Source: Candidatus Uhrbacteria bacterium (GTDB taxonomy: Bacteria; Patescibacteriota; Patescibacteriia; 2-12-FULL-60-25). Taken from it: a stretch of 64,000 bases of DNA. The position numbers and the translations under genes were made by a program. Positions 1 through 64,000 of the stretch are shown one piece after another. How positions within the stretch are numbered: the stretch's first letter is position 1; each line of letters starts with the position of its first letter. The notes beneath the pieces were generated by a model. The model ran no database searches. It saw only the letters and a list, made by a program, of their open reading frames with translations, and had not been told where the DNA came from. The DNA lies in assembly GCA_021413945.1 (NCBI GenBank), contig JAIOPK010000006.1, forward strand, positions 310,001 through 374,000, written 5' to 3'.

Positions 1-1045
<1,045 letters not shown>

Positions 1046-1047
<2 letters not shown>

Positions 1048-1072
1048 TCCGCCGCGGCGGATTATTTTTTTA
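1046..1072. terminator. Bidirectional terminator, ligA / secreted protein
   Basis: An 18-base perfect palindrome (1046-1063) overlaps the ligA stop codon and is followed by a T-rich run to 1072. It lies between two convergent genes and can serve both. Confidence 0.85.
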
Positions 1073-1078
1073 TCTGTC

Positions 1079-2176
1079 TTACGTGGTGGGAGCGGTGAGT
1101 GTTTCGACCATCGGATCAACGACGGGTTGCGGTGTCGGGGGCGGCATCAATATCTTCTGAATTTCTTCGATTGTCTTCCAGATTGACGGAGGAAGGACGG
1201 GCTCGCTTCCGGCCGGAGCCATGTTGACGCCGATGGAAATTTTATACATGCGAACCGATGCGACTTTGCAGATATTGCGCTTCAGACTTGTGCTGTAAGT
1301 GCATTTTTCCGTCGGCTCCTCGATGGTGCCGCCGATTTCCATGCGTTCAAGCCGGTTTTTGGTGACGTTCAGGTTCATCGCCATGAAGAGGCGGTTGAGA
1401 TTGGAGCGGAGCTCCACATAGCGTTTGTTCAACGCGGCCAAATCCTCGCGATAGTATTTGTCGCGCGGCAAGGCTTTGATTTCCGCGAGACGTACCGCGT
1501 TAATCAGTGCCGGGTTGATGCGGACGCGCAAGCGCGTCAGATCGTCGCCAGCGTCGTTTTTCATGCGCTTCTCGACGCCAATGACGCGGAACATCGGGAG
1601 TTTTCGGATGGCGGACTGGGCCGTGATGTTTTGTGGGAGATCGCGGGAGATGACCTGCGTCGGGAAGATCGGAATATTTTTCAAATCGTTTACGCCGTTG
1701 GGGGCGTCCATACCGATCCAGACGCCGATGATCGGAGCAAGGTCTACTTCCATGTTCGTTTTGAGATATTCGACAACCATGGCCGGGACCTGTGCCAAGC
1801 GGAAGTACAGCATGCTACCCGTCATCTGCCATTCAATCGCCATGGGCTGGTCGATGGCAAAGGATATTTCTTGACCGCTTTCCACGCCTTTGATGGAGAG
1901 ACGCTCGAGCGAGAGGCGGCCTTCGCCGTTTTGCTTGTCGAGTACGCGCGTGCCGAGTTTGACGGCGATTTGGCCTGTGATGCCGCTACCGGATTTACCG
2001 ATGACGCGCTCGCCGATATCCATTTTCATGTCCATGTCGAGTCGATAACTCGTTATGGAATCCATGGATTTTACGGCTTTATCGAGGGATTGTTCCGGAG
2101 TCGCGGCGATCGCACTCCATGGCAGGACAAGAGCCGTCAGACTCGCGGCGGCAAACCAGCGCTTGAAATGGGTCAT
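1079..2176 (-). CDS. Secreted protein of unknown function, possibly LolA/LppX-like
   Basis: A 365-residue protein with a clear signal peptide (positive start, hydrophobic core, AIA-A cleavage near residue 24), so it is exported. There is no lipobox cysteine at the cleavage site. The opening of the mature part (SLDKAVKSMDSITSYRLDM) resembles the start of LolA/LppX-type lipid-carrier folds, where a short helix leads into an open beta-sheet. The repeated amphipathic strands fit that fold, but this is a pattern-level impression only. It is convergent with ligA and divergent from gatC, so it is probably a single-gene unit. Confidence 0.75.
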   Translation of the reverse strand: MTHFKRWFAAASLTALVLPWSAIAATPEQSLDKAVKSMDSITSYRLDMDMKMDIGERVIGKSGSGITGQIAVKLGTRVLDKQNGEGRLSLERLSIKGVESGQEISFAIDQPMAIEWQMTGSMLYFRLAQVPAMVVEYLKTNMEVDLAPIIGVWIGMDAPNGVNDLKNIPIFPTQVISRDLPQNITAQSAIRKLPMFRVIGVEKRMKNDAGDDLTRLRVRINPALINAVRLAEIKALPRDKYYREDLAALNKRYVELRSNLNRLFMAMNLNVTKNRLERMEIGGTIEEPTEKCTYSTSLKRNICKVASVRMYKISIGVNMAPAGSEPVLPPSIWKTIEEIQKILMPPPTPQPVVDPMVETLTAPTT

Positions 2177-2206
2177 ATGGGGAGCAGTCTAGCAGAGGCT
2201 TTCGGC

Positions 2207-2235
2207 TTTACCAAACCCGTCAGGAACGGTATTCT
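2207..2235 (+). promoter_or_regulatory. gatCA promoter (near-leaderless)
   Basis: TTTACC (2207-2212), 17-base spacer, TATTCT (2230-2235). The gatC ATG is only 8 bases beyond the -10 box, and no Shine-Dalgarno site is present. Confidence 0.6.
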
Positions 2236-2243
2236 CATGCGGT

Positions 2244-2543
2244 ATGGCATTGACCCGAGACGAGATTAAGCGGTTGGCGGACCTGTCCCGACTTTCCCTT
2301 TCCGAAGAAGAGATGCAGCGCATGGAAGAAACGATTGATCCGGTACTCGAGTATGTCGGCCGTCTTTCCAATGTCGACACGACCGGCGTTCCGGAGACGG
2401 AAGGAGATGCGCTTGTGCGTTTGCGCGAGGATGTGGTCGACGGAAGCTCGGACGGCGAGCGTGCGGCTATCTTGTCGAACTTTCCGGATAAGGCGGGCGA
2501 TGTATTGCGCGTGCCCGGCGTATTCGATAAACCGAAAGGCTAA
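2244..2543 (+). CDS. gatC: Asp-tRNA(Asn)/Glu-tRNA(Gln) amidotransferase subunit C
   Basis: GatC is the small subunit that holds together the GatCAB complex, which amidates misacylated Glu-tRNA(Gln) or Asp-tRNA(Asn). The 99-residue length and the opening ALTRDEIKRLADLSRLSLSE match the family, followed by the second helix (LEYVGRLSNVDTTGV) and the tail LREDVV. It lies 2 bases upstream of gatA, so they are co-transcribed. The gatB gene is not in this window. The start follows a -10 box at leaderless distance. Confidence 0.95.
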   Translation: MALTRDEIKRLADLSRLSLSEEEMQRMEETIDPVLEYVGRLSNVDTTGVPETEGDALVRLREDVVDGSSDGERAAILSNFPDKAGDVLRVPGVFDKPKG

Positions 2544-2545
2544 TT

Positions 2546-3973
2546 ATGGGACTCTTGCTTGAACAGACAATTCGATCGGCGGCGGACGGTTTGGCTTCCA
2601 ACGCGTTTTCGTCGACCGAATTGACGAAGGCGTATCTCGGACAGATCCGCGGTTTGGATTTGGGAATCCATGCCTACCTCGACGTATTTGAGGGTACGGC
2701 GCTGGATCAGGCGCATGCGTCGGATGAACGGCGTGCGGCCGGGAAAGCGTTTGGCGTGCTCGATGGCATTCCGCTTGCGATCAAGGATAATATTTTGATA
2801 CAGGATCAGCGCGCGACGGCGGGGTCGCAAATTTTGGCGAATTATCGGGCGGCGTATGACGCGACGGTGGTCACGAAATTGCGCGAGGCAGGCAGCGTGT
2901 TTCTCGGCAAGACCAACATGGACGAGTTTGCGATGGGCTCGAGTACGGAGCGCTCGGCATTTGGTCCGACCAAGAATCCGCGCGATCTGGCCCGCGTTCC
3001 GGGCGGATCATCGGGCGGAAGCGCCGCAGCCGTCGCGGGAGATATGGCAATCGCCGCACTTGGTTCGGATACGGGTGGATCCATCCGCCAACCGGCTTCA
3101 TTCTGCGGAATCGTCGGCTTTAAGCCGAGCTATGGAACGGTTTCGCGCTCCGGTTTGATGGCGATGGCGTCTTCACTTGACCAAATCGGTCCGATGACCA
3201 AGACGGTCGAGGATGCGGCGGTGCTATTCGAGGCGATTCGCGGTGTCGACAAGCTTGATCAGACCACGGTCGATTTTGGTGCCGTGAAATATGAAACACG
3301 GAAGGATATGAAGGGCGTTCGTGTCGGCGTACCGCGTCAGGCGTGGGGCGAGGGGATGACGGCCGGCGTGCGCGAGCATGCGGAAGGGGCTTTGGAGACG
3401 ATGAAGCAAGCAGGAGCCGAGTTGATTGAAATCGATTTGCCGTATGCGGACGAGGCGCTTGCGGTTTATTACGTGTTGATGCCTTGCGAGGTGTCCGCGA
3501 ACTTGTCGCGTTTTGACGGCATGCGTTATGGACAGCGCGAGACGCGGCCGACATTGCTCGAAACCTATCTCAAATCGCGTTCGGAAAATCTTGGGGAGGA
3601 AGTGCGTCGTCGTATCATTCTCGGCACGTATGCGCTATCAAAAGGGTATTACGATGCGTATTATCGACAGGCACGGAAAGTGCAGACGCTGATTCGACGT
3701 GCCTACGCTTCGGCTTTTGAGAACGTCGACGTTATCGTGACGCCGACGGCTCCATCGACGGCGTTCAAGCTGGGAGAGAAGTTGAACGATCCACTCGCGA
3801 TGTATTTGGAGGATGTGTATACCGTTGGTGCCAACGTTGCCGGGCTTCCGGCGATTTCCGTGCCATGCGGTGCGCATGAGGGTTTGCCTGTCGGTTTGCA
3901 ATTCATCGGTAAGATGGGAGCGGATGGAGCGCTTCTATCGACGGCACGCGTGTTTGAGCATATTAATCTGTGA
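2546..3973 (+). CDS. gatA: Asp/Glu-tRNA amidotransferase subunit A
   Basis: GatA is the amidase subunit, which hydrolyses glutamine and delivers ammonia to the charged tRNA. The 475-residue protein carries the amidase-signature Ser-cisSer-Lys machinery: the lysine in PLAIKDNI, then GGSSGGSAAAVAGDMA with the linking serine and SDTGGSIRQPASFCG with the nucleophile. The C-terminal substrate region (VGANVAGLPAISVPCG, GLPVGLQFIG) is intact. Its stop codon overlaps the start of the next gene (TGATG). Confidence 0.96.
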   Translation: MGLLLEQTIRSAADGLASNAFSSTELTKAYLGQIRGLDLGIHAYLDVFEGTALDQAHASDERRAAGKAFGVLDGIPLAIKDNILIQDQRATAGSQILANYRAAYDATVVTKLREAGSVFLGKTNMDEFAMGSSTERSAFGPTKNPRDLARVPGGSSGGSAAAVAGDMAIAALGSDTGGSIRQPASFCGIVGFKPSYGTVSRSGLMAMASSLDQIGPMTKTVEDAAVLFEAIRGVDKLDQTTVDFGAVKYETRKDMKGVRVGVPRQAWGEGMTAGVREHAEGALETMKQAGAELIEIDLPYADEALAVYYVLMPCEVSANLSRFDGMRYGQRETRPTLLETYLKSRSENLGEEVRRRIILGTYALSKGYYDAYYRQARKVQTLIRRAYASAFENVDVIVTPTAPSTAFKLGEKLNDPLAMYLEDVYTVGANVAGLPAISVPCGAHEGLPVGLQFIGKMGADGALLSTARVFEHINL

Positions 3974-4470
3974 TGTTGTTCCAATTTGTTTTTGATGGAG
4001 GCAATGTCGCCGGCAAGGTTCTGCCGAGCGGGACGACGAATTTTGGTTCCGTGCTAGGGATCGTTCTGCTCGTCATTGTCGTCGGATTGCTCGCGGCTAT
4101 CGGGATTGCGACCATGTTTCGTGCGTTGAGCCGCCCGTCGCTCGAGGGCCTTGATCCGAAGCGACTTGCCGCTATGTGGGCGGAAATCGAGAAAACGTCG
4201 GAGCATGGATTGATGGGGGCCAAGCTCGCGGTTGTCGAGGCGGATAAATTGCTTGACACGGTTTTACGTAAACTTCATTTCCCCGGAGAAACGATGGGGG
4301 AGCGCCTCAAGACGGCGGCGTATAAATATCCAAATATTTCCAAGGTTTGGGGAGCGCATAAATTGCGCAATCAGCTTGTGCATGATGCGACATTTGAGAT
4401 TTCCTTACGTCAGGCCAAGTCGGCGGTGAGGGATTTTCACGCGGCGCTGAAGACGCTGAACGTGTTTTAA
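3973..4470 (+). CDS. Membrane-anchored protein with HEPN-like C-terminal domain
   Basis: A 165-residue protein starting at the ATG that overlaps the gatA stop; a GTG three bases earlier is less likely. Residues about 23-50 form one transmembrane helix. The rest is an all-helical cytoplasmic domain containing KLRNQLVHD, an R-x4-H motif of the kind used by HEPN RNases and nucleotidyltransferase partners, followed by helix ISLRQAKSAVRDFHAAL. HEPN membership is inferred from the motif and helix pattern; catalytic activity is unproven. It sits tightly between gatA and lgt (1-base gap), so it is part of that operon. Confidence 0.8.
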   Translation: MLFQFVFDGGNVAGKVLPSGTTNFGSVLGIVLLVIVVGLLAAIGIATMFRALSRPSLEGLDPKRLAAMWAEIEKTSEHGLMGAKLAVVEADKLLDTVLRKLHFPGETMGERLKTAAYKYPNISKVWGAHKLRNQLVHDATFEISLRQAKSAVRDFHAALKTLNVF

Positions 4471-4471
4471 T

Positions 4472-5218
4472 ATGATTCCTTATTTTGAGTCGACATCATT
4501 TACGGTGCTCGGGGTAACGTTCCAGACATGGGGAACGTTGGTCGCGCTTGGATACGCTTTGGGCGCATTTGTCGCATGGCATCGCGCCAAGGAAAAAGGT
4601 TTGAATCCCGAGCGTGTCCTTGATCTCGCTTTCTGGCTCTTCATTGGTGCGTTTTTGGGCGCGCGTATTTTTCACGTCGTGTTTTATGATCCTTCACATT
4701 ACCTGGCCGTGCCTTGGGACGCGATCGATCCGCGCAAGCCCGGTTTTGCGATCTTTGGCGGTTTTATAGGTTCGGCTATTATCTTTTTTGCCTACTGTCG
4801 GAAGAATGCCCTCAATTGGATGGCATATGCCGATACGTTAATCTGGGGATTGCCTTGGGGTTGCGGCGTTGGTCGACTTGGATGTTTTTTTATTCACGAT
4901 CATCCGGGGACGCTGACCAATTTTGTTTTAGGCGTGAAATATCCGGATGGGCAGGTTCGGCATGATCTCGGCTTGTATCTATCGATCATCGGTTTTGCGA
5001 CAGGGGCTCTGTTTGTCTGGTTGAATCGACGCGAGCGACGTCCCGGGTTTTGGTTTGGAACGTATATGATCATTGAAGGCGTGTCGCGATTCGGTCTCGA
5101 TTTTTACCGGCTCGTCGATGTGAAGTATTTTGGACTTACACCAACGCAATATTTATCGATACCGTTAATAGCCGTCGGGGTTTGGCTCTTGTCGAGCAAG
5201 ACAAAGGAGCGTTCGTGA
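4472..5218 (+). CDS. lgt: Prolipoprotein diacylglyceryl transferase
   Basis: Lgt is a polytopic membrane enzyme that moves diacylglycerol from phospholipid to the lipobox cysteine of prolipoproteins. The 248-residue length, about seven hydrophobic segments and the core GRLGCFFIHDHPG identify the family. The usual motif is GRxGNFxNxE, so the conserved asparagine is a cysteine here. The usual HGG before it is FGG. At least three lipobox proteins are encoded in this window (10795, 18802, 57343), giving it plausible substrates. The trxB promoter overlaps its 3' end. Confidence 0.9.
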   Translation: MIPYFESTSFTVLGVTFQTWGTLVALGYALGAFVAWHRAKEKGLNPERVLDLAFWLFIGAFLGARIFHVVFYDPSHYLAVPWDAIDPRKPGFAIFGGFIGSAIIFFAYCRKNALNWMAYADTLIWGLPWGCGVGRLGCFFIHDHPGTLTNFVLGVKYPDGQVRHDLGLYLSIIGFATGALFVWLNRRERRPGFWFGTYMIIEGVSRFGLDFYRLVDVKYFGLTPTQYLSIPLIAVGVWLLSSKTKERS

Positions 5219-5224
5219 TAGAAT
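5216..5224 (+). promoter_or_regulatory. trxB extended -10 promoter (leaderless)
   Basis: TGATAGAAT is an extended -10 box overlapping the lgt stop codon. The trxB ATG begins 6 bases after it, at the expected transcription start. Confidence 0.6.
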
Positions 5225-5230
5225 AGTCGC

Positions 5231-6145
5231 ATGTTTGACTGCATCGTTATCGGAGGCGGACCGGCAGGGATGGCTGCGTCCGTATATCTTGCGCGTCAAA
5301 AAATGAAGTTTGCGTTGTTTGCCGGAACTCTCGGCGGACAAGTGATTTGGTCTTCCGATGTCGAGAACTATCTTGGGATCCACAATATTACCGGCGTGAA
5401 ACTCGTTGAGGCGTTCAATCGCCACTTGGAGGATTATAAGAAGGCGATGGAGCTCCATGAAGGCGAGAATGTCCTGAAGGTCGTTAAAACGGCCGGAGGG
5501 TTTTCTTTAGAAACGGATCGGGGAGCCTATCCGACAAAAACCGTTCTTGTTGCGACAGGTGCGGATCATCGGAAGCTCGGCGTTCCGGGGGAGGATCAAT
5601 TCAATATGAAAGGTATTTCGTATTGTGCGAATTGTGATGCGCCGTTATTTGCGGATAAAATCGTCCACGTGGTCGGAGGCGGTAATAGCGCTATGGATGC
5701 GGCCTTGTTTCTGGCTAAGTACGCTAAGGAAGTCCATGTTATTTCCATTAATAAAGAGCTCATGGGCGATGAGGTTATGAAGCGGAATTGTTTGAAAGGT
5801 GCCAATATTAAGATGCATTTTTCTACGAAGACGACGGGCTTCACGGGAGGTGCGTTACTCGAGGCCATCGGGCTCGTCGGGCCGGATGGGAAAGAGGTTT
5901 CCGCTCCGACCGAGGGCGTCTTTATCGAAATTGGTCTTAAACCACAGTCGGAATTGATCGACTTTTTGGCTAAGGATAAAGCCGGGCAGATCATTGTCGA
6001 CTCGCACAATAAGACAAATGTCGATGGAGTATGGGCGGCCGGCGATGTGACAAACGTGGACTATAAACAGATTGCCGTTGCCGTAGGCGAGGGTTCAAAG
6101 GCCTCACTCGATATTATTCGTTATCTGCAATCGACCCAGACTTGA
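5231..6145 (+). CDS. trxB: Thioredoxin reductase-type flavoprotein
   Basis: An NADPH-dependent FAD protein of the low-molecular-weight thioredoxin reductase family, 304 residues. It has the FAD-binding GGGPAGMAASVYLARQ start and the redox pair CANC within YCANCDAPLF; the usual CATCDG is slightly altered. The NADPH Rossmann site is VGGGNSAMDAALFL and the closing FAD motif is VWAAGDVT. The likely role is to reduce thioredoxin-like proteins in the cytoplasm. Two exported DsbA-like proteins follow, but they face the other side of the membrane. Confidence 0.93.
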   Translation: MFDCIVIGGGPAGMAASVYLARQKMKFALFAGTLGGQVIWSSDVENYLGIHNITGVKLVEAFNRHLEDYKKAMELHEGENVLKVVKTAGGFSLETDRGAYPTKTVLVATGADHRKLGVPGEDQFNMKGISYCANCDAPLFADKIVHVVGGGNSAMDAALFLAKYAKEVHVISINKELMGDEVMKRNCLKGANIKMHFSTKTTGFTGGALLEAIGLVGPDGKEVSAPTEGVFIEIGLKPQSELIDFLAKDKAGQIIVDSHNKTNVDGVWAAGDVTNVDYKQIAVAVGEGSKASLDIIRYLQSTQT

Positions 6146-6211
6146 CAGACCGCCTGAATTTTTCATGGCGGCCGTTGCGTATGAAAGGTTGTCATGCCAT
6201 TCTTTTGACCT

Positions 6212-6835
6212 ATGCAAGAGACTTCTAATAGAAATGTACTGATCGGTATTGTCGTGACGGCCGTGCTCGTTTTTGGAGGATTGGTTTGGGCGATTGTGTC
6301 CGCTCCACCGTCCACACCTGTCTCGGGCGGTCCGCTTTCCTTTGAGGATGCGGGCGATCCGTTTATCGGACCCGAGAATGCGACGACCGTTGTACGTTTA
6401 TTCAGTGACTTCCAATGTCCGGCTTGCCGTGCGGCGGAAGCGGGCGTGAATTATGCGATCGAGAAGTATAAGAGCAAGGTTAAGTTCATCTGGAACGATT
6501 TCCCGCTCATGTCGATCCACCCGAACGCGCGCCTCGCGGCCAATGCCGCGCGCTGCGCTCAGGATCAGGGGCAATTTTGGGAGATGAAGGACAAGCTGTA
6601 TACGGAGCAGACGAGCTGGGCTACGGGTAAGGATCCGGCCGCGGATTTCAAAGCCTATGCCGGACAGCTCGGACTCGATGCCGGAACATTCGGAACATGT
6701 CTCGACTCGACCTTAGACCATGCTAATCTCTCACACATTCTATGCAAAACTTTTTTGACGGAGGTCCTAAGACCATGTTCTACACCGGACTTTTCCTCGG
6801 TGTCGCGGTATCGGCCGTTGTCGGGTTGGGTGTGA
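6212..6835 (+). pseudogene. DsbA-like thioredoxin-fold protein, 3' truncated
   Basis: One N-terminal membrane anchor (about residues 9-30) is followed by a DsbA-type domain with active site CPAC and helical insert (HPNARLAANAARCAQDQGQFWEMKD). Similarity to the intact downstream paralogue stops at CLDS (near base 6710). The following 40 residues are out-of-family sequence that reads through the promoter and first 94 bases of the next gene. The cis-proline loop (GTPATF in the paralogue), needed for substrate binding, is missing. A deletion between tandem copies is the simplest explanation. It may still be translated, but is unlikely to be a normal oxidoreductase. Confidence 0.75.
6721..6729 (+). 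promoter_or_regulatory. Extended -10 promoter of second DsbA-like gene
   Basis: TGCTAATCT, 12 bases before the ATG at 6742. Because it is a promoter, its presence inside the upstream frame supports the view that the first copy lost its 3' end. Confidence 0.5.
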
Positions 6836-7467
6836 CGTTGAATCTCGTGATGGGCGGACGCGCTTTGGCGCTCGGAGGCAGCGGCGCGGTTGTTCCGTCA
6901 GCTGTTGCTCCGACGCCTTCCGCTCAGGCTCCTGTCGCGGCCGGACCGTTGAAGCCGGTAAGCGATAGCGACTACATTCTTGGCGCCAAGAATGCCAAGG
7001 TGACGCTCGTCGAATACTCGGATTTTCAATGCCCGTTCTGTCAGCGCCACTTGCCGAGCATCAAACAGGCTATGAAGGATTATCCGAATGATGTCCGTCT
7101 CGTGTACCGCTACTACCCGCTGTCCTTCCACCCGGAAGCCCAGAAGTCGGCAGAAGCGGCCGCTTGCGCCGCAAAACTTGGCGGGAACGATGCGTTCTGG
7201 AAGATGCATGACGAACTGTTTGCCAATCAAGCGACGCTTAGCCGTTCCCTCTACACGGAACTCGCCAAGAAGATTGGTTTGAACACGGGAAACTTTGACA
7301 AGTGTGTCGACGGCGGAGAGATGGCGACGCGCGTCAGCACGGACTTGAACGAAGGCACGTCGGCCGGTGTAGAAGGCACGCCGGCGACATTCGTGAATGG
7401 ACAGCTTGTTTCCGGTGCGGTTCCGTATAGCGAGTTGAAGGCGGCAATCGAAGCAGCCTTGAAGTAA
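6742..7467 (+). CDS. Membrane-anchored DsbA-like disulfide oxidoreductase
   Basis: A 241-residue exported thioredoxin-fold protein. It has a membrane anchor (about residues 13-35), a Ala/Pro/Val-rich linker, and a catalytic domain with CPFC in YSDFQCPFCQRHL. The helical insert and the cis-proline loop VEGTPATFVNG are present. It probably introduces or isomerises disulfides in surface proteins; the adhesin at 16193 has paired cysteines. The start at 6742 (MQNFFDGGPKT) fits the upstream -10 box. A second ATG at 6775 has GGAGG 10 bases upstream and is a possible alternative. A strong terminator follows. Confidence 0.92.
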   Translation: MQNFFDGGPKTMFYTGLFLGVAVSAVVGLGVTLNLVMGGRALALGGSGAVVPSAVAPTPSAQAPVAAGPLKPVSDSDYILGAKNAKVTLVEYSDFQCPFCQRHLPSIKQAMKDYPNDVRLVYRYYPLSFHPEAQKSAEAAACAAKLGGNDAFWKMHDELFANQATLSRSLYTELAKKIGLNTGNFDKCVDGGEMATRVSTDLNEGTSAGVEGTPATFVNGQLVSGAVPYSELKAAIEAALK

Positions 7468-7472
7468 GAATT

Positions 7473-7508
7473 AAAAAATCCCCCGATTGGTTACGGGGGA
7501 TTTTTTTA
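7473..7508. terminator. Bidirectional terminator, DsbA-like / ZIP
   Basis: An 8-base G/C-rich stem extended by A/T pairs, with an 8-base loop and A and T runs on both sides, lies between convergent genes. Confidence 0.9.
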
Positions 7509-8267
7509 TTATTCCATCCCAGCGGTGAGCCACATGATGGCGAGGCCGAGCAGCATGGCGAGTGTCTGCCAAGCGCGCGTTGAGAGTTTTGGTTCTTCCT
7601 TGATTTCCGAGAACAAATTCGTACACGCCATGTAAATCATGAATCCGGCGGCGAGCGGGATCGTCCATGTGGTTAGACGCGTGACAAAGCCGGCGGCAAG
7701 CCATGTGCCGATGACGCCGACGATCATTGCAAACGAGACGAGCAGGTTCAGCCAAAGCGCCTTCTTTTTTGAGAAGCCGGAAGAAAGCAGAATGCCGAAG
7801 TCTCCAAGCTCTTGCGGGATTTCATGGAGGCCGATCGCGATCGCCGTGTTGAGACCGAGTACCGGGTTTACCAGGTAGGCCGACATGACCGCGATGCCGT
7901 CGGTGAAATTGTGAACGGCGTCTCCGATCAAGTTGAGATAGCCGACGGGTTTGGCCGGGGCATGGTCGTGTTCATGGTCGTGTAGTTCGCGTCCGGCGTG
8001 GCTGTGGTAGATCCACAGCATGGAGTCGAGGACAAAGAAGATCAGGATACCCGCCAGTGCCCAAGTCAGAGCGTTCGGGGATGTTTCGACGGATTCCGGG
8101 AGAAGATGGAAGAAGGCGTTGCCGAGCAAGGCGCCGGCCGCAAAGGCGACGATCGCGTGCTGAACAAAAGCTGTTTGGCTTTTTTTCCACGCCAAGCTGG
8201 CATAGCCGACCAAGGAGAGGAGGCTCATGACCGCGGCTGCGGCCAGGGCGGGGAGAAGAGTTTGCAT
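7509..8267 (-). CDS. ZIP family divalent metal transporter
   Basis: A 252-residue polytopic membrane protein of the ZIP family, which carries zinc, iron or related ions into the cytoplasm. Helix IV carries HNFTDGIAV and helix V carries HEIPQELGDFGILL, the metal-site motifs of the family. A histidine-rich cytoplasmic loop (HSHAGRELHDHEHDH) between helices III and IV is typical. The upstream TGTATCCT box lies about 10 bases before the start, so the mRNA is nearly leaderless. Exact metal preference cannot be read from sequence. Confidence 0.93.
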   Translation of the reverse strand: MQTLLPALAAAAVMSLLSLVGYASLAWKKSQTAFVQHAIVAFAAGALLGNAFFHLLPESVETSPNALTWALAGILIFFVLDSMLWIYHSHAGRELHDHEHDHAPAKPVGYLNLIGDAVHNFTDGIAVMSAYLVNPVLGLNTAIAIGLHEIPQELGDFGILLSSGFSKKKALWLNLLVSFAMIVGVIGTWLAAGFVTRLTTWTIPLAAGFMIYMACTNLFSEIKEEPKLSTRAWQTLAMLLGLAIMWLTAGME

Positions 8268-8391
8268 ATTTCTATTCAGGATACACTGATTTCCTCATTT
8301 GTTAAGGGCTGACGGGTCGCTGGACAACGCTCTTGAGTCGGCGTAGCGTTAATCCTTGTCGCTCGCTTTCGCAGGTGACATCGAGGTGTGC

Positions 8392-9147
8392 ATGCACATT
8401 CCGAGTGTTTCGTCGGAGCTCGCCGAGAGCGTTCGTGTCAACGGCGCGATTAGTAGCCGGGAGTTCGGGGAACTCATCCTGCACTGGTTTCCGGGGGCCT
8501 GGACCCTGTTCTTCACGCTTAGGCGCATGGCTTGTCCCAAGCCCAAGGCGTCGGACAAGCGCGAGGAGGACGATACGGTTCCGATCCGTATCCTGAACGC
8601 CTTCCGGCAGAAGCCGATCAAGACGCCGCTACGGCCGCCCGAGCCGCAGATCGTGCGGGTGTCCGTGTCGGAAATGATCGGCACCAAGGCGCTGGTCCAG
8701 GTGTACGAGGTTTTGGCCAGCGACGCGATGCATCGCTGTGCCGAAGACGTACACGAGGCCCATATCCTTCTTGAAGACGAGGAACACTTGCTGCTGGTCC
8801 CGAAGGGGCTCAAGTCCCCGCCGCTGGATCTGCCGCCGCTTTCCCTGATTCAAGAACGCTATAGCCGTGCCTACGACCAGGTCCGCATTGTCCTCGCCGA
8901 TATGGAGGAGTCGCGCGAAGGCATCGGCCAACTCGATAGTTCCAAAGCTCCACGCAGCCGCGAGGAGCTCATCAAGCTCATGGCGATTCATCCGTATCGC
9001 CTGCGCATCGAGCGCGAGCACGGCGTCGAGCTGGCCTATCAGTGGCCGGGTATTCTCGCCGCAACACGGCGTGCTTCCGCCGAACGGCTTACAGGCTTTC
9101 GGTCGTCGGCCGAGCAGATCCTTGCCATCGGTAAAACCTCTGTCTGA
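8392..9147 (+). CDS. Hypothetical protein, GC-rich orphan
   Basis: A 251-residue soluble protein with no family I recognise. The ATG at 8392 was chosen because it is preceded by GAGGTG; an upstream TTG at 8356 is possible but has no such support. The sequence is proline- and charge-rich in the middle (KTPLRPPEPQIVRVSVSEM) with helical C-terminal parts. Codon use is GC-rich with C/G third positions, unlike neighbouring housekeeping genes. It ends in a 12-base-stem hairpin. It belongs to the set of isolated orphan genes noted in the summary. Confidence 0.7.
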   Translation: MHIPSVSSELAESVRVNGAISSREFGELILHWFPGAWTLFFTLRRMACPKPKASDKREEDDTVPIRILNAFRQKPIKTPLRPPEPQIVRVSVSEMIGTKALVQVYEVLASDAMHRCAEDVHEAHILLEDEEHLLLVPKGLKSPPLDLPPLSLIQERYSRAYDQVRIVLADMEESREGIGQLDSSKAPRSREELIKLMAIHPYRLRIEREHGVELAYQWPGILAATRRASAERLTGFRSSAEQILAIGKTSV

Positions 9148-9153
9148 AATTCA

Positions 9154-9186
9154 AGAGCCCCGTCCCGCACCTGCGGACGGGGCTCT
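9154..9186. terminator. Hairpin terminator, orphan / mgtE-like
   Basis: A perfect 12-base stem (9154-9165 with 9175-9186) and a 9-base loop separate two convergent genes. The T-tract is weak on both sides. Confidence 0.7.
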
Positions 9187-9190
9187 ATCG

Positions 9191-9748
9191 TTATCCGAGG
9201 AGAACGATGCTGGCGATGATTCCGTAAATGAGAACGCTCAAGGTGTCTTGTATGACCGTTGCGATCGGCCCCGCGCCGACGGCCGGGTCGAGATGTTCCA
9301 GCTGTAGAAGCTCCGTTACGATCAATGCGACATGCGGCGCCGTCGAGACGGCTAAGAACATCGACGTGCCTACAACAAGCATCAGCGTAGGATCTTGGAA
9401 CCAAATCAGGGCCGCGATACCGCTTACCGTTCCCGAAATGAAACCGAGGATCATTCCCACGCCGGTTTCCTTTACGAGGTATTTTTTGAAATGGGCTCGT
9501 CTCGATTTCAAATCCCTGGCAAAAATGTTTTGTGTCTGCGTACCGACAGCGTCGGCCATGTAGATGACGAAGGGGACAAAGAATGCCACGCGGATATCGC
9601 GAGACAGTACTTGCTCAAATCGTGAAAAGACGACGGCCAAAACGACGCCCAAAAATAACCCGACCAGGATCGACGGCAGACGTAGTCGAACGAGTTTTTT
9701 TACAGACTCGGTATCGTCGTCCGCGTAAATAATGCGTTCCCAGCTCAT
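9191..9748 (-). CDS. MgtE-type divalent cation channel, membrane domain only
   Basis: A 185-residue protein equal to the five-helix membrane domain of MgtE/SLC41 magnesium channels. Diagnostic motifs are YMADAVGTQTQNIFARDL and DPAVGAGPIATVIQDTLSVLIYG, which line the ion path. The cytoplasmic N and CBS domains that gate full-length MgtE are absent, so this is a stand-alone half-size form that would have to assemble as a dimer. It starts 1 base after the isomerase gene ends, so the two are co-transcribed. Confidence 0.9.
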   Translation of the reverse strand: MSWERIIYADDDTESVKKLVRLRLPSILVGLFLGVVLAVVFSRFEQVLSRDIRVAFFVPFVIYMADAVGTQTQNIFARDLKSRRAHFKKYLVKETGVGMILGFISGTVSGIAALIWFQDPTLMLVVGTSMFLAVSTAPHVALIVTELLQLEHLDPAVGAGPIATVIQDTLSVLIYGIIASIVLLG

Positions 9749-9749
9749 A

Positions 9750-10760
9750 TCAGTCTTTGGCCATTTGCTCCTTGAGCCACGTCACATTCGGGACAGGCCA
9801 CGCATCGATTTTGCTGTTTTTGGCAAGGGTGATACTCGTCGACGCTCCTAGAGCGATCGCTGTCCACGCTTCTTGCAAACGATTTTTGCCGATGACATCG
9901 ACCGTGATGGCGCGAATGCCGTTTTTTTGCAGGATTTCCGCCGTTAGTTTGATGCGCTTCTGGTTTCTTGGATGGTAATGATTCGACTGGAAGAGAACGG
10001 CGACAAGATGTTTTTTGATGGAAGTCGGAAACGATAATCCTTCCAGAAAGTGATGGTCAAGTTCCGGGATGATCTGCGTTGTCGATAATTGTTTTCCGTT
10101 TTCGTTTATTTGATTATTAAAGACATGCGCGGCGCCGATGAGATGCTCGGCGGACATGAGCAGGACAAACGATTTTTGGAGATGACGCGCGAGATCGATG
10201 GCGAGACCTTGATCTTGTTTATCGACGAGTTTGGCGGCGTCGTTGATTCGGCGTTCATCGATCTTGAGGACATTGGCTTTGGCGAGAATGCCGGCCAAGC
10301 CGATCGTCATATAGCCGATAGCCATGCGCGGTTGATTGGAAGGGTTTTCAACGGGATCGATGAGCAGGCAGGGGAGTTTGTGTTTTTTTGCTAGCGCGAG
10401 AAGATCGCCACCATTTGTCATGACGACGATGCGTGCTTTACGTCGGAGGGCATCGCGAGCGGCGGAGAGCGTTTCTTCTGTGGTGCCGGAGTAGCTTGAG
10501 AGGATGACGAGCGTATCCTTATCGACATGATTGGGGAGATGATAGTCGTTGCTGATTTCGAAGGGGATCGAAATCTCGTCGCGGAAGACGGATTGGATGA
10601 CGTGAGCGCCCAAGGTCGAGCCGCCCATGCCGGAGACGACGACGGAGGTCGGCAGGCGGTGGAAAGCGGGCGGCAACTTAAGAGCGGATACTTGGCGCCA
10701 GGCATCGCGAAGCTGAGCGCCGAGCCGCAGATCGTCGGATAAAAGAATAGGAGCCTTCAT
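9750..10760 (-). CDS. Bifunctional phosphoglucose/phosphomannose isomerase family protein
   Basis: A two-SIS-domain isomerase that interconverts fructose-6-P with glucose-6-P and/or mannose-6-P. The 336-residue length fits the family. Visible motifs are VVSGMGGSTLGAHV (first SIS domain), ILSSYSGTTEETLSA (phosphate loop) and the C-terminal ELDHHFLEGL region. The ATG at 10760 is chosen over an in-frame upstream start because AGGAG lies 6 bases before it. That site and codons 2-5 form a perfect 10-base inverted repeat. The gene is in a minus-strand operon with the lipoprotein upstream and the MgtE-like gene downstream. Confidence 0.9.
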   Translation of the reverse strand: MKAPILLSDDLRLGAQLRDAWRQVSALKLPPAFHRLPTSVVVSGMGGSTLGAHVIQSVFRDEISIPFEISNDYHLPNHVDKDTLVILSSYSGTTEETLSAARDALRRKARIVVMTNGGDLLALAKKHKLPCLLIDPVENPSNQPRMAIGYMTIGLAGILAKANVLKIDERRINDAAKLVDKQDQGLAIDLARHLQKSFVLLMSAEHLIGAAHVFNNQINENGKQLSTTQIIPELDHHFLEGLSFPTSIKKHLVAVLFQSNHYHPRNQKRIKLTAEILQKNGIRAITVDVIGKNRLQEAWTAIALGASTSITLAKNSKIDAWPVPNVTWLKEQMAKD

Positions 10761-10770
10761 GGCTCCTATT
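10746..10770 (-). promoter_or_regulatory. Start-codon hairpin of the isomerase gene
   Basis: A perfect 10-base stem (10746-10755 with 10761-10770) around a 5-base loop that contains the ATG. The AGGAG ribosome site is in one arm and codons 3-5 in the other, so folding would hide the site. Confidence 0.6.
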
Positions 10771-10794
10771 CTACCATTGGTTGGGATTTGCGTC

Positions 10795-11295
10795 TTACTT
10801 GAGTTTGGGAGCGACGGCTCCGGCAATTTTTGTCGCTAATTCCTTATTATTTGTTGCGCCGACGATGAGCCAAGTTTGACCCTGTAGAACCGACACCTGG
10901 CCAAATGTTTGCGACCAGAGTGCTTGTTCACCAAGACCGGAAAGCGCTTGTCCGTCCGTATAGGAAGCCGTTTTACTGGATTCAAAGATTGTTTTTGCTT
11001 CATCAACGGTTGAAGCGTATCGAGTGAGGATATTGAATGGTTTGATTCCCGATTTTGAACCGCCGTCGTGAAAGGTGCAGCTTGTGACGACGATTTTACC
11101 AAGGGTATCAACTTTTACATCGCGCTGTGCATATGCGAGGCCGGTGATAAGTTTTGCCTCATCAAGTGTCATCAGTGCGTCACAACGAGTTTCCGGATTG
11201 ACTGCCGCCGTAGGCGTGGAAGACGGGGTTGCTGACGGTGAGCAGCCGGCGCCAAGCAAGGCTATGACGCACAGGACTGTTAAATATTTTTTCAT
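10795..11295 (-). CDS. Lipoprotein of unknown function
   Basis: A 166-residue protein with a lipoprotein signal peptide and lipobox LLGAGC (cysteine 18), then a Ser/Thr/Pro-rich linker. The exposed domain has two further cysteines (ETRC, VVTSC) that could form a disulfide. Its alpha/beta pattern is reminiscent of small actinobacterial DUF3558-type lipoproteins; that resemblance is tentative. It lies 15 bases downstream of the ABC exporter genes, so it may be an accessory of the transporter. Confidence 0.8.
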   Translation of the reverse strand: MKKYLTVLCVIALLGAGCSPSATPSSTPTAAVNPETRCDALMTLDEAKLITGLAYAQRDVKVDTLGKIVVTSCTFHDGGSKSGIKPFNILTRYASTVDEAKTIFESSKTASYTDGQALSGLGEQALWSQTFGQVSVLQGQTWLIVGATNNKELATKIAGAVAPKLK

Positions 11296-11310
11296 ATGTC
11301 CATCAGATTA

Positions 11311-13077
11311 TCACGATTGACGTTTTCCGTGCATCAGCATGTCTACGGCTTTGTCGAGCGTACCGGCGGCGGTAAGTTCGCCATTGTTAACAAAGAAGAT
11401 GCCGTCCGCTTTCTCTATCGTGTTCAATCGGTGGGCGATAATGACCTTCGTAGTCGTCGTTGGAAGAATATCGAGGGCTTGTTGGAGGAGTTCCTCCGTC
11501 ACTGTGTCGATGTTAGCGGTGGCTTCATCCAAAATGAGAAGTTCGGGCTTGCGGAGGACGGCGCGCATGAAGGCAATGAGCTGCTTCTGGCCCAAGCTGA
11601 TTGAATCGGCGCCGGAGACGGGTGTGTCGAGGCCGCGTTCGAATCGAGAGAGAAGGCGCTCGAGGCCCATCGAATTAATGGCGTCAACTTTTTCTTCATT
11701 CGTCGACGTGGCAAAATTGGTGTTGGCGTAGAAGATGTTTTCCAAGACGGTGCCGGTGAAGAGGAATGGTTCTTGCAAGATGAATCCGATTTTTTGCGTG
11801 CGCTCGACTTCCGAGTACGATCGAAGATCGCGGCCGTCGAATAGAATGGTTCCGACAGTCGGATCATAAAGACGAGCCATGAGCGAGGCGGTCGTGGTTT
11901 TTCCACCGCCTGTCGGACCGACGAGGGCGTAGGTTTTGCCGCGTTCCAAATCGATATTGATGTTGCGGAGGACGTCTGGGCGTTCCGGATAGCTGAAGGA
12001 GACGGCGTTGAAGCGGACGAAAGCTCCCTCGCTTGCCTTATCGGCCTTGAGAACGGGCATTTCCATAGCTTCGTCGATGATTTCCGAGACTCGATCCCAA
12101 GCGGCCAAGGCGAGCTGGAAGGAATTCCAAAGCATGGCGATTTGGCGCAGAGGTCCGTAGAAGCGCTCGACGTAGATGAGGAAGCTCAAGAGTAAGCCGA
12201 GCGTGAGACTCTGCATCGACACGAGGTAAATTCCGTAGCCGAGGACGATCAGAATCGCCAAGTTGGCGCAGAGATCGTAAATCGGGGGATAGAGGGCGCT
12301 GGCGATTCCTGCGCGTACGGCGGCTTTGAAATTGATTTTGTTGGCGATGGCAAAACGGTCGCGGAAAAAATCTCGGCGATCGAATGCGACCACGACTTTG
12401 AAGTGCTCGAGACTTTCTTGAATCTCTGCGCTCAGTCCACCGGTTGCGCGCAAACTTTCGGCATTGCGCTTTTTGACCCAAGGGGAAGTCGCTTGTGTGA
12501 AGATGTAGAGCGCGACAGCGGGGATGAGGGCCGCGAGACCGAGGCGCCAGTTGATGGTGATGAGGAAAATACTCGAACCAACAATCATAACGATACTCAT
12601 CATGAAGCGCACCAAGGTTTCCGAGAAAAATTGGTTGAGTTTGTCTGTGTCATTGTTGATGCGCGAGATAAGGTCGCCGGCTTTATTGCGATTGAAGAAC
12701 GCGATCGGAAGAGACTGGAGTTTACTGAAAATCATGTTGCGCAAACGGAACAACATGCGCTGTCCGACGCGGCCCATGAGCTGCATCTGCCAATAGCTTG
12801 TGCCGAGGGCGATGACAAAGGCGACGAGCAAGGCGAGCGTTGTCGTAAAGATGCCCGGATAGTTTGCCGTGCGGACATAATGATCGACGGCGTAACCAAA
12901 GATGTAGGGGACGCTCAAGTTGATGCCTGAGGCGAGCAAAATCGTGAGAGCGGTCAATGCCAAAGGACCGCGTTCCTCTTTGAGAAGCGGAAGCAGTTTG
13001 CGGACGCCGGCGATGGCCGAGGTCTTTCCACCACTGGCGGACCCGCCTTCGGCTGGCTTTGTCGCTTTAGTGTTCAT
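11311..13077 (-). CDS. ABC exporter, subunit with canonical Walker B (TM288-like)
   Basis: A 588-residue half-transporter: six membrane helices then a nucleotide-binding domain. Walker A is GPTGGGKTT, and Walker B LLILDEATANID keeps the catalytic glutamate. The signature is ISLGQ in place of LSGGQ. The partner gene upstream has the opposite pattern. This matches heterodimeric exporters such as TM287/288, where one ATP site is degenerate. The substrate (lipid, peptide or drug) is unknown. It overlaps the upstream partner by 11 bases. Confidence 0.93.
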   Translation of the reverse strand: MNTKATKPAEGGSASGGKTSAIAGVRKLLPLLKEERGPLALTALTILLASGINLSVPYIFGYAVDHYVRTANYPGIFTTTLALLVAFVIALGTSYWQMQLMGRVGQRMLFRLRNMIFSKLQSLPIAFFNRNKAGDLISRINNDTDKLNQFFSETLVRFMMSIVMIVGSSIFLITINWRLGLAALIPAVALYIFTQATSPWVKKRNAESLRATGGLSAEIQESLEHFKVVVAFDRRDFFRDRFAIANKINFKAAVRAGIASALYPPIYDLCANLAILIVLGYGIYLVSMQSLTLGLLLSFLIYVERFYGPLRQIAMLWNSFQLALAAWDRVSEIIDEAMEMPVLKADKASEGAFVRFNAVSFSYPERPDVLRNINIDLERGKTYALVGPTGGGKTTTASLMARLYDPTVGTILFDGRDLRSYSEVERTQKIGFILQEPFLFTGTVLENIFYANTNFATSTNEEKVDAINSMGLERLLSRFERGLDTPVSGADSISLGQKQLIAFMRAVLRKPELLILDEATANIDTVTEELLQQALDILPTTTTKVIIAHRLNTIEKADGIFFVNNGELTAAGTLDKAVDMLMHGKRQS

Positions 13078-14833
13078 ATTGGTTGGTGCTGCGTTGCGAT
13101 TCGTAGATCTGAACGTATTCCGGAGACGTTTCCATCAAATGATCGTGCGTTCCTTGCGCCAAGACCTCGCCTTCCATCAAGAGGACGATGTGGTCGTAGT
13201 CTCGTACCGAAGTGATTTTTTGCGTGACGGATACCAAAGTAATATCCGGATAATTTTTGCGGACGTTCTCAAGAATACGATGTTCCGTGTTGGCGTCGAC
13301 GCGGGCGGTGAAGTCGTCGAGCAGGAGGACTTTGGGTTTATTGGCTAACGCACGTGCGAGCATCAAACGCTGTTTTTGTCCGCCTGACAGGCTGGTGCCG
13401 CGTTCGGAGACGAGGGTGTCGTATCCTTCAGGTAATGTGTCGACGAATTCTTTTAATTCGGCCGTGGTGACGGCGAGATCGAATGCATTCTTATCGACTT
13501 CACGGCCAAAGGCAATGTTCTCGTGAATACTCAAGTTGAAGACGACACTGTCTTGGAAGACCATGCCGATTTGAGCGTGCAAGTGGCGGCTGTCGTATTG
13601 TGAAACATTTTTTCCATCGTAAAGCACATCACCCGATGTCGGGGGAGTGAGTCCGGTGAGCACGTTGAGGAGCTGGGTTTTGCCGGCGGCCGTCGGACCG
13701 AGAATCGCTGTGCGGGTTTTGGCTGGGAGCTTGAAACTGACGTGTTTCAAAACGGGCGTTTCGCCAAAAGAGACGTTAACGTCGCGTAGTTCCAAGTCGC
13801 CCGTGAGTTCTGCCACGAGGGTTCCATCGTTCTTAATTTCCGGAGCATCGAGGACTTCTGCAATGCGAGCGTAAGATGCGCTCGAACGAGCCATCATGTT
13901 GCTCATGAAGCCGAGCATGAGCATCGGGAAGATGAGAACACCGACGTAGCTGTTGAACGCGGCGAGCTGACCGATCGACATTTGGCCGACGATCACGAGG
14001 TGGCCACCAAAGGCGAGAATAATCAGCGTCGCACAGCTTGAGATGAAGGTGATGAGCGGAATCATGCTCGCAAAGACTCGGAGGATTTTCAATCCGTTTT
14101 CTTTTGCTGCCGTGTTTACGACGATGAATTTTTCTTTTTCCGATTGCTGGCCGTGAAGAATGCGGATCAAGGTCGCGCCAAGAATGCTTTCGTTAATGGT
14201 TTTGTTCAATCGATCGATGATTTTTTGGGAAGCGCCGAATAATGCGCCGACATTCGAAAAGATTCCATAGAACATGAAGCCCATGACCGGAATAATGACG
14301 AGCACGCTCAAGCCGAGTTTCCAATTGGTCGTGATCAACATCACGCTTGCGCCGAGCAAAATAAACAAAGATGACACGACGATGACGATTCCTTGGGAAA
14401 CGAACATCTTTACGGCGTCCATGTCGCTCGTAAGGTTGGTGAGGAGTTTGGAAGCGGTCGTGTTCTGGACAAAGGCGTAGCTTTGGCGCGAGATTTTTGC
14501 GGCAAGCTGTTCACGCAAGTCGCGAGTGACACGTTCCGAGGCGTAGGTTTGGATGATGCCGAGGATGTAGTCGGAAATGAGCATCGTGGCACAGATCAAT
14601 AAAAAGGGGAGTGCGATCACCATGATATCGAAATGTCCGCTGTTAAAGGCGTCGATGCCGTTGGCGACCATGCGAGGCAATAGCAAACTCAGGCCTTTGC
14701 CGAACACGGAGAGTGCGAGGAGGCCGAGGATCCAGCCTTTGTAACGTGGGAGGAGGCTAAACAGGGTATTCTTAGACTTTTGGCTCTTATTATTCACAAA
14801 ATGATGGATACCTGAAGATATCCTACTTTTCAT
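13067..14833 (-). CDS. ABC exporter, subunit with degenerate Walker B (TM287-like)
   Basis: A 588-residue half-transporter translated first in the operon. Walker A GPTAAGKTQ and signature LSGGQKQR are canonical. Walker B is VLLLDDFTARVD, with Asp where the catalytic Glu should be. With the partner's ISLGQ signature this defines one degenerate and one hydrolysing ATP site, so the two proteins should work as an obligate heterodimer. The first ~25 residues are polar and precede the first membrane helix. Confidence 0.93.
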   Translation of the reverse strand: MKSRISSGIHHFVNNKSQKSKNTLFSLLPRYKGWILGLLALSVFGKGLSLLLPRMVANGIDAFNSGHFDIMVIALPFLLICATMLISDYILGIIQTYASERVTRDLREQLAAKISRQSYAFVQNTTASKLLTNLTSDMDAVKMFVSQGIVIVVSSLFILLGASVMLITTNWKLGLSVLVIIPVMGFMFYGIFSNVGALFGASQKIIDRLNKTINESILGATLIRILHGQQSEKEKFIVVNTAAKENGLKILRVFASMIPLITFISSCATLIILAFGGHLVIVGQMSIGQLAAFNSYVGVLIFPMLMLGFMSNMMARSSASYARIAEVLDAPEIKNDGTLVAELTGDLELRDVNVSFGETPVLKHVSFKLPAKTRTAILGPTAAGKTQLLNVLTGLTPPTSGDVLYDGKNVSQYDSRHLHAQIGMVFQDSVVFNLSIHENIAFGREVDKNAFDLAVTTAELKEFVDTLPEGYDTLVSERGTSLSGGQKQRLMLARALANKPKVLLLDDFTARVDANTEHRILENVRKNYPDITLVSVTQKITSVRDYDHIVLLMEGEVLAQGTHDHLMETSPEYVQIYESQRSTNQYEH

Positions 14834-14858
14834 ATTTGATCAAGGCTTGAACGGTCAC

Positions 14859-14896
14859 CGCAAACAAATCCCCGCGAGAGCGGGGATTTGTTTGCG
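14859..14896. terminator. Terminator after mscL
   Basis: A perfect 16-base stem (14859-14874 with 14881-14896) and 6-base loop sit between the mscL stop and the ABC exporter start, so the exporter operon has its own promoter. Confidence 0.85.
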
Positions 14897-14902
14897 ACAA
14901 TA

Positions 14903-15223
14903 CTAACCTTTTTGTTTTTCAAGCTTGTCGAGACGGAATATTCTTACGCTTGCGTAGACAACGAGCGCGATGACGAGGAAATCGACGCAGACACCGATGA
15001 AGTCGCCATAGAGAATGACCGCTGTGCCAATTTTGAACGATGCGGCTTTTAATCCGGTTGTCGATCCAAGCGCTAACCCGATGAGCGGATTGATGAGATC
15101 GGTTACTAACGCGGTCACGACTTTTGCAACAGCGCCGCCGAGCATGAAGCCCACGGCAAGACCGATCACCCCTTGTTCGCGAATGAATTCAAGAAAACCG
15201 TTCACAGCGGATATTTTGTTCAT
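14903..15223 (-). CDS. mscL: Large-conductance mechanosensitive channel
   Basis: MscL opens under membrane tension to release solutes in osmotic downshock. The 106-residue protein has the N-terminal helix and TM1 motif GVIGLAVGFMLGGAVAKVV and a TM2 of DFLVIALVVYASVR, followed by a charged C-terminal helix. It is slightly shorter than the 120-140 residues usual for the family because the periplasmic loop is brief. It starts 6 bases after the GIY-YIG gene and is likely co-transcribed with it. Confidence 0.95.
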   Translation of the reverse strand: MNKISAVNGFLEFIREQGVIGLAVGFMLGGAVAKVVTALVTDLINPLIGLALGSTTGLKAASFKIGTAVILYGDFIGVCVDFLVIALVVYASVRIFRLDKLEKQKG

Positions 15224-15229
15224 AGGAGT

Positions 15230-15481
15230 CTAGTATACCTTTTTAATAAACTGTTCTTTTTCCTGCTTGCTCCAGCTTTTAATTTTCGCTTCCCGTTTAC
15301 GAGCCGCCGTCGGCGTCTTGGACGGTTTGCTCCATATGAGGGTTACCGGTTTGTGGCTTCGCGTGTAAGCCGCGCCTTTGCCGGCATTGTGTTTGGTGAC
15401 GCGCTCGGCGACATTTGTTGAAATACCTGTATACAAACTACCGTCGTGGCAACGGAGAATGTAGACGTACCAGCGCTTCAT
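15230..15481 (-). CDS. GIY-YIG nuclease-superfamily protein (UPF0213 type)
   Basis: An 83-residue single-domain protein with the family pattern: YVYILRCHDGSLYTGIS (the GIY-YIG strands) and the conserved arginine helix VAERVTKHNAGKGAAYT, then the closing REAKIKSWSKQEK helix. Stand-alone proteins of this kind are common in bacteria and are thought to act on DNA, but their cellular task is not settled. It lies between tspO and mscL. Confidence 0.9.
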   Translation of the reverse strand: MKRWYVYILRCHDGSLYTGISTNVAERVTKHNAGKGAAYTRSHKPVTLIWSKPSKTPTAARKREAKIKSWSKQEKEQFIKKVY

Positions 15482-15490
15482 ATCGTATCG

Positions 15491-15886
15491 TTATCGATTC
15501 ATCCAAGTAATAGTGAGTTGAAGTGCGGTGGCGAATATCACCCACAGCAGATATGGGATATTGATATAGGTAGCCCAGCGCATATGTGGGTAGATCGCGA
15601 CAAGCGCCCAGACAAGCGTCGCGAGCACGAGCAGAATATCAATGGCTGCCAAGAGATTGTTTTGCAGGGTGAACTGGAGCGGTGTGAATGCTGCGTTGAA
15701 AATAAGATTCAAGACAAACGGGATCACGACGGCCGTTGGGATTTGCTTGGTCGCGGCTTTATAGAAAACGGTTCCAAACGAAATAGCGATGATCGCGTAG
15801 AGCACGGTCCACACCGGACCAAATAGATAGGCTGGCGGTGCCCATATTGGTTTTTTAAGGGTCTGATACCAAAGAGAGGTGTTCAT
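15491..15886 (-). CDS. tspO: TspO/MBR family membrane protein
   Basis: A 131-residue protein with five membrane helices. The family's aromatic motifs are present: KKPIWAPPAYLFGPVWTVLY at the start, then the third-helix FVLNLIFNAAFTPL and the YINIPYLLWVIFAT region. TspO proteins bind porphyrins and related ligands and influence stress responses. No tetrapyrrole or carotenoid gene is visible nearby, so the ligand here is open. Divergent from tRNA-Ser. Confidence 0.93.
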   Translation of the reverse strand: MNTSLWYQTLKKPIWAPPAYLFGPVWTVLYAIIAISFGTVFYKAATKQIPTAVVIPFVLNLIFNAAFTPLQFTLQNNLLAAIDILLVLATLVWALVAIYPHMRWATYINIPYLLWVIFATALQLTITWMNR

Positions 15887-15896
15887 GGGGCCATTC

Positions 15897-15925
15897 TTGC
15901 ATAATCCGAATTATTCCGCTAAGAT
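15897..15925 (+). promoter_or_regulatory. tRNA-Ser promoter
   Basis: TTGCAT (15897-15902), 17-base spacer, TAAGAT (15920-15925). It lies 20 bases before the mature tRNA 5' end. Confidence 0.65.
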
Positions 15926-15945
15926 TCTGCCGCTATCCGATGTTT

Positions 15946-16033
15946 GGAGAGGTCGCATAGTGGCCTAGTGCACTTGCTTGGAAAGCAAGCATACCGCAAG
16001 GTATCGGGAGTTCGAATCTCCCCCTCTCCGCCA
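15946..16033 (+). tRNA. tRNA-Ser(GGA)
   Basis: 88 bases with encoded CCA. The acceptor stem GGAGAGG pairs with CCTCTCC, with G as discriminator base. The anticodon stem CTTGC/GCAAG encloses loop TTGGAAA, anticodon GGA (reads UCC/UCU). A long variable arm (around ATACC..GGTAT) is typical of class II serine tRNAs. The T arm has GTTCGAATC. Confidence 0.95.
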
Positions 16034-16037
16034 CAAC

Positions 16038-16066
16038 AAAACCGCCCTACGGGGCGGTTTTGTTTT
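16038..16066 (+). terminator. tRNA-Ser terminator
   Basis: A perfect 10-base stem (16038-16047 with 16052-16061), tetraloop TACG and a T run after it. Confidence 0.92.
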
Positions 16067-16112
16067 TAGCTGTTGATAACTTTTTTGATAACGCAGCTTG
16101 AAATGTCGTTTG

Positions 16113-16121
16113 TGTTATACT
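16113..16121 (+). promoter_or_regulatory. Extended -10 promoter of the adhesin operon
   Basis: TGTTATACT at 16113-16121. Transcription would start near 16128, giving an A/T-rich leader of about 65 bases before the ATG. No good -35 box is visible at 17 bases. Confidence 0.5.
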
Positions 16122-16192
16122 GCTATGCATAGGAGAATTTTTATTCTAATACCTCCCATATATACGTTGTTTGGGAAAAAAAGAAATATCGT

Positions 16193-18073
16193 ATGCATAT
16201 GAAGTTGCAGTTTCAAAGGATAGGATTCGTCCTTGCGACGTTATCCGCGCTCGCCGTTGCGCCGATAGCACATGCTGCTACTAATCCAAGCCTTGGAGCG
16301 GCGGAGAGCTATTCGATTTTGGCTCAAACGGGAATAACGGGAACGGGTACAATTTCCGGAAATGTTGAAAATAATGGCATAGCTGCTGCCATTACCGGAT
16401 TAACTACCGCAATGGTTGCTGGCACGATATATTCTTCCGATGGAGGTTTTACAACCGGAGCTCCTCCGGCTCCCACGACACTCCTAAATGCTGCCGTTCA
16501 GGCGAATGCCAGTACTGTGTATACGGCAACTATCCCTGGCTTAGGCATAGAAGGCACTCCGATTGTCGGGTCATCACTCAATGGTATTACCCGTGGTCCT
16601 GGTGTTTATGATCTGGTGGGGGCATCTATAACATTAACAACTACGCTTACTCTTGATGGACCAGGAACCTATATTTTTAGAGTCCCTGCTAATTTTACAT
16701 CCTCCGGTTCGATTAACTTTATCAATGGGGCTAGGGCTTGCGATTTATTTTGGAATGTTGGAACCGATGCAACCATCAATGGTACTTCATTCGCAGGAAC
16801 GATCCTTGCTTCGACAGGCATTCACATTGGCGCCGGTGTAACATTGAACGGTCGTGCTTTGGCGGTCGGGGCTGATGTGACGTTGCTCGGTACGACCATC
16901 TCCGGACCTTCATGTGCTGCCGCGGCTGGCTCGACGGCTACGACTCCACCTCTTATTAACGTGAGAAAAGTTCCGAGCCCCCTGGCCTTGCCGAATGGTC
17001 CCGGTCCGGTCACGTACAACTATACCGTCACGAATCCTGGAAACGTCACGATGCACACGGTGACACTTGTTGATGACAAATGCGCCAATGTGACGTTTGT
17101 ATCTGGTGATACGAATGGAAATTCGTTATTGGAAACGTTTGAGACTTGGACGTATACCTGTAATACGACGTTGACAGCGACCACCGTTAACTATGCTACG
17201 GCACGAGGTATTGCGAACGATATCGCGGCTGTTGATACGGCAATCGCGCAAGTTATTGTCGGCGTTCCTGTCGTGCCTCCGTTGATTCATATCGTTAAGA
17301 CGCCAAGTCCTCTTAGTCTGCCTTTTAACGGTGGAAACGTGACATATAGCTACGTCGTTACGAATCCGGGGACGGTCGCATTGAGTAATGTGACGGTCGT
17401 GGATGACAAGTGCGCTAATGTCACGTATGTATCGGGTGATACCAACGGCAATTCGCAGTTGTCAACGACTGAAACTTGGCGTTATACCTGTACTACCAAT
17501 CTCTCGCAGTCGACGGTCAATACGGCTATCGCAACGGGGCAAGCAAACGGATTGACGGCTATCGATACCGCTCTTGCAACAGTTCTCTTAGCAGGTTCGC
17601 CGATTCCACCGCTGATTCACGTCATTAAAAAGGCAGATCCGGTAATCCTTCCTGCTGCCGGCGGACAAGTTATTTATACGTACGAGGTCTCAAATCCTGG
17701 CACTGTTTTGCTCAACAATGTAAGCGTTAGCGACGATAAGTGCGGGCCCGTTACAATGGTTTCCGGCGACGTGAATGGCAATGGCATGTTAGGTCCTACA
17801 GAGACGTGGATTTTCCGATGCCAGCAGAATTTGACGGCATCAACCATCAACACCGCTACGGCCCAAGGTACTGGTAATGGCATTACGGTTTCGGATGTTG
17901 CTGTCGCGAGTGTCGTTCTTTCACCTGCCTTGATTCCGGCCCCACCAGCTTTGCCAAATACAGGTGTCGCACCCGCTGACACCACGGCGACTTGGATGGC
18001 CGCCTTTGCCGGAATTCTCTTGATGGTGACGCTTTTGTTCGCCGTAACACAATGGAAACGTCTCTTCAGGTAA
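16193..18073 (+). CDS. LPxTG-anchored surface protein: ice-binding-like domain plus three DUF11-type repeats
   Basis: A 626-residue exported protein. A signal peptide ends near residue 29 (IAHA-A). Residues ~32-240 form a DUF3494 ice-binding-like domain, shown by AAESYSILAQTGIT, GVYDLVGASITLTTTLTLDG and FAGTILASTGIHIGAGVTL. Three tandem repeats of about 105 residues follow. Each starts PPLI(N/H)V.K, contains a DDKC cysteine, a GDxNGN loop and a second cysteine 34-35 residues later, suggesting a disulfide in each. LPNTG (residues ~587-591), a hydrophobic helix and a short basic tail make a sortase sorting signal. The sortase gene overlaps its 3' end. The likely role is adhesion or surface binding; real ice binding is uncertain. 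The start may also be the ATG at 16199. Confidence 0.93.
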   Translation: MHMKLQFQRIGFVLATLSALAVAPIAHAATNPSLGAAESYSILAQTGITGTGTISGNVENNGIAAAITGLTTAMVAGTIYSSDGGFTTGAPPAPTTLLNAAVQANASTVYTATIPGLGIEGTPIVGSSLNGITRGPGVYDLVGASITLTTTLTLDGPGTYIFRVPANFTSSGSINFINGARACDLFWNVGTDATINGTSFAGTILASTGIHIGAGVTLNGRALAVGADVTLLGTTISGPSCAAAAGSTATTPPLINVRKVPSPLALPNGPGPVTYNYTVTNPGNVTMHTVTLVDDKCANVTFVSGDTNGNSLLETFETWTYTCNTTLTATTVNYATARGIANDIAAVDTAIAQVIVGVPVVPPLIHIVKTPSPLSLPFNGGNVTYSYVVTNPGTVALSNVTVVDDKCANVTYVSGDTNGNSQLSTTETWRYTCTTNLSQSTVNTAIATGQANGLTAIDTALATVLLAGSPIPPLIHVIKKADPVILPAAGGQVIYTYEVSNPGTVLLNNVSVSDDKCGPVTMVSGDVNGNGMLGPTETWIFRCQQNLTASTINTATAQGTGNGITVSDVAVASVVLSPALIPAPPALPNTGVAPADTTATWMAAFAGILLMVTLLFAVTQWKRLFR

Positions 18074-18792
18074 AAAAGGTACAGAGAAGAAAGACCAAGG
18101 CTAAGAGCCGGACGATCACTCGTCCGGCTCTTAGACGTAAAAAGAATTTTTTTTCAAAAAAACCGCTTGTTTTTAGAGCATTATTTGTCACAAGTTACAC
18201 GTTGGGATTCATTATTCTATTTCACTTCGCTCTTCTTCAAACCGTTTCCGGTTTTTACGAGAGTTCGGTGCCTTTGGGCGATACTTGGGTAACGCCATCG
18301 ATTGCGTACGCTCAGCAGACCCTCGATAAGCCGTTTCAGGCAGTAGGAAAGCCTGTTCGTCTTAAGATTCCGAGTATCCGCGTCGATGCCGTGATCCGTC
18401 ACGTCGGCAGAACTTCAAATGGCGCGATGGGCGTACCCAAAGTACCCCGCGAGACGGCTTGGTATTCGTTAGGTCCGAAACCCGGAGAAAAGGGGAGTGC
18501 GGTTATCGCCGGGCATGTGAATTGGTGGAACGGAGCGGTTGGTGTTTTTGCACGCATCAATACGTTAAAGAAAGGCGATCGCATCACCGTTCAGGATGAA
18601 AAAGGAGCCATTTCTACTTTTGAGGTTCGTCGTATCCATGAATTAGGGCTGAAGGAATCTTCCGCCGATGTATTTCTTTCTTACGACGGAAAGTCTCATC
18701 TGAATCTTGTTACATGCTCCGGGATTTGGAATAAGATTACCAAGATGTATTCAAAGCGTCTTGTGGTGTTTACCGATAAGGTGGTGGAATAA
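18052..18792 (+). CDS. Sortase (transpeptidase for the LPNTG protein)
   Basis: A 246-residue membrane-anchored transpeptidase. A basic N-terminus is followed by one membrane helix (about residues 38-62). The catalytic domain has His155 in AGHVNWWNG, Cys222 in LVTCSG and Arg236 in YSKRLVVF, the sortase triad. It resembles short class E/F-type sortases. The ATG at 18052 overlaps the adhesin gene by 22 bases, which strongly suggests that the adhesin is its substrate; an in-frame start at 17992 is less likely. A perfect 13-base hairpin lies within its first 30 codons. Confidence 0.92.
   Translation: METSLQVKKVQRRKTKAKSRTITRPALRRKKNFFSKKPLVFRALFVTSYTLGFIILFHFALLQTVSGFYESSVPLGDTWVTPSIAYAQQTLDKPFQAVGKPVRLKIPSIRVDAVIRHVGRTSNGAMGVPKVPRETAWYSLGPKPGEKGSAVIAGHVNWWNGAVGVFARINTLKKGDRITVQDEKGAISTFEVRRIHELGLKESSADVFLSYDGKSHLNLVTCSGIWNKITKMYSKRLVVFTDKVVE
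18102..18154 (+). promoter_or_regulatory. Intragenic hairpin near the sortase 5' end
   Basis: A perfect 13-base stem (18102-18114 with 18121-18133), 6-base loop, with an A/T-rich stretch ending in eight Ts at about 18146-18154. It resembles a weak terminator placed inside the coding region. Confidence 0.55.
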
Positions 18793-18801
18793 CGAGCGGC
18801 T

Positions 18802-19791
18802 ATGAATGTTCATAAGATTTTCTGCGTATTTGCAACCGTCGCATTACTTGGAACGGGCTGTACGAAAACTTTGCCTACCGTATTGGAATCAACCCAATAT
18901 GGCGTCAGTTTAACGCCGGAAGCCTTTGACGGTCCGTCGTTTGAACGTTTTATGGCGATGGTGCCGGAGGCTGGAGGGGTTTTGAGTTGGGCGGGGGAGG
19001 GAATGGAGCTGGCGAAGGAAAAGAGCGCGGCATCCGTGGTAATAGGTTTATCGAAGCAGCGTACATGGGCGCCCGTGATCGTTGCGGGGGCCAAAGCTTC
19101 GATTCTGACAGACAAATTGAAGCGAACGATTCTGCAGGATGCGATTGTTGACTTTGCCCGTCGTGAGCAGCCGCCGTATCTCGGCGTTGGAAATGAAATT
19201 AATTTTTCTTACACGTCGGGCGTGGATCGTATTGCGATGGTTGATTTTTTCAAGGAGACATATCGCAAGATAAAAGAGGCGAGTCCTAAGACGCGGGTGT
19301 TTCCGATTTTTCAGCTTGAGTGGATGAAGGGCTTGAAAGGCGGATTGTTTGGGGGGGAGGACGATTTAGCGTCCGCGGAATGGGATCTGATCGGCCGGTT
19401 TCCGGATGCGGATCTGGTCGCGTTTACGACGTATCCGGCTCTTGCATTCAAGTCGCCGTCAGATATTCCCGTGGATTACTACTCGGAAATCGCCAAACAC
19501 ACAAACAAGCCTGTCGCGTTTACGGAAATCGGCTGGTTTCGTGTCGGGCCAAAAGCGGCGGGTTGGGAGAGCTCACCGGAGGAGCAGGCGGAGTTCGTGA
19601 AACGGATTCCGCCGTTGATTGAATCGACTAAGCCCACATTTGTGATTTGGCCGTTCTTGTTTGACCAAGCCATCGGCCCGCCGTTTGAGCACATGGGATT
19701 GTTGCCACCGACATCATCGACGACGCCGGGTTGGGAGGCGTGGAAGGGGATCGCCCAGCCGAGCCTCGACAACTCCGACGAGCAACGGTAG
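18802..19791 (+). CDS. Lipoprotein with glycoside-hydrolase-like (clan GH-A) domain
   Basis: A 329-residue protein with lipobox LLGTGC (cysteine 20), so it should be anchored outside the membrane. The body reads as a TIM barrel. GVGNEINF has the Asn-Glu pair of a GH-A acid/base residue after a beta strand. VAFTEIGWF near the end has a Glu at the nucleophile position. Other barrel strands are VFPIFQLEW and [10 protein letters not shown]. The substrate cannot be named. It lies 9 bases after the sortase gene and is probably in the same operon. Confidence 0.82.
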
Positions 19792-19848
19792 AGTTCAGCC
19801 AGCCTTCCCCCGTATAGGACGGGGCACGCAGGGCCGATTTTTCTGTCT

Positions 19849-22398
19849 ATGCAAGATAAAATAGTGATTCGCGGAGCACGTGAGCATAACCTCAAAAACA
19901 TTTCGTTGGAGCTGCCGCGCAATAAGATGATCGTGTTTACGGGCTTGTCCGGGTCGGGCAAGTCGTCTTTGGCGTTTGATACGATTTTTGCGGAGGGACA
20001 GCGACGCTATGTCGAGTCGCTCTCTTCGTATGCACGACAATTCTTAGGGCAGATGGATAAGCCGGATGTCGATGAGATCGAAGGATTGTCGCCGGCGATT
20101 TCGATTGATCAGAAAGCGCACTCGGCTAACCCGCGCTCGACCGTCGCCACGATTACCGAGGTTTACGACTATCTTCGTGTCTTGTACGCGCGTGTCGGCA
20201 AACCGCATTGTCCTATTTGTCGGAAACCGATTCGGAAGATGACGATTGATGAGATGGTGGATCGAGTGCTGAAACGTACGGATGAAATTCATCGGACGAC
20301 TTCTATTGAAGGAAAGAAGGTGAAGTTTACGAATGAAGTCGCTATTCTCGCGCCGGTTGTTCGGGGCCGTAAAGGCGAGTATAGCCAGCTCATGCAGGAT
20401 TTGTTTGAGGCGGGGTTCATCGACGTGCGCGTGAATGGTCGAATGTATAGCTTGCGCGATCGTATTCCATTGTCGCGATATAAGCAGCACACGATCGAAG
20501 TTGTGATCGACAGGGTGCCGATTGCATGGCCCGTCGAAGGAAATAAGCAATTACAATCGCGTTTGAATGAGGCGATTGAGATGGCGATTGATCGATCGGA
20601 AGATAATGTTCTTGCGATTCTTGATGATGGATCGGAGCTTTTGATGTCTGCGCGATTCAGCTGCCCTGATGATGGCTTTGCCTTTCCGGAAATTGAGCCT
20701 CGATTGTTCTCGTTTAACTCGCCGTACGGTGCTTGCGCGACGTGTAATGGACTTGGGACCAAGGATATTTGGTCGGAAGAGATCTGTGAGGCATGTCATG
20801 GAAAGCGATTGCGTACGGAATCGCTATTTGTGTGGCTTGGTGACGATAAGAACATCGTCGATGTTTCTAGTTTGCCAATTACGGACGCTGTAGACTTTTT
20901 CCTTGGATTGGAAATGAGTAAGACGGAAGAGAAGATTTCGGAGCCGATCATGAAGGAGATTATCGCGAGACTTTCGTTCCTACTTGATGTGGGACTCGAA
21001 TACCTCACATTGAATCGAACGGCGGGGACATTGTCGGGCGGTGAGGCGCAGCGTATTCGACTTGCTTCGCAAATCGGTTCACGACTTGTCGGTGCTTTGT
21101 ATGTACTCGATGAGCCTACGATTGGATTGCATCAACATGATAACAAGCGCTTGGTAGATACGCTGACGAAGCTTAGAGATATTGGAAATACAATTATTGT
21201 TGTCGAACATGATGAGGATACGATTCGTGCCTCCGACTATCTCGTCGACATTGGGCCGGGGGCGGGGAAGCATGGAGGCGAAATTGTCGCACAAGGACCG
21301 ATTCCTGAGGTATTGAAGGACAAGAATAGCCTAACCTGCGCTTATTTGCGCGGCGACAAAGTAATTCCGATGCCGGCGAAGCGTCGTGAGGTAGCCAAGG
21401 AGCATATTACGATTCACGGAGCGACGGAGAATAACTTGAAAGATTTGACGGTGAAGATTCCGCTTCGTCGATTTGTTTGCGTGACGGGTGTTTCGGGGTC
21501 GGGTAAGTCGACGTTGACGATTGATGTTCTGTATCGCGAGCTCGCTCGAAAATTGAACGGATCGACGGTGAAGGCGGGAAAACATGAGGGGATTGATGGT
21601 ATCGACTGGCTCGACAAGGTTGTCGATGTCGACCAGAGTCCGATTGGACGCACGCCGCGTTCGAATCCGGCGACGTATACGGGGATTTGGAATCATGTAC
21701 GTGAAATCTTTACGTTGACGGCGGAGGCTCGTGTTCGTGGCTACAAGGTAGGACGTTTTTCGTTCAACGTTCCGGGTGGTCGATGTGAGCATTGCGAAGG
21801 AAATGGACAGCTCGCTATCGAGATGCACTTTTTGCCGACGGTGTATGTGCCTTGCGATATCTGCAAAGGCAAACGCTTTAATCGCGAGACGCTTGAGGTG
21901 AAGTATAAAGATAAGAATATTCATCAGATTCTTTCGATGACGGTCGAAGAAGGTGCGAAGTTCTTTCGAGATGTTCCGCCCATCTATGATCGCCTAAAGA
22001 TCATGGAGGAAGTTGGTCTCGCTTACATTACGCTTGGACAATCGGCGACGACATTGTCGGGAGGTGAGGCGCAGCGCATCAAGCTTTCATCGGAGCTTGC
22101 GAAGCGCGATACGGGGAAGACGTTCTACATGCTTGATGAGCCTACGACAGGATTGCATTTCGAAGATATTCGAAAGTTGCTTGAAGTTCTGCATCGGCTC
22201 GTGGCGCGTGGAAATACGGTTCTTGTGATCGAGCATAACCTCGATGTGATCAAGAATGCGGATTGGATTATTGATATGGGGCCGGAGGGAGGGGATAAGG
22301 GGGGCAAGATTGTGGCGCAGGGGACGCCGGAGGATGTGGCGAAGAGTCCACGGAGTTTTACGGGGAAGTATTTGAAGGAGGTGCTGAAGAAGAGGTAG
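19849..22398 (+). CDS. uvrA: Excinuclease ABC subunit A, compact form
   Basis: UvrA is the damage-sensing ABC ATPase of nucleotide excision repair. Both ATPase halves are complete: Walker [10 protein letters not shown] and GVSGSGKST, signatures [14 protein letters not shown] and [14 protein letters not shown], and Walker [12 protein letters not shown] and [11 protein letters not shown]. The C-terminal zinc module (CEHC..CDIC) is intact. At 849 residues it is about 90 shorter than usual. In the first half the sequence jumps from [12 protein letters not shown] to [10 protein letters not shown] with only about 9 residues between, where most UvrAs carry an insertion domain of roughly 100. The first cysteine pair is CPDD, not CPxC. 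Confidence 0.96.
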
Positions 22399-22412
22399 AG
22401 TGTGCCTTATAT

Positions 22413-22790
22413 ATGTCAATGAATATAAAAACTTATTGGTCTTGGCGTCTCTTGTTGTTAGCGCTTGCGCTATCAGCTGTTTTTTCGGTAGCTATTATGG
22501 TTTGGAGTTGGTTGCCAGGAAATTACGATCCCGGAATGTGGGTGTCTGAAAGTCCTCCTTGGTTAGATAATGGTTATCTTTGCGTGGATTTGCGCACCTT
22601 GCCACATCAGTGTCTTGTGACTGAATTTAGGTTGAATTTATTTGCCAAAATTTGGTTAAATGGTTTTTTCGACATTATTACCAAACTATTATTTTATCCG
22701 ATGCGGAACGCTTTGGTCGTAGCCGTCACATATTTACTTCTTTTGGGCGCAAGGGAGGTTGTGCGGACTCTACGACATAGCTCGAAATGA
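22413..22790 (+). CDS. Small membrane protein, unknown
   Basis: A 125-residue protein with a membrane helix near residues 12-34 and another near 95-115. The loop between has two cysteines (GYLCVDL, HQCLVTE), which could form a disulfide if outside. I do not recognise a family. It is more AT-rich than its neighbours. It lies between uvrA and uvrC, 14 and 7 bases from them, so it is probably transcribed with both. Confidence 0.7.
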   Translation: MSMNIKTYWSWRLLLLALALSAVFSVAIMVWSWLPGNYDPGMWVSESPPWLDNGYLCVDLRTLPHQCLVTEFRLNLFAKIWLNGFFDIITKLLFYPMRNALVVAVTYLLLLGAREVVRTLRHSSK

Positions 22791-22797
22791 TATTTTA

Positions 22798-24069
22798 ATG
22801 ATTCCTCCTTTTATCAGAATTAAAAACAACGAACTTCCGTCATCGCCGGGGGTGTATTTGATGAAGGATAAGAACAAGAAAGTCATCTACGTAGGGAAAG
22901 CGGTTTCTTTGAATCGACGAGTTCGCCAACACTTCGATCGCCCTCATGGTCCGCAGATTCCGGAGATGACGCGGCAAGTCGTTGAGATCGACTATATTGA
23001 GAAGCCGACAGCGCTCGAGGCTTTGGTTTTGGAAGCGAACCTGATCAAACATTTTTGGCCAAAGTACAACGTACTGCAGAAGGACAATAAGTCTTTCATG
23101 TATTTGGGGATTACGGACGAAGATTTTCCGCGGCCTTTGCTTGTTCGCGGTACAGATCTCGATGATGAGACGGCGAAGAAATATAAAGTTGTGTTTGGGC
23201 CGTATACATCGTCACGATCTTTGAAAGCGGCGCTCGACTTGGTGCGTAAAGCTTTTCCTTGGTCGACGTGTATTCCGGGACAGAAGCGTGCGTGTTTTTA
23301 TCATCATTTGAAATTGTGTCCGGGGGTTTGTGTTGATGCGGTCGACAAGAAGGTGTATCAGAAGACGATTCGGGATTTGACGCGCTTCTTTGAAGGGAAG
23401 AAGGAGGATATTTTGAAGGACTATCAGAAGCAGATGGTGAAGTTATCGAAAGAAAGGAAGTATGAAGAGGCTGGGGAGATTCGGAATAAAGTTTATTTTC
23501 TCGAGCACATCCAGGACGTGGCGGTTTTGAAACGCGACGACGAATTGGTCGACAAGATTCGTCCGGGTGAGGGGATGGTGGTGAATTTGTTTGGGCGAAT
23601 TGAGGGGTATGATATTTCGAATATTTCTGGAACATCGCAAGTTGCTTCAATGGTGGTGTTCGAGAGTGGGGCGCCGGCAAAGGCGGAGTATCGGAAGTTT
23701 AAAATCAAGACTGTCGAAGGACCGAATGATGTTGCGTCGTTGCGCGAGACTTTGATGCGGCGGTTTAAGCATGATGAGTGGCGGATGCCGGATTTGATTC
23801 TCATCGATGGCGGGTTACCGCAGGTGCACGCTGCCGAAGAAGTGATGCATCATTTGAATATTCAGATTCCGGTTGTGGGGATCGCAAAGGGCGCACAGCG
23901 AAAGCGGAACGATATTATTTGTTCGCAGGTTTCTATCGAACTATGCGAGCTTTGCCGCAAGTATGTTGATTTGTTGGCGCAGGTGAGAGACGAGGCGCAT
24001 CGATTTGCGATTACGTTTCATCGAAGCGTGAGAAGTAAGGCGTTTTTAGGCAAGAAGGTTGACAGGTAA
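22798..24069 (+). CDS. uvrC: Excinuclease ABC subunit C, short form
   Basis: UvrC makes the two incisions of excision repair. The N-terminal GIY-YIG nuclease (PGVYLMKDKNKKVIYVGKA), the UVR helical pair (RKYEEAGEIRNKVYFLEHI) and the RNase H-like second nuclease (YDISNISGTSQ, LILIDGGLPQVH, RDEAHRFAITFH) are present. The protein stops at 423 residues, just after the nuclease domain. The usual C-terminal double helix-hairpin-helix DNA-binding domain of about 150-200 residues is missing. The ATG at 22798 gives the standard start. The last codons overlap the promoter of the arginine kinase. Confidence 0.94.
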   Translation: MIPPFIRIKNNELPSSPGVYLMKDKNKKVIYVGKAVSLNRRVRQHFDRPHGPQIPEMTRQVVEIDYIEKPTALEALVLEANLIKHFWPKYNVLQKDNKSFMYLGITDEDFPRPLLVRGTDLDDETAKKYKVVFGPYTSSRSLKAALDLVRKAFPWSTCIPGQKRACFYHHLKLCPGVCVDAVDKKVYQKTIRDLTRFFEGKKEDILKDYQKQMVKLSKERKYEEAGEIRNKVYFLEHIQDVAVLKRDDELVDKIRPGEGMVVNLFGRIEGYDISNISGTSQVASMVVFESGAPAKAEYRKFKIKTVEGPNDVASLRETLMRRFKHDEWRMPDLILIDGGLPQVHAAEEVMHHLNIQIPVVGIAKGAQRKRNDIICSQVSIELCELCRKYVDLLAQVRDEAHRFAITFHRSVRSKAFLGKKVDR

Positions 24070-24087
24070 GCAAAATAAGACTATCCT
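24059..24087 (+). promoter_or_regulatory. Arginine kinase promoter
   Basis: TTGACA (24059-24064), 17-base spacer, TATCCT (24082-24087). The start would be near 24094, leaving a leader of about 60 bases before the ATG at 24154. Confidence 0.7.
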
Positions 24088-24153
24088 CTCATGGCCTATA
24101 AAGTGGGTAAACTGCTCATTTTACACGAATTTAGGCTGAAAGGTTTTTACTCA

Positions 24154-25227
24154 ATGCTCACACAGAACCCGTCCAATAACGGCCACACCACTATGTCCGA
24201 GACCAAGATGTCGCTCGCCGAGAAGTACATCCGCGCGCTTGCGCCGGAGAAGCTCAAGGATCTTCTGTTCCGTACCTCCAAGGGAGGCTTCACCCTCGGT
24301 GACGCCATCCGCTCGACGGTTCAGAACCCCGACTCGTCCGTTGGCGCCTACGCCGGCGACGCGGACTCGTACGACACGTTCGCCGATTTCTTCGGTCCTC
24401 TCATCGAGGAGTACCACGGTTTCAATGGTACTCACGTGACGGATTTCGACGTGACGAAGATCTCGACCGAACCGGTCGATCCGACGGGAGAGGCGATCGT
24501 CTCGACGCGCATTCGTGTGGGCCGCAACCTGGCCGCCTATCCGCTCGCTCCGCTGATCACTCGTGAACAGCGTCTCGACCTCATGAACAAGGTCTCGGCC
24601 GTGCTCAAGGAGAAGCTCACCGGCGATCTTGCCGGAGAGTTCTATCCGCTCGAGGGCATGCCGGAGGAGACGCGCGTCCAGCTCGTTCAGGATCACTTCC
24701 TGTTCAAGCAGGGCGACCGCTACCTCGAGTCCGTCGGCGCGAACCGCGATTGGCCGGAGGGACGTGGCATCTTCCACAACGCCGACAAGACGGCGCTCGT
24801 GTGGATCAACGAAGAGGACCAGCTCCGCATCATCTCGATGCAGAAGGGTGGCGACATCCGCGCGGTCTTCGATCGTCTCGCTCGCATGGTCGAGATCATC
24901 AACGCGTCGCTTCCGCTCTCGTATCACCCCAAGTACGGGGCCGTCTCGTCTTGTCCGACCAACCTCGGAACGGCGATGCGCGCCAGCGTGCATGTGAAGC
25001 TGCCGTTCGTGAGTTCGCGCGAGGACTTCAAGCAGCTCGCGACGGATCTCAAGCTTTCGATCCGCGGGGTCGACGGCGAGCACTCGGAGTCCAAGGGCGG
25101 TGTCTACGACATCTCCAACAAGCGCCGCCTGGGCGTCTCGGAGGTCGAGGCCGTGCTCACGATGTACGAGGGCATCAAGAAGCTCCTCGAGATCGAGCGC
25201 GAGATGGCTGCCAAGGCGGCTGCGTAA
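24154..25227 (+). CDS. Arginine kinase (phosphagen kinase, animal type)
   Basis: Phosphagen kinases move phosphate between ATP and a guanidino compound, buffering ATP. From the ATG at 24154 (GAAAGG 10 bases upstream) the protein is 357 residues, the length of Limulus arginine kinase. It has the helical N-terminal domain with DSSVGAYAGDADSY, absent from bacterial McsB. Active-site residues are present: Arg119/Arg121 (STRIRVGRN), the Glu pair in NEEDQLRIISMQ, Cys267 in SSCPTNLGT, Arg276, Arg304 and Glu309 (RGVDGEHSES). CPTN rather than CPSN points to an arginine-type substrate over creatine; this is inference. Codon use is markedly GC-rich, unlike uvrC. Own promoter and terminator suggest an independently acquired gene. 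Confidence 0.95.
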   Translation: MLTQNPSNNGHTTMSETKMSLAEKYIRALAPEKLKDLLFRTSKGGFTLGDAIRSTVQNPDSSVGAYAGDADSYDTFADFFGPLIEEYHGFNGTHVTDFDVTKISTEPVDPTGEAIVSTRIRVGRNLAAYPLAPLITREQRLDLMNKVSAVLKEKLTGDLAGEFYPLEGMPEETRVQLVQDHFLFKQGDRYLESVGANRDWPEGRGIFHNADKTALVWINEEDQLRIISMQKGGDIRAVFDRLARMVEIINASLPLSYHPKYGAVSSCPTNLGTAMRASVHVKLPFVSSREDFKQLATDLKLSIRGVDGEHSESKGGVYDISNKRRLGVSEVEAVLTMYEGIKKLLEIEREMAAKAAA

Positions 25228-25254
25228 GCAAGAGTGAGGGACCTTTCCCTCTGC

Positions 25255-25292
25255 GAGCCTCCCGATGACACATCGGGAGGCTCTTCGTTTTT
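25255..25292 (+). terminator. Arginine kinase terminator
   Basis: A perfect 13-base stem (25255-25267 with 25271-25283), triloop and T run at 25288-25292. Confidence 0.93.
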
Positions 25293-25343
25293 GGTATAAA
25301 GTGGGAAATGAAGTTACCCACACCGGAACGGAAAAAGAACAAG

Positions 25344-25370
25344 AAATGCGCTTTAACAAGCGCATTTTTT
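25344..25370 (+). terminator. Second terminator upstream of mraZ
   Basis: A perfect 10-base stem (25344-25353 with 25358-25367) with loop TAAC and T tract. It lies 50 bases beyond the previous terminator and isolates mraZ from upstream transcription, or ends a short RNA starting near the box at 25295. Confidence 0.85.
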
Positions 25371-25385
25371 GATTGTTCACTAACT

Positions 25386-25414
25386 TTGACCAATGTTGTG
25401 TTGTGGCATAGAAT
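25386..25414 (+). promoter_or_regulatory. mraZ promoter
   Basis: TTGACC (25386-25391), 17-base spacer, TAGAAT (25409-25414). It gives a leader of about 45 bases before the mraZ ATG. Confidence 0.75.
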
Positions 25415-25437
25415 GGTGAGCAGTGGGATGAAGTGGA
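25412..25437 (+). promoter_or_regulatory. Likely MraZ operator (three 10-bp-spaced repeats)
   Basis: Three direct repeats, AATGGT, AGTGGG and AGTGGA, start at 25412, 25422 and 25432. TGG is kept in each at an exact 10-base period, as in known MraZ operators built from TGGGN repeats. They overlap the -10 box and transcription start, fitting autorepression. Confidence 0.65.
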
Positions 25438-25465
25438 AAATCCTCTTCATTCGACTTCCGTTCCT

Positions 25466-25897
25466 ATGTTCATCGGTGAATACCACCACACGCTTGATGA
25501 AAAAGGCCGGATGAGTGTTCCGGTCAAGTTTCGTGCATCCCTGGCGGAAGGCGCTGTGGTCACGCGCGGGCTCGATCGATCGTTGTTCCTTTACCCCAAG
25601 AGCGAGTGGCAAACACTTGCCGAAAAGCTGGCGTCCTTGCCGTTTGGCCAGGCTGACACCCGCGCTTTTGCACGCTTAATGCTGGCAGGCGCGATGGAAG
25701 TCGAGGTCGACAAGTCCGGACGCGTGCTTCTTCCGGAATACCTGCGTCAATACGCCGCCCTCGACAAATCCGTCGTGGTCGCGGGTCTGTATAACCGTTT
25801 GGAAATCTGGGATGAGGCTACGTGGAAGGAGTACTCGGCCAAAACCGAGTCCGAGGGCAATGCCATCGCCGAACGTCTTCAAAACCTCGGCGTATGA
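25466..25897 (+). CDS. mraZ: Transcriptional regulator MraZ
   Basis: MraZ is the AbrB-fold regulator that heads the division and cell-wall cluster and binds its own promoter. The 143-residue protein has the two tandem MraZ repeats: MFIGEYHHTLDEKGRMSVPVKF, then DKSGRVLLPEYLRQYA. The ATG at 25466 fits the conserved N-terminus; an upstream GTG at 25433 would add 11 unrelated residues and lies in the operator. Its stop overlaps the rsmH start (ATGA). Confidence 0.96.
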   Translation: MFIGEYHHTLDEKGRMSVPVKFRASLAEGAVVTRGLDRSLFLYPKSEWQTLAEKLASLPFGQADTRAFARLMLAGAMEVEVDKSGRVLLPEYLRQYAALDKSVVVAGLYNRLEIWDEATWKEYSAKTESEGNAIAERLQNLGV

Positions 25898-26787
25898 ACC
25901 AGACTGTCCACATTCCCGTGATGCTCGAGGAAACCATGCTTGGTCTCGAGGTCCGGCCCGGCGGTGTATGGGTCGATGGCACGCTCGGCGGGGGATCGCA
26001 TACGCGAGCCCTGCTTGAACGGTCAGCTCCCGACGGCATCGTGTATTCATTCGACGTCGATCCCAAAGCGCTAGAACGCGCCAAGGAATCACTTGCGTCG
26101 TTTGGTGACCGATTCCAGCCGGTTGAAGCTAACTTTCGTCATCTCGACGATCGATTGGCGGAGCGCGGTGTCATGAGTGTCGATGGAATCCTGCTTGATC
26201 TCGGTGTCTCCTCCGACGAGATCGCGGACTCATCGAAAGGACTTTCCTTCATGACGGAAGGCCCGCTCGATATGCGTTTAGGCCCCAAGGCGAATGAAGA
26301 CGGGCTCACAGCCGCCGACATCGTCAACACGTGGAAACCAAACGAGATCGAACAGCTCATCCGCGAATTCGGGGAAGAGAAGTTTGCAAAGCGCATCGTC
26401 GACGCGATTGTGACGGCTCGAAAGAGCTCACGCATCACACGGACGACGGAACTTGCGGGAATCATCAAACAAGCGGTGCCGTCGAGCTATGAACGCGGTC
26501 GGATTCATCCGGCGACGCGAACATTCCAGGCCTTGCGCATCGCCGTGAATGACGAGATGGAGACGTTGAAAGAGGCGATCGACGGAGCTCACCGGATTCT
26601 CGCGCCGGGAGCACGACTCGCTGTCATCGCTTTTCACTCGCTAGAAGACCGCATCGTCAAAGTTGCATTCAAAGACAAGGAACGCTGGGAACCGCTTACC
26701 AAGAGACCGCAAGAAGCGACGGAACAAGAAATCACAAAGAATTCCAGATCACGCAGCGCTAAACTACGCATCGCAAAAAAGAAATAA
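25894..26787 (+). CDS. rsmH: 16S rRNA (cytosine(1402)-N4)-methyltransferase
   Basis: RsmH methylates C1402 in the ribosomal decoding centre using S-adenosylmethionine. The start MNQTVHIPVMLEET is characteristic. GTLGGGSHTRALLE binds SAM; DGILLDLGVSSDEI and the C-terminal VIAFHSLEDRIVK are diagnostic. The length of 297 residues is normal. It overlaps mraZ by 4 bases, the usual order in the division cluster. Confidence 0.97.
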   Translation: MNQTVHIPVMLEETMLGLEVRPGGVWVDGTLGGGSHTRALLERSAPDGIVYSFDVDPKALERAKESLASFGDRFQPVEANFRHLDDRLAERGVMSVDGILLDLGVSSDEIADSSKGLSFMTEGPLDMRLGPKANEDGLTAADIVNTWKPNEIEQLIREFGEEKFAKRIVDAIVTARKSSRITRTTELAGIIKQAVPSSYERGRIHPATRTFQALRIAVNDEMETLKEAIDGAHRILAPGARLAVIAFHSLEDRIVKVAFKDKERWEPLTKRPQEATEQEITKNSRSRSAKLRIAKKK

Positions 26788-26795
26788 TAAAATCT

Positions 26796-27164
26796 ATGGC
26801 TCGCTCACACGTCAACGCCCTCCGACAACCACATCTCGCGCTGGGTTTGTCGTTGGCGCCGGGGCGCAAGCTTGAGAAGGCCGCGCGGAATGCGTGGATT
26901 GGAGTATTTCTTGTTTTGTCATTCTTTACGATGGCTGCGCACGTGTACCAGATGAACAAGTCGGCGACGAAAGGCTATACGCTGCGAGAGCAGGAACAAC
27001 GTTTGGAAAAACTCAAGTCGACGGTTGCGGAATTGGAAGACCATGCCGCAAAAAATCAGGCTCTCTATACGATTGAGGAGCGTGTGAAGGGGTTGGGCTA
27101 TGTTCCTGTCGATCGCATGGAGTTTCTTGATGTTGCACGCGGTTCTTACGCGGTCGCTCGTTAA
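26796..27164 (+). CDS. FtsL-like division protein
   Basis: A 122-residue bitopic protein: basic cytoplasmic start, one membrane helix (about residues 30-50), then a coiled coil (LREQEQRLEKLKSTVAELEDHAA) and a short tail. This layout and the position just after rsmH match FtsL, which joins the FtsB/FtsQ bridge of the divisome. FtsL sequences are weakly conserved, so the call rests on architecture and synteny. The expected ftsI does not follow. Confidence 0.75.
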   Translation: MARSHVNALRQPHLALGLSLAPGRKLEKAARNAWIGVFLVLSFFTMAAHVYQMNKSATKGYTLREQEQRLEKLKSTVAELEDHAAKNQALYTIEERVKGLGYVPVDRMEFLDVARGSYAVAR

Positions 27165-27239
27165 CGCTTCGGGCCGCGATTCCAAAAATCTGTTTGGAAG
27201 CGCAGCCCGGTGCGGTTCGCTTGTCCCGACGGCCGGCAA

Positions 27240-27280
27240 AAGCGATCCTCCCCACTCGCGTGCAGGGAGGATCGCTTGTT
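27240..27280 (+). terminator. Terminator of mraZ-rsmH-ftsL
   Basis: A perfect 13-base stem (27240-27252 with 27265-27277) with a 12-base loop, followed by a short T-rich stretch. Confidence 0.85.
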
Positions 27281-27289
27281 TGCTATACT
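27281..27289 (+). promoter_or_regulatory. Extended -10 promoter of the Clp-like operon (leaderless)
   Basis: TGCTATACT ends 6 bases before the ATG at 27296, so transcription should begin at or next to the start codon. Confidence 0.65.
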
Positions 27290-27295
27290 TTTCCC

Positions 27296-27676
27296 ATGAG
27301 TGTGCCCGTTATCGGTTTAACCCGATTGTTCTTATCCGAAACGTTCGGAAGCATCATTCGGTTTCCGTTTTGGTGGTATACCGAGGGCTTGATTGAGGCA
27401 GCGCGATGGTGCGCTCGAGGCTTGCGTTTTAGATGGGAAAGTGCGGGAATTTCCGTGTGGGTGAAGAATTTTTTTGTACCGATGTACGGCCAGTATGATA
27501 TTGCGGGTCGATTGGTGAGTGTCGTGATGCGTTTTTTTGTCTTGATCGGCCGTCTCATCGGTTTAGTGTTTGAAGCGATCGGCTATGCGTTACTTCTGAC
27601 GACTTGGGTTATTTTGCCCGTCGCTTCCCTGATTTTGTTTGTCGATGCTTTGTTCCGTAATTTAATCGGTCGTTGA
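27296..27676 (+). CDS. Small membrane protein paired with the Clp-like ATPase
   Basis: A 126-residue hydrophobic protein. The first third is aromatic-rich and amphipathic (FPFWWYTEGLIEAARWC). The centre has FFVPMYGQYDIAGR, a polar conserved-looking stretch. Two membrane helices close it (about residues 75-115). I know no function. Its stop is 1 base before the next gene's ATG and they share one promoter, so the two products very probably act together at the membrane. The start at 27296 is set by the -10 box. Confidence 0.8.
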   Translation: MSVPVIGLTRLFLSETFGSIIRFPFWWYTEGLIEAARWCARGLRFRWESAGISVWVKNFFVPMYGQYDIAGRLVSVVMRFFVLIGRLIGLVFEAIGYALLLTTWVILPVASLILFVDALFRNLIGR

Positions 27677-27677
27677 T

Positions 27678-30356
27678 ATGGAGCAATACTCTCCGATTTT
27701 GTGTCCGGTCTGCGGAGGCGATGCGCGCGCATCGCTTGGCTGTAAGGCGTGTAAAGGTGCGGGCGTGAGCTTGTCGACGGAACGTGGATCATTGGTGTGG
27801 CTTGCTTCGATTGATCGCGGGACGTTTGCGGTGCGGTCTACGCGTCGGACGACGCATACGGTTCTGCATGCGCTGATCGGTATTGCGATTCTTGGATGTT
27901 TCGCTTGGTTTGGTATTGGCGTGTGGTTAACGGGGGACATCATGTCGCTGACAACGTCGATCTTCTGGTTTGGCGGTTCTTGGGCACCGATGGGGTTGTG
28001 GCTTGGATTGTTTCTGCTTAGTTTCTTGGTTTTTCGATTACGTGTTTATAACGATAATGCGAGGATTCTGCCGAGTTGGGGGAAGCCGAGTTCGCAAAGT
28101 GGAGAGCGTAAAGCACAATCGGAGGTTGTGCGGGATGTGGCGCCGTATTTTACTGAGGCGGCTTGGGAGATGCTGCAGCGTGCGTACGACTTGTCGGAGA
28201 AGGTCGGCAAATCGGAAATTAAAGCTTCGCATCTTTTTGCCGCGGCGCTTGGGACGACGGCCGGTGGGATTTTCTTGACCAGACTCGGACTTGAGTTTGA
28301 TAAAGTTCGCGACGGTCTTGCGCGGATTGTGAATGACGGTCCCTCCGGTGCGCCGCCCGTGATGACGCTGGAAGCTAAGAGCGTATTGCTTGAGGCGGCG
28401 GCCGATGCGGAAGCTTCCGGACGGAAACATATCGGCACGATCGAAGTATTTTTGCGCGCGTTTGAAATCGACCCGAGAATCCAGACGGTTTTTGATGCCG
28501 CGGGGTATCCACCGCGCCATGTTCGTCTTGTCGCCGAGTGGATTCGGGTTCAAGAGACGCTCAAAGAAGAGCATGACCGTTTTGTCTTGCTCGCGTCGCT
28601 TAAACCGACCGGCGCCATGAATCGGTCGATGACGGCTCAACAGACGCCGTATCTTGATCGGTTTAGCGAGGATTTAACCCAGCTAGCTCGGCAAGGCTAT
28701 GTGGCGCCGATGATTGGAAGAGATCGTGAGATGCAGGAGTTATTGAGAGGTATCGAGAGTGGTAGACGCTCGATCGCGCTTGTCGGTGAGGCGGGGAGCG
28801 GAAAAGGTGCGCTTATCGACGGGTTGGCACGGCGCATGGTGGAGGAGGATGTTCCTAAGGAATTGTTCGACCGCCGTCTTGTGTCGATCCATGTTGCACA
28901 GGTCCTTGCGGCGGGGGATCCGGGTCTGGCTCCGCAGAGATTATTGACGATGATGAGCGAGGTCGCGATGAGCGGGAATATTATTTTGGTCATGCACGGA
29001 ATCGAGGCCTTGGTCGGCGCAGGCGGCGGGACGATGGACTTGGCAGAGACGCTCGCATCGGAAATCGACAAGGGGTATTGCATCGTTATCGCTACAACGA
29101 CTCCGCAAGCGTGGACGTCCTATTTGGAGCGACGATCACTTGGACAGAAGCTGATTAAAGTTGAAGTGCCGGAACTCGATCAAGACAATGCGATACGCGT
29201 GCTGATGGCTAAGGGAGGGTATATCGAATATCAGAATAAAGTTTTCTTTACGTATGCGTCGCTTGAAAAGGCCGTCACTCTCGCCGGAAGATATTTGCGC
29301 GACGTAAAATTGCCGGAATCGGCGCTGAATGTGCTGACGGAATCCGCAGTTCTCGCCAGGAAGGAGCGCGGGGAGGGTGCGATGGTAAGCGGGGAAGACG
29401 TGGCGCGCGTGATTCAGGATAAGGCGCATGTTCCGGTAGAGGCTGTGACGCAGGATGAGGGCGACAAGCTTTTGCAGCTCGAGGATCATCTGCATGGCCG
29501 CGTCGTCGGACAGGAAGAGGCAGTGAAGGCTGTTTCGCAAGCGATGAGACGAGCTCGAGCGGATATGCGCTCCGGCAATCGGCCGATTGCGAACTTTTTG
29601 TTCCTTGGGCCGACGGGTGTCGGAAAGACCGAGCTCGCAAAAGCGTTGGCGGCGGAATATTTTGGGAGCGAGTCGATGATGATTCGACTCGACATGTCGG
29701 AGTATCAGACGCCATCGTCGATCTCTCGCGTGATCGGCGAGCCGGGAGATAACAAAGGCGGGTTGCTGACGGAGGCGGTGAGAAAACAGCCGTTTGCGAT
29801 CGTTCTTCTCGATGAATTAGAAAAAGCGCATCCGGATATTCTTACGCTGTTCTTGCAGGTGATGGACGATGGTCGTTTGACGGATGGGGTTGGTCGTACT
29901 GTCGATTTTACGAACGTGGTACTGATCGCGACGTCAAATGCAGGAACGGATTTTATCCAACAGGAAGTACAAAAAGAGACGCCGATCGAACGAATCAAGA
30001 CGGCGTTGCTCGAGCGCGAGCTGAAAGGAATTTTCCGTCCGGAGTTTCTCAACCGTTTTGACGGCGTGATCGTCTTCAAACCGTTGACGCTCGATGATGT
30101 GACGCAGATCGCTTGGCTCTTGCTTCAAGGCGTGACCAAGCGCTTGCAAGAAAAAGGAATCAATTTCCGTGCGGAAGACGAGGCGGTGGAAACGCTTGCG
30201 AAGGATGGATATGACCCGATTTTTGGAGCGAGACCATTGCGTCGAGTGATTCAGGAACGCGTGGAGAATCAATTGGCCGACTTACTGCTGCGCAATGCCG
30301 TGAAACGGACGCAAACGGTTGTATTGAAAGCGGACGGAACGCTTGGAGTCGAGTAA
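27678..30356 (+). CDS. Membrane-anchored Clp/HSP100-family ATPase with degenerate D1 and altered pore loops
   Basis: An 892-residue protein. It begins with a four-cysteine zinc ribbon (CPVC, CKAC, residues 9-26), two membrane helices (about 62-84 and 96-122), then a ClpN-like helical domain (~145-290). D1 (~345-560) is degenerate: Walker A is GEAGSGKG without the Thr/Ser, and Walker B reads ILVMHGIEAL in place of the usual hhhhDE. D2 (~600-880) keeps Walker A GPTGVGKTE, Walker B IVLLDELEKAHP, sensor 1 TSNAG and sensor 2 GARPLRR. However, the D2 GYVG pore loop is replaced by GEPGDNKGG, and no IGF/LGF ClpP loop is seen. So it is unlikely to be an ordinary ClpC unfoldase feeding ClpP. A membrane-bound remodelling role is inferred. 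Confidence 0.92.
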   Translation: MEQYSPILCPVCGGDARASLGCKACKGAGVSLSTERGSLVWLASIDRGTFAVRSTRRTTHTVLHALIGIAILGCFAWFGIGVWLTGDIMSLTTSIFWFGGSWAPMGLWLGLFLLSFLVFRLRVYNDNARILPSWGKPSSQSGERKAQSEVVRDVAPYFTEAAWEMLQRAYDLSEKVGKSEIKASHLFAAALGTTAGGIFLTRLGLEFDKVRDGLARIVNDGPSGAPPVMTLEAKSVLLEAAADAEASGRKHIGTIEVFLRAFEIDPRIQTVFDAAGYPPRHVRLVAEWIRVQETLKEEHDRFVLLASLKPTGAMNRSMTAQQTPYLDRFSEDLTQLARQGYVAPMIGRDREMQELLRGIESGRRSIALVGEAGSGKGALIDGLARRMVEEDVPKELFDRRLVSIHVAQVLAAGDPGLAPQRLLTMMSEVAMSGNIILVMHGIEALVGAGGGTMDLAETLASEIDKGYCIVIATTTPQAWTSYLERRSLGQKLIKVEVPELDQDNAIRVLMAKGGYIEYQNKVFFTYASLEKAVTLAGRYLRDVKLPESALNVLTESAVLARKERGEGAMVSGEDVARVIQDKAHVPVEAVTQDEGDKLLQLEDHLHGRVVGQEEAVKAVSQAMRRARADMRSGNRPIANFLFLGPTGVGKTELAKALAAEYFGSESMMIRLDMSEYQTPSSISRVIGEPGDNKGGLLTEAVRKQPFAIVLLDELEKAHPDILTLFLQVMDDGRLTDGVGRTVDFTNVVLIATSNAGTDFIQQEVQKETPIERIKTALLERELKGIFRPEFLNRFDGVIVFKPLTLDDVTQIAWLLLQGVTKRLQEKGINFRAEDEAVETLAKDGYDPIFGARPLRRVIQERVENQLADLLLRNAVKRTQTVVLKADGTLGVE

Positions 30357-30392
30357 AAACAGAACACCCGACCGCAGAAGCGATCGGGGGTT
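30357..30392 (-). terminator. Terminator of the 30391 orphan
   Basis: A 10-base stem with one G-T wobble (30366-30375 with 30380-30389), loop AGAA/TTCT, and a T-rich run on the minus strand. It starts at the orphan's stop codon. Confidence 0.7.
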
Positions 30393-30852
30393 AGTCTGCA
30401 TCGAGAATAATTTCTCCTTCTAGGGGAATGAGCTTGTTCTCGAGCGCCGCTTTCACAAGTGAAATCAGCGCGTCGAAATCGTATTGAACGAATGTTCCGA
30501 TGACGGAGTAATCGACGAGCAACGACTGATCCATGGCGATCGGCGCGGCGAGATGCGTCACGATAGGCGCCGACTTACGGAAGTAACGCCGCACCGCCTG
30601 GAAGATGTCCTTCAGATCGCAGAACTCGTCGATGCCGACGATGATGAGGTTGGCGTCGACGTTGAACATTCCGCTGGGGAGCGTTTCCATCTCGTGCGTC
30701 TGAAGCATCCTATCTTCTACGTGGATGCGTGTCTTCAGATGGAGCGAGACTTGTTTGGCGAGCGGGATGTTGTTGGGGTAAAAGAGCTGTACGGTAAACA
30801 GCGGACCGTCCGGCGGAGGCGGGACGGTCGAGCGATCCTCGACTGAGTCCAT
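30391..30852 (-). CDS. Hypothetical protein, GC-rich orphan with strong Shine-Dalgarno
   Basis: A 153-residue soluble protein that I do not recognise. Alternating strands and helices (FTVQLFYPNN, ANLIIVGIDEF, PIVTHLAAP, SVIGTFVQYDF) suggest a small Rossmann- or receiver-like alpha/beta fold, without the phospho-acceptor pattern of a response regulator being clear. The ATG is preceded by AGGAGGA at ideal distance, unlike the leaderless neighbours. Codons favour G/C at third positions. It is a single-gene unit with its own TTGACA box and terminator. Confidence 0.75.
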   Translation of the reverse strand: MDSVEDRSTVPPPPDGPLFTVQLFYPNNIPLAKQVSLHLKTRIHVEDRMLQTHEMETLPSGMFNVDANLIIVGIDEFCDLKDIFQAVRRYFRKSAPIVTHLAAPIAMDQSLLVDYSVIGTFVQYDFDALISLVKAALENKLIPLEGEIILDAD

Positions 30853-30870
30853 GGCGTCCTCCTGGAGGAC

Positions 30871-30899
30871 AATTCATCATAAAATAAGCGATTTGTCAA
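30871..30899 (-). promoter_or_regulatory. Promoter and RBS of the 30391 orphan
   Basis: On the minus strand TTGACA (30899-30894) is followed after 17 bases by TGAATT (30876-30871), a weak -10. The ribosome site AGGAGGA lies just downstream within a small inverted repeat (30857-30871). Confidence 0.45.
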
Positions 30900-30928
30900 C
30901 CCTTGCAGAACGTGAAATCATACAGTAA

Positions 30929-31933
30929 ATGTCCTTGGTTGAGCTTATTTTTATCGGAGTTGGCGGGGTGGCCGTGAGCTCTCTCGCGTCGGTTATTGTA
31001 CGGAAAAATGCCATACGATACGGGGTTGTTGATCAGCCAAAGGGCGGAAGGAAAATTCATGATCGTCCGATCGCGATGTGGGGAGGACTTGGAATCGCTA
31101 TTTCGATCGTGGTCTGCATCTTGTCTTTTCTTCCGATAACGACGCCCATTGTCGGATTTGTTTGTGGGATTTTTGTTTTGCTTATCGGCGGTATGTTGGA
31201 TGACATGTTCGACTTGCATCCGAAAATACAAATTCTGTTTCCGATGGCGGCTTCCATTATCGTGGTTGCAACCGGGACGCATATCGTTAGCATCACCAAC
31301 TGGAGCGATGGCTCGGCGCTTTATCTGCCATGGACGGCGCTGCCAACGATTGTTTGGATGCTGATCGTGACGTATGCGACCAAGTTGATGGACGGCATCG
31401 ACGGATTGGTGACGGGGCAGGTTGTGATCGGATGCTTTTTGATTGCCGCGCTCGCAATGGGGAAGTTTTTTCAACCGGAGGTTGCGGTGCTGGCCGTGAT
31501 TGTTGGTGGTGCGTATCTCGGATTTTTACCGTTCAATTTTCATCCGGCAAAACATTTCCTTGGCGAGTCGGGGAGTACGATCGCCGGATTTTGTCTTGGA
31601 TTCCTGTCGATTGTCGGAAGCGCCAAGTTGGCGACGGGTTTGATGGCGCTCGGTCTTCCGCTTGTCGATGCGTCGCTTGTGATCACGGGGCGTATGCTCC
31701 GAGGCGTATCGCCATTTCGTGGTGACAAGACGCATCTGCATTTCAAGCTACTCGATGCGGGATTATCGCAACGGCAGGTCGTGATGGTGATGTGGGGGCT
31801 TTCGCTGTTGTGCGGATTGGCCGCTTTGTCGCTTCAGACGCGCGGGAAAATTGCCTTGCTCGCATTCCTTGTCGTGGCCACGGCCGGGCTTTCATTTATC
31901 GCGGGGAAATTTGCGCGAAAACCATCAACGTAA
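30929..31933 (+). CDS. MraY/WecA-family undecaprenyl-phosphate sugar-1-phosphate transferase
   Basis: A 334-residue polytopic enzyme that would load an N-acetylhexosamine-1-phosphate onto undecaprenyl phosphate, the first step in surface glycan assembly. It has KIHDRPIAMWGGLGI, the metal-site GGMLDDMFDL, LMDGIDGLVTG, FLGESGST (commonly FLGDSGS) and the cytoplasmic loop GDKTHLHFKLLD. These put it in the WecA/TagO branch; the true MraY is at 42271. It could work with the WecG-type transferase at 49596. Confidence 0.9.
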   Translation: MSLVELIFIGVGGVAVSSLASVIVRKNAIRYGVVDQPKGGRKIHDRPIAMWGGLGIAISIVVCILSFLPITTPIVGFVCGIFVLLIGGMLDDMFDLHPKIQILFPMAASIIVVATGTHIVSITNWSDGSALYLPWTALPTIVWMLIVTYATKLMDGIDGLVTGQVVIGCFLIAALAMGKFFQPEVAVLAVIVGGAYLGFLPFNFHPAKHFLGESGSTIAGFCLGFLSIVGSAKLATGLMALGLPLVDASLVITGRMLRGVSPFRGDKTHLHFKLLDAGLSQRQVVMVMWGLSLLCGLAALSLQTRGKIALLAFLVVATAGLSFIAGKFARKPST

Positions 31934-31937
31934 TCTT

Positions 31938-32492
31938 ATGGGATCTTCATTCACCGCTTGGAAAGTCGCGATCATCCTTTTTTGCTGTGCCGCTTTTGGT
32001 CTTACGCTTATCGGCTGGCAAGCATTATCGGCGTTTGGCGATCAAGGCCGGAGTTATTTGGATGACTTGGTGAATGATCGAGTGACTTGGTCGTTTCGAT
32101 ACAATGAGGATGAAGGCAGTCGGTTCTCGACATTGAGAAGAGTTGTTGTTCACGGACAGGACTTGATGGTCGAGACGGTCGATGATGAGGCGGGGATTAA
32201 ACAGGGGCTTTCCGATCGACGGAGCATGCACAATGACGAGGGATTGCTTTTCGTGATGCCAAACGTCGATATTCATACGTTCTGGATGTATCACATGCTT
32301 TTTCCGATCGATATGGTTTGGTTGCGGGATGGCGTGATCGTGGAGATCGCTCCCAACATGCCGCCGCCGTCGGAAACAGCCGGGATTCCTAAGACGTATA
32401 CGCCCGAGGCTTTGGCGGATATGGTTCTTGAACTTACGGCCGGAGGGGCGGAAAGATATGGGATGAAGGTGGGGGATAAGCTGGATTTTTAG
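31938..32492 (+). CDS. DUF192 family membrane-anchored protein
   Basis: A 184-residue protein: an N-terminal membrane anchor (residues ~8-32) and a DUF192 domain. Family motifs are QGLSDRRSM, GLLFVMPN, FWMYHMLFPIDMVWLRDGVIVEI and AGGAERYGMKVGD. Solved members are small beta-barrels outside the membrane with no firm function. The ATG at 31938, 4 bases after the transferase stop, is preferred to an upstream in-frame start. Confidence 0.9.
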   Translation: MGSSFTAWKVAIILFCCAAFGLTLIGWQALSAFGDQGRSYLDDLVNDRVTWSFRYNEDEGSRFSTLRRVVVHGQDLMVETVDDEAGIKQGLSDRRSMHNDEGLLFVMPNVDIHTFWMYHMLFPIDMVWLRDGVIVEIAPNMPPPSETAGIPKTYTPEALADMVLELTAGGAERYGMKVGDKLDF

Positions 32493-32516
32493 CCAAATTT
32501 TAGCAGGGACCATGGG

Positions 32517-32545
32517 TTGACAGGTTTCTGTCACTCCGCTAAGCT
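32517..32545 (+). promoter_or_regulatory. rplU promoter
   Basis: TTGACA (32517-32522), 17-base spacer, TAAGCT (32540-32545). The ATG lies 19 bases further on. Confidence 0.7.
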
Positions 32546-32564
32546 ACGCGCAATCTCAACTATT

Positions 32565-32867
32565 ATGAACGCTGTAATTAAAACGGGTGGCAAGCAATAT
32601 ATCGTCAAAGAGGGCGATATTGTGAATATCGAGAAGATGATCGCCGAGCCGGGCGAGGTCGTTTCATTTGAAGCGTTGCTTACCTTTGATGGCGATAAAG
32701 TGACTGTTGGTACACCGATCGTCGCCGGTAAGGTTTCCGGAGAGGTGATCGCTCATGGACGCGCTGCCAAGATTTCTGTTGTGAAGTATAAGGCAAAGAG
32801 CCGGTACACGCGTCGCAGCGGACACCGTCAGCATTTTACGCGCGTCAAAATTACCAAAGTTGCGTAA
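32565..32867 (+). CDS. rplU: 50S ribosomal protein bL21
   Basis: bL21 binds 23S rRNA domain I. The 100-residue protein starts NAVIKTGGKQYIVKEGD and ends SGHRQHFTRVKITKV, both family hallmarks. The ATG at 32565 is the conserved start. In most bacteria rpmA follows directly; here it is 8.4 kb away at 41250 on the other strand. The gene ends next to a long inverted repeat. Confidence 0.97.
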   Translation: MNAVIKTGGKQYIVKEGDIVNIEKMIAEPGEVVSFEALLTFDGDKVTVGTPIVAGKVSGEVIAHGRAAKISVVKYKAKSRYTRRSGHRQHFTRVKITKVA

Positions 32868-32874
32868 GAGGGAG

Positions 32875-32985
32875 GGCTGGCAAACAGATACAAAAAAACT
32901 TCCTGCGGAACTCGTCGACGACATCTTGTTCTTCAAGGTCGACTCAGACAGTCCTCGGAAGTTTTTTTGTATCTGTTTGCCAGCC
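32875..32985. repeat. 111-base element with 29-base perfect inverted repeats
   Basis: Arms at 32875-32903 and 32957-32985 are exact reverse complements over 29 bases, around a 53-base centre that holds two GTCGAC sites able to pair. A/T tracts inside the arms would make a bidirectional terminator for convergent rplU and recR. The outer 17 bases of the arms exceed what termination needs. No clear target-site duplication is seen. Confidence 0.85.
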
Positions 32986-33588
32986 TTATTGTTCACGACG
33001 ACCTCGCAGCGCATCCGCGAGCGTGTGTGCGTCGGCGTATTCGAGGGCGGCGCCGGTTGGCAGACCGCGAGCGAGGCGCATGACTTTTATTGGGAAAGAC
33101 TCAAGCTGTTTTCGGATATACAGACAGGTGACGTCGCCGGGGACGTCGGCGTCGAGGGCGAGGATGACTTCGGTGATTGATGGGGTCGATTTCAATCGCG
33201 AGACAAGTTTTGCGATTGTGAGCGTGTCAGGTGTTCGGCCTTCGATGGGATCGAGTGTGCCGCCGAGGACGTGGTAGCGGCCTTTGAAGACGCCGGTGTC
33301 TTCGACGGAGCGAATATCAGGAGATGTGGCTACGACGCAAAGTATCGACTGGTCGCGCGCAGGATCGGCACAGATCGAGCAAGGTGAACGATCGGACCAT
33401 TGGCCGCAGGTGTCGCAGGTTCGAATCTTATCGGCTAAGCCTTGGAGGGCGCGGGAAAATCGTTCTACGACTTCTTTAGGCTGCGTGACAAGAAAGTAGG
33501 CGTAACGCAAAGCCGCCCGGGGTCCGACACCTGGGAGAATGTCGAACGCCGCGGCGGCGTTCTGGATTGGGTCGGGAAGGTTGGCCAT
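32986..33588 (-). CDS. recR: Recombination protein RecR
   Basis: RecR works with RecO (and RecF) to load RecA at gaps. The 200-residue protein has the HhH start FDILPGVGPRAALRYAYFL, a Cys4 zinc finger (CDTC, CSICAD), and a Toprim domain (ILCVVATSPDIRSVEDTGVF, ILALDADVPGD, MRLARGLPTGAALEYAD). It is complete. It forms the group dnaB-ybaB-recR on the minus strand, 7 bases after ybaB. Confidence 0.97.
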   Translation of the reverse strand: MANLPDPIQNAAAAFDILPGVGPRAALRYAYFLVTQPKEVVERFSRALQGLADKIRTCDTCGQWSDRSPCSICADPARDQSILCVVATSPDIRSVEDTGVFKGRYHVLGGTLDPIEGRTPDTLTIAKLVSRLKSTPSITEVILALDADVPGDVTCLYIRKQLESFPIKVMRLARGLPTGAALEYADAHTLADALRGRREQ

Positions 33589-33595
33589 CGTGGAA

Positions 33596-33904
33596 TTACT
33601 TCATCAGGTCTCCCATTTCGTTTGCCAAGTCGAGTCCGCCGGTTTCTTTGAGTTTCTTGGCCATGACGGTTTGGATCTTTTTGACAGCGTCGTTGATGGC
33701 ATCGCGGAGCAGTTCTTGGAGTTTCTCGCGATTGTCCATGAGGGACGGATCGATGGTGACATTGAGGACTTGCTGATTGCCATTCATTTTTACCTTCACT
33801 TTACCCCAACCTGCTTCGCCCTCGGCCGATTCTTTGCCGAGCATGTCTTGAATAACTTTGGCTTTGTCCTTCAGGTCCTTGAATTGTTTGAGTTTGGAAA
33901 ACAT
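33596..33904 (-). CDS. YbaB/EbfC nucleoid-associated protein
   Basis: A 102-residue DNA-binding protein of the YbaB/EbfC family, which forms tweezer-like dimers. The pattern is an N-terminal helix (KLKQFKDLKDKAKVIQDML), a three-strand sheet (KVKVKMNGNQQVLNVTIDP), and a C-terminal helix (LQELLRDAINDAVKKIQ). The ybaB-recR pairing is widespread in bacteria and supports the call. Confidence 0.94.
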   Translation of the reverse strand: MFSKLKQFKDLKDKAKVIQDMLGKESAEGEAGWGKVKVKMNGNQQVLNVTIDPSLMDNREKLQELLRDAINDAVKKIQTVMAKKLKETGGLDLANEMGDLMK

Positions 33905-33918
33905 AGGATTGGGTTAGT

Positions 33919-35370
33919 TTAGAACGGAACGCCTGAACCGACCATAGGTGTACCCGGTGGGAGCTGGCCGCCGGTCGGAGGTGGAGGTGGTAGGGCGTTG
34001 CCGCCGGCGACGGCGCGGGAGAGGTTGCGGAAGCTCACGCGCGGGGCATCGAAGAACAGCTTAATCATTCCTGTCGGACCGTTACGATGTTTGGCGATGT
34101 GGATTTCTGCGAGGTTGAGTTCTTCCGGCGATAAATCTTCTGGGCGATAGTTACGGTCGGCGGCTTTGCGGTAGATAAACATGACGACGTCGGCATCCTG
34201 CTCAATGGAACCTGATTCGCGCAAGTGGGCGAGGCGGGGGATGGCGGGCTTTTGTAATTCGACGGAACGGGAGAGCTGTGAGAGCGCGAGTACGGGAATA
34301 TTTAATTCACGTGCGATCGATTTCAAGCCGCGCGTAATTTCCGCAACTTCTTGCACGCGGTTTGCATCGGCGGATTTGGAACGGCTTTCCATGAGCTGTA
34401 AGTAATCGACAACGAGCATGCCGAGACCATGTTCCATTTGGAGGCGGCGTGCTTTGGTGCGGATTTCCATGATGTTGGCGGAGGCGGAGTCGTCGATGAA
34501 GATCGGGGCTTCGGAAAGGACGCCGAGGGCGTGGCCGATGCGCTCAAAATCGTTGTTGTTGCCGCCTTCATTCAGTTTTCCGGTACGCATGTGGCCCAAG
34601 TCGACATTGGCTTCGGAACAAATCATACGATCGACCAATTGTTCTTTGCTCATTTCCAATGAGAAGATACCGACGGGGATGCGGAGCTTTGTTGCGGCGA
34701 GGCGGGCGATGTCGAGAGCAAAAGCGGTTTTTCCGCAGGAAGGACGGGCGGCAAGAATGACCAAGTCGCTTTTTTGTAAGCCGCCAAGAATGCTGTCGAG
34801 GTCGGTGTAGCCGGTGGCGATACCGCGGAGCTTTCCTTTTTCACGATGGAGTTCGTCAATACGTTCGAATGCATCCGACAAGACGTCTCGGATTGGGGTG
34901 AACGAACGCTGTAAGAACTTTTGTGAGACGTTGAAGAGCTTGCTTTCCGCTTGGTCGAGCAAGACGGCGACGTCTTCCGCCTGTTCATAGCCGAGTGCCG
35001 TGATTTCTCCGGCGGCTTGAAGCAGACGGCGCATGGTCGCTTTTTTCTGGACGATTTCCGCGTAGTGGACGACGTGGCTCGCCGTCGGAACGGCGTTTGC
35101 GAGGCTGATGAGTTCCGCGCGGCCGCCAATTTGTTCTAGCTCTTGTTTGTCGGCAAGACGATTACCGAGCGAGAGCAGGTCGATTGGATCGGATTTGCGG
35201 TACAAATCGATCATGGCCTCAAAAATGCGACGATGCTTATCGTGATAAAAGTCGTCGGGCGAGAGCATGTCTGCCACTTTGATAATGGCGTCCTTATCGA
35301 GGAGCAAGGAGCCTAAAAAAGATTGCTCGGCCTCGAGATTTTGAGGTGTGAGACGCTCGAGCTGTGACAT
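33919..35370 (-). CDS. dnaB: Replicative DNA helicase DnaB
   Basis: The hexameric helicase that unwinds DNA at the fork. Of 483 residues, the N-terminal domain (PQNLEAEQSFLGSLLLD) is followed by the RecA-like domain: Walker A AARPSCGKTAFALD, motif H2 GMLVVDYLQLM, and ALSQLSRSVE, then the SIEQDADVVMFIYR region. There is no intein. A proline/glycine-rich tail ends the protein. It is first in the dnaB-ybaB-recR group. Confidence 0.97.
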   Translation of the reverse strand: MSQLERLTPQNLEAEQSFLGSLLLDKDAIIKVADMLSPDDFYHDKHRRIFEAMIDLYRKSDPIDLLSLGNRLADKQELEQIGGRAELISLANAVPTASHVVHYAEIVQKKATMRRLLQAAGEITALGYEQAEDVAVLLDQAESKLFNVSQKFLQRSFTPIRDVLSDAFERIDELHREKGKLRGIATGYTDLDSILGGLQKSDLVILAARPSCGKTAFALDIARLAATKLRIPVGIFSLEMSKEQLVDRMICSEANVDLGHMRTGKLNEGGNNNDFERIGHALGVLSEAPIFIDDSASANIMEIRTKARRLQMEHGLGMLVVDYLQLMESRSKSADANRVQEVAEITRGLKSIARELNIPVLALSQLSRSVELQKPAIPRLAHLRESGSIEQDADVVMFIYRKAADRNYRPEDLSPEELNLAEIHIAKHRNGPTGMIKLFFDAPRVSFRNLSRAVAGGNALPPPPPTGGQLPPGTPMVGSGVPF

Positions 35371-35516
35371 ATCGGGGTTACCTTACGGCTTGCTCGACGC
35401 AACTGCAAGCGGAAAATGATCCGCACATTTCACACGGTTAGGACTCAGTTTATCCAGAATAATTTTGCGTTTTACGACGCAAGACAATGGTTCACAGGGG
35501 TCGGGGAAAAATCATG

Positions 35517-35522
35517 TATAAT
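35517..35522 (+). promoter_or_regulatory. Permease -10 box (leaderless)
   Basis: Perfect TATAAT, 7 bases before the ATG at 35530. The best -35 candidate, TTCACA (35491), is spaced by 20 bases. Confidence 0.55.
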
Positions 35523-35529
35523 CAGGGCA

Positions 35530-36672
35530 ATGAACAGTCGTGCTCGTTCTATTTTGTTGGCGGCGCTTGCGATGGTCGGTACGATCATCGGGGCCGGAAT
35601 TTTTGCATTGCCGGCGGCGTTTGCGGCGGTCGGCTTTTGGCCGGGAACGCTTTTGTTTTGGGTTTTGGCTTTGGCGACGACGATAACACACGTTCTCTTT
35701 GCGGGTCTGCTGTTGAATGAGCGTCGACGCATGCGTTTGACGGGTTTGGTCGACAGACACATGGATCCGTTTTTCCATGTCGTCGCGCAAATTACGTATC
35801 CTTTGCAGATTGTCGCCTCTATTTTTGCCTACTTGATTTTGGGAGGGGAGTTTCTTTCCGTGCTTACGAGGGCTGCGGGGATACAGGCGCCGGTCGGCTT
35901 GTGGCAGTTGGCGTTTTGGTTTTTTGGCGGAGTGACGGTGTTGTTCGGGTTAAAAACCGTTGCGCGAGTAAATAGTTTGGCGACGGGAGCCAAGATGGCG
36001 GCGTTATTGCTCGCGGTGGCGGTGGCATGGCCTTTGATCGATGGCGGATATATGCGTTTGGGAGGTTGGACGGATTGGTTTTTGCCATTCGGGATCTTTT
36101 TGTATGCACTTTCCGGACTTTCCGCGGTAGGTGAGGCTGTCGAGATTACGCGCGGTAACAAACACGAAGCGTTGTGGGCGGTTGGTCTCGGCACGTTTGT
36201 ATCCGCGTTTTTGTCTTGGTTGTTTGGCGTTGGAATATTTCTTGCGGCGCACGGCTATCCTTTGCGGACGATTCCGGACGTGATTTCGGTTTTGCCAAGC
36301 GGCTGGGCATTGCTTATCCCGATTCTTGGTTTGCTTTCCGTGATGACGGCGTATCTCAATATGGCGGAAGACTTGAAAGAGACGCTCGACCTCGACTTCA
36401 AATTGAATGCAAAACAAGCGACCATTATTGCGCTTGGATTGCCCGCGTTGATGCTGCTCGCCTTTTCCCGTGATTTCCTCGGAACGATCGGATTTATCGG
36501 CTCCGTGTTTGTCGGTATCAACGGGTTGATGGTTTGTGCGATGGCTTTCAAGTCGTTCGAGAAAGAACGGCGCGCATCGACACGGCTTCTGGGACTGTTT
36601 GCGATCGTGTTGATCTCGGGTATCTACCTCTTTGGGCTCTTCCAGCGTATTCTATTCCGTGAATCGCTATGA
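35530..36672 (+). CDS. Amino-acid permease of the aromatic amino acid/APC type
   Basis: A 380-residue protein with about 11 membrane helices. TM1 has MVGTIIGAGIFALPAAFA, the glycine-rich unwound segment typical of APC-superfamily amino-acid carriers such as TyrP/Mtr. GIFLYALSGLSAVGEAVEI corresponds to the second broken helix (TM6). The substrate cannot be read from sequence. The ATG at 35530 is set by the adjacent TATAAT. Its stop overlaps the next gene's start (ATGA). Confidence 0.88.
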   Translation: MNSRARSILLAALAMVGTIIGAGIFALPAAFAAVGFWPGTLLFWVLALATTITHVLFAGLLLNERRRMRLTGLVDRHMDPFFHVVAQITYPLQIVASIFAYLILGGEFLSVLTRAAGIQAPVGLWQLAFWFFGGVTVLFGLKTVARVNSLATGAKMAALLLAVAVAWPLIDGGYMRLGGWTDWFLPFGIFLYALSGLSAVGEAVEITRGNKHEALWAVGLGTFVSAFLSWLFGVGIFLAAHGYPLRTIPDVISVLPSGWALLIPILGLLSVMTAYLNMAEDLKETLDLDFKLNAKQATIIALGLPALMLLAFSRDFLGTIGFIGSVFVGINGLMVCAMAFKSFEKERRASTRLLGLFAIVLISGIYLFGLFQRILFRESL

Positions 36673-37148
36673 ACAAGCACATATTGTTTCGCTCCTTTTT
36701 CTGGCTTATTCCGAGAGCCATGGTGCTGACGGTTTTATTTTATTTCATGCCGTGGATCGAGTGGACGCCGTTGCCGGATTTATCGACGGGTTTGTCTTAC
36801 GTATATCACTTTCTTGTCACCTATCTTTTTGCGCGTTGGGCATTTGGCCGTCATGTGCCAACTTGGATTGATGCCGGAGTTGTGAGCGCTGTCTTTATTG
36901 TCTTAGGAACGCTGCTCGAGATTACGATCGTTGCTTGGAGAACCGGCGCCGACTTGAACGTTATCGGCGCGAGTTTTAGCTGGCACAGCCTTGGAATCGT
37001 CCTTGTTTATATCCTCGCCGTATTTTTGGCTGCATGGCGCGTACGCCACAAGCAGAAGAAGGCGCTTAACGAAGTTTTGCCAACCTCAGTACGTTCTTCA
37101 ACAGTAACGCCACCGTCATCGGACCAACTCCCCCCGGCACAGGCGTAA
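36669..37148 (+). CDS. Four-helix membrane protein, unknown
   Basis: A 159-residue protein with four membrane helices and a polar tail. I know no family. The ATGA overlap with the permease points to co-translation. Its last 83 bases overlap the 3' end of folD on the opposite strand, so the tail ALNEVLPTSVRSSTV is encoded antisense to the FolD C-terminus; this may explain its low-complexity end. Confidence 0.75.
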   Translation: MNKHILFRSFFWLIPRAMVLTVLFYFMPWIEWTPLPDLSTGLSYVYHFLVTYLFARWAFGRHVPTWIDAGVVSAVFIVLGTLLEITIVAWRTGADLNVIGASFSWHSLGIVLVYILAVFLAAWRVRHKQKKALNEVLPTSVRSSTVTPPSSDQLPPAQA

Positions 37149-37866
37149 GCCAGCAATCGGTATTGCGGATCGAGTCGATATCAAAGTCGCCGTGGGTTTT
37201 TCCGTTTTCACGCGTTGTTCCGACGTCGATGAGGACCGCGCCGTCTTTGAGCATCGCGGCGGGGATAAAATGCGGACGGCCGATCGCGGAGACGACGAGC
37301 TCGGCTTCTTCTAGTAATGTTTTATTCATGTCGTCGGGACGCATGACATCGACAGAGACGCCTCCAATGGAAAGGAGTTTTTCGAGTGGCTTGGAAAATG
37401 TGTCGGAGTTGGCGAGGATCACGGCCTGAATTCCCGGAAGTTTGAGCGGGGTTTCGTTTATCAAAAGGAGGATGCCTTCGTGCAGAGGCGAGAGGATGTT
37501 TGGATTTCCCGGGCGGAAGCCGTCGGCGTCTTTTTCTATGGCGATACGCTGGATGAGCGCGTCGGCGTCGAATGTCGACGGCAGGGGAAGCTGGATGAGG
37601 ATGCCGTCGACGGCGGGGTCGGCGTTCCAAGCTTCGATGAGTGTCTCGAGCTCGGTTTGAGTCGTGTCGATGCCGCGATGGTCGACGATGACGTCGATAC
37701 CGGCTTCTTTTCCCGCTGTCTGTTTTAAATCGACATAGAGACGGGAAGCAGCGTCATCGCCGACGAGGAGGACATTGAGGCGCGGGGCACGGCCAAAAGC
37801 CTTCACCTCTTGGGCGAGTTCGGTACGAATCTTGGCGGCGAGGGCTTTACCGTTGATGAGATGCAT
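37066..37866 (-). CDS. folD: Methylene-THF dehydrogenase/cyclohydrolase FolD
   Basis: FolD interconverts 5,10-methylene-, methenyl- and 10-formyl-tetrahydrofolate. The 266-residue protein keeps the catalytic lysine region (SRLYVDLKQTAGKEAGI), GILIQLPLPS, KDADGFRPGN and TPVPGGVGPMTVALLL. The NADP-site loop, usually GRSxxVGKP, reads LANSDTFSKP, so the cofactor phosphate contact is altered. The ATG at 37866 is the conserved start (MHLINGKALAAKI). Confidence 0.94.
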   Translation of the reverse strand: MHLINGKALAAKIRTELAQEVKAFGRAPRLNVLLVGDDAASRLYVDLKQTAGKEAGIDVIVDHRGIDTTQTELETLIEAWNADPAVDGILIQLPLPSTFDADALIQRIAIEKDADGFRPGNPNILSPLHEGILLLINETPLKLPGIQAVILANSDTFSKPLEKLLSIGGVSVDVMRPDDMNKTLLEEAELVVSAIGRPHFIPAAMLKDGAVLIDVGTTRENGKTHGDFDIDSIRNTDCWLTPVPGGVGPMTVALLLKNVLRLAKLR

Positions 37867-37886
37867 GGAGATGTTTATATACGAAA

Positions 37887-37917
37887 TTCCCCGCCTCGTC
37901 GAGTGGGAGGCGGGGAA
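37887..37917 (-). terminator. Terminator of the 37922 orphan
   Basis: An 11-base perfect stem (37887-37897 with 37907-37917) and 9-base loop, directly after the orphan's stop codon. Confidence 0.8.
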
Positions 37918-37921
37918 GTCT

Positions 37922-38407
37922 TCAGGGAGCGAGTGCCTTGGCGACCAGCGGGGCAAAGTTGCCCGGAGAAGGAACGACGATGAGCGCATGGAGCGCATAC
38001 ATTGGGAGAGTGTAGCCGCGTCGCTTGGAGCGACGCATGCCGCGCATACGCGCGAGGAAGATGAGTTCGGAAACCCGATCGGGGTCGAACAGGCGGAAGA
38101 GGGAGACCAAACGTTGGTTGGGATCTCGATCCCACGTCGTGAAGCCGAGCGTGTTGCCCTTGCGATCGACGGCGTAGATCACCTCTTTCCGCTGATCGAT
38201 CAAACCGATCTGGCGACTCGCCTCCGGGATCATATTCAGGAGACGTGTGACGCGGTACGTCATCGTCATGAATGTGGCGGGCAAGTAACTGTAGCGCTCT
38301 GAGATCGAGATGCGTCGATCTGTCGGGAGCTGCCAGTAGAAGTCGAGCGCTTCCCTCTCGAGCAGAGGAAAGCCGCTACGATCCCGATTCCGAGGCGGAT
38401 AGGGCAT
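37922..38407 (-). CDS. Hypothetical protein, GC-rich orphan with strong Shine-Dalgarno
   Basis: A 161-residue basic protein without a recognised domain. It has a mixed alpha/beta centre (KEVIYAVDRKGNTLGFTTWDRD) and an arginine-rich stretch (ARMRGMRRSKRRG) that might bind nucleic acid. AAGGAGG lies 7 bases before the ATG. The promoter may be TTGTAC and CAGTCT 17 bases apart. It lies between folD and uppS as a separate unit with its own terminator. Confidence 0.72.
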   Translation of the reverse strand: MPYPPRNRDRSGFPLLEREALDFYWQLPTDRRISISERYSYLPATFMTMTYRVTRLLNMIPEASRQIGLIDQRKEVIYAVDRKGNTLGFTTWDRDPNQRLVSLFRLFDPDRVSELIFLARMRGMRRSKRRGYTLPMYALHALIVVPSPGNFAPLVAKALAP

Positions 38408-38458
38408 GATTTCCTCCTTGGCGATACAAGACTGACAGAATCGGGCTCATGGTACAAG

Positions 38459-38487
38459 TTGACGGTTGTGTCGGTTTTGGCTACGCT
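38459..38487 (+). promoter_or_regulatory. uppS promoter (near-leaderless)
   Basis: TTGACG (38459-38464), 17-base spacer, TACGCT (38482-38487). The uppS ATG is 8 bases after the -10 box. Confidence 0.6.
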
Positions 38488-38495
38488 GGGCCATT

Positions 38496-39194
38496 ATGTC
38501 CCCAACCGAACCCGTTGCCCTTAGGCATCTGGCAATGATCATGGACGGCAATCGACGTTGGGCCAAGGAAAAGGGCCTGCCGAGCGTCGAGGGTCATCGT
38601 GAAGGATACGAAACCATGAAGAAAGTCGGCGACTGGTGTCTCGCACGGGGCATCGAGACGCTGACGGTTTTTGCGTTCTCGACCGAGAATTGGAAGCGGA
38701 GCGAGACGGAAGTCAATTTCCTGATGAACCTGCTGGAACATGCGCTCGATAAAGAGTTAGAATATTTTATTTCACGCAAGATCTGTTTGAAGATTCTGGG
38801 ACGACGGGACGGATTTGCGTCCAAGCTCGTCGAGCTGATGGAGAAGGCGGAAGAGGCGACAAAAGAGTTTGATACGATGACGTTTGCGATTTGTCTCGGG
38901 TACGGAGGACGAGCGGAGTTGGTCGATACGGTGAAAGAGATTATCGAAGAGGGAATTCCGGCTGGTGCGATCGACGAGGATACGATTTCGAAACGTTTGT
39001 ATTGGTCCAACATGCCGGATCCGGACATGATCGTGCGTACAAGCGGTGAGGAGCGTTTAAGCGGATTTCTTTTGTGGCAAAGTGCGTATAGCGAATTGTA
39101 TTGGATCAAAAAAAATTGGCCCGCGTTGAATGAGCAGGATATCGACGCGGTAGTCGAGGAGTATAAGACGAGGCAGAGACGGTACGGAGCCTAG
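38496..39194 (+). CDS. uppS: Undecaprenyl diphosphate synthase
   Basis: UppS extends farnesyl diphosphate with cis isoprene units to make the lipid carrier for wall glycans. The 232-residue protein has MIMDGNRRWAKEKG (catalytic Asp and Arg), FSTENWKRSETEVNFLM and the C-terminal PDPDMIVRTSGEERLSGFL with QSAYSELYWIKKNWP. The start at 38496 is fixed by the promoter and family length. Its stop overlaps that of the convergent pterin dehydratase gene. Confidence 0.96.
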   Translation: MSPTEPVALRHLAMIMDGNRRWAKEKGLPSVEGHREGYETMKKVGDWCLARGIETLTVFAFSTENWKRSETEVNFLMNLLEHALDKELEYFISRKICLKILGRRDGFASKLVELMEKAEEATKEFDTMTFAICLGYGGRAELVDTVKEIIEEGIPAGAIDEDTISKRLYWSNMPDPDMIVRTSGEERLSGFLLWQSAYSELYWIKKNWPALNEQDIDAVVEEYKTRQRRYGA

Positions 39195-39517
39195 ATCCGA
39201 TTGATTTTGGAGGCGAGGATGAAGTCGTTGTTTGAGAGTCCGCCGATCGCGTGCGTCGATAATTCGAGTTTAACTTTGTTCCAGAAGCAGTGGATATCGG
39301 GGTGGTGACCTTCCGACTCTGCGAGGTCGGCAACTTTGTTGATGAAGGCCATCGACTCTTTGAAATCTTTGAAGACGAATTCGCGCGAGATCGACTTGTT
39401 GTCGGCGGCGATGGGCCAGCCGTTTGCTTCTGCGGCGAGTTTGAAAGCCTCTTCTTTTGTCATCGGTAAGGTTCCGCCTTCGCAGGGGACGCATTTCTGT
39501 TCATGGAGGGGGATCAT
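39191..39517 (-). CDS. 4a-hydroxytetrahydrobiopterin dehydratase family protein
   Basis: A 108-residue PCD/DCoH-fold protein. The active-site set is present: EGHHPDIHCFWNKVKLELSTHAI with its three histidines, then GGLSNNDFILASKI. The start KCVPCEGG is common in bacterial members. The enzyme dehydrates a carbinolamine pterin. No aromatic hydroxylase is visible here, so its partner is unknown and a moonlighting role is possible. Confidence 0.95.
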   Translation of the reverse strand: MIPLHEQKCVPCEGGTLPMTKEEAFKLAAEANGWPIAADNKSISREFVFKDFKESMAFINKVADLAESEGHHPDIHCFWNKVKLELSTHAIGGLSNNDFILASKINRI

Positions 39518-39568
39518 ATATGTGGACTATAACCCTTGACCTGTCTTTTGTCTTGGGAGAGCGCAGTG

Positions 39569-39574
39569 TATCCT
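39569..39574 (+). promoter_or_regulatory. pyrG -10 box (near-leaderless)
   Basis: TGTATCCT puts TATCCT 9 bases before the pyrG ATG. No good -35 is seen at the proper spacing. Confidence 0.45.
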
Positions 39575-39583
39575 ACGGGGAAT

Positions 39584-41221
39584 ATGGCAAAACGCCGCAC
39601 ATTTGTTTTCATCGCGGGTGGTGTGATGTCCGGTGTCGGGAAAGGAGTCGCGTCCGCATCGTTGGGCGCGATTTTAAAAGCCAGAGGATTGAAGGTGACG
39701 GCGGTGAAGATCGATCCGTACATTAATGTCGATGCGGGGACGATGAATCCGGTGGAACATGGAGAAGTATTTGTAACGCGCGATGGCGATGAGACGGATC
39801 AGGATATTGGAAACTACGAGCGTTTCCTCGACGAGGATATTTTGAAAGTGAATTACATGACGACGGGTCGTGTGTACCTCTCGGTGATTCAGCGAGAGCG
39901 GGCGCTCGGGTATGGCGGGAAGACCGTCGAAGTGGTGCCGCATGTGCCGCAAGAAGTGATTGGTCGAATTCAAGCGGCGGCGAAGCATCATGATGCGGAT
40001 GTGACGATTATCGAGATCGGCGGGACCGTTGGCGAGTATCAGAACGTGCTCTTCCTCGAAGCGGCACGCATGATGCAGATTGCGACGCCGGAAGATGTGC
40101 TCGTCGGACTCGTGAGTTATTTCCCGGTACCGAGCGCGATTGGAGAAATGAAGACGAAACCGACGCAATATGCGGTGCGTACGTTAAACTCCGCAGGAAT
40201 TCGACCCGATTTCATTATTGGACGATCGACGCATCCGATCGACGAGCCGCGGAAGCAAAAGATGGCCATTCAGTGCTCCGTGCATCCCGAAGATATTTTC
40301 AGCGCACCGGACGTTCGGTCCGTTTATTCCGTACCGCAGGTGATGGAGAAGGAAGGGCTCGGCGTACAAGTCGTAAAAAAGCTGAAGTTACGAGCCGATA
40401 AACCGGATCTACGTTATTGGAAGAAATTAGTGGCGAGTATCGAGCATTCGCAGAAGCCGGTGCGCATCGGCATTGTCGGGAAATATGCGGCGAGCGGGGA
40501 TTTTAATTTGAGCGATGCGTATATTTCCGTCATCGAGTCGGTGAAACATGCGGCTTGGTCGATTGGACGGAAACCGGAGATTGTTTGGATCGATGCGGGG
40601 GATTTGGAAAATGGAAAGCGTAAAGTGGAGGGGATTAAGCAGTTAAGGAAGCTCGATGGGATTCTTGTTCCGGGCGGATTTGGGAGCCGCGGCGTCGAGG
40701 GGAAGATTTTTGCGGCGCAATATGCTCGCGAGCATAAGATTCCGTATCTGGGACTGTGCTATGGCATGCAGTTGGCATGCGTCGAGTTTGCTCGGCACGT
40801 ATTGCATCACAAGGGTGCAAATACTACGGAGATCGACCCGACGACGACGCATCCGGTCATCCATCTGATGAATGAGCAAGAAGAAAAGATGAAGAATAAG
40901 TCGTACGGAGGATCGATGAGACTAGGCGCTTATCTCTGTCGATTAAAGGCGGGATCATTGGCGCGTAAGCTGTATGGCGAGTCGGCGATCGAGGAACGGC
41001 ATCGGCATCGATACGAGTTTAATTCGGATTATCGAAAAGCGTTTGAAGAAAAGGGGATGATGATAAGCGGAGAATCGCCGGACGGGACATTGGCGGAAAT
41101 CATCGAATTGAAGAAGCATCCGTTTTTCATGGGGACGCAGGCGCATCCGGAATTCTTATCACGACCGTTTAAGCCTCATCCGTTGTTCCTTGGATTCATC
41201 AAAGCGGCAATCCGGAAATAA
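39584..41221 (+). CDS. pyrG: CTP synthase
   Basis: PyrG aminates UTP to CTP using glutamine and ATP. The 545-residue enzyme has the synthetase P-loop FIAGGVMSGVGKGVASASLG, the metal site IDPYINVDAGTMNP, and EIGGTVGEYQ. The C-terminal glutaminase has the nucleophile in YLGLCYGMQLACVEF and the His-Glu pair in GTQAHPEFLSRP. The ATG at 39584 matches the conserved MxKRRTFVFIAGG start. Confidence 0.97.
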   Translation: MAKRRTFVFIAGGVMSGVGKGVASASLGAILKARGLKVTAVKIDPYINVDAGTMNPVEHGEVFVTRDGDETDQDIGNYERFLDEDILKVNYMTTGRVYLSVIQRERALGYGGKTVEVVPHVPQEVIGRIQAAAKHHDADVTIIEIGGTVGEYQNVLFLEAARMMQIATPEDVLVGLVSYFPVPSAIGEMKTKPTQYAVRTLNSAGIRPDFIIGRSTHPIDEPRKQKMAIQCSVHPEDIFSAPDVRSVYSVPQVMEKEGLGVQVVKKLKLRADKPDLRYWKKLVASIEHSQKPVRIGIVGKYAASGDFNLSDAYISVIESVKHAAWSIGRKPEIVWIDAGDLENGKRKVEGIKQLRKLDGILVPGGFGSRGVEGKIFAAQYAREHKIPYLGLCYGMQLACVEFARHVLHHKGANTTEIDPTTTHPVIHLMNEQEEKMKNKSYGGSMRLGAYLCRLKAGSLARKLYGESAIEERHRHRYEFNSDYRKAFEEKGMMISGESPDGTLAEIIELKKHPFFMGTQAHPEFLSRPFKPHPLFLGFIKAAIRK

Positions 41222-41225
41222 AAAA

Positions 41226-41254
41226 AGACGCCCCCGAAGGGGCGCTTTCTTATT
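41226..41254. terminator. Terminator, pyrG / rpmA
   Basis: A short GC-rich stem (CGCCCC/GGGGCG) with flanking A and T runs lies between convergent stop codons and reaches the rpmA end. Confidence 0.7.
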
Positions 41255-41555
41255 TTGCTTCCGCTTTTACTTTGGCTTCAGCCGGAATCACGTTGGCAAA
41301 CTTGGCGAGTGTGAAGTGGCCGGTAAAACGGCGGAGGCGCTTGTTGGTAAATTTGACGATGCCCGGAGCGCCGGCAAACAGCGTGTCGTCCTTACCCTTC
41401 AAAACGTTCTGGCCGGCACGAATGGCCGTACCGCGTTGGCGAACGATAATATTGCCCGTTTTCACGAATTCACCGGCATATTTCTTAACACCCAGGCGTT
41501 GACCCTGGGAATCGCGGCCGTAACTGGTAGAACCACCGGCTTTCTTGTGTGCCAT
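41250..41555 (-). CDS. rpmA: 50S ribosomal protein bL27
   Basis: bL27 reaches the peptidyl-transferase centre with its N-terminus. The 101-residue protein begins [20 protein letters not shown], without the cleavable extension seen in Firmicutes, and continues [18 protein letters not shown] and [15 protein letters not shown]. An alanine/lysine-rich tail follows. It is a single-gene unit separated from rplU. Confidence 0.97.
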
Positions 41556-41601
41556 AAATCAAATTTAGAGAATGGCGCTAGGTTACGCGATGTCTGATGA
41601 C

Positions 41602-41630
41602 TTGTCAAGCGATGGATTATGCGTTAAATT
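41602..41630 (+). promoter_or_regulatory. nifU-like gene promoter (near-leaderless)
   Basis: TTGTCA (41602-41607), 17-base spacer, TAAATT (41625-41630). The ATG is 9 bases after the -10 box. Confidence 0.6.
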
Positions 41631-41639
41631 TAGCTTGAT

Positions 41640-41888
41640 ATGGGCAAAAATCGCGAGGAATTGAAGGCGGAGGTGGAACAGGTACTCAATGTGGTACGTG
41701 GGAGCCTTGCGATGCATGGCGGGAATGTCGAGCTTATCGATGCCGATCCGGAGACCGGGAAAGTACAGGTTCGATTTCAGGGTGCTTGCGTGGGCTGTCC
41801 GATGTCGGAGATGACGTTTAAGGCCGGTATCGAAGAGACATTGCTTGAGATGCTGCCGGACGTAAAAGAGGTCGAGCAGGTAGCCTAA
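41640..41888 (+). CDS. NifU C-terminal-domain Fe-S scaffold protein
   Basis: An 82-residue Nfu-type protein that can hold a transient 4Fe-4S cluster between two subunits. The pattern is a helix (ELKAEVEQVLNVVRGSLAMHGGNVELI), strands, then the cluster-binding CVGCPMS, followed by LLEMLPDVKEV. It is the minimal single-domain form. It heads a cluster continuing into the membrane protein and mraY-ftsW-murG. Confidence 0.95.
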   Translation: MGKNREELKAEVEQVLNVVRGSLAMHGGNVELIDADPETGKVQVRFQGACVGCPMSEMTFKAGIEETLLEMLPDVKEVEQVA

Positions 41889-41896
41889 CCCTTGTC

Positions 41897-42274
41897 ATGA
41901 CATTCAGCGCATGGCTCTTTTCCGCTAAACTTGCCTGGGGCAAGCCGTGGATGCGTTGGATGTCGCTTTCGGCGCTCGCGCTTCCGCTCGTGGCGGGGAC
42001 CTTGTTCCTGCTGAACGTCTTGCCGGCGGCCCAAAGCCGGGGAAGTCTCGTTTACCATTATAATATTTATCTTGGTATCGACGACGTACGCACTTGGTGG
42101 TGGGCCTTGGCATTGCCGACAGCGTGGTTGCTCTTCACGCTCGGCGATCTCATCGTCGCCTACGGCATGTATCGCAACGATTCCTTTATGTCTGCGGCGC
42201 TTGTTTCTTTTGCCGTCGCTTGGGGTTTTCCCTGGGCCGGCGCTCTTTTCTACCTTTCATTGTTTAACGTATGA
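41897..42274 (+). CDS. Three-helix membrane protein upstream of mraY
   Basis: A 125-residue protein with three membrane helices (about residues 23-42, 68-90, 98-122) and the exposed segment YHYNIYLGIDDVRTW between the first two. I know no function. Its stop overlaps the mraY start (ATGA), so translation is coupled and a link to wall precursor synthesis is plausible. Confidence 0.8.
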   Translation: MTFSAWLFSAKLAWGKPWMRWMSLSALALPLVAGTLFLLNVLPAAQSRGSLVYHYNIYLGIDDVRTWWWALALPTAWLLFTLGDLIVAYGMYRNDSFMSAALVSFAVAWGFPWAGALFYLSLFNV

Positions 42275-43323
42275 CCGCTGATTTGATCCATGTTGCCCGA
42301 CCGTTAGGCATGACCGCATTGGCATTTGTGATCTCCGTGGTCGCAACGCCGCTCCTCATCCGTCTGCTCAAGCGTTTTAAGATGGGTAAGTCGATACGCG
42401 ATGCGGAATCCGCGCCGGTGATGGCGGCAAAGCATGCGCATAAGGCCGGAACGCCCACGATGGGCGGTATCGTTATTTGGGCGACGGTGCTGATTATCGT
42501 GTTTGCTTTTGCCCTCGGGAGTTATCTTTTTCCGGGTACGTGGCTAGGCGACGCTAATTTTCTTTCACGCGGACAGACATGGCTTCCGCTCGGGCTCTTG
42601 GCCGTATCGGCTTTGGTTGGTTTGGCCGATGACTATCTCAATATACGGCGCATGGGCGGCGGCAAAGGCGGCGGTTTGCGCATGCGTTATCGGATTTTGT
42701 CGTATACGCTCGTGGCGATTCTCGGAGCCTGGTGGTTTTATACTCGACTTGATTGGAGTCAGCTTCATGTCCCTTTTTACGGGACGTTTGATATTGGTTT
42801 GTGGTACGTACCGTTTTTCATTCTTGTCGTCGCTTCCACATCGTTCTCGGTGAATGAGATCGACGGTCTCGACGGACTTGCTGGAGGAACGCTGTTGGCC
42901 TCGTTTGGTGCCTTTGCCGTGATCGCTTGGTCGCAAGGACGATTTGATTTGGCGACGTTGTGTGCGGCGATTATCGGTGCGTTGATCGGATTCCTTTGGT
43001 TTAATATCACACCGGCGGAGGTGTTTATGGGTGATACGGGTTCCATGCCGCTTGGAACCGTCCTTGCCGTTGTTGCGCTGATGACAAACCAGCCGCTGCT
43101 TCTGCTTATTATCGGTCTGCCGTTTGTCATCGAAAGTCTTTCGGTGATTATTCAGGTGACGAGCAAGAAGTTGCGGGGAAAGAAAGTGTTTCTCTCCGCG
43201 CCGATCCATCACCACTTGGAAGCCATCGGCTGGAGCGAGCCCAGAATCGTCATGCGTTTTTGGCTGATCTCGTTTGTTCTGGCCGGACTTGGCGTCGTCC
43301 TCGCGCTTATCGATAAAATTTAA
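42271..43323 (+). CDS. mraY: Phospho-N-acetylmuramoyl-pentapeptide transferase
   Basis: MraY makes lipid I by moving phospho-MurNAc-pentapeptide onto undecaprenyl phosphate. The 350-residue polytopic enzyme has KAGTPTMGGIVIW, the metal-binding GLADDYLNI, NEIDGLDGLAGG, FMGDTGSMPLG and the substrate loop IHHHLEAIGWSEPRIVMRFW. All catalytic motifs are kept. The stop overlaps the ftsW start (TAATG). Confidence 0.97.
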   Translation: MTADLIHVARPLGMTALAFVISVVATPLLIRLLKRFKMGKSIRDAESAPVMAAKHAHKAGTPTMGGIVIWATVLIIVFAFALGSYLFPGTWLGDANFLSRGQTWLPLGLLAVSALVGLADDYLNIRRMGGGKGGGLRMRYRILSYTLVAILGAWWFYTRLDWSQLHVPFYGTFDIGLWYVPFFILVVASTSFSVNEIDGLDGLAGGTLLASFGAFAVIAWSQGRFDLATLCAAIIGALIGFLWFNITPAEVFMGDTGSMPLGTVLAVVALMTNQPLLLLIIGLPFVIESLSVIIQVTSKKLRGKKVFLSAPIHHHLEAIGWSEPRIVMRFWLISFVLAGLGVVLALIDKI

Positions 43324-44441
43324 TGCGTCTCACGCTCCGACAACGCCTGCTCGCGCTCGACCCGGTTCTTGTCGGACTGGCTTTGGGTTTGACGCTGCTC
43401 GGTTTGGCGGTGCTGATGAGCGCGACGGGTCCGGTGGCGTTCCAGCGTTATGACGACTCGCTCTTTTTTGTGAAGCGCCAGCTGCTGCAAGGCGTTTTAC
43501 CGGGAATGACGATGTTCCTGTTTTTTGCCTTCATCGATTACCGCATTTGGAAACGTCTGGCATTTCCGGCTCTCGTTGCGACATTTGGATTGCTGCTGCT
43601 GCCCTATATCCCGGGAATCGGCGTCGAGGTGGGCGGATCGCATAGCTGGGCGGCGTTTGGTCCATTGCGTTTTCAACCGTCGGAAATCGTGAAGTTTACA
43701 TTTTTGATTTATCTTGCGGCGTGGTTTTCCGGCCGGACGCCGGAGCGTATGCGCGATTGGCATGAGCTTATTCCTTTTGGCGGAGCACTTGGAGCCGTGT
43801 GTCTGCTTTTGATTGCGCAACCGGATACGGGGACGACAGCCGTGATCGCGGGTATGTCGCTTTTTCTCTATGTGTTTTCGGGTGCTCCGATGGTTTGGTT
43901 TATCGGTATGTCGGCCGGAGGCGCTGCGATCATCGCCATGCTGATTAAGTTCTCACCCTATCGCGCCGCTCGTTTTATGACGTTCCTTCATCCGGAACTC
44001 GATCCGCAGGGTATCGGCTATCATATCAACCAGGCGATACTTGCGGTCGGGTCGGGAGGATTCCTCGGGCTTGGTTTTGGGAAGTCGCGGCAGAAATATT
44101 TGTATTTGCCTGAAGTGGAGGCTGACTCGATTTTTGCGGTGATGGCGGAGGAGCTTGGATTTTTTCTGACGATGATCGTGCTTCTGCTTTTCGTTGCTTT
44201 TGTCTGGCGATGCTTTGTGATCTCGCGTAAATCAAAAGATCGATTTGGATCTTTGCTCGCCGCCGGATTTGGCTGCTGGATTGCGGTGCAGGCTTGGATG
44301 AATATTGCGTCGATGATCGGGCTTATGCCGATTACAGGCGTCACCTTGCCGTTTATCTCGCATGGTGGTACATCGCTTACGATATTATTGGCGGCATCGG
44401 GACTTGTGGCCGGAATTACGCGAACGAATCGTGAAACATAA
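43323..44441 (+). CDS. ftsW: FtsW/RodA-type peptidoglycan polymerase
   Basis: A SEDS-family glycosyltransferase that polymerises lipid II with a class B penicillin-binding protein. The 372-residue protein has about ten membrane helices. Diagnostic pieces are SHSWAAFGPLRFQPSEIVKF, LIAQPDTGTTAVI (with the catalytic Asp), GYHINQAILAVGSGGFLGLG and LPFISHGGTSL. FtsW is preferred over RodA because of mraY and murG on either side. It ends 1 base before murG. Confidence 0.93.
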   Translation: MRLTLRQRLLALDPVLVGLALGLTLLGLAVLMSATGPVAFQRYDDSLFFVKRQLLQGVLPGMTMFLFFAFIDYRIWKRLAFPALVATFGLLLLPYIPGIGVEVGGSHSWAAFGPLRFQPSEIVKFTFLIYLAAWFSGRTPERMRDWHELIPFGGALGAVCLLLIAQPDTGTTAVIAGMSLFLYVFSGAPMVWFIGMSAGGAAIIAMLIKFSPYRAARFMTFLHPELDPQGIGYHINQAILAVGSGGFLGLGFGKSRQKYLYLPEVEADSIFAVMAEELGFFLTMIVLLLFVAFVWRCFVISRKSKDRFGSLLAAGFGCWIAVQAWMNIASMIGLMPITGVTLPFISHGGTSLTILLAASGLVAGITRTNRET

Positions 44442-44442
44442 T

Positions 44443-45489
44443 ATGAAAATTGCTTTTGCGGGAGGAGGATCGTTGGGGCCGGTGACGCCGCTTTTGGCTG
44501 TGGCGCGCAGGCTCAAGATTGCTTCGTCGTCCGGGACTCCTCGCAATGACAACGTCGACTTCATTTGGTTTGGGACGGCGGATGGGCCGGAGAGGGATTT
44601 GATCGAGAAGGAGGGAATAAAGTTTTTTCCGATTACCGTTGCTAAATTTCCGCGCTATCCGGATATGCGATGGTTGACGTTTCCTTTTGACATGATGAAG
44701 GCCAAGCGTGAGGCTCGGGAGGTTTTGGAAAAGGAGAGGCCGGATGCGGTTGTGTCGGCAGGAGGATTTACGGCGGTGCCGGTTATTCGGGAGGCATCGA
44801 AGATGGGGATTCCGTGCGCGATTCATCAGTTGGATGCGTTGATGAGTTGGTCGAATAAAGTCGTTGAGAAATATTGCGTGTCAAAGACGACGTCGTTTGC
44901 AAGAGACGGATATGACTTGATTGCGACGCCGTCGAGATTTTCTTTAAATGATTTACCGGAGAAGCATGCCGGAGCGAAGCCGGTTGTGTTCGTCGTCGGC
45001 GGAGGAACCGGTTCAGGAGCCCTGAATGGAGCGATTTCGTCGCAGCTTGATCGATGGTTGGCATTTGCCGATGTCATGCATGCGACGGGGGCCGGGAAGA
45101 AAGGCGACCTAGTCGATCGTGAAGGATATACGGTGCGTGAATTATTCGATCAGAATGAAATGAAGCGGGCGTTGGCGGATGCGGATCTTGTGATTACGCG
45201 TGCGGGCATTGGTTCTTTGTCGGATGTTGCATCATGCTCGAAAGCGGCGATTGTTGTGCCGATTCCAAATGGGCAGCAAATAAAAAACGCGGAGGTGTTT
45301 CATGCGGCGAAGGCGGGGTTGTATGTGAGGCAGGATCAGGAAGATTTTGCGGGAATGTTGTTCGGAGTCGCAAAGCATGTTTTGTCGGACAGAGTCGAGT
45401 TACAGCGACTTGGAGAGACGGCACATGCATTTTTTCAGACGGATGATGGAGGAGAGCTGGCGGAACGGGTTATCAAGATCGCCGCTTAA
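44443..45489 (+). CDS. murG: UDP-GlcNAc:lipid I N-acetylglucosaminyltransferase
   Basis: MurG adds GlcNAc to lipid I to make lipid II at the inner membrane face. The 348-residue GT28 enzyme starts MKIAFAGGGSLGPVTPLLAVA and has VVSAGGFTAVPVI, FVVGGGTGSGALN, and the C-domain site DLVITRAGIGSLSDVA with VPIPNGQQIKNAE. After the first helix an unusual 12-residue stretch, IASSSGTPRNDN, is encoded by a dispersed palindromic repeat. The frame is kept, so the enzyme is probably active. It ends the mraY-ftsW-murG run. Confidence 0.94.
   Translation: MKIAFAGGGSLGPVTPLLAVARRLKIASSSGTPRNDNVDFIWFGTADGPERDLIEKEGIKFFPITVAKFPRYPDMRWLTFPFDMMKAKREAREVLEKERPDAVVSAGGFTAVPVIREASKMGIPCAIHQLDALMSWSNKVVEKYCVSKTTSFARDGYDLIATPSRFSLNDLPEKHAGAKPVVFVVGGGTGSGALNGAISSQLDRWLAFADVMHATGAGKKGDLVDREGYTVRELFDQNEMKRALADADLVITRAGIGSLSDVASCSKAAIVVPIPNGQQIKNAEVFHAAKAGLYVRQDQEDFAGMLFGVAKHVLSDRVELQRLGETAHAFFQTDDGGELAERVIKIAA
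44517..44550 (+). repeat. Palindromic repeat inserted in frame in murG
   Basis: A 34-base unit with terminal ATTGC/GCAAT arms and an inner GTCC/GGAC pair. It is like a palindromic repeat family, with ends TTGCTTCGTCG and TCCTCGCAATGAC, that I recall from many unrelated bacterial genomes. Only one copy is seen in this window. Confidence 0.65.
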
Positions 45490-45496
45490 AAATGCG

Positions 45497-45527
45497 AACG
45501 CCCCCCGAAATACTTCGGGGGGCGTTT
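45497..45527. terminator. Bidirectional terminator, murG / orphan
   Basis: A perfect 13-base stem (45497-45509 with 45514-45526) with a 4-base loop. A very similar CCCCCGAA..TTCGGGGG hairpin ends the orphan at 53071. Confidence 0.9.
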
Positions 45528-45532
45528 CAGTT

Positions 45533-45934
45533 TCAGGCTGCCCAGGCGAGGGCGGCTTCGAGATCGCCGAGGAAGATCTCGAGCTTGCTGCGACCGGCGA
45601 AGGACAGGGTCACGGTCTCGTAGTCGGAGCACGGCTCCATGCGGAGGGGGCCTGTCTTGCCGTCGCGTTCGACGGAAGCACCGTGGGTGATCCTTGCCTC
45701 GACCATGAATTGGTCGCTCGAAGCCGAGCGGTAGGCCTTGTCGCGGAGCTCCTTGAGGAGGTTGCCGGCCATCGGCTTCAGGCAGACCCCCGCCTCGCCG
45801 ATCCAGAGACCGTCTTCACGGCGCGGATCGGCGATGAGGGAGACGAGGTAGAGGAAGCTGTCGGACCGGTACAGGGACATTTCCCGGGTACGGCCGTCGG
45901 GAAGGGTCTGAGTGAGGGCACGGATCAGCTGCAT
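45533..45934 (-). CDS. Hypothetical protein, GC-rich orphan with strong Shine-Dalgarno
   Basis: A 133-residue soluble protein of mostly beta character (MSLYRSDSFLYLVSLIADP, ETVTLSFAGRSKLEIFL) ending in a helix (LGDLEAALAWAA). No family recognised. AGGAGG lies 9 bases before the ATG. A good TTGACA-17-TTGGAT promoter lies further upstream. It is isolated between murG and the polyprenyl synthase gene, with C/G-ending codons unlike either. Confidence 0.75.
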   Translation of the reverse strand: MQLIRALTQTLPDGRTREMSLYRSDSFLYLVSLIADPRREDGLWIGEAGVCLKPMAGNLLKELRDKAYRSASSDQFMVEARITHGASVERDGKTGPLRMEPCSDYETVTLSFAGRSKLEIFLGDLEAALAWAA

Positions 45935-45966
45935 CGGGGAACCTCCTGGTTTGAGCGAGCCAAAGA

Positions 45967-45995
45967 ATCCAATCAGAAATTGGCCAAGGTGTCAA
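45967..45995 (-). promoter_or_regulatory. Promoter of the 45533 orphan
   Basis: On the minus strand TTGACA (45995-45990), 17-base spacer, TTGGAT (45972-45967). It shares its DNA with the divergent promoter of the polyprenyl synthase gene. Confidence 0.65.
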
Positions 45996-46003
45996 TCCTG
46001 ACG

Positions 46004-46009
46004 TAGTCT
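46004..46009 (+). promoter_or_regulatory. Polyprenyl synthase -10 box (leaderless)
   Basis: TAGTCT, 6 bases before the ATG at 46016, with TTGGCC 18 bases upstream as a possible -35. Confidence 0.5.
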
Positions 46010-46015
46010 TTAGAT

Positions 46016-47002
46016 ATGGAAATCAAGGCTTTCAAGAGCCGATTTGACCGCGTGCTCCGTCGCGAGCTGGGTCGACGGGTCGCGGAGAATAAACGGCTCA
46101 CTACGGACAAGCGTATCCGCGAGGTTGTCGCGTATGCCGAGCGCTTGGTCATGGCCGGAGGGAAACGGGTTCGACCGTATCTTGCTTTCATTGCCTACAA
46201 AGTCGTGGGAGGGAAAAAGGATCAGGAGATCTTGGAGACAATTGTCGGCCTCGAATTATTTCATGCGTTTGCCCTTGTTCACGACGACATCATGGATCGA
46301 GGAACGTTGCGACATGGGTTGCCGACGACGCATGTCCGTTTTGGCGACTCTCAAGCGATCTTGCTCGGGGATCTTTTGTTTAATTGGGCGAATGCATGTT
46401 TGAACGGAACAAAGGCGTATCCGATTTTTCAGAAGATGATCGACGAAGTGATTACGGGGCAGATGCTTGATGTCGATTCGATGTCGCGCCAATCCGTCGA
46501 AATGGGAATGATCGAGGAGCGCCATCGATTGAAGACGGCGAGCTATACGTTTGTGAGACCGATGCAGATTGGGTTTGCGATGGCGGGCGGTTCGTCCAAG
46601 TTGATGAAGTTTGCGGAAGCGTATGGGTTTCCGTTGGGGGTTGGGTTTCAGATTCAGGATGATTGGCTTGATTTGACGAGCAAGCCGGATGAAATCGGGA
46701 AGACGGCGTTTTCGGATTTGCGGGATGGGCAGCATACGTTGTTTACGCAGTATATTGTCGAGCGGGGGACATCAGGGGAGAAGAAAGAGCTGAAGAAGAT
46801 TTTTGGGAAATCGCTGACGGAGAAGGATAGAGCGAAGATTTCGAAGCTGTTCGAAGAGAGCGGGGCTATTGAACACGGGTGCATGCTTATTGAAACGTAT
46901 TTTGAGGAGGCGGAGGAGGCTGTGGTTGCGACGAGTCTGTCAAAGAAACAGAGGGAACCGTTTTTGAAACTGGTCGAATATTTACGTGAACGAGCGTCAT
47001 AA
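46016..47002 (+). CDS. Trans-polyprenyl diphosphate synthase
   Basis: A 328-residue enzyme of the all-helical isoprenyl synthase family that condenses isopentenyl diphosphate onto an allylic primer. The first Asp-rich motif is LVHDDIMDRGTLRHG and the second is IQDDWLDLTS. GGKRVRPYLA binds diphosphate. It probably makes farnesyl or geranylgeranyl diphosphate, the primer for UppS at 38496. Product length cannot be set by reading alone. Confidence 0.94.
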   Translation: MEIKAFKSRFDRVLRRELGRRVAENKRLTTDKRIREVVAYAERLVMAGGKRVRPYLAFIAYKVVGGKKDQEILETIVGLELFHAFALVHDDIMDRGTLRHGLPTTHVRFGDSQAILLGDLLFNWANACLNGTKAYPIFQKMIDEVITGQMLDVDSMSRQSVEMGMIEERHRLKTASYTFVRPMQIGFAMAGGSSKLMKFAEAYGFPLGVGFQIQDDWLDLTSKPDEIGKTAFSDLRDGQHTLFTQYIVERGTSGEKKELKKIFGKSLTEKDRAKISKLFEESGAIEHGCMLIETYFEEAEEAVVATSLSKKQREPFLKLVEYLRERAS

Positions 47003-47008
47003 GATACG

Positions 47009-47034
47009 AAAAATCCGCCTCTTGGCGGATTTTT
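47009..47034. terminator. Bidirectional terminator, polyprenyl synthase / tRNA-Lys
   Basis: An 11-base stem (47009-47019 with 47024-47034) flanked by A and T tracts. It sits between the gene and the 3' end of the oppositely oriented tRNA. Confidence 0.9.
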
Positions 47035-47037
47035 CTA

Positions 47038-47113
47038 TGGTGGGACCGGCGGGGATTGAACCCGCGACCGTTGGCTTAAAAGGCCACTGCTCTACCAACT
47101 GAGCTACAGTCCC
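47038..47113 (-). tRNA. tRNA-Lys(TTT)
   Basis: 76 bases with encoded CCA. Acceptor GGGACTG pairs with CGGTCCC (one T-G), discriminator A. D arm GCTC/GAGC, anticodon stem GTGGC/GCCAA around CTTTTAA with anticodon TTT. The first anticodon-stem pair (27-43) is a G-A mismatch. T arm GCGGG-TTCAATC-CCCGC. Confidence 0.96.
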
Positions 47114-47151
47114 AGGCTGCGTCCATGACAATCGAGGCTTTTAGCGCTAGG

Positions 47152-47180
47152 ATACTAGCAGATTTCCGCTAAGAAATCAA
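47152..47180 (-). promoter_or_regulatory. tRNA-Lys promoter
   Basis: On the minus strand TTGATT (47180-47175), 17-base spacer, TAGTAT (47157-47152), about 39 bases before the mature tRNA. Confidence 0.65.
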
Positions 47181-47183
47181 GAC

Positions 47184-48299
47184 ATGCGCATCCACTTCAT
47201 TGGTGCCAAGGGGATACCGTCCGACTCCGTCCCGGGAGCCGGGGGTGTTGAGCGACATGTGGAGCAGATTGCCTCGAGACTGGCGGAGCATGGGCATCGG
47301 GTGAGCGTGTATATTCGGAAGTACGCCGACTATCGACGCCATACATGGAACGGGGTGCGGTTGATTCGAATTCCTTCGTTTCGGTCAAAGAACCTTGATA
47401 CGATTACACACGTTTTTCTGTCGACCCTGCACGTTCTGTTTCAAGAAACAGACATTATTCATTATCACGGCGTTGGTCCGTCGACGATGGCTTGGATACC
47501 ACGATTGTTGAAGCCGCGTACAAAAGTTATCTGTACGTTTCATAGCCGCGATTGGTTTGACTCTAAATGGGGTTGGTTTGCAAAAACGTATTTGAAATTT
47601 GGCGAGTGGGCGGCGGTGCATTTTCCGCATCGCACGATTGTCATTTCGCACACGCTTCAAGTTTGGTGCCGCAAGGCTTGGAAGAAGCAGACCGACTATA
47701 TTCCGAATGGTGCGGACTTACTCGGACCGCAAGGCTCTTCCGAGCTTGTTCGATTTGGTTTGCAAGCGGGGAAGTATTTTCTAGGCGTAGGACGATTGGT
47801 GCCGAACAAGGCTTACGAAGTGGCGATTGAGGCGTATCGGCATGTGAAGTCCGATTTTCCGCTCGTCATTATCGGGGAGTCATTTCATTCCACCGCCTAT
47901 GATCACAAGCTCCTTGATCTGGCAGAGCGCGATCAGCGCATCCGACTTGTAGGCTATCAGAGCGGATTGGCGTTGCGACAGTTGTTTGCGAATTGCTACG
48001 CCTTTGTCCATCCGTCACGAGCGGAGGGATTGTCGGTGACGATTATCGAGGCGATGGCGGCGGGCAAAGTGGTGATCATGTCGGATATTAAGGAGAACCT
48101 TGAATTGATCGATCATAGCGGTATCGCGTTTAAGACAGATGATCGACAGGAATTGAAGGAGGCGATGGAGCTTGTGCTAGCCGATCCGGCGATGGTCGAG
48201 GAACGCGGTCGACGGGCTCGGGAGATGGTGAAGAAGGAGTATTCTTGGGCAAGAGTCGTTGACCAGACGGAGAAATTGTATAAGGATGTGAGCCAATGA
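47184..48299 (+). CDS. GT4-family glycosyltransferase
   Basis: A 371-residue GT-B retaining glycosyltransferase. The N-domain glycine loop is GAGGVERHVEQIASRLAEHGH. The C-domain has FLGVGRLVPNKAYEVAIEA and the nucleotide-sugar site HPSRAEGLSVTIIEAMAAGKVVI, with the E-x7-E spacing of GT4. It probably adds a sugar to a lipid-linked surface glycan. The 4-base overlap with murD puts it in one operon with murD and the WecG-type gene. Confidence 0.92.
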   Translation: MRIHFIGAKGIPSDSVPGAGGVERHVEQIASRLAEHGHRVSVYIRKYADYRRHTWNGVRLIRIPSFRSKNLDTITHVFLSTLHVLFQETDIIHYHGVGPSTMAWIPRLLKPRTKVICTFHSRDWFDSKWGWFAKTYLKFGEWAAVHFPHRTIVISHTLQVWCRKAWKKQTDYIPNGADLLGPQGSSELVRFGLQAGKYFLGVGRLVPNKAYEVAIEAYRHVKSDFPLVIIGESFHSTAYDHKLLDLAERDQRIRLVGYQSGLALRQLFANCYAFVHPSRAEGLSVTIIEAMAAGKVVIMSDIKENLELIDHSGIAFKTDDRQELKEAMELVLADPAMVEERGRRAREMVKKEYSWARVVDQTEKLYKDVSQ

Positions 48300-49594
48300 A
48301 CGTATTGATTTTGGGGCTGGGACAATATCCGAAAGGCAGCGGTGTAGCCGCGGCTTTGCATTTTGCGAAAGCGGGAGATCAGGTGATCGCAACCGACCTA
48401 AAGACAGAGGCGCAGCTCGCGGATAATGTGAAGCAGCTTTCACGTTTTAAGAATGTCCGATTTAAACTAGGGAAACATGATCCCAAGGATATTGCATGGG
48501 CGCATTTGATCGTGCGAGGTCCGAGTGTGCGAGACTCGTCGAAGGAGATGAAGTTAGCACGCAAGCTCGGGAAATCGGTTACGAGTGATCTCGCTTTATT
48601 TTTGGAGGCTTGTCCTTGTCTCGTGATTGGGATTACGGGAACGCGCGGGAAGAGTACGACGACGGCGATGATTCACGAGGTCTTGTCGGCATCAAAGAAG
48701 TGGCGGAAGGTTTGGCTCGGTGGAAATATTTTGATATCTCCGCTGACGTTTTTGGCACAGGTAAAGTCCAAGGATCTTGTTGTCCTTGAAATGAGCAGTT
48801 TTCAGTTGGAAGGAACCGGCGATGCCGGTATCTCACCGCATATCGCCGTGTGGACAAACTTGATGTGCGATCATTTGAACATGTATCCGTCGATGGCCGA
48901 GTACGCGGAAGCAAAAGCACAGATCTTCCGCCATCAAGATGCGGATGATGTTGTTTTCTTTCCTGCCGACAAGTCATTTAACGTCTATACGAAGGAGGCT
49001 CCGAGTGAGGTTGTCCGTGTAAAGAAGTCGAGCATCGTGCTTTCCATTCCGGGCGAACACAATCAGATGAATGCGAGTTTTGCCGCCGCTGTCGCCAAAG
49101 AGCTGGGTGTTTCTGCGTCGAAGATCAAATCCGCGCTAAAGGCTTTCAAGGGATTACCGAATCGTATCGAGACGATCGCAACAAAAGGCGGACTGACTTT
49201 CGTGAACGATACGACGGCTACGACGCCGGATGGGACGATTGCCGCTCTCAATTCGTATCCGGCTAAGAATGATCGTCTGATTCATTTGATTTTTGGCGGT
49301 GCGGATAAGGAGTTGGATTTTACCGAGGTGACGAAGCTACTTAAGAAGCGCAAAGATGTCGGCGTTTATCTGTTGGCGGGAACGGCGCATAAGAAGATCG
49401 AAATTCAGTTCAAAAAGTCGGGCATTCATTATGCGGACTTTGAGAATTTTGATGCGGTCTTTTCGAAGTTGAAAGAGATGACGGAGAAGGGCGATATCGT
49501 TTTGCTTTCTCCCGGTTGTGCAAGCTTTGGATTGTTCAAGAATGAGTTTCATCGCGGGGAGGAGTTTGTGAAATTGGTGAAGAAGTGGAAATAG
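48296..49594 (+). CDS. murD: UDP-N-acetylmuramoylalanine--D-glutamate ligase
   Basis: MurD adds D-glutamate to UDP-MurNAc-L-Ala. The 432-residue Mur ligase has the UDP-binding N-domain LILGLGQYPKGSGVAAAL, P-loop GITGTRGKSTTTAMIHE, MSSFQLE, the conserved NLMCDHLNMYPSMAEYAEAK, and NDTTATTPDGTIAALN in the C-domain. MurD rather than another Mur ligase is favoured by the SSFQLE motif and by length. It overlaps the upstream glycosyltransferase gene by 4 bases. Confidence 0.95.
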   Translation: MNVLILGLGQYPKGSGVAAALHFAKAGDQVIATDLKTEAQLADNVKQLSRFKNVRFKLGKHDPKDIAWAHLIVRGPSVRDSSKEMKLARKLGKSVTSDLALFLEACPCLVIGITGTRGKSTTTAMIHEVLSASKKWRKVWLGGNILISPLTFLAQVKSKDLVVLEMSSFQLEGTGDAGISPHIAVWTNLMCDHLNMYPSMAEYAEAKAQIFRHQDADDVVFFPADKSFNVYTKEAPSEVVRVKKSSIVLSIPGEHNQMNASFAAAVAKELGVSASKIKSALKAFKGLPNRIETIATKGGLTFVNDTTATTPDGTIAALNSYPAKNDRLIHLIFGGADKELDFTEVTKLLKKRKDVGVYLLAGTAHKKIEIQFKKSGIHYADFENFDAVFSKLKEMTEKGDIVLLSPGCASFGLFKNEFHRGEEFVKLVKKWK

Positions 49595-49595
49595 T

Positions 49596-50324
49596 ATGCG
49601 GGAGATTTTTGGTGTTCCGATCGAAGGATGGACGATGGCGACGGCGGTCGAGTATATCGAGGAATTGGATACGCCGGTGTGGGTCGTGACGGCGAATCCG
49701 GAGATATTGCTTGAGGCAAAACGTGATCCTGCTTATCGAGATCTGTTGAAACAGGCGGATGTACGTCTCGTCGATGGATTTGGATTGTGGCTGGCGACGT
49801 TTTGTAGAACCAAGCGCGTGACCGGTGTCGAATTCGCGGAACGATTGTTGCAAGTTGCGCATGACAAAAAGTGGCGTGTCGGTTTATTTGGTGGAACGAC
49901 AGGGGAGGCGGAAGCGTCGCTGCCGGATATCAAGCGAGCGTATCCGGATTTGGCGATTATGGCGGAACAGGGCGGCAAAGTGTCGACGACAGGAGAGGAA
50001 GATGATGCGACGGAAGAGGCGCGCGGAAGAATGATGCAGTTTAGTCCGCATGTTCTGCTCGTCGCGATGGGTCATCCTCGTCAAGAGGCTTGGATCGCAC
50101 AGCATCGACAGGATTTTCCGGAATTGAAAGTGATTGTTGGCGTAGGTGGAACGTTTATGTTTTGGAGCGGGAAATCCAAGCGTGCTCCGCATTTTTTGCG
50201 TTCGTTTGGGCTCGAATGGCTGTGGCGGCTTATCGTCGAACCGTATCGCTGGAAACGTATTTTTAATGCAGTGGTCATTTTTCCGATCCTTGTCATCGTC
50301 GACAAGATGCAGAAGCTCGGCTAG
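49596..50324 (+). CDS. WecG/TagA/CpsF-family glycosyltransferase (GT26)
   Basis: A 242-residue enzyme that transfers an acetylhexosamine-type sugar to a lipid-linked GlcNAc. Family motifs are VVTANPEILLEAKRD, VRLVDGFGLWLA, GVEFAERLL, VLLVAMGHPRQEAWI and VGVGGTFMFWSGKSKRAP. A C-terminal membrane-interacting part (FNAVVIFPILVIV) is typical. Together with the WecA-like enzyme at 30929 it implies a teichoic-acid- or antigen-like surface glycan. Confidence 0.94.
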   Translation: MREIFGVPIEGWTMATAVEYIEELDTPVWVVTANPEILLEAKRDPAYRDLLKQADVRLVDGFGLWLATFCRTKRVTGVEFAERLLQVAHDKKWRVGLFGGTTGEAEASLPDIKRAYPDLAIMAEQGGKVSTTGEEDDATEEARGRMMQFSPHVLLVAMGHPRQEAWIAQHRQDFPELKVIVGVGGTFMFWSGKSKRAPHFLRSFGLEWLWRLIVEPYRWKRIFNAVVIFPILVIVDKMQKLG

Positions 50325-50327
50325 GAT
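50322..50327 (+). promoter_or_regulatory. gltX -10 box (near-leaderless)
   Basis: TAGGAT overlaps the preceding stop codon and lies 11 bases before the gltX ATG; TCGACA is 17 bases upstream. Confidence 0.45.
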
Positions 50328-50338
50328 TAGCAAATCTT

Positions 50339-51802
50339 ATGGCTTCACCTGTACGCGTGCGTTTTGCTCCGAGTCCGACCGGGTTTTTGCATATCGGAAG
50401 CTTGAGAACCGTCCTATATAACTGGCTCTTTGCAAGGCATCACAAAGGCACATTTATTCTTCGAGTAGAAGACACGGATCGTTCACGGTTTGTTGAGGGA
50501 GCGATTGAGAATCTTTATCGTTCGTTAGTAGCTTGCGATCTCACGCCTGACGAGGGAGTTGCCGTCGACGGAACGACGATTATCGACAAGGGCGAGTATG
50601 GTCCGTATATGCAGTCGGCTCGCCGTGAGAAGCATTTGCGGTACGCGTACGATCTCATCGAGAAGGATGCGGCGTATTATTGTTTTTGTACGGCCGAGCG
50701 ACTTGATGAAGTTCGTAAACAACAGCAACTCACTAAACAACCGATCATGTATGACCGACACTGTCGTTCATTATCGAAACAAGAGGCAGAGAATCGAGCC
50801 GCTGTTGGTGACGAGCATGTCATTCGATTGAAGGTGCCGACGGAAGGCGTGAGCAAAATGCATGACATGATACGCGGCGATGTCGAAATCCCGTGGGCGC
50901 AAGTCGACGATCAAGTCATTATCAAGTCCGATGGATTTCCAACATATCACCTCGCGGCGACTTGTGATGATCATGACATGGAAATTTCGCATGTCATTCG
51001 CGGCGAGGAATGGTTATCGAGTTTACCGAAGCACTTGTTTATTTTTGAGACGATGGGATGGAAGGCGCCGGAGTATGCGCATCTTCCGCTTTTGTTGAAT
51101 GCGGATCGCTCGAAGCTTTCAAAACGTCAGGGGGATGTCGCTGTCGAAGATTATCTTGCCAAAGGTTATTTACCGGAAGCACTTGTTAATTTTGTTGCAC
51201 TGCTCGGTTGGAATCCGACGGCGGATCGTGAAATTTACGAGAAGGAAGAATTGGCGACGTTGTTTGATATCACAAAAGTAAACAAGAGCGGTGCGGTATT
51301 CAATACCGAAAAACTCGACTGGTTGAATGCGCACTATATTAAGGAGCTGCCTGTCGACGACTATCTCGAGCGCTTGCGAAAAGGCGGATTCTTGCCGGAG
51401 GGAATCATGGCGGAACGAGCGGCTCGAGTCGTACGCGAGCGTTTGGCGAAATTGTCGGATGCGCCTGAAGCAATCGCTGAGACCGTCGATTGTGCTGAAT
51501 ATCCATCGACGATGTTGGTTTGGAAGAAATCGACAAAAGAAGAAGCGATCGCCCGGCTTACGGCTATAAGAGAGTACTTGTTTAAAAAGAATGAGACTTG
51601 GTTTGGTGATGCCGTTGGAATGGAGCGAGAGCTGTTATTGTGGATTGTTGAGATGGGTTGGGGGAATGGGGATACGCTTTGGCCTCTACGCGTGGCGCTT
51701 TCAGGTCGGGAAAAGTCACCAGGACCATTCGAACTGCTATTTGTGACGGGAAAAGACGAGGGTTTGGCTCGGCTCGACGCGGCATTGCAAAAAATGGCAT
51801 AA
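50339..51802 (+). CDS. gltX: Glutamyl-tRNA synthetase
   Basis: GltX charges tRNA(Glu) and, in organisms with GatCAB, also tRNA(Gln). The 487-residue class I synthetase has the HIGH-type motif FLHIGSLRTVLYNWLFA, RVEDTDRSRF, and the second signature KLSKRQGDV (KMSKS class). The anticodon-binding helical half follows. The presence of gatCA in the window and no glnS fits the indirect route to Gln-tRNA. Confidence 0.97.
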   Translation: MASPVRVRFAPSPTGFLHIGSLRTVLYNWLFARHHKGTFILRVEDTDRSRFVEGAIENLYRSLVACDLTPDEGVAVDGTTIIDKGEYGPYMQSARREKHLRYAYDLIEKDAAYYCFCTAERLDEVRKQQQLTKQPIMYDRHCRSLSKQEAENRAAVGDEHVIRLKVPTEGVSKMHDMIRGDVEIPWAQVDDQVIIKSDGFPTYHLAATCDDHDMEISHVIRGEEWLSSLPKHLFIFETMGWKAPEYAHLPLLLNADRSKLSKRQGDVAVEDYLAKGYLPEALVNFVALLGWNPTADREIYEKEELATLFDITKVNKSGAVFNTEKLDWLNAHYIKELPVDDYLERLRKGGFLPEGIMAERAARVVRERLAKLSDAPEAIAETVDCAEYPSTMLVWKKSTKEEAIARLTAIREYLFKKNETWFGDAVGMERELLLWIVEMGWGNGDTLWPLRVALSGREKSPGPFELLFVTGKDEGLARLDAALQKMA

Positions 51803-51810
51803 TAGGAGGC

Positions 51811-53031
51811 GTGAAGCTCCGTCGATTTATTGCCGGTTTGAATATCTTGGCGCTCCTTGTGCCGAGTCTTGCGATTGCGCAGGAAGAAGGCTCGATTAAG
51901 CAGGAGATCGATGCGTTGAATTCGCAGGTAAAGCAGAAGGAACAGCGTATCAATGAGATCAATGGCGTGATTGGTAAGTATCGGAAGCGCATCGAGGAGC
52001 AGGATGCGGCGCAGTCGTCGTTACAGAACCAGGTCGCGCTTCTTGAGAATAGAATTCTTGAGAAGGAATTGGCTATAGAACGTACGCGTAGTCAGATTGA
52101 TTTGGCGACGCTTGAGTTACAGCGCTTGAAAGTACAAATCACGGCTGAGGAACAACGCTTACAGCGGCGACGTGATTCTTTGGCGGGTGTTATTGCGGAA
52201 ATGCAGGATGCGCAGAGCGTGGGTTTGCTCGAGTCGTTTGTAGCGAGACAATCGCTGTCGGAATTTTTTACGCGCATGGACGAGCTGTCGCGTGTGGAGG
52301 GCGATCTGACGAATGCAACGGAGGCGGTGCGTGAATTGAAAGCGGGATTAGAATCAAAACAAAAAGAAACGGAACAGTATCGAGCATCGCTGCAGAGTCA
52401 GCAGACGGAATTACAAAAAGAACAGGAACAGCTCGAGAATGATCAAGGAGCAAAACTATCGCTTTTGACGGAAACGCAGGAACAAGAAACCGAGTTCCAG
52501 CGCATGCTGTTTGAACTCCGTCAGCAGAAGCAGGAAGAAGCGAATGATGCCGCACGATTGGAAGATCAGCTGAAGGACAAGCTCGATTCCATCGACAAAG
52601 CGCTGGCACGCGGAGATATCCTGCTCAATTGGCCGATCAAGGCGACTCGCGGGATTTCCGCTAGGTTTCATGACCCGGGTTATCCGTTCCGCAAATTATT
52701 TGAGCATCCGGGTACGGATATTCCGACATCGGTGAACACGCCCGTGAGAGCCGCGGCCGGAGGATATGTGGCGTTCAATCGAACGGGAAAACAGTATGGA
52801 AATTATATTATGGTTATCCATCCGGGTGGAATCTCGACGGTGTACGCTCACTTAAAGAGTTTCGTCGCGAAGGCGGATACGTATGTGGAGCGCGGAGATG
52901 TGATCGGTTACTCGGGAGGCAGGCCGGGCGATCAGGGAGCAGGACTATCGACGGGACCGCACTTGCACTTTGAGGTTCGTCAGAACGGTATTCCCGTTGA
53001 TGCGGAACAGTTCTTACCGGATATTGATTAG
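51811..53031 (+). CDS. M23 peptidase with long coiled coil (EnvC/NlpD type)
   Basis: A 406-residue exported protein: signal peptide (cleavage near ALA/AIA-Q), a coiled coil over about residues 25-270, then a LytM/M23 domain. The zinc site is complete: HPGTDIP (HxxxD) and HLHFEVRQ (HxH). With coiled coil plus LytM it resembles EnvC and related wall hydrolases or hydrolase activators; intact metal ligands favour a real peptidase. The GTG at 51811 gives a perfect signal peptide; AGGAGG is only 1 base before it, so initiation may be leaderless. Confidence 0.93.
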   Translation: MKLRRFIAGLNILALLVPSLAIAQEEGSIKQEIDALNSQVKQKEQRINEINGVIGKYRKRIEEQDAAQSSLQNQVALLENRILEKELAIERTRSQIDLATLELQRLKVQITAEEQRLQRRRDSLAGVIAEMQDAQSVGLLESFVARQSLSEFFTRMDELSRVEGDLTNATEAVRELKAGLESKQKETEQYRASLQSQQTELQKEQEQLENDQGAKLSLLTETQEQETEFQRMLFELRQQKQEEANDAARLEDQLKDKLDSIDKALARGDILLNWPIKATRGISARFHDPGYPFRKLFEHPGTDIPTSVNTPVRAAAGGYVAFNRTGKQYGNYIMVIHPGGISTVYAHLKSFVAKADTYVERGDVIGYSGGRPGDQGAGLSTGPHLHFEVRQNGIPVDAEQFLPDID

Positions 53032-53040
53032 AAACAGTTG

Positions 53041-53064
53041 AACCCCCGAAGTACTTCGGGGGTT
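53041..53064. terminator. Bidirectional terminator, M23 / orphan
   Basis: A 24-base perfect palindrome with the CCCCCGAA..TTCGGGGG core, between convergent genes; nearly the same core as at 45497. Confidence 0.88.
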
Positions 53065-53070
53065 CGTCGT

Positions 53071-53541
53071 TCAGTTGACCGAGTAGGGCCGCGAGCTTTC
53101 TTGCAGTCCGTTTTTTCTGAGGCTTTTTTCCGCCATGGTTTTCACGGCGGTGTCCGGATCGAGGAGCAGGCGGAGAAGTGTGTCGCGGGAACTTGTGTTT
53201 AGCGCGACCATGAGCCGCACGTCGGCGAATGCCGATCCCGTCAGCTTGTCTCGATCCGCCGAGTCGATGCGCTTGGCGGCGATGAGCCGGATTTCCGTCA
53301 CGTTCTCATTCAGCGCGATCTTGAGATAGAACGCTTTCTCTTCCGGCGAAGCTTTCCGCAGGTCGAATGTGTCCAGTCTCTTCATCGCGCCGAGGCGAGA
53401 GTCCGGGAAGTCGGTCTCGCGGACGAGCCGCATGAGTAGACCGCGTCGATTGATTTTGGTGATCGCTTCTTGCCGTTTTTCCGGCAGTGGATCGAGCTTG
53501 GCCTTGAGGAAGGCTCTGAACTCTTTATCGCGGCTAGGCAT
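53071..53541 (-). CDS. HEAT-repeat-like helical orphan protein
   Basis: A 156-residue all-helical protein. Three or four helical hairpins of about 30 residues recur, with patterns such as VTEIRLIAAKRI, FADVRLMVALNT and DTLLRLLLDPDTAVKTMAEKSL, as in HEAT or leucine-rich-variant repeats that bind other proteins. No enzyme motif. The ATG at 53541 has AGGAGG 6 bases upstream; a GTG two codons earlier overlaps that site and is rejected. It is a stand-alone GC-rich unit. Confidence 0.75.
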   Translation of the reverse strand: MPSRDKEFRAFLKAKLDPLPEKRQEAITKINRRGLLMRLVRETDFPDSRLGAMKRLDTFDLRKASPEEKAFYLKIALNENVTEIRLIAAKRIDSADRDKLTGSAFADVRLMVALNTSSRDTLLRLLLDPDTAVKTMAEKSLRKNGLQESSRPYSVN

Positions 53542-53565
53542 GAGCACCTCCTGTGCGAACCGATG

Positions 53566-54555
53566 CTACGCTATCGTCAAATCAACCTGTTTGTCAATCG
53601 CGATCCGGTCGATTGAATTGAGAGCCTCATCGAGTTCCTCGAGGGAACTGATACGGACGAGCTTGGATTTGAGATCGCCGGTGTTCATACCTTTAAAATA
53701 CCAAGGGAGATGTTTGCGGAGTTTTACAAGACCGCGCTCGCCGTAGTGCTCGACTTGGAGACGCGCGTGTTTACGGACGGTGTCGATACGTTGTTCCATT
53801 GTGACTTCAGGAAGTTTCTCGCCGGTTTTGAGATAGTGCTCCACTTGTTTGAAAAACCATGGATTACCAAGACCGCCGCGTCCGATGAGAACGCCGTCGG
53901 CGCCGGAAATGTCCATCGCTTCTTTAGCGATTTCCGGGGTAGTGATGTCGCCATTTACGAGAAATGGAATATTTGGGACGTTGCGGCGAGCCTCGCCAAC
54001 GCGATGCCAGTTGGCTTTGCCGGAGTAGCCCTGTTCTTTTGTGCGGCCGTGCATCGAAATAAGATCCGCGCCTGCATCGGCGATGACTTTTACGAATTCG
54101 AGACAGTCGGTGTCTTGATTCCAGCCGAGGCGGGTTTTGACGGAGACGGGGATTGGGACAGCGGCTTTAACTTTGCGGACGATCTCGGCGGCAAGTTGCG
54201 GATCTTTGATGAGAGCGGCGCCGTTGAAATTGGAAACAAGGTTGTAAACGGGACAGCCCATGTTGATGTCGATGGCGTCGGGCTTGAAACGGTCGTAAAT
54301 GATTTTGGCGGCTTCAGCCATGACGTCGGGATTGGATCCGAAGATTTGTTGGACGATAGGACGCTCGCGCTCGTCAAAACTGGCCATCTTGAGGGTCTTG
54401 GGATTAAGACGTACGATGGCTTCCGAGCTCACCATCTCGCGGAACATCAAAGGCGTGCCTTCATCTTTACAGACGATGCAGAAGGGGAGGTCCGACATGT
54501 CGGCCATGGGAGCGAGGGCGACGATCGGCTTGGGGAGTTGCTTCCAATCGAGCAT
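53566..54555 (-). CDS. dusB: tRNA-dihydrouridine synthase
   Basis: Dus enzymes reduce uridines in the tRNA D loop with FMN and NADPH. The 329-residue protein has LAPMADMSDLPF, INMGCPVYNLVSNFNGAAL (the catalytic Cys in MGCP), VKTRLGW, HGRTKEQGYSG, LVNGDI and VLIGRGGLGNPW. DusB is the best-supported branch for a bacterial single copy. The start at 54555 is 7 bases after a TACCCT box, suggesting leaderless mRNA. It is divergent from uvrB with 34 bases between start codons. Confidence 0.93.
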   Translation of the reverse strand: MLDWKQLPKPIVALAPMADMSDLPFCIVCKDEGTPLMFREMVSSEAIVRLNPKTLKMASFDERERPIVQQIFGSNPDVMAEAAKIIYDRFKPDAIDINMGCPVYNLVSNFNGAALIKDPQLAAEIVRKVKAAVPIPVSVKTRLGWNQDTDCLEFVKVIADAGADLISMHGRTKEQGYSGKANWHRVGEARRNVPNIPFLVNGDITTPEIAKEAMDISGADGVLIGRGGLGNPWFFKQVEHYLKTGEKLPEVTMEQRIDTVRKHARLQVEHYGERGLVKLRKHLPWYFKGMNTGDLKSKLVRISSLEELDEALNSIDRIAIDKQVDLTIA

Positions 54556-54589
54556 GGCGCCGAGGGTACCATTATTAGCGAAAAAATCA

Positions 54590-56674
54590 ATGCCTGACCG
54601 TTTTGTACTCAAATCTAACTACCAACCCTCCGGCGACCAGCCGGAGGCTATTAAGCAACTCATTAAGGGTGTGAAGGAGGGCTATCGATTCCAGACCCTG
54701 CTTGGTGCAACGGGTACGGGTAAGACGTTTACTATCGCTAACGTTGTCGAGAGTGTTCAGAAGCCGACGCTGGTCATCGCTCACAACAAGACTCTGGCTG
54801 CGCAGCTTTGTAATGAGTTTCGGCATTTCTTTCCCGACAACGCTGTCGAGTATTTTGTTTCCTATTACGACTACTATCAGCCGGAGGCGTACATCGCGCG
54901 ATCGGATACGTACATCGAGAAGGAGGCGACGATTAACCAGGAGATTGATCGTCTTCGTCACAACGCTACACAGGCGTTGATTACTCGAAAAGATGTTTTG
55001 ATTGTTGCGACGGTGTCGTGTATTTATGGTCTTGGTGCGCCGGAGGCGTATGAGAATACGGTTCTTCGAGTGAAGAAGGGTGATGATGTATCACGCGAGG
55101 GGACGATTGCGCGACTCGTCGACATGCAGTTCACTCGAACGTCGGCGGATTTGTTGCGTGGGACGTTTCGGTCGAGAGGAGAGGTGCTGGAAGTGATGCC
55201 GGCGAACGAGGAAGTGGTGTATCGAATCGAAGCACCGCGCGGGATTGTTGAGCGTATCGAAAAGATTGATCCGTTGACGAAGAAAGTTTTGCGTGAGCAG
55301 GAAGATGTTTGGGTGTTTCCGGCGAAACATTTTATTACGGTTGGGCCTGAACGTATTCGTGCCATTGGTGAGATTCGAAAGGAATTGAAGGAGCGACTCG
55401 AATGGTTTGAGAAGAAGGGACTATTGCTTGAGGCGGAGCGTCTCGAAAGGAAGACGAAGTATGATTTGGAGATGATGGAGACGCTTGGGTATTGCAATGG
55501 AATCGAGAATTATTCGCAGCCGTTGTCGGGTCGCGCGCCGGGAGAGCCGCCGGATACGCTTTTCTCGTATTTCCCGAAGGATTTTTTGCTTGTAATCGAT
55601 GAATCACACGTAACGACGACACAGCTGGGAGGAATGTATGAAGGCGACAAGTCGCGTAAGGCATCACTTATCGAACATGGGTTCCGATTGCCATCGGCTG
55701 CTGACAATCGACCTTTGAGATTTACGGAGTTGGAAAAATTGATGAAGCAGGTGATCTTTGTTTCGGCGACGCCGGCGAAGTATGAGATGGAGCACAGTGC
55801 ACAGATAGTCGAACAGATAATTAGACCGACGGGATTGGTCGACCCGGAAATTATTGTCATGCCGATTACGCCGGATAAGAAGGGATATCCGGGTCAGGTT
55901 GAGGATTTGCTTACGAATCGGATGCCGGAGGTTATCGCTCGCAAGGAACGTGTGTTGGTGACGACGTTGACGAAGAAGATGGCGGAGGATTTGACCGAGT
56001 TCATGAAAGAACGCGGGTTTAAAGTTCGATACATTCATAGCGATATTGAGACGATCGAACGTTTGGAGATTTTGTCGGAGTTTCGAAAGGGGACGTATGA
56101 CGTGATTATCGGTGTGAACTTGCTTCGCGAAGGTCTCGATCTTCCGGAAGTTTCGCTTGTTGCCATCATGGATGCGGATAAGGAAGGCTTCTTGCGATCG
56201 GAGACGTCTCTTATTCAGACGATTGGTCGTGCGGCGCGTAACGTGAAAGGCGCAGTGTTGCTGTATGCCGACAATATGACGGGTTCGATGGAGCGGGCGA
56301 TGAAGGAGACGGAGCGTCGTCGTGAGAAACAGTTGGCGTATAACAAGTTACATGGGATTACGCCGAAGACGATTATTAAGGCGCAAGAAGATTTGCGATT
56401 GATGTTGGGATTGGCGGTGACGGAGAAGGATGTGAAGGAAATTTTGAAGCTTGAATTGACTGGCGAGACACATGATTTGGGAACGGTGTTGAAGAAGAAG
56501 GAGTCGGAGATGAAGGAGGCGGCTAAGAATCTTGAATTCGAGTTAGCTGCGATTTTGCGAGATGAGGTGTTACAGCTGGAGAAGGAGATTAGGAAGCGCT
56601 CGAGACAGTCGGCGTTGCCGGATAGGGAGAAGAGGAAGGTGGAGAAGAGGGTGAGGCATGGGAGGACGCGATGA
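54590..56674 (+). CDS. uvrB: Excinuclease ABC subunit B
   Basis: UvrB is the helicase-like damage-verifying subunit. The 694-residue protein starts with FVLKSNYQPSGDQPEAI and has Walker A LLGATGTGKTFT, the damage-probing beta hairpin YYDYYQPEAYIARSDTYIEK, DESHVTTTQLGGMY (DEAD-like box), VNLLREGLDLPEVSLV and QTIGRAARNVKG. The C-terminal UVR helical pair (KKESEMKEAAKNLEFELAAI) for UvrC binding is present. The ATG at 54590 is the family start; a longer frame exists upstream but runs antisense to dusB. Confidence 0.97.
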   Translation: MPDRFVLKSNYQPSGDQPEAIKQLIKGVKEGYRFQTLLGATGTGKTFTIANVVESVQKPTLVIAHNKTLAAQLCNEFRHFFPDNAVEYFVSYYDYYQPEAYIARSDTYIEKEATINQEIDRLRHNATQALITRKDVLIVATVSCIYGLGAPEAYENTVLRVKKGDDVSREGTIARLVDMQFTRTSADLLRGTFRSRGEVLEVMPANEEVVYRIEAPRGIVERIEKIDPLTKKVLREQEDVWVFPAKHFITVGPERIRAIGEIRKELKERLEWFEKKGLLLEAERLERKTKYDLEMMETLGYCNGIENYSQPLSGRAPGEPPDTLFSYFPKDFLLVIDESHVTTTQLGGMYEGDKSRKASLIEHGFRLPSAADNRPLRFTELEKLMKQVIFVSATPAKYEMEHSAQIVEQIIRPTGLVDPEIIVMPITPDKKGYPGQVEDLLTNRMPEVIARKERVLVTTLTKKMAEDLTEFMKERGFKVRYIHSDIETIERLEILSEFRKGTYDVIIGVNLLREGLDLPEVSLVAIMDADKEGFLRSETSLIQTIGRAARNVKGAVLLYADNMTGSMERAMKETERRREKQLAYNKLHGITPKTIIKAQEDLRLMLGLAVTEKDVKEILKLELTGETHDLGTVLKKKESEMKEAAKNLEFELAAILRDEVLQLEKEIRKRSRQSALPDREKRKVEKRVRHGRTR

Positions 56675-56686
56675 ATATTTCGTTTT

Positions 56687-57337
56687 ATGAAATTTGTTGC
56701 TGGAAACAATCCGAAGACGATATCTATTCTATTGATTGTTTTTACATTTGCGATTGGGTATTTGTTTAAAACTTTTCTTGATGATAAGAGTTACATTGCT
56801 AATGCCATATTAGCCACAACTGCAATGGTCTTGCTTTACTATACCTTTGAAACCTATCGTCTAAGAGTAGAGGCTCAGAAAGCGGCTGAGGGAAAGCTTA
56901 GACCCTTTCTACGATTAAGATGGAGAGACCGTAAATCGATGGGATATAATACGTTGGTTAATGGTAATTTTTGTGATATTGAGATTGTTAATGACGGAGA
57001 GGGAGTGGCGATGGATATTAAGTTTATCAACGTAAAGCTTGAGGGGTTTGAGTTTATCAAAATAAAAGGTGTAGATGTGGTCTCACCGCGTGGCGGATCT
57101 GCTTTTCTACAACTAGCTGAACATCTGGCTCATACAAAAGCAATTGGAAAAGCCTTCACACATAATAATCCCAGCTTGCTAGATGCTCTAAACGGTTTGG
57201 AGATCGAGATTCTTTATCAAGATATTGAATTTGGCTGGTATCGTGCTCAGTTTGTGGTAGACTCTGAAATGAATGATCATTTTTCTACGCGAAATCAGTA
57301 CAAAGATGTAATTTTTAAACCTTGTCCGATTGTATAG
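56687..57337 (+). CDS. Membrane protein with cytosolic beta domain, AT-rich
   Basis: A 216-residue protein: two membrane helices in a hairpin (about residues 13-30 and 38-55), a short helix rich in Ala/Glu, then a beta-rich domain (LRPFLRLRWRD, FCDIEIVNDGEGVAMDIKFINV). Such two-helix plus immunoglobulin-like folds are frequent among uncharacterised proteins in genome islands. Codons are clearly AT-rich compared with uvrB. Function unknown. Confidence 0.75.
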   Translation: MKFVAGNNPKTISILLIVFTFAIGYLFKTFLDDKSYIANAILATTAMVLLYYTFETYRLRVEAQKAAEGKLRPFLRLRWRDRKSMGYNTLVNGNFCDIEIVNDGEGVAMDIKFINVKLEGFEFIKIKGVDVVSPRGGSAFLQLAEHLAHTKAIGKAFTHNNPSLLDALNGLEIEILYQDIEFGWYRAQFVVDSEMNDHFSTRNQYKDVIFKPCPIV

Positions 57338-57342
57338 ACTCC

Positions 57343-57783
57343 ATGAAAAAGATTCTACTTTTGAGTTGTATTGCGCTATTAGGGGCTGGATGTATAGACG
57401 CTGTTGATAATTCAACACTTTTAAGTAGCGATAAATCAAATTTGTCTATAGACCAGGATAATTTTATTAAAAAAGCAGAGTGCGGCTCGAGACTAGAGGA
57501 TGCAAAGAAAATTCTTAAAGATGCTACTTTACCGGGGGGTGGCTCTACGATAGAGAAGATTTGCTACTCTGCTGAATTAAATACCTGCGTACTTGAGTAC
57601 AAGTATTTTTTTTCCAATGAGCTCTCGTTTGAAGGAGTGAATTGGGTTGATCAGGTTTTTCTTGATATCTTTACTACAAAACCTATTGAAACGATTAGAG
57701 CTAAAAATTTAGTTGAATCATTTTCAGAGGATTTTGTTCGTCAGGTTGAGAATGCGCGAAGTAGAATTAACTGCGTTGAATAG
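57343..57783 (+). CDS. Small lipoprotein, AT-rich, unknown
   Basis: A 146-residue protein with a lipoprotein signal (KKILLLSCIALLGAGC). The exposed part has five further cysteines (AECGSR, ICYSAEL, NTCVLEY, INCVE and others nearby), suggesting disulfides. It follows the previous AT-rich gene by 5 bases, so both were probably acquired and are expressed together. No family recognised. The ATG at 57343 is set by the signal peptide. Confidence 0.78.
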   Translation: MKKILLLSCIALLGAGCIDAVDNSTLLSSDKSNLSIDQDNFIKKAECGSRLEDAKKILKDATLPGGGSTIEKICYSAELNTCVLEYKYFFSNELSFEGVNWVDQVFLDIFTTKPIETIRAKNLVESFSEDFVRQVENARSRINCVE

Positions 57784-57793
57784 TTCAAGCTAT

Positions 57794-58189
57794 ATGCCAA
57801 ACCGACCCGGTCACTTCGAAATTCAGTACGACGACTTGGATCGCGCTAAAGATTTTTATACAAAAGTTTTTGGTTGGAAGATCACGAAGTATGACATGCC
57901 CGGTGAACCTTATTGGATGATTGATACGGGCCCGAAAGAAGAAACCGGAATTAATGGCGGTTTCATGAAGCGTGGGGGGACAAAGCCGCCGCCAATGTCG
58001 GGTATGAATGGCTTTTGCGTGACGATGGTCGTCGACAACTTCGATGAGATTGCTAAAAAGATTCTCGAGAACGGCGGAATGGAGGCTATGCCAAAGCTTG
58101 CGATTCCGGGGATGGCTTGGCAGGGGTATTTTATCGACACGGAAGGAAATACGATTGGGTTGCATCAGGCGGATGTGAATGCGAAATAA
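57794..58189 (+). CDS. VOC superfamily (glyoxalase-like) protein
   Basis: A 131-residue single-module vicinal-oxygen-chelate protein. It has two beta-alpha-beta-beta-beta units: GHFEIQYDDLDRAKDFYTKVFGWKI and FCVTMVVDNFDEIAKKILENGG, ending IDTEGNTIGLHQ. Metal ligand candidates are His7, and Glu/His near the end of each unit. Members act as glyoxalases, dioxygenases or antibiotic-binding proteins; the role here is unknown. The ATG at 57794 is the family start. Confidence 0.9.
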   Translation: MPNRPGHFEIQYDDLDRAKDFYTKVFGWKITKYDMPGEPYWMIDTGPKEETGINGGFMKRGGTKPPPMSGMNGFCVTMVVDNFDEIAKKILENGGMEAMPKLAIPGMAWQGYFIDTEGNTIGLHQADVNAK

Positions 58190-58190
58190 T

Positions 58191-58754
58191 ATGCCGGTTT
58201 ACTCGGAAGTATCATACTATTTTCTTCTCACGCCCATTTTTGGTGGTTTAGTCTTTTTGATCCTAGTATTTCTCGCATCATACCCGTGGAAATTCCGAGG
58301 GAAACAGCTTTCATCGCTCAAGGTTAATAACTTCAAATCACGCTGGAAGGTTATTGTCCCCGCTGCATTACTTTTTGGGTTGTTTGTCGGCGGATTATTT
58401 GAAGCCTCGTATACGTATACCAAGCTGGAGATCTACGAGGATCGAATCGTTTTTTACGGAACGGAATTCTTTGTCCCAACGCAGAAGGTTTTCTTGAAAG
58501 CCGAGATCGATACTATTGGGTCGGGTGAATTGCTCGCCGGGCCATTGTCTCCAAGTGGTCAGAGAAGGGGAGATGGTGATGATGTATTGATTAATGGTTA
58601 CAAATTGCGATTGCATCCGCTTTTGGGAAACATTGTTTTTGCTTTTATTTCACGAGATGTTCTTGTGATCAAAGGAACGGCATTTGTTCCTTTGGTGCAT
58701 CGCGATGCGACGACAAAAGCATTAAGGGATTGGTTGGCATCGGAACGGAGATAG
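58191..58754 (+). CDS. Two-helix membrane protein with PH-like domain
   Basis: A 187-residue protein with two membrane helices (about residues 13-34 and 58-78) followed by a beta-rich domain that begins YTKLEIYEDRIVFYGTEFFVP. This pattern resembles bacterial PH-like (bPH) domains; the link is tentative. It starts 1 base after the VOC gene stop. Function unknown. Confidence 0.72.
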   Translation: MPVYSEVSYYFLLTPIFGGLVFLILVFLASYPWKFRGKQLSSLKVNNFKSRWKVIVPAALLFGLFVGGLFEASYTYTKLEIYEDRIVFYGTEFFVPTQKVFLKAEIDTIGSGELLAGPLSPSGQRRGDGDDVLINGYKLRLHPLLGNIVFAFISRDVLVIKGTAFVPLVHRDATTKALRDWLASERR

Positions 58755-58797
58755 TTATATAACGACAAGGCCTTCCTAGAACTGGAGGTTTTAGTGT

Positions 58798-58826
58798 TTG
58801 TCCTAAGGTCACAAATAGGCTTAGAT
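58798..58826 (+). promoter_or_regulatory. dnaG promoter (leaderless)
   Basis: TTGTCC (58798-58803), 17-base spacer, TTAGAT (58821-58826). The dnaG ATG starts 6 bases later, at the expected transcription start. Confidence 0.6.
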
Positions 58827-58832
58827 ACGTCC

Positions 58833-60632
58833 ATGGACGCCGTTCAGGATATCAAGGGGCGACTCGATATTGTCGATGTCGTGAGTGAATATATCCCGCT
58901 GAAACCGGGTGGATCCGGTGCGTTTAGGGCTAACTGTCCGTTTCATAGCGAGAAAACTCCGTCCTTTTATGTTTCCCGTCCTCGCCAGACGTGGCATTGC
59001 TTTGGTTGTGATCAGGGCGGCGATTCGATCTCCTTCGTCATGCGTATGGAAGGTATGGAGTTTAGGGAGGCGCTCGAACACTTGGCGCAAAAGACCGGAG
59101 TTGTTCTACCTAAGTTTGATGGGGAGAAAGCTTCGCAGAGAAAGCGTCTTCACGAAGTGAATGATATTGCGATGCGGTTTTTTCGCGCATCACTTCAGAA
59201 CTTGCCTACGGCTGATCACGCGCGAACGTATCTTGCGAAGCGTGGCGTTGATGATTTGACGGCGGATCTTTTTCAGATCGGTTATGCACCGGAGAGTTGG
59301 GATGCTTTGACGATGGCGATGCTATCGAAGGGTGTGACGGAATCGGAAATGTTATTGGCAGGCGTTGTCGGCAAACGGGAAAAGGGGACTGGCGTATATG
59401 ATCGATTTAGAAATCGATTGATGTTTCCGATTGGGGATGTGCACGGAAATATCGTGGGATTCACCGGTCGAATTCTTACGGACTCGAAGGAAGAGGCGAA
59501 GTATGTGAATACACCGGAGACTCCGTTGTATCGCAAGTCGGCGATTTTGTATGGTTTGGATAAAGCGAAAGGGGAGATTCGTCGACAGGATCTCGCTGTT
59601 ATCGCCGAAGGGAACATGGACGTTGTTGGTTCGCATCAATTTGGTGTGACGCATGTTGTCGCTTCGAGCGGAACGGCGTTGACGTCGGAGCAGCTCGGAC
59701 TCTTGAAACGCTTTACGACAAATTTAGCGATTGCTTTCGATCAAGATAATGCCGGGCATGCGGCTACATTGCGCGGACTCGATTTGGCGCGTGCGCAGGA
59801 TTTTAATATTAAGGTGATTACGTTGCCGCCGGAAGCGGGGAAAGATCCGGATGATGCTGTTCGAAAGAATCCGGAGTTGTGGAAGCAGGCGATCAAAGAT
59901 GCCGTCGGGATCATGGAATGGATTTATCGGAATGCGTTCAGAAATCGATCGACGGCATCGCCAGAAGATAAGAAGCTGATCGCCAAAGATGTTTTGTTGG
60001 AGGTGAAGCGGATTGCCGACCCCGTCGAACGTGATCATTGGGTGAAACGATTGGCCAAGGATATCGATATTGGAGAGCAGGCACTCCGTGATGCGATGGT
60101 GCGAGCCCCGTCGGCTACGACCACGAAGGCTCCGACGGCCAAGGCTGCGACGCCTACCGTGGCTACTCGCGCCGATATTGGGTGGGCGGATCATGAGAAC
60201 CGGCTGTTTGCTTTAGCGATTTATCGACCGGAGCTGTGGAAGGCGGCGATATCGATTGAGAAGATTGGGAAGGAGGATTTTGAGGGGCTGGATCTCTCAA
60301 CCCTTTACGGAAACCTTCAAATATCTTATGATCCAGACATATCCGTGAAAGCGGATTTGGCCTTGGCCAACCAAACCATCCGTCCTCCGGCGACCCTAAC
60401 GCCGGATGAGGCGAAGAATTTCGATGCTCTGGCCTTTTTGGCGGAGCGCGAATATCAGGGACAATCGCTTGAGGAGCTCAAGCGCGAACTGAATACCGCG
60501 GCAGGAACGCTCCGCTTGCAACGCAAGAAACGAGAGCGACTGCAGCTGGAACAATATATGCGGGAAGCGGAGCGCCTGGGTGACCAGGAACGTATCCTCG
60601 ACTTGCAGAAACGCTTCAATGCGTTGAATTAA
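58833..60632 (+). CDS. dnaG: DNA primase DnaG
   Basis: DnaG makes RNA primers on the lagging strand. The 599-residue protein has the CHC2 zinc site ([21 protein letters not shown]), the RNA polymerase core with FTGRIL, and a Toprim domain ([25 protein letters not shown]). The C-terminal DnaB-binding region is helical and divergent. The ATG at 58833 is chosen over a GTG at 58794 because the promoter's -10 box lies just before it and the family start ([15 protein letters not shown]) fits. rpoD follows. Confidence 0.96.
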
Positions 60633-60669
60633 TCGCTCGATCGAAGGCAATACCTCGATCCGGCCTCCT

Positions 60670-61941
<1,272 letters not shown>

Positions 61942-61943
61942 TC

Positions 61944-63179
61944 ATGCGTGTCGGTATTGTCGGTGGAGGTGCGGCGGGACTTATGGCAGCCGCAACGATA
62001 TTGGAAACAGCTCCGGAGACGGAGCTGTTTCTGGTTGATCGAAATAATGGGCTTGGAAAGAAAGTTATCATCTCGGGTGGTGGGCGCTGTAATGTAACAA
62101 CGGGAATTCAGGATGTTCGAACGGTTTTGACAAGGTATCCGCGCGGAGGGAAGTTTTTGTCGAAGGCGATGTATCATTTCCCACCGGCGGATGTGTTTGC
62201 GTGGTTTGAGGCGCATGGCGTTCCGCTCAAGGTTGAAGAAGATCTTCGAGTGTTTCCGCAGTCGGACAATGGGAAGGATATCGTGGGAGTTTTTGAGAAG
62301 ATGTTTCGTTCTTTGAACGTTGAAATTTTGTTAAAACATTCTGTCGAGTCGATTGCGAAGAATGGCGAGGGATTTAGAATGAATTTTAAGGGTGGCGATT
62401 CGCTTGATGTCGACGTCGTCGTGCTTACGACGGGTGGGCAGGCGTATCGGCATACGGGATCGACGGGGGATGGATACGCCTTTGCGATGGGGCTTGGGCA
62501 TTCTATTACGAAGTTAGCTGCGAGTTTGAATGCTTTTTATACGAGCGAGACGTGGCCGGCGGAGGTTTCCGGGCTTTCGTTCGAAAAGGCGGAGTTTCGA
62601 ACGGAACGCGATAAGAAGTATTCTTTTACGGGTCCATTTCTTTTTACACATAAAGGTGTGAGCGGACCGGCGGTGTTTGCGTTGTCGTCGCTCGTCGCGT
62701 TCGAGAACTATGATGCAAAAGAACCTTTGAAGATCGAAATTGATTTGTTTCCGGATTTGTCGAAAGGCGAGCTTGTCGAGTTGATCGAGTCGAAGATTGA
62801 GACAGCTGGGAAGAAAAGTTTTTTGAATGTGTTGGCGATGGTGGTATCGAAATCGCTTGCCGAGATTGTCGTACGGGAATTGCACATCGTCAGTGGTGTG
62901 CATGCGGCGGAAGTCAGTAAAAAGAATGTGTTGCGGTGCGTTGAATGGTTGAAGGGAATTTCTTTGAATGTTGTTGGGAGAGGAGCGGGAGATGAATTTG
63001 TCACGGCGGGCGGAGTGAAGCTTGAGGAGGTGGATCCGGCGACAATGGAGTCGAAAATTTGTCCGGGATTGTATTTTGCGGGTGAGGTGCTCGACATTGA
63101 CGGGTACACGGGGGGATTTAATCTACAAGCGAGCTGGGCAACTGGACGGTTGGCAGGACAGAGTATAGGCTCGCGCTAG
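61944..63179 (+). CDS. HI0933/BaiN-family FAD-dependent oxidoreductase
   Basis: A 411-residue flavoprotein with the FAD start RVGIVGGGAAGLMAAATIL, then LGKKVIISGGGRCNVTT, VVVLTTGGQAYRHTGSTGDGYAFA and the closing LYFAGEVLDIDGYTGGFNLQ, all marks of the HI0933 family (BaiN-like reductases, YhiN). The true substrate is unknown for most members. It starts 2 bases after rpoD and may be co-transcribed with it. Confidence 0.94.
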   Translation: MRVGIVGGGAAGLMAAATILETAPETELFLVDRNNGLGKKVIISGGGRCNVTTGIQDVRTVLTRYPRGGKFLSKAMYHFPPADVFAWFEAHGVPLKVEEDLRVFPQSDNGKDIVGVFEKMFRSLNVEILLKHSVESIAKNGEGFRMNFKGGDSLDVDVVVLTTGGQAYRHTGSTGDGYAFAMGLGHSITKLAASLNAFYTSETWPAEVSGLSFEKAEFRTERDKKYSFTGPFLFTHKGVSGPAVFALSSLVAFENYDAKEPLKIEIDLFPDLSKGELVELIESKIETAGKKSFLNVLAMVVSKSLAEIVVRELHIVSGVHAAEVSKKNVLRCVEWLKGISLNVVGRGAGDEFVTAGGVKLEEVDPATMESKICPGLYFAGEVLDIDGYTGGFNLQASWATGRLAGQSIGSR

Positions 63180-63201
63180 GACCTTCAGAACGGAGCCCGA
63201 G

Positions 63202-63555
63202 ATGGCTACGAATTTTTGGATCTGTTACGTTCGTGACTGTCTGTACAAGGCTTCTACAAAGGAGTTCGAGCATCCGGAGGGAGGGCATATCTGCCCGAAG
63301 TGCCGATCCGAGGATGTTTTTCCATGGCGCAAGTTCCGCTGCCTCGGGTGTGGATTCGAGGAGGAGCAGGGCAAGTTCTTCGCGTTCAAGTGCGAAGGGA
63401 AGGTCGAGGAGGCGGATCTCGACGAAGACCCCATGGAAAGCAAGCTGGAATATAACTGCTCCGAATACAACAATCCGGACTGCGACTCCAAGTCATACGA
63501 GCAGATCGACGAAAGCAAGATGCCGCCTAAGCAGAAGAAAAAGAAGAAACGCTGA
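63202..63555 (+). CDS. Zinc-ribbon protein, unknown
   Basis: A 117-residue protein. Three CxxC-type pairs (CYVRDC, CPKC, CLGC) indicate one or two zinc ribbons in the first 55 residues, with further cysteines (YNCSEY, DCDSK) after. An acidic middle and a polylysine tail (KQKKKKKR) follow, consistent with nucleic-acid contact. GC-rich codons resemble the orphan set. No family recognised. Confidence 0.75.
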   Translation: MATNFWICYVRDCLYKASTKEFEHPEGGHICPKCRSEDVFPWRKFRCLGCGFEEEQGKFFAFKCEGKVEEADLDEDPMESKLEYNCSEYNNPDCDSKSYEQIDESKMPPKQKKKKKR

Positions 63556-63561
63556 CTGAAG

Positions 63562-63591
63562 AGCGCCTCGTCCATGCTTGGACGAGGCGCT
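63562..63591. terminator. Bidirectional terminator, zinc-ribbon / oxygenase
   Basis: A perfect 13-base stem (63562-63574 with 63579-63591) with a 4-base loop, between convergent genes. Confidence 0.88.
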
Positions 63592-63597
63592 TATCGA

Positions 63598-64000
63598 TTA
63601 GGTTGTGGCGCGAGTGGCGGCCACGAAGCGGCTGATGTATTCGCCGGCGGTGAGGCCGTCGGCGTAGGGGAGAACCGTGTGGGGTTCCGGTTCGGTAAAG
63701 AACGAAAGGGAAATGCGTTCGCTGACGGCGCGCATGACGCGATGGCGCAGACCTCCGATGCGATGCGGATTCTTGGGACCGCCGGTCCAGTACCGGAGCA
63801 TCCCGCCCGCGATGATCGCGATATCGCCGGGCCGATTATCGAGGTGGTGCCAGGTGCCTGCACGATCGATCTGAAGACCGGCTTCGGCACCGCCTACAAA
63901 GACGGTAACAAGGCTGAAGTCGCGATGCGAGGGAAAGAGCACGCCGTCGGGAGACGGGGACGAAGGCGGGTAGTGGGTGGCGCGCAGGCCATGTGCGCCG
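63598..64000 (-). CDS. 2-oxoglutarate/Fe(II) oxygenase, isopenicillin-N-synthase-like (partial)
   Basis: The C-terminal part of a jelly-roll non-haem iron oxygenase; the frame stays open to the right edge, so the N-terminus is outside the window. The upstream codons read GLRATHYPP, a family segment. The iron ligands are visible: HRD in FPSHRDFSLVTVF, and the distal His in GGLRHRVMRAV. RIS, 9 residues later, is the RxS pair that binds 2-oxoglutarate. GLQIDRAGTWHHLDN and DIAIIAGGMLRYWTGG fill the barrel. The substrate is unknown. Confidence 0.85.
   Translation of the reverse strand, partial: GAHGLRATHYPPSSPSPDGVLFPSHRDFSLVTVFVGGAEAGLQIDRAGTWHHLDNRPGDIAIIAGGMLRYWTGGPKNPHRIGGLRHRVMRAVSERISLSFFTEPEPHTVLPYADGLTAGEYISRFVAATRATT

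Follow-up and report, generated by a model that had tools for sequence, protein, structure and literature searches.

A complete arginine kinase gene with its own promoter in a Candidatus Uhrbacteria genome without ATP synthase genes

The ATP-buffering enzyme arginine kinase is most familiar from the muscle of invertebrates, and phosphagen systems typify animal and protist cells whose energy demand comes in bursts. Arginine kinases are known from only a few bacteria, among them Desulfotalea psychrophila, Sulfurovum, Moritella, and Myxococcus xanthus; their distribution is patchy and their origin, possibly horizontal, is debated (PMC6429109). Among Patescibacteria, Saccharibacteria can maintain their ATP without a host by means of an arginine deiminase system (PMC12815258).

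Here, we analyzed a 64,000-nucleotide stretch of DNA (the window) from a Candidatus Uhrbacteria genome (G000), a 1.05-Mb draft in 23 contigs that is rated 100% complete. A gene at positions 24154-25227 of the window, on the forward strand, appears from its sequence to encode a genuine, complete two-domain arginine kinase (AK; ATP:guanidino phosphotransferase, EC 2.7.3.3), with activity and substrate predicted accordingly. It is an additional member of an established family in an unexpected host. To our knowledge, it is the first arginine kinase in Patescibacteria, and we found no mention of such an enzyme there in the open-access papers searched.

Like the known bacterial enzymes, AK is a full-length phosphagen kinase with conserved arginine-binding and catalytic residues, and it shares their patchy distribution and debatable horizontal origin. 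It differs from them in its host, a Patescibacterium whose genome lacks ATP synthase genes, in being only 38-57% identical to the bacterial copies compared, and in its very high GC3 and long branch. With the invertebrate enzymes (Limulus 1m15, shrimp 4bg4, Anthopleura 4rf6), it shares architecture, length, catalytic residues, and predicted fold, but it is 48-54% identical to them, carries the alanine of the bacterial enzymes at Limulus position T278, and was not supported as nesting within the animal clade. McsB has the catalytic PF00217 domain in common with AK; unlike AK, it lacks PF02807 and continues past the phosphotransferase domain into a C-terminal dimerisation domain (PMC12467219). 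The saccharibacterial arginine deiminase resembles AK, in the role predicted for the latter, as an arginine-based ATP source in a Patescibacterium. However, it is an unrelated enzyme that consumes arginine, and no member of its family was found in G000 as a partner for AK.

Protein architecture and predicted fold

The AK reading frame opens with ATG and encodes 357 amino acids with zero internal stops. An alternative in-frame ATG at 24091 would give a protein of 378 residues, but conservation of the peptide MLTQ-PS-NGHTTMSETK in the congener favors 24154. Pfam profiles match both phosphagen-kinase domains over practically their whole length, with PF02807 at residues 19-85 (E 3.8e-17) and PF00217 ending at residue 350 of 357 (E 1.8e-68). 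The sequence-only reading had described a full-length arginine kinase, and the length and both domains agree with that description. Among solved structures, AK is closest in sequence to the enzymes of Anthopleura, Schistosoma (taurocyamine kinase), shrimp, and Limulus; it scores lower with creatine, lombricine, and glycocyamine kinases and much lower with McsB. A 409-residue open reading frame overlaps AK on the opposite strand (24151-25380, reverse strand) and looks like a by-product of the GC3 of AK.

We compared AK with the Limulus arginine kinase sequence, matched to PDB 1m15 along its full length. In the alignment, AK retains the catalytic and nucleotide-binding residues examined (R124, R126, E225, R229, C271, R280, R309, and E314), the arginine-specific N-terminal loop D62-S63-x-V65-G66-x-Y68, and R193, T273, N274, and H315. 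The earlier statement that all active-site residues of the Limulus enzyme are present holds for these 17 positions, but not for G64 and H227, which are Ser and Gln in AK. A further substitution places Ala at T278. Each of the three occurs in other arginine kinases: Ser at G64 is also found in Anthopleura domain 2 and in some bacterial copies, while Ala at T278 is common to AK and the bacterial copies and is not seen in the animal ones shown.

The AlphaFold model of AK, for which the window and locus sequences served as input, has a mean pLDDT of 82.7 and aligns with solved arginine kinases at TM scores of 0.82-0.86, consistent with a phosphagen kinase fold. Such an enzyme would catalyze the reaction ATP + L-arginine <-> ADP + phosphoarginine.

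Genomic setting and signs of horizontal transfer

AK occurs in two of the three genomes of its genus: in G000 and, as a copy 92% identical, in Candidatus Uhrbacteria Kiruna3_bin-2585 (G001). No phosphagen-kinase catalytic domain was found in the third genome (G002) or in any of the 38 other genomes of the order, nor, beyond G000 and G001, in overlapping samples of 380 genomes of the phylum and 381 of the class. We found no arginine kinase in viral contigs, and among plasmids only that of Ca. Bandiella woodruffii bears a full-length relative, the remaining matches being McsB-type. This Bandiella phosphagen kinase (NZ_CP110821.1 55143-56240; 37% identity, annotated 'hypothetical protein') adjoins IS5 and IS6 transposases, and its host is a symbiont in a Euplotes culture. 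The sequence-only reading held phosphagen kinases to be rare in bacteria; this is true on the whole, although arginine kinase turns up repeatedly in Campylobacterota MAGs.

The interval upstream of mraZ is variable within the genus. The G000 order is uvrA, a small ORF, uvrC, AK, mraZ, and mraW, where the upstream neighbor is a short form of uvrC (22810-24069, forward strand; PF08459, PF01541) and the downstream neighbor is mraZ (25433-25897, forward strand), common to all three genomes. In G001, AK lies between an ATP synthase operon whose last gene is atpC and two unknown ORFs, after which come mraZ and mraW. G002 has no AK; there, uvrA and uvrC are followed by a NUDIX gene and unknown ORFs, then mraZ and mraW. 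The core gene uvrC, which precedes this different insert in G002, marks the insertion site.

A sigma-70-like promoter matching the consensus, TTGACA-17-TATCCT, lies at 24059-24087 on the forward strand, with its -35 hexamer within the final codons of uvrC. Terminator scanning and folding place an intrinsic terminator with a 13-bp GC-rich stem and a T-rich tail at 25255-25283 (forward strand), and the segment 25228-25300 folds at -37.1 kcal/mol (z -6.2). The consensus promoter and strong terminator that had been attributed to the gene are thus both present. A strong hairpin also follows AK in G001 as judged by folding, and the terminator scanner returned no T-tailed terminator there. G000 and G001 share homology over about 100 nt upstream of AK (score 94, against 37 +/- 5 and at most 55 for shuffled sequences). 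This shared segment contains TTGACA and a -10-like element despite the unlike upstream genes, uvrC and atpC, and nothing similar was found in the stretch 3' of uvrC in the AK-less G002. Because the promoter region is homologous though the upstream genes differ, AK appears to move, or to be retained, with its own promoter.

The codon usage of AK sets it apart in both genomes. In G000 its GC3 is 0.84, whereas a background of 73 ORFs taken from about 124 kb averages 0.60 (s.d. 0.07). This accords with the GC-rich codons noted from the sequence alone, and among genes of at least 300 codons AK shows the largest codon-usage departure from this background. In G001, the GC3 of AK is 0.81, compared with 0.36-0.64 for other genes (tuf 0.49; ribosomal genes 0.43-0.55), and AK avoids codons preferred by tuf, as with Pro CCG (0.79 in AK) versus CCA (0.63 in tuf). 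We rejected high expression alone as the source of the GC-rich codons: in G000, AK leans as tuf does but further, whereas in G001 it opposes tuf for several amino acids. Since the G001 copy avoids tuf-preferred codons, translational selection alone is insufficient.

Two side observations concern the same genome. G000 carries two different EF-Tu genes (C2:138014-139195 and C5:85-1281), of which the one at the end of C5 may stem from contamination or represent a second tuf. The sole other strongly GC3-rich pair in the roughly 124 kb consists of an aspartate-kinase-like gene (GC3 0.80, forward strand) and an aminotransferase-like gene (GC3 0.85, reverse strand) at about 379.2-381.7 kb of contig C2 (locus L068, 4248-5636 and 5688-6650); it is possibly a second transferred block.

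Between G000 and G001, AK has a dS of 0.38, while core-gene values start at 0.63 and extend to saturation (an entry of 0.04 in the same table belongs to an antisense ORF, not a core gene). Silent codon identity is 0.78 for AK against 0.58 expected for independent draws; the corresponding values are 0.60 and 0.45 for tuf, and 0.44 and 0.35 for mraW. As the observed 0.78 exceeds the expected 0.58, codon bias does not account for the excess in AK; silent-site constraint from high expression could add to the low dS. The two copies are almost identical in the center and diverged at the ends, a pattern suggestive of recombination. These data are most simply read as a lateral arrival in the genus and an exchange after the lineages split. 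The horizontal acquisition suggested in the sequence-only reading is supported by the patchy distribution, the foreign codon usage, the low dS, and the shared promoter segment. Its recency holds only relative to core genes, whose dS is higher; in absolute terms, the transfer is not recent.

The neighborhood also bears on two other explanations of AK. A gene for a ClpA/B/C-type ATPase lies 2.5 kb downstream (27678-30356), and AK matches McsB models weakly, as might be expected of an McsB-ClpC-style protein-arginine kinase tagging proteins for the nearby Clp ATPase. We consider this very improbable. The scores of AK against the NCBIfam McsB models, 134.6 and 115.6 bits, are far under the respective cut-offs of 385 and 500, and the protein has the N-terminal phosphagen domain with Y68 and a catalytic domain that reaches almost to its end, where McsB would have its dimerisation domain. 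Moreover, the AK-less genome G003 has a Clp gene at the same place, so the Clp gene is a long-standing neighbor whose position has no relation to AK. The McsB-like role was rejected on the model scores and this synteny, and the initial distinction of AK from McsB stands. Contamination or a chimeric assembly, which the draft state of the genomes and the composition of AK, unlike that of neighboring genes, might suggest, is hardly credible: the 563-kb AK contig holds the genus's own uvrA, uvrC, mraZ, and mraW, and G001 also has AK upstream of mraZ with a homologous promoter region.

Candidate donors

A scan returned 38 loci, mostly Campylobacterota-type copies with 46-57% identity to AK. Copies also occur here and there in genomes assigned to Bacteroidota, Chlorobi, Deinococcus group, and Gammaproteobacteria, some of which may be misbinned. 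The top-scoring matches to the Uhrbacteria AKs are Campylobacterota arginine kinases (55-57% identity). The Anthopleura domains, from the closest animal enzyme, are 52-54% identical to AK, and arthropod enzymes 48-51%. In the mixture-model tree, the Uhrbacteria pair falls, on a long branch (1.5) and with very low support, among the copies from Sulfurovum, and the eukaryotic enzymes form a separate clade (90/95). AU tests on a second tree, with the longest branches removed, gave p-AU values of 0.50 for the pair with eukaryotes, 0.51 for the pair with Anthopleura, and 0.38 for a bacterial clade without the pair, so that none of the three is rejected; the tree joining Uhrbacteria and eukaryotes has a log-likelihood 0.39 higher, with the eukaryote grouping resting on 5-8 animal rows. 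The phylogeny therefore separates the eukaryotic clade, but the data do not fix the attachment of the Uhrbacteria pair; the trees and AU tests do not decide the donor, and we claim none. The description of AK as animal-type fits its architecture; as a statement of origin it is not supported, given the Campylobacterota top matches and the separate eukaryotic clade.

We assign about an even chance to a bacterial source, either in the arginine kinase pool that Campylobacterota typify or in some lineage of it with higher GC outside the present sampling. The predominance of Campylobacterota-type copies among the loci and the placement in the mixture-model tree point this way, but no close source is at hand (best match 57%), the branch is long, and the GC3 of the Campylobacterota-type copies, 0.10-0.62, is distant from the 0.81-0.84 of the Uhrbacteria AKs. 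The same compositional distance fits acquisition from a eukaryotic host or prey, a protist or an invertebrate, reflecting cell association with eukaryotes. The cnidarian Anthopleura enzyme as closest solved structure, the p-AU and log-likelihood of the joint tree, and the plasmid-borne kinase of Ca. Bandiella woodruffii, a ciliate endosymbiont, also speak for such a donor. We nevertheless regard it as rather unlikely, given that the best-scoring matches are bacterial, that the alanine at T278 is shared with bacterial copies, and that few animal and no protist sequences underlie the grouping. Separately, some bins assigned to Gammaproteobacteria, Chlorobi, Deinococcus group, and Flavobacteriaceae contain arginine kinases resembling those of Campylobacterota, through either transfer or misbinning.

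ATP synthase genes and a putative role in ATP buffering

Components of ATP synthase were present almost without exception in a survey of groundwater Patescibacteria (PMC9938205), and the Fo a subunit occurs in 37 of 41 genomes of the order. In G000 and G002, the F1 beta protein search was empty, no PF00006 match for F1 alpha/beta exceeded the cut-off, and no Fo a subunit (PF00119) was found. ATP synthase genes thus appear to have been lost from two members of the genus out of three, each with a genome rated 100% complete. From its gene content, G000 appears to be without chemiosmotic ATP synthesis, and the fermentative cell proposed from the sequence alone gains support; since the genome is a draft in 23 contigs, the operon could be missing from the assembly alone.

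Without F-type ATP synthase genes, G000 would obtain ATP from substrate-level phosphorylation or from a host. When ATP is plentiful, AK would phosphorylate arginine and charge the phosphoarginine pool; when the supply stops, phosphoarginine would return ATP, making AK a temporal ATP buffer. The gene would have entered the genus horizontally as a self-contained unit of promoter and coding sequence, into the variable interval upstream of mraZ, and later, once the lineages had diverged, would have been exchanged within the genus or acquired again. The presence of AK would best be explained by a need to buffer ATP in a cell that lacks chemiosmotic synthesis. We infer this role and its link to ATP synthase loss, along with enzymatic activity, substrate, and expression level, from the comparisons above. 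Taken together, we consider it probable that AK is a genuine arginine kinase, acquired horizontally with its promoter and exchanged in the genus, and that it most likely serves as a temporal ATP buffer in G000. A more far-reaching scenario, in which this Patescibacterium abandoned chemiosmotic ATP synthesis, lives on a phosphoarginine reserve, and received AK from an AK-bearing eukaryotic host, seems to us improbable.

The genus offers a natural comparison: G000 has AK without ATP synthase, G001 has both, and G002 has neither. AK as a strict replacement of ATP synthase was rejected on this pattern, and the link between the two is suggestive only. AK in a genome without ATP synthase genes provides a concrete, testable idea of how host-dependent ultrasmall bacteria might bridge ATP gaps. 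As a minor observation, the ATP synthase operon lies directly upstream of AK in G001 (contig C40), and it lies more than 100 kb from mraW in G015 and G022.
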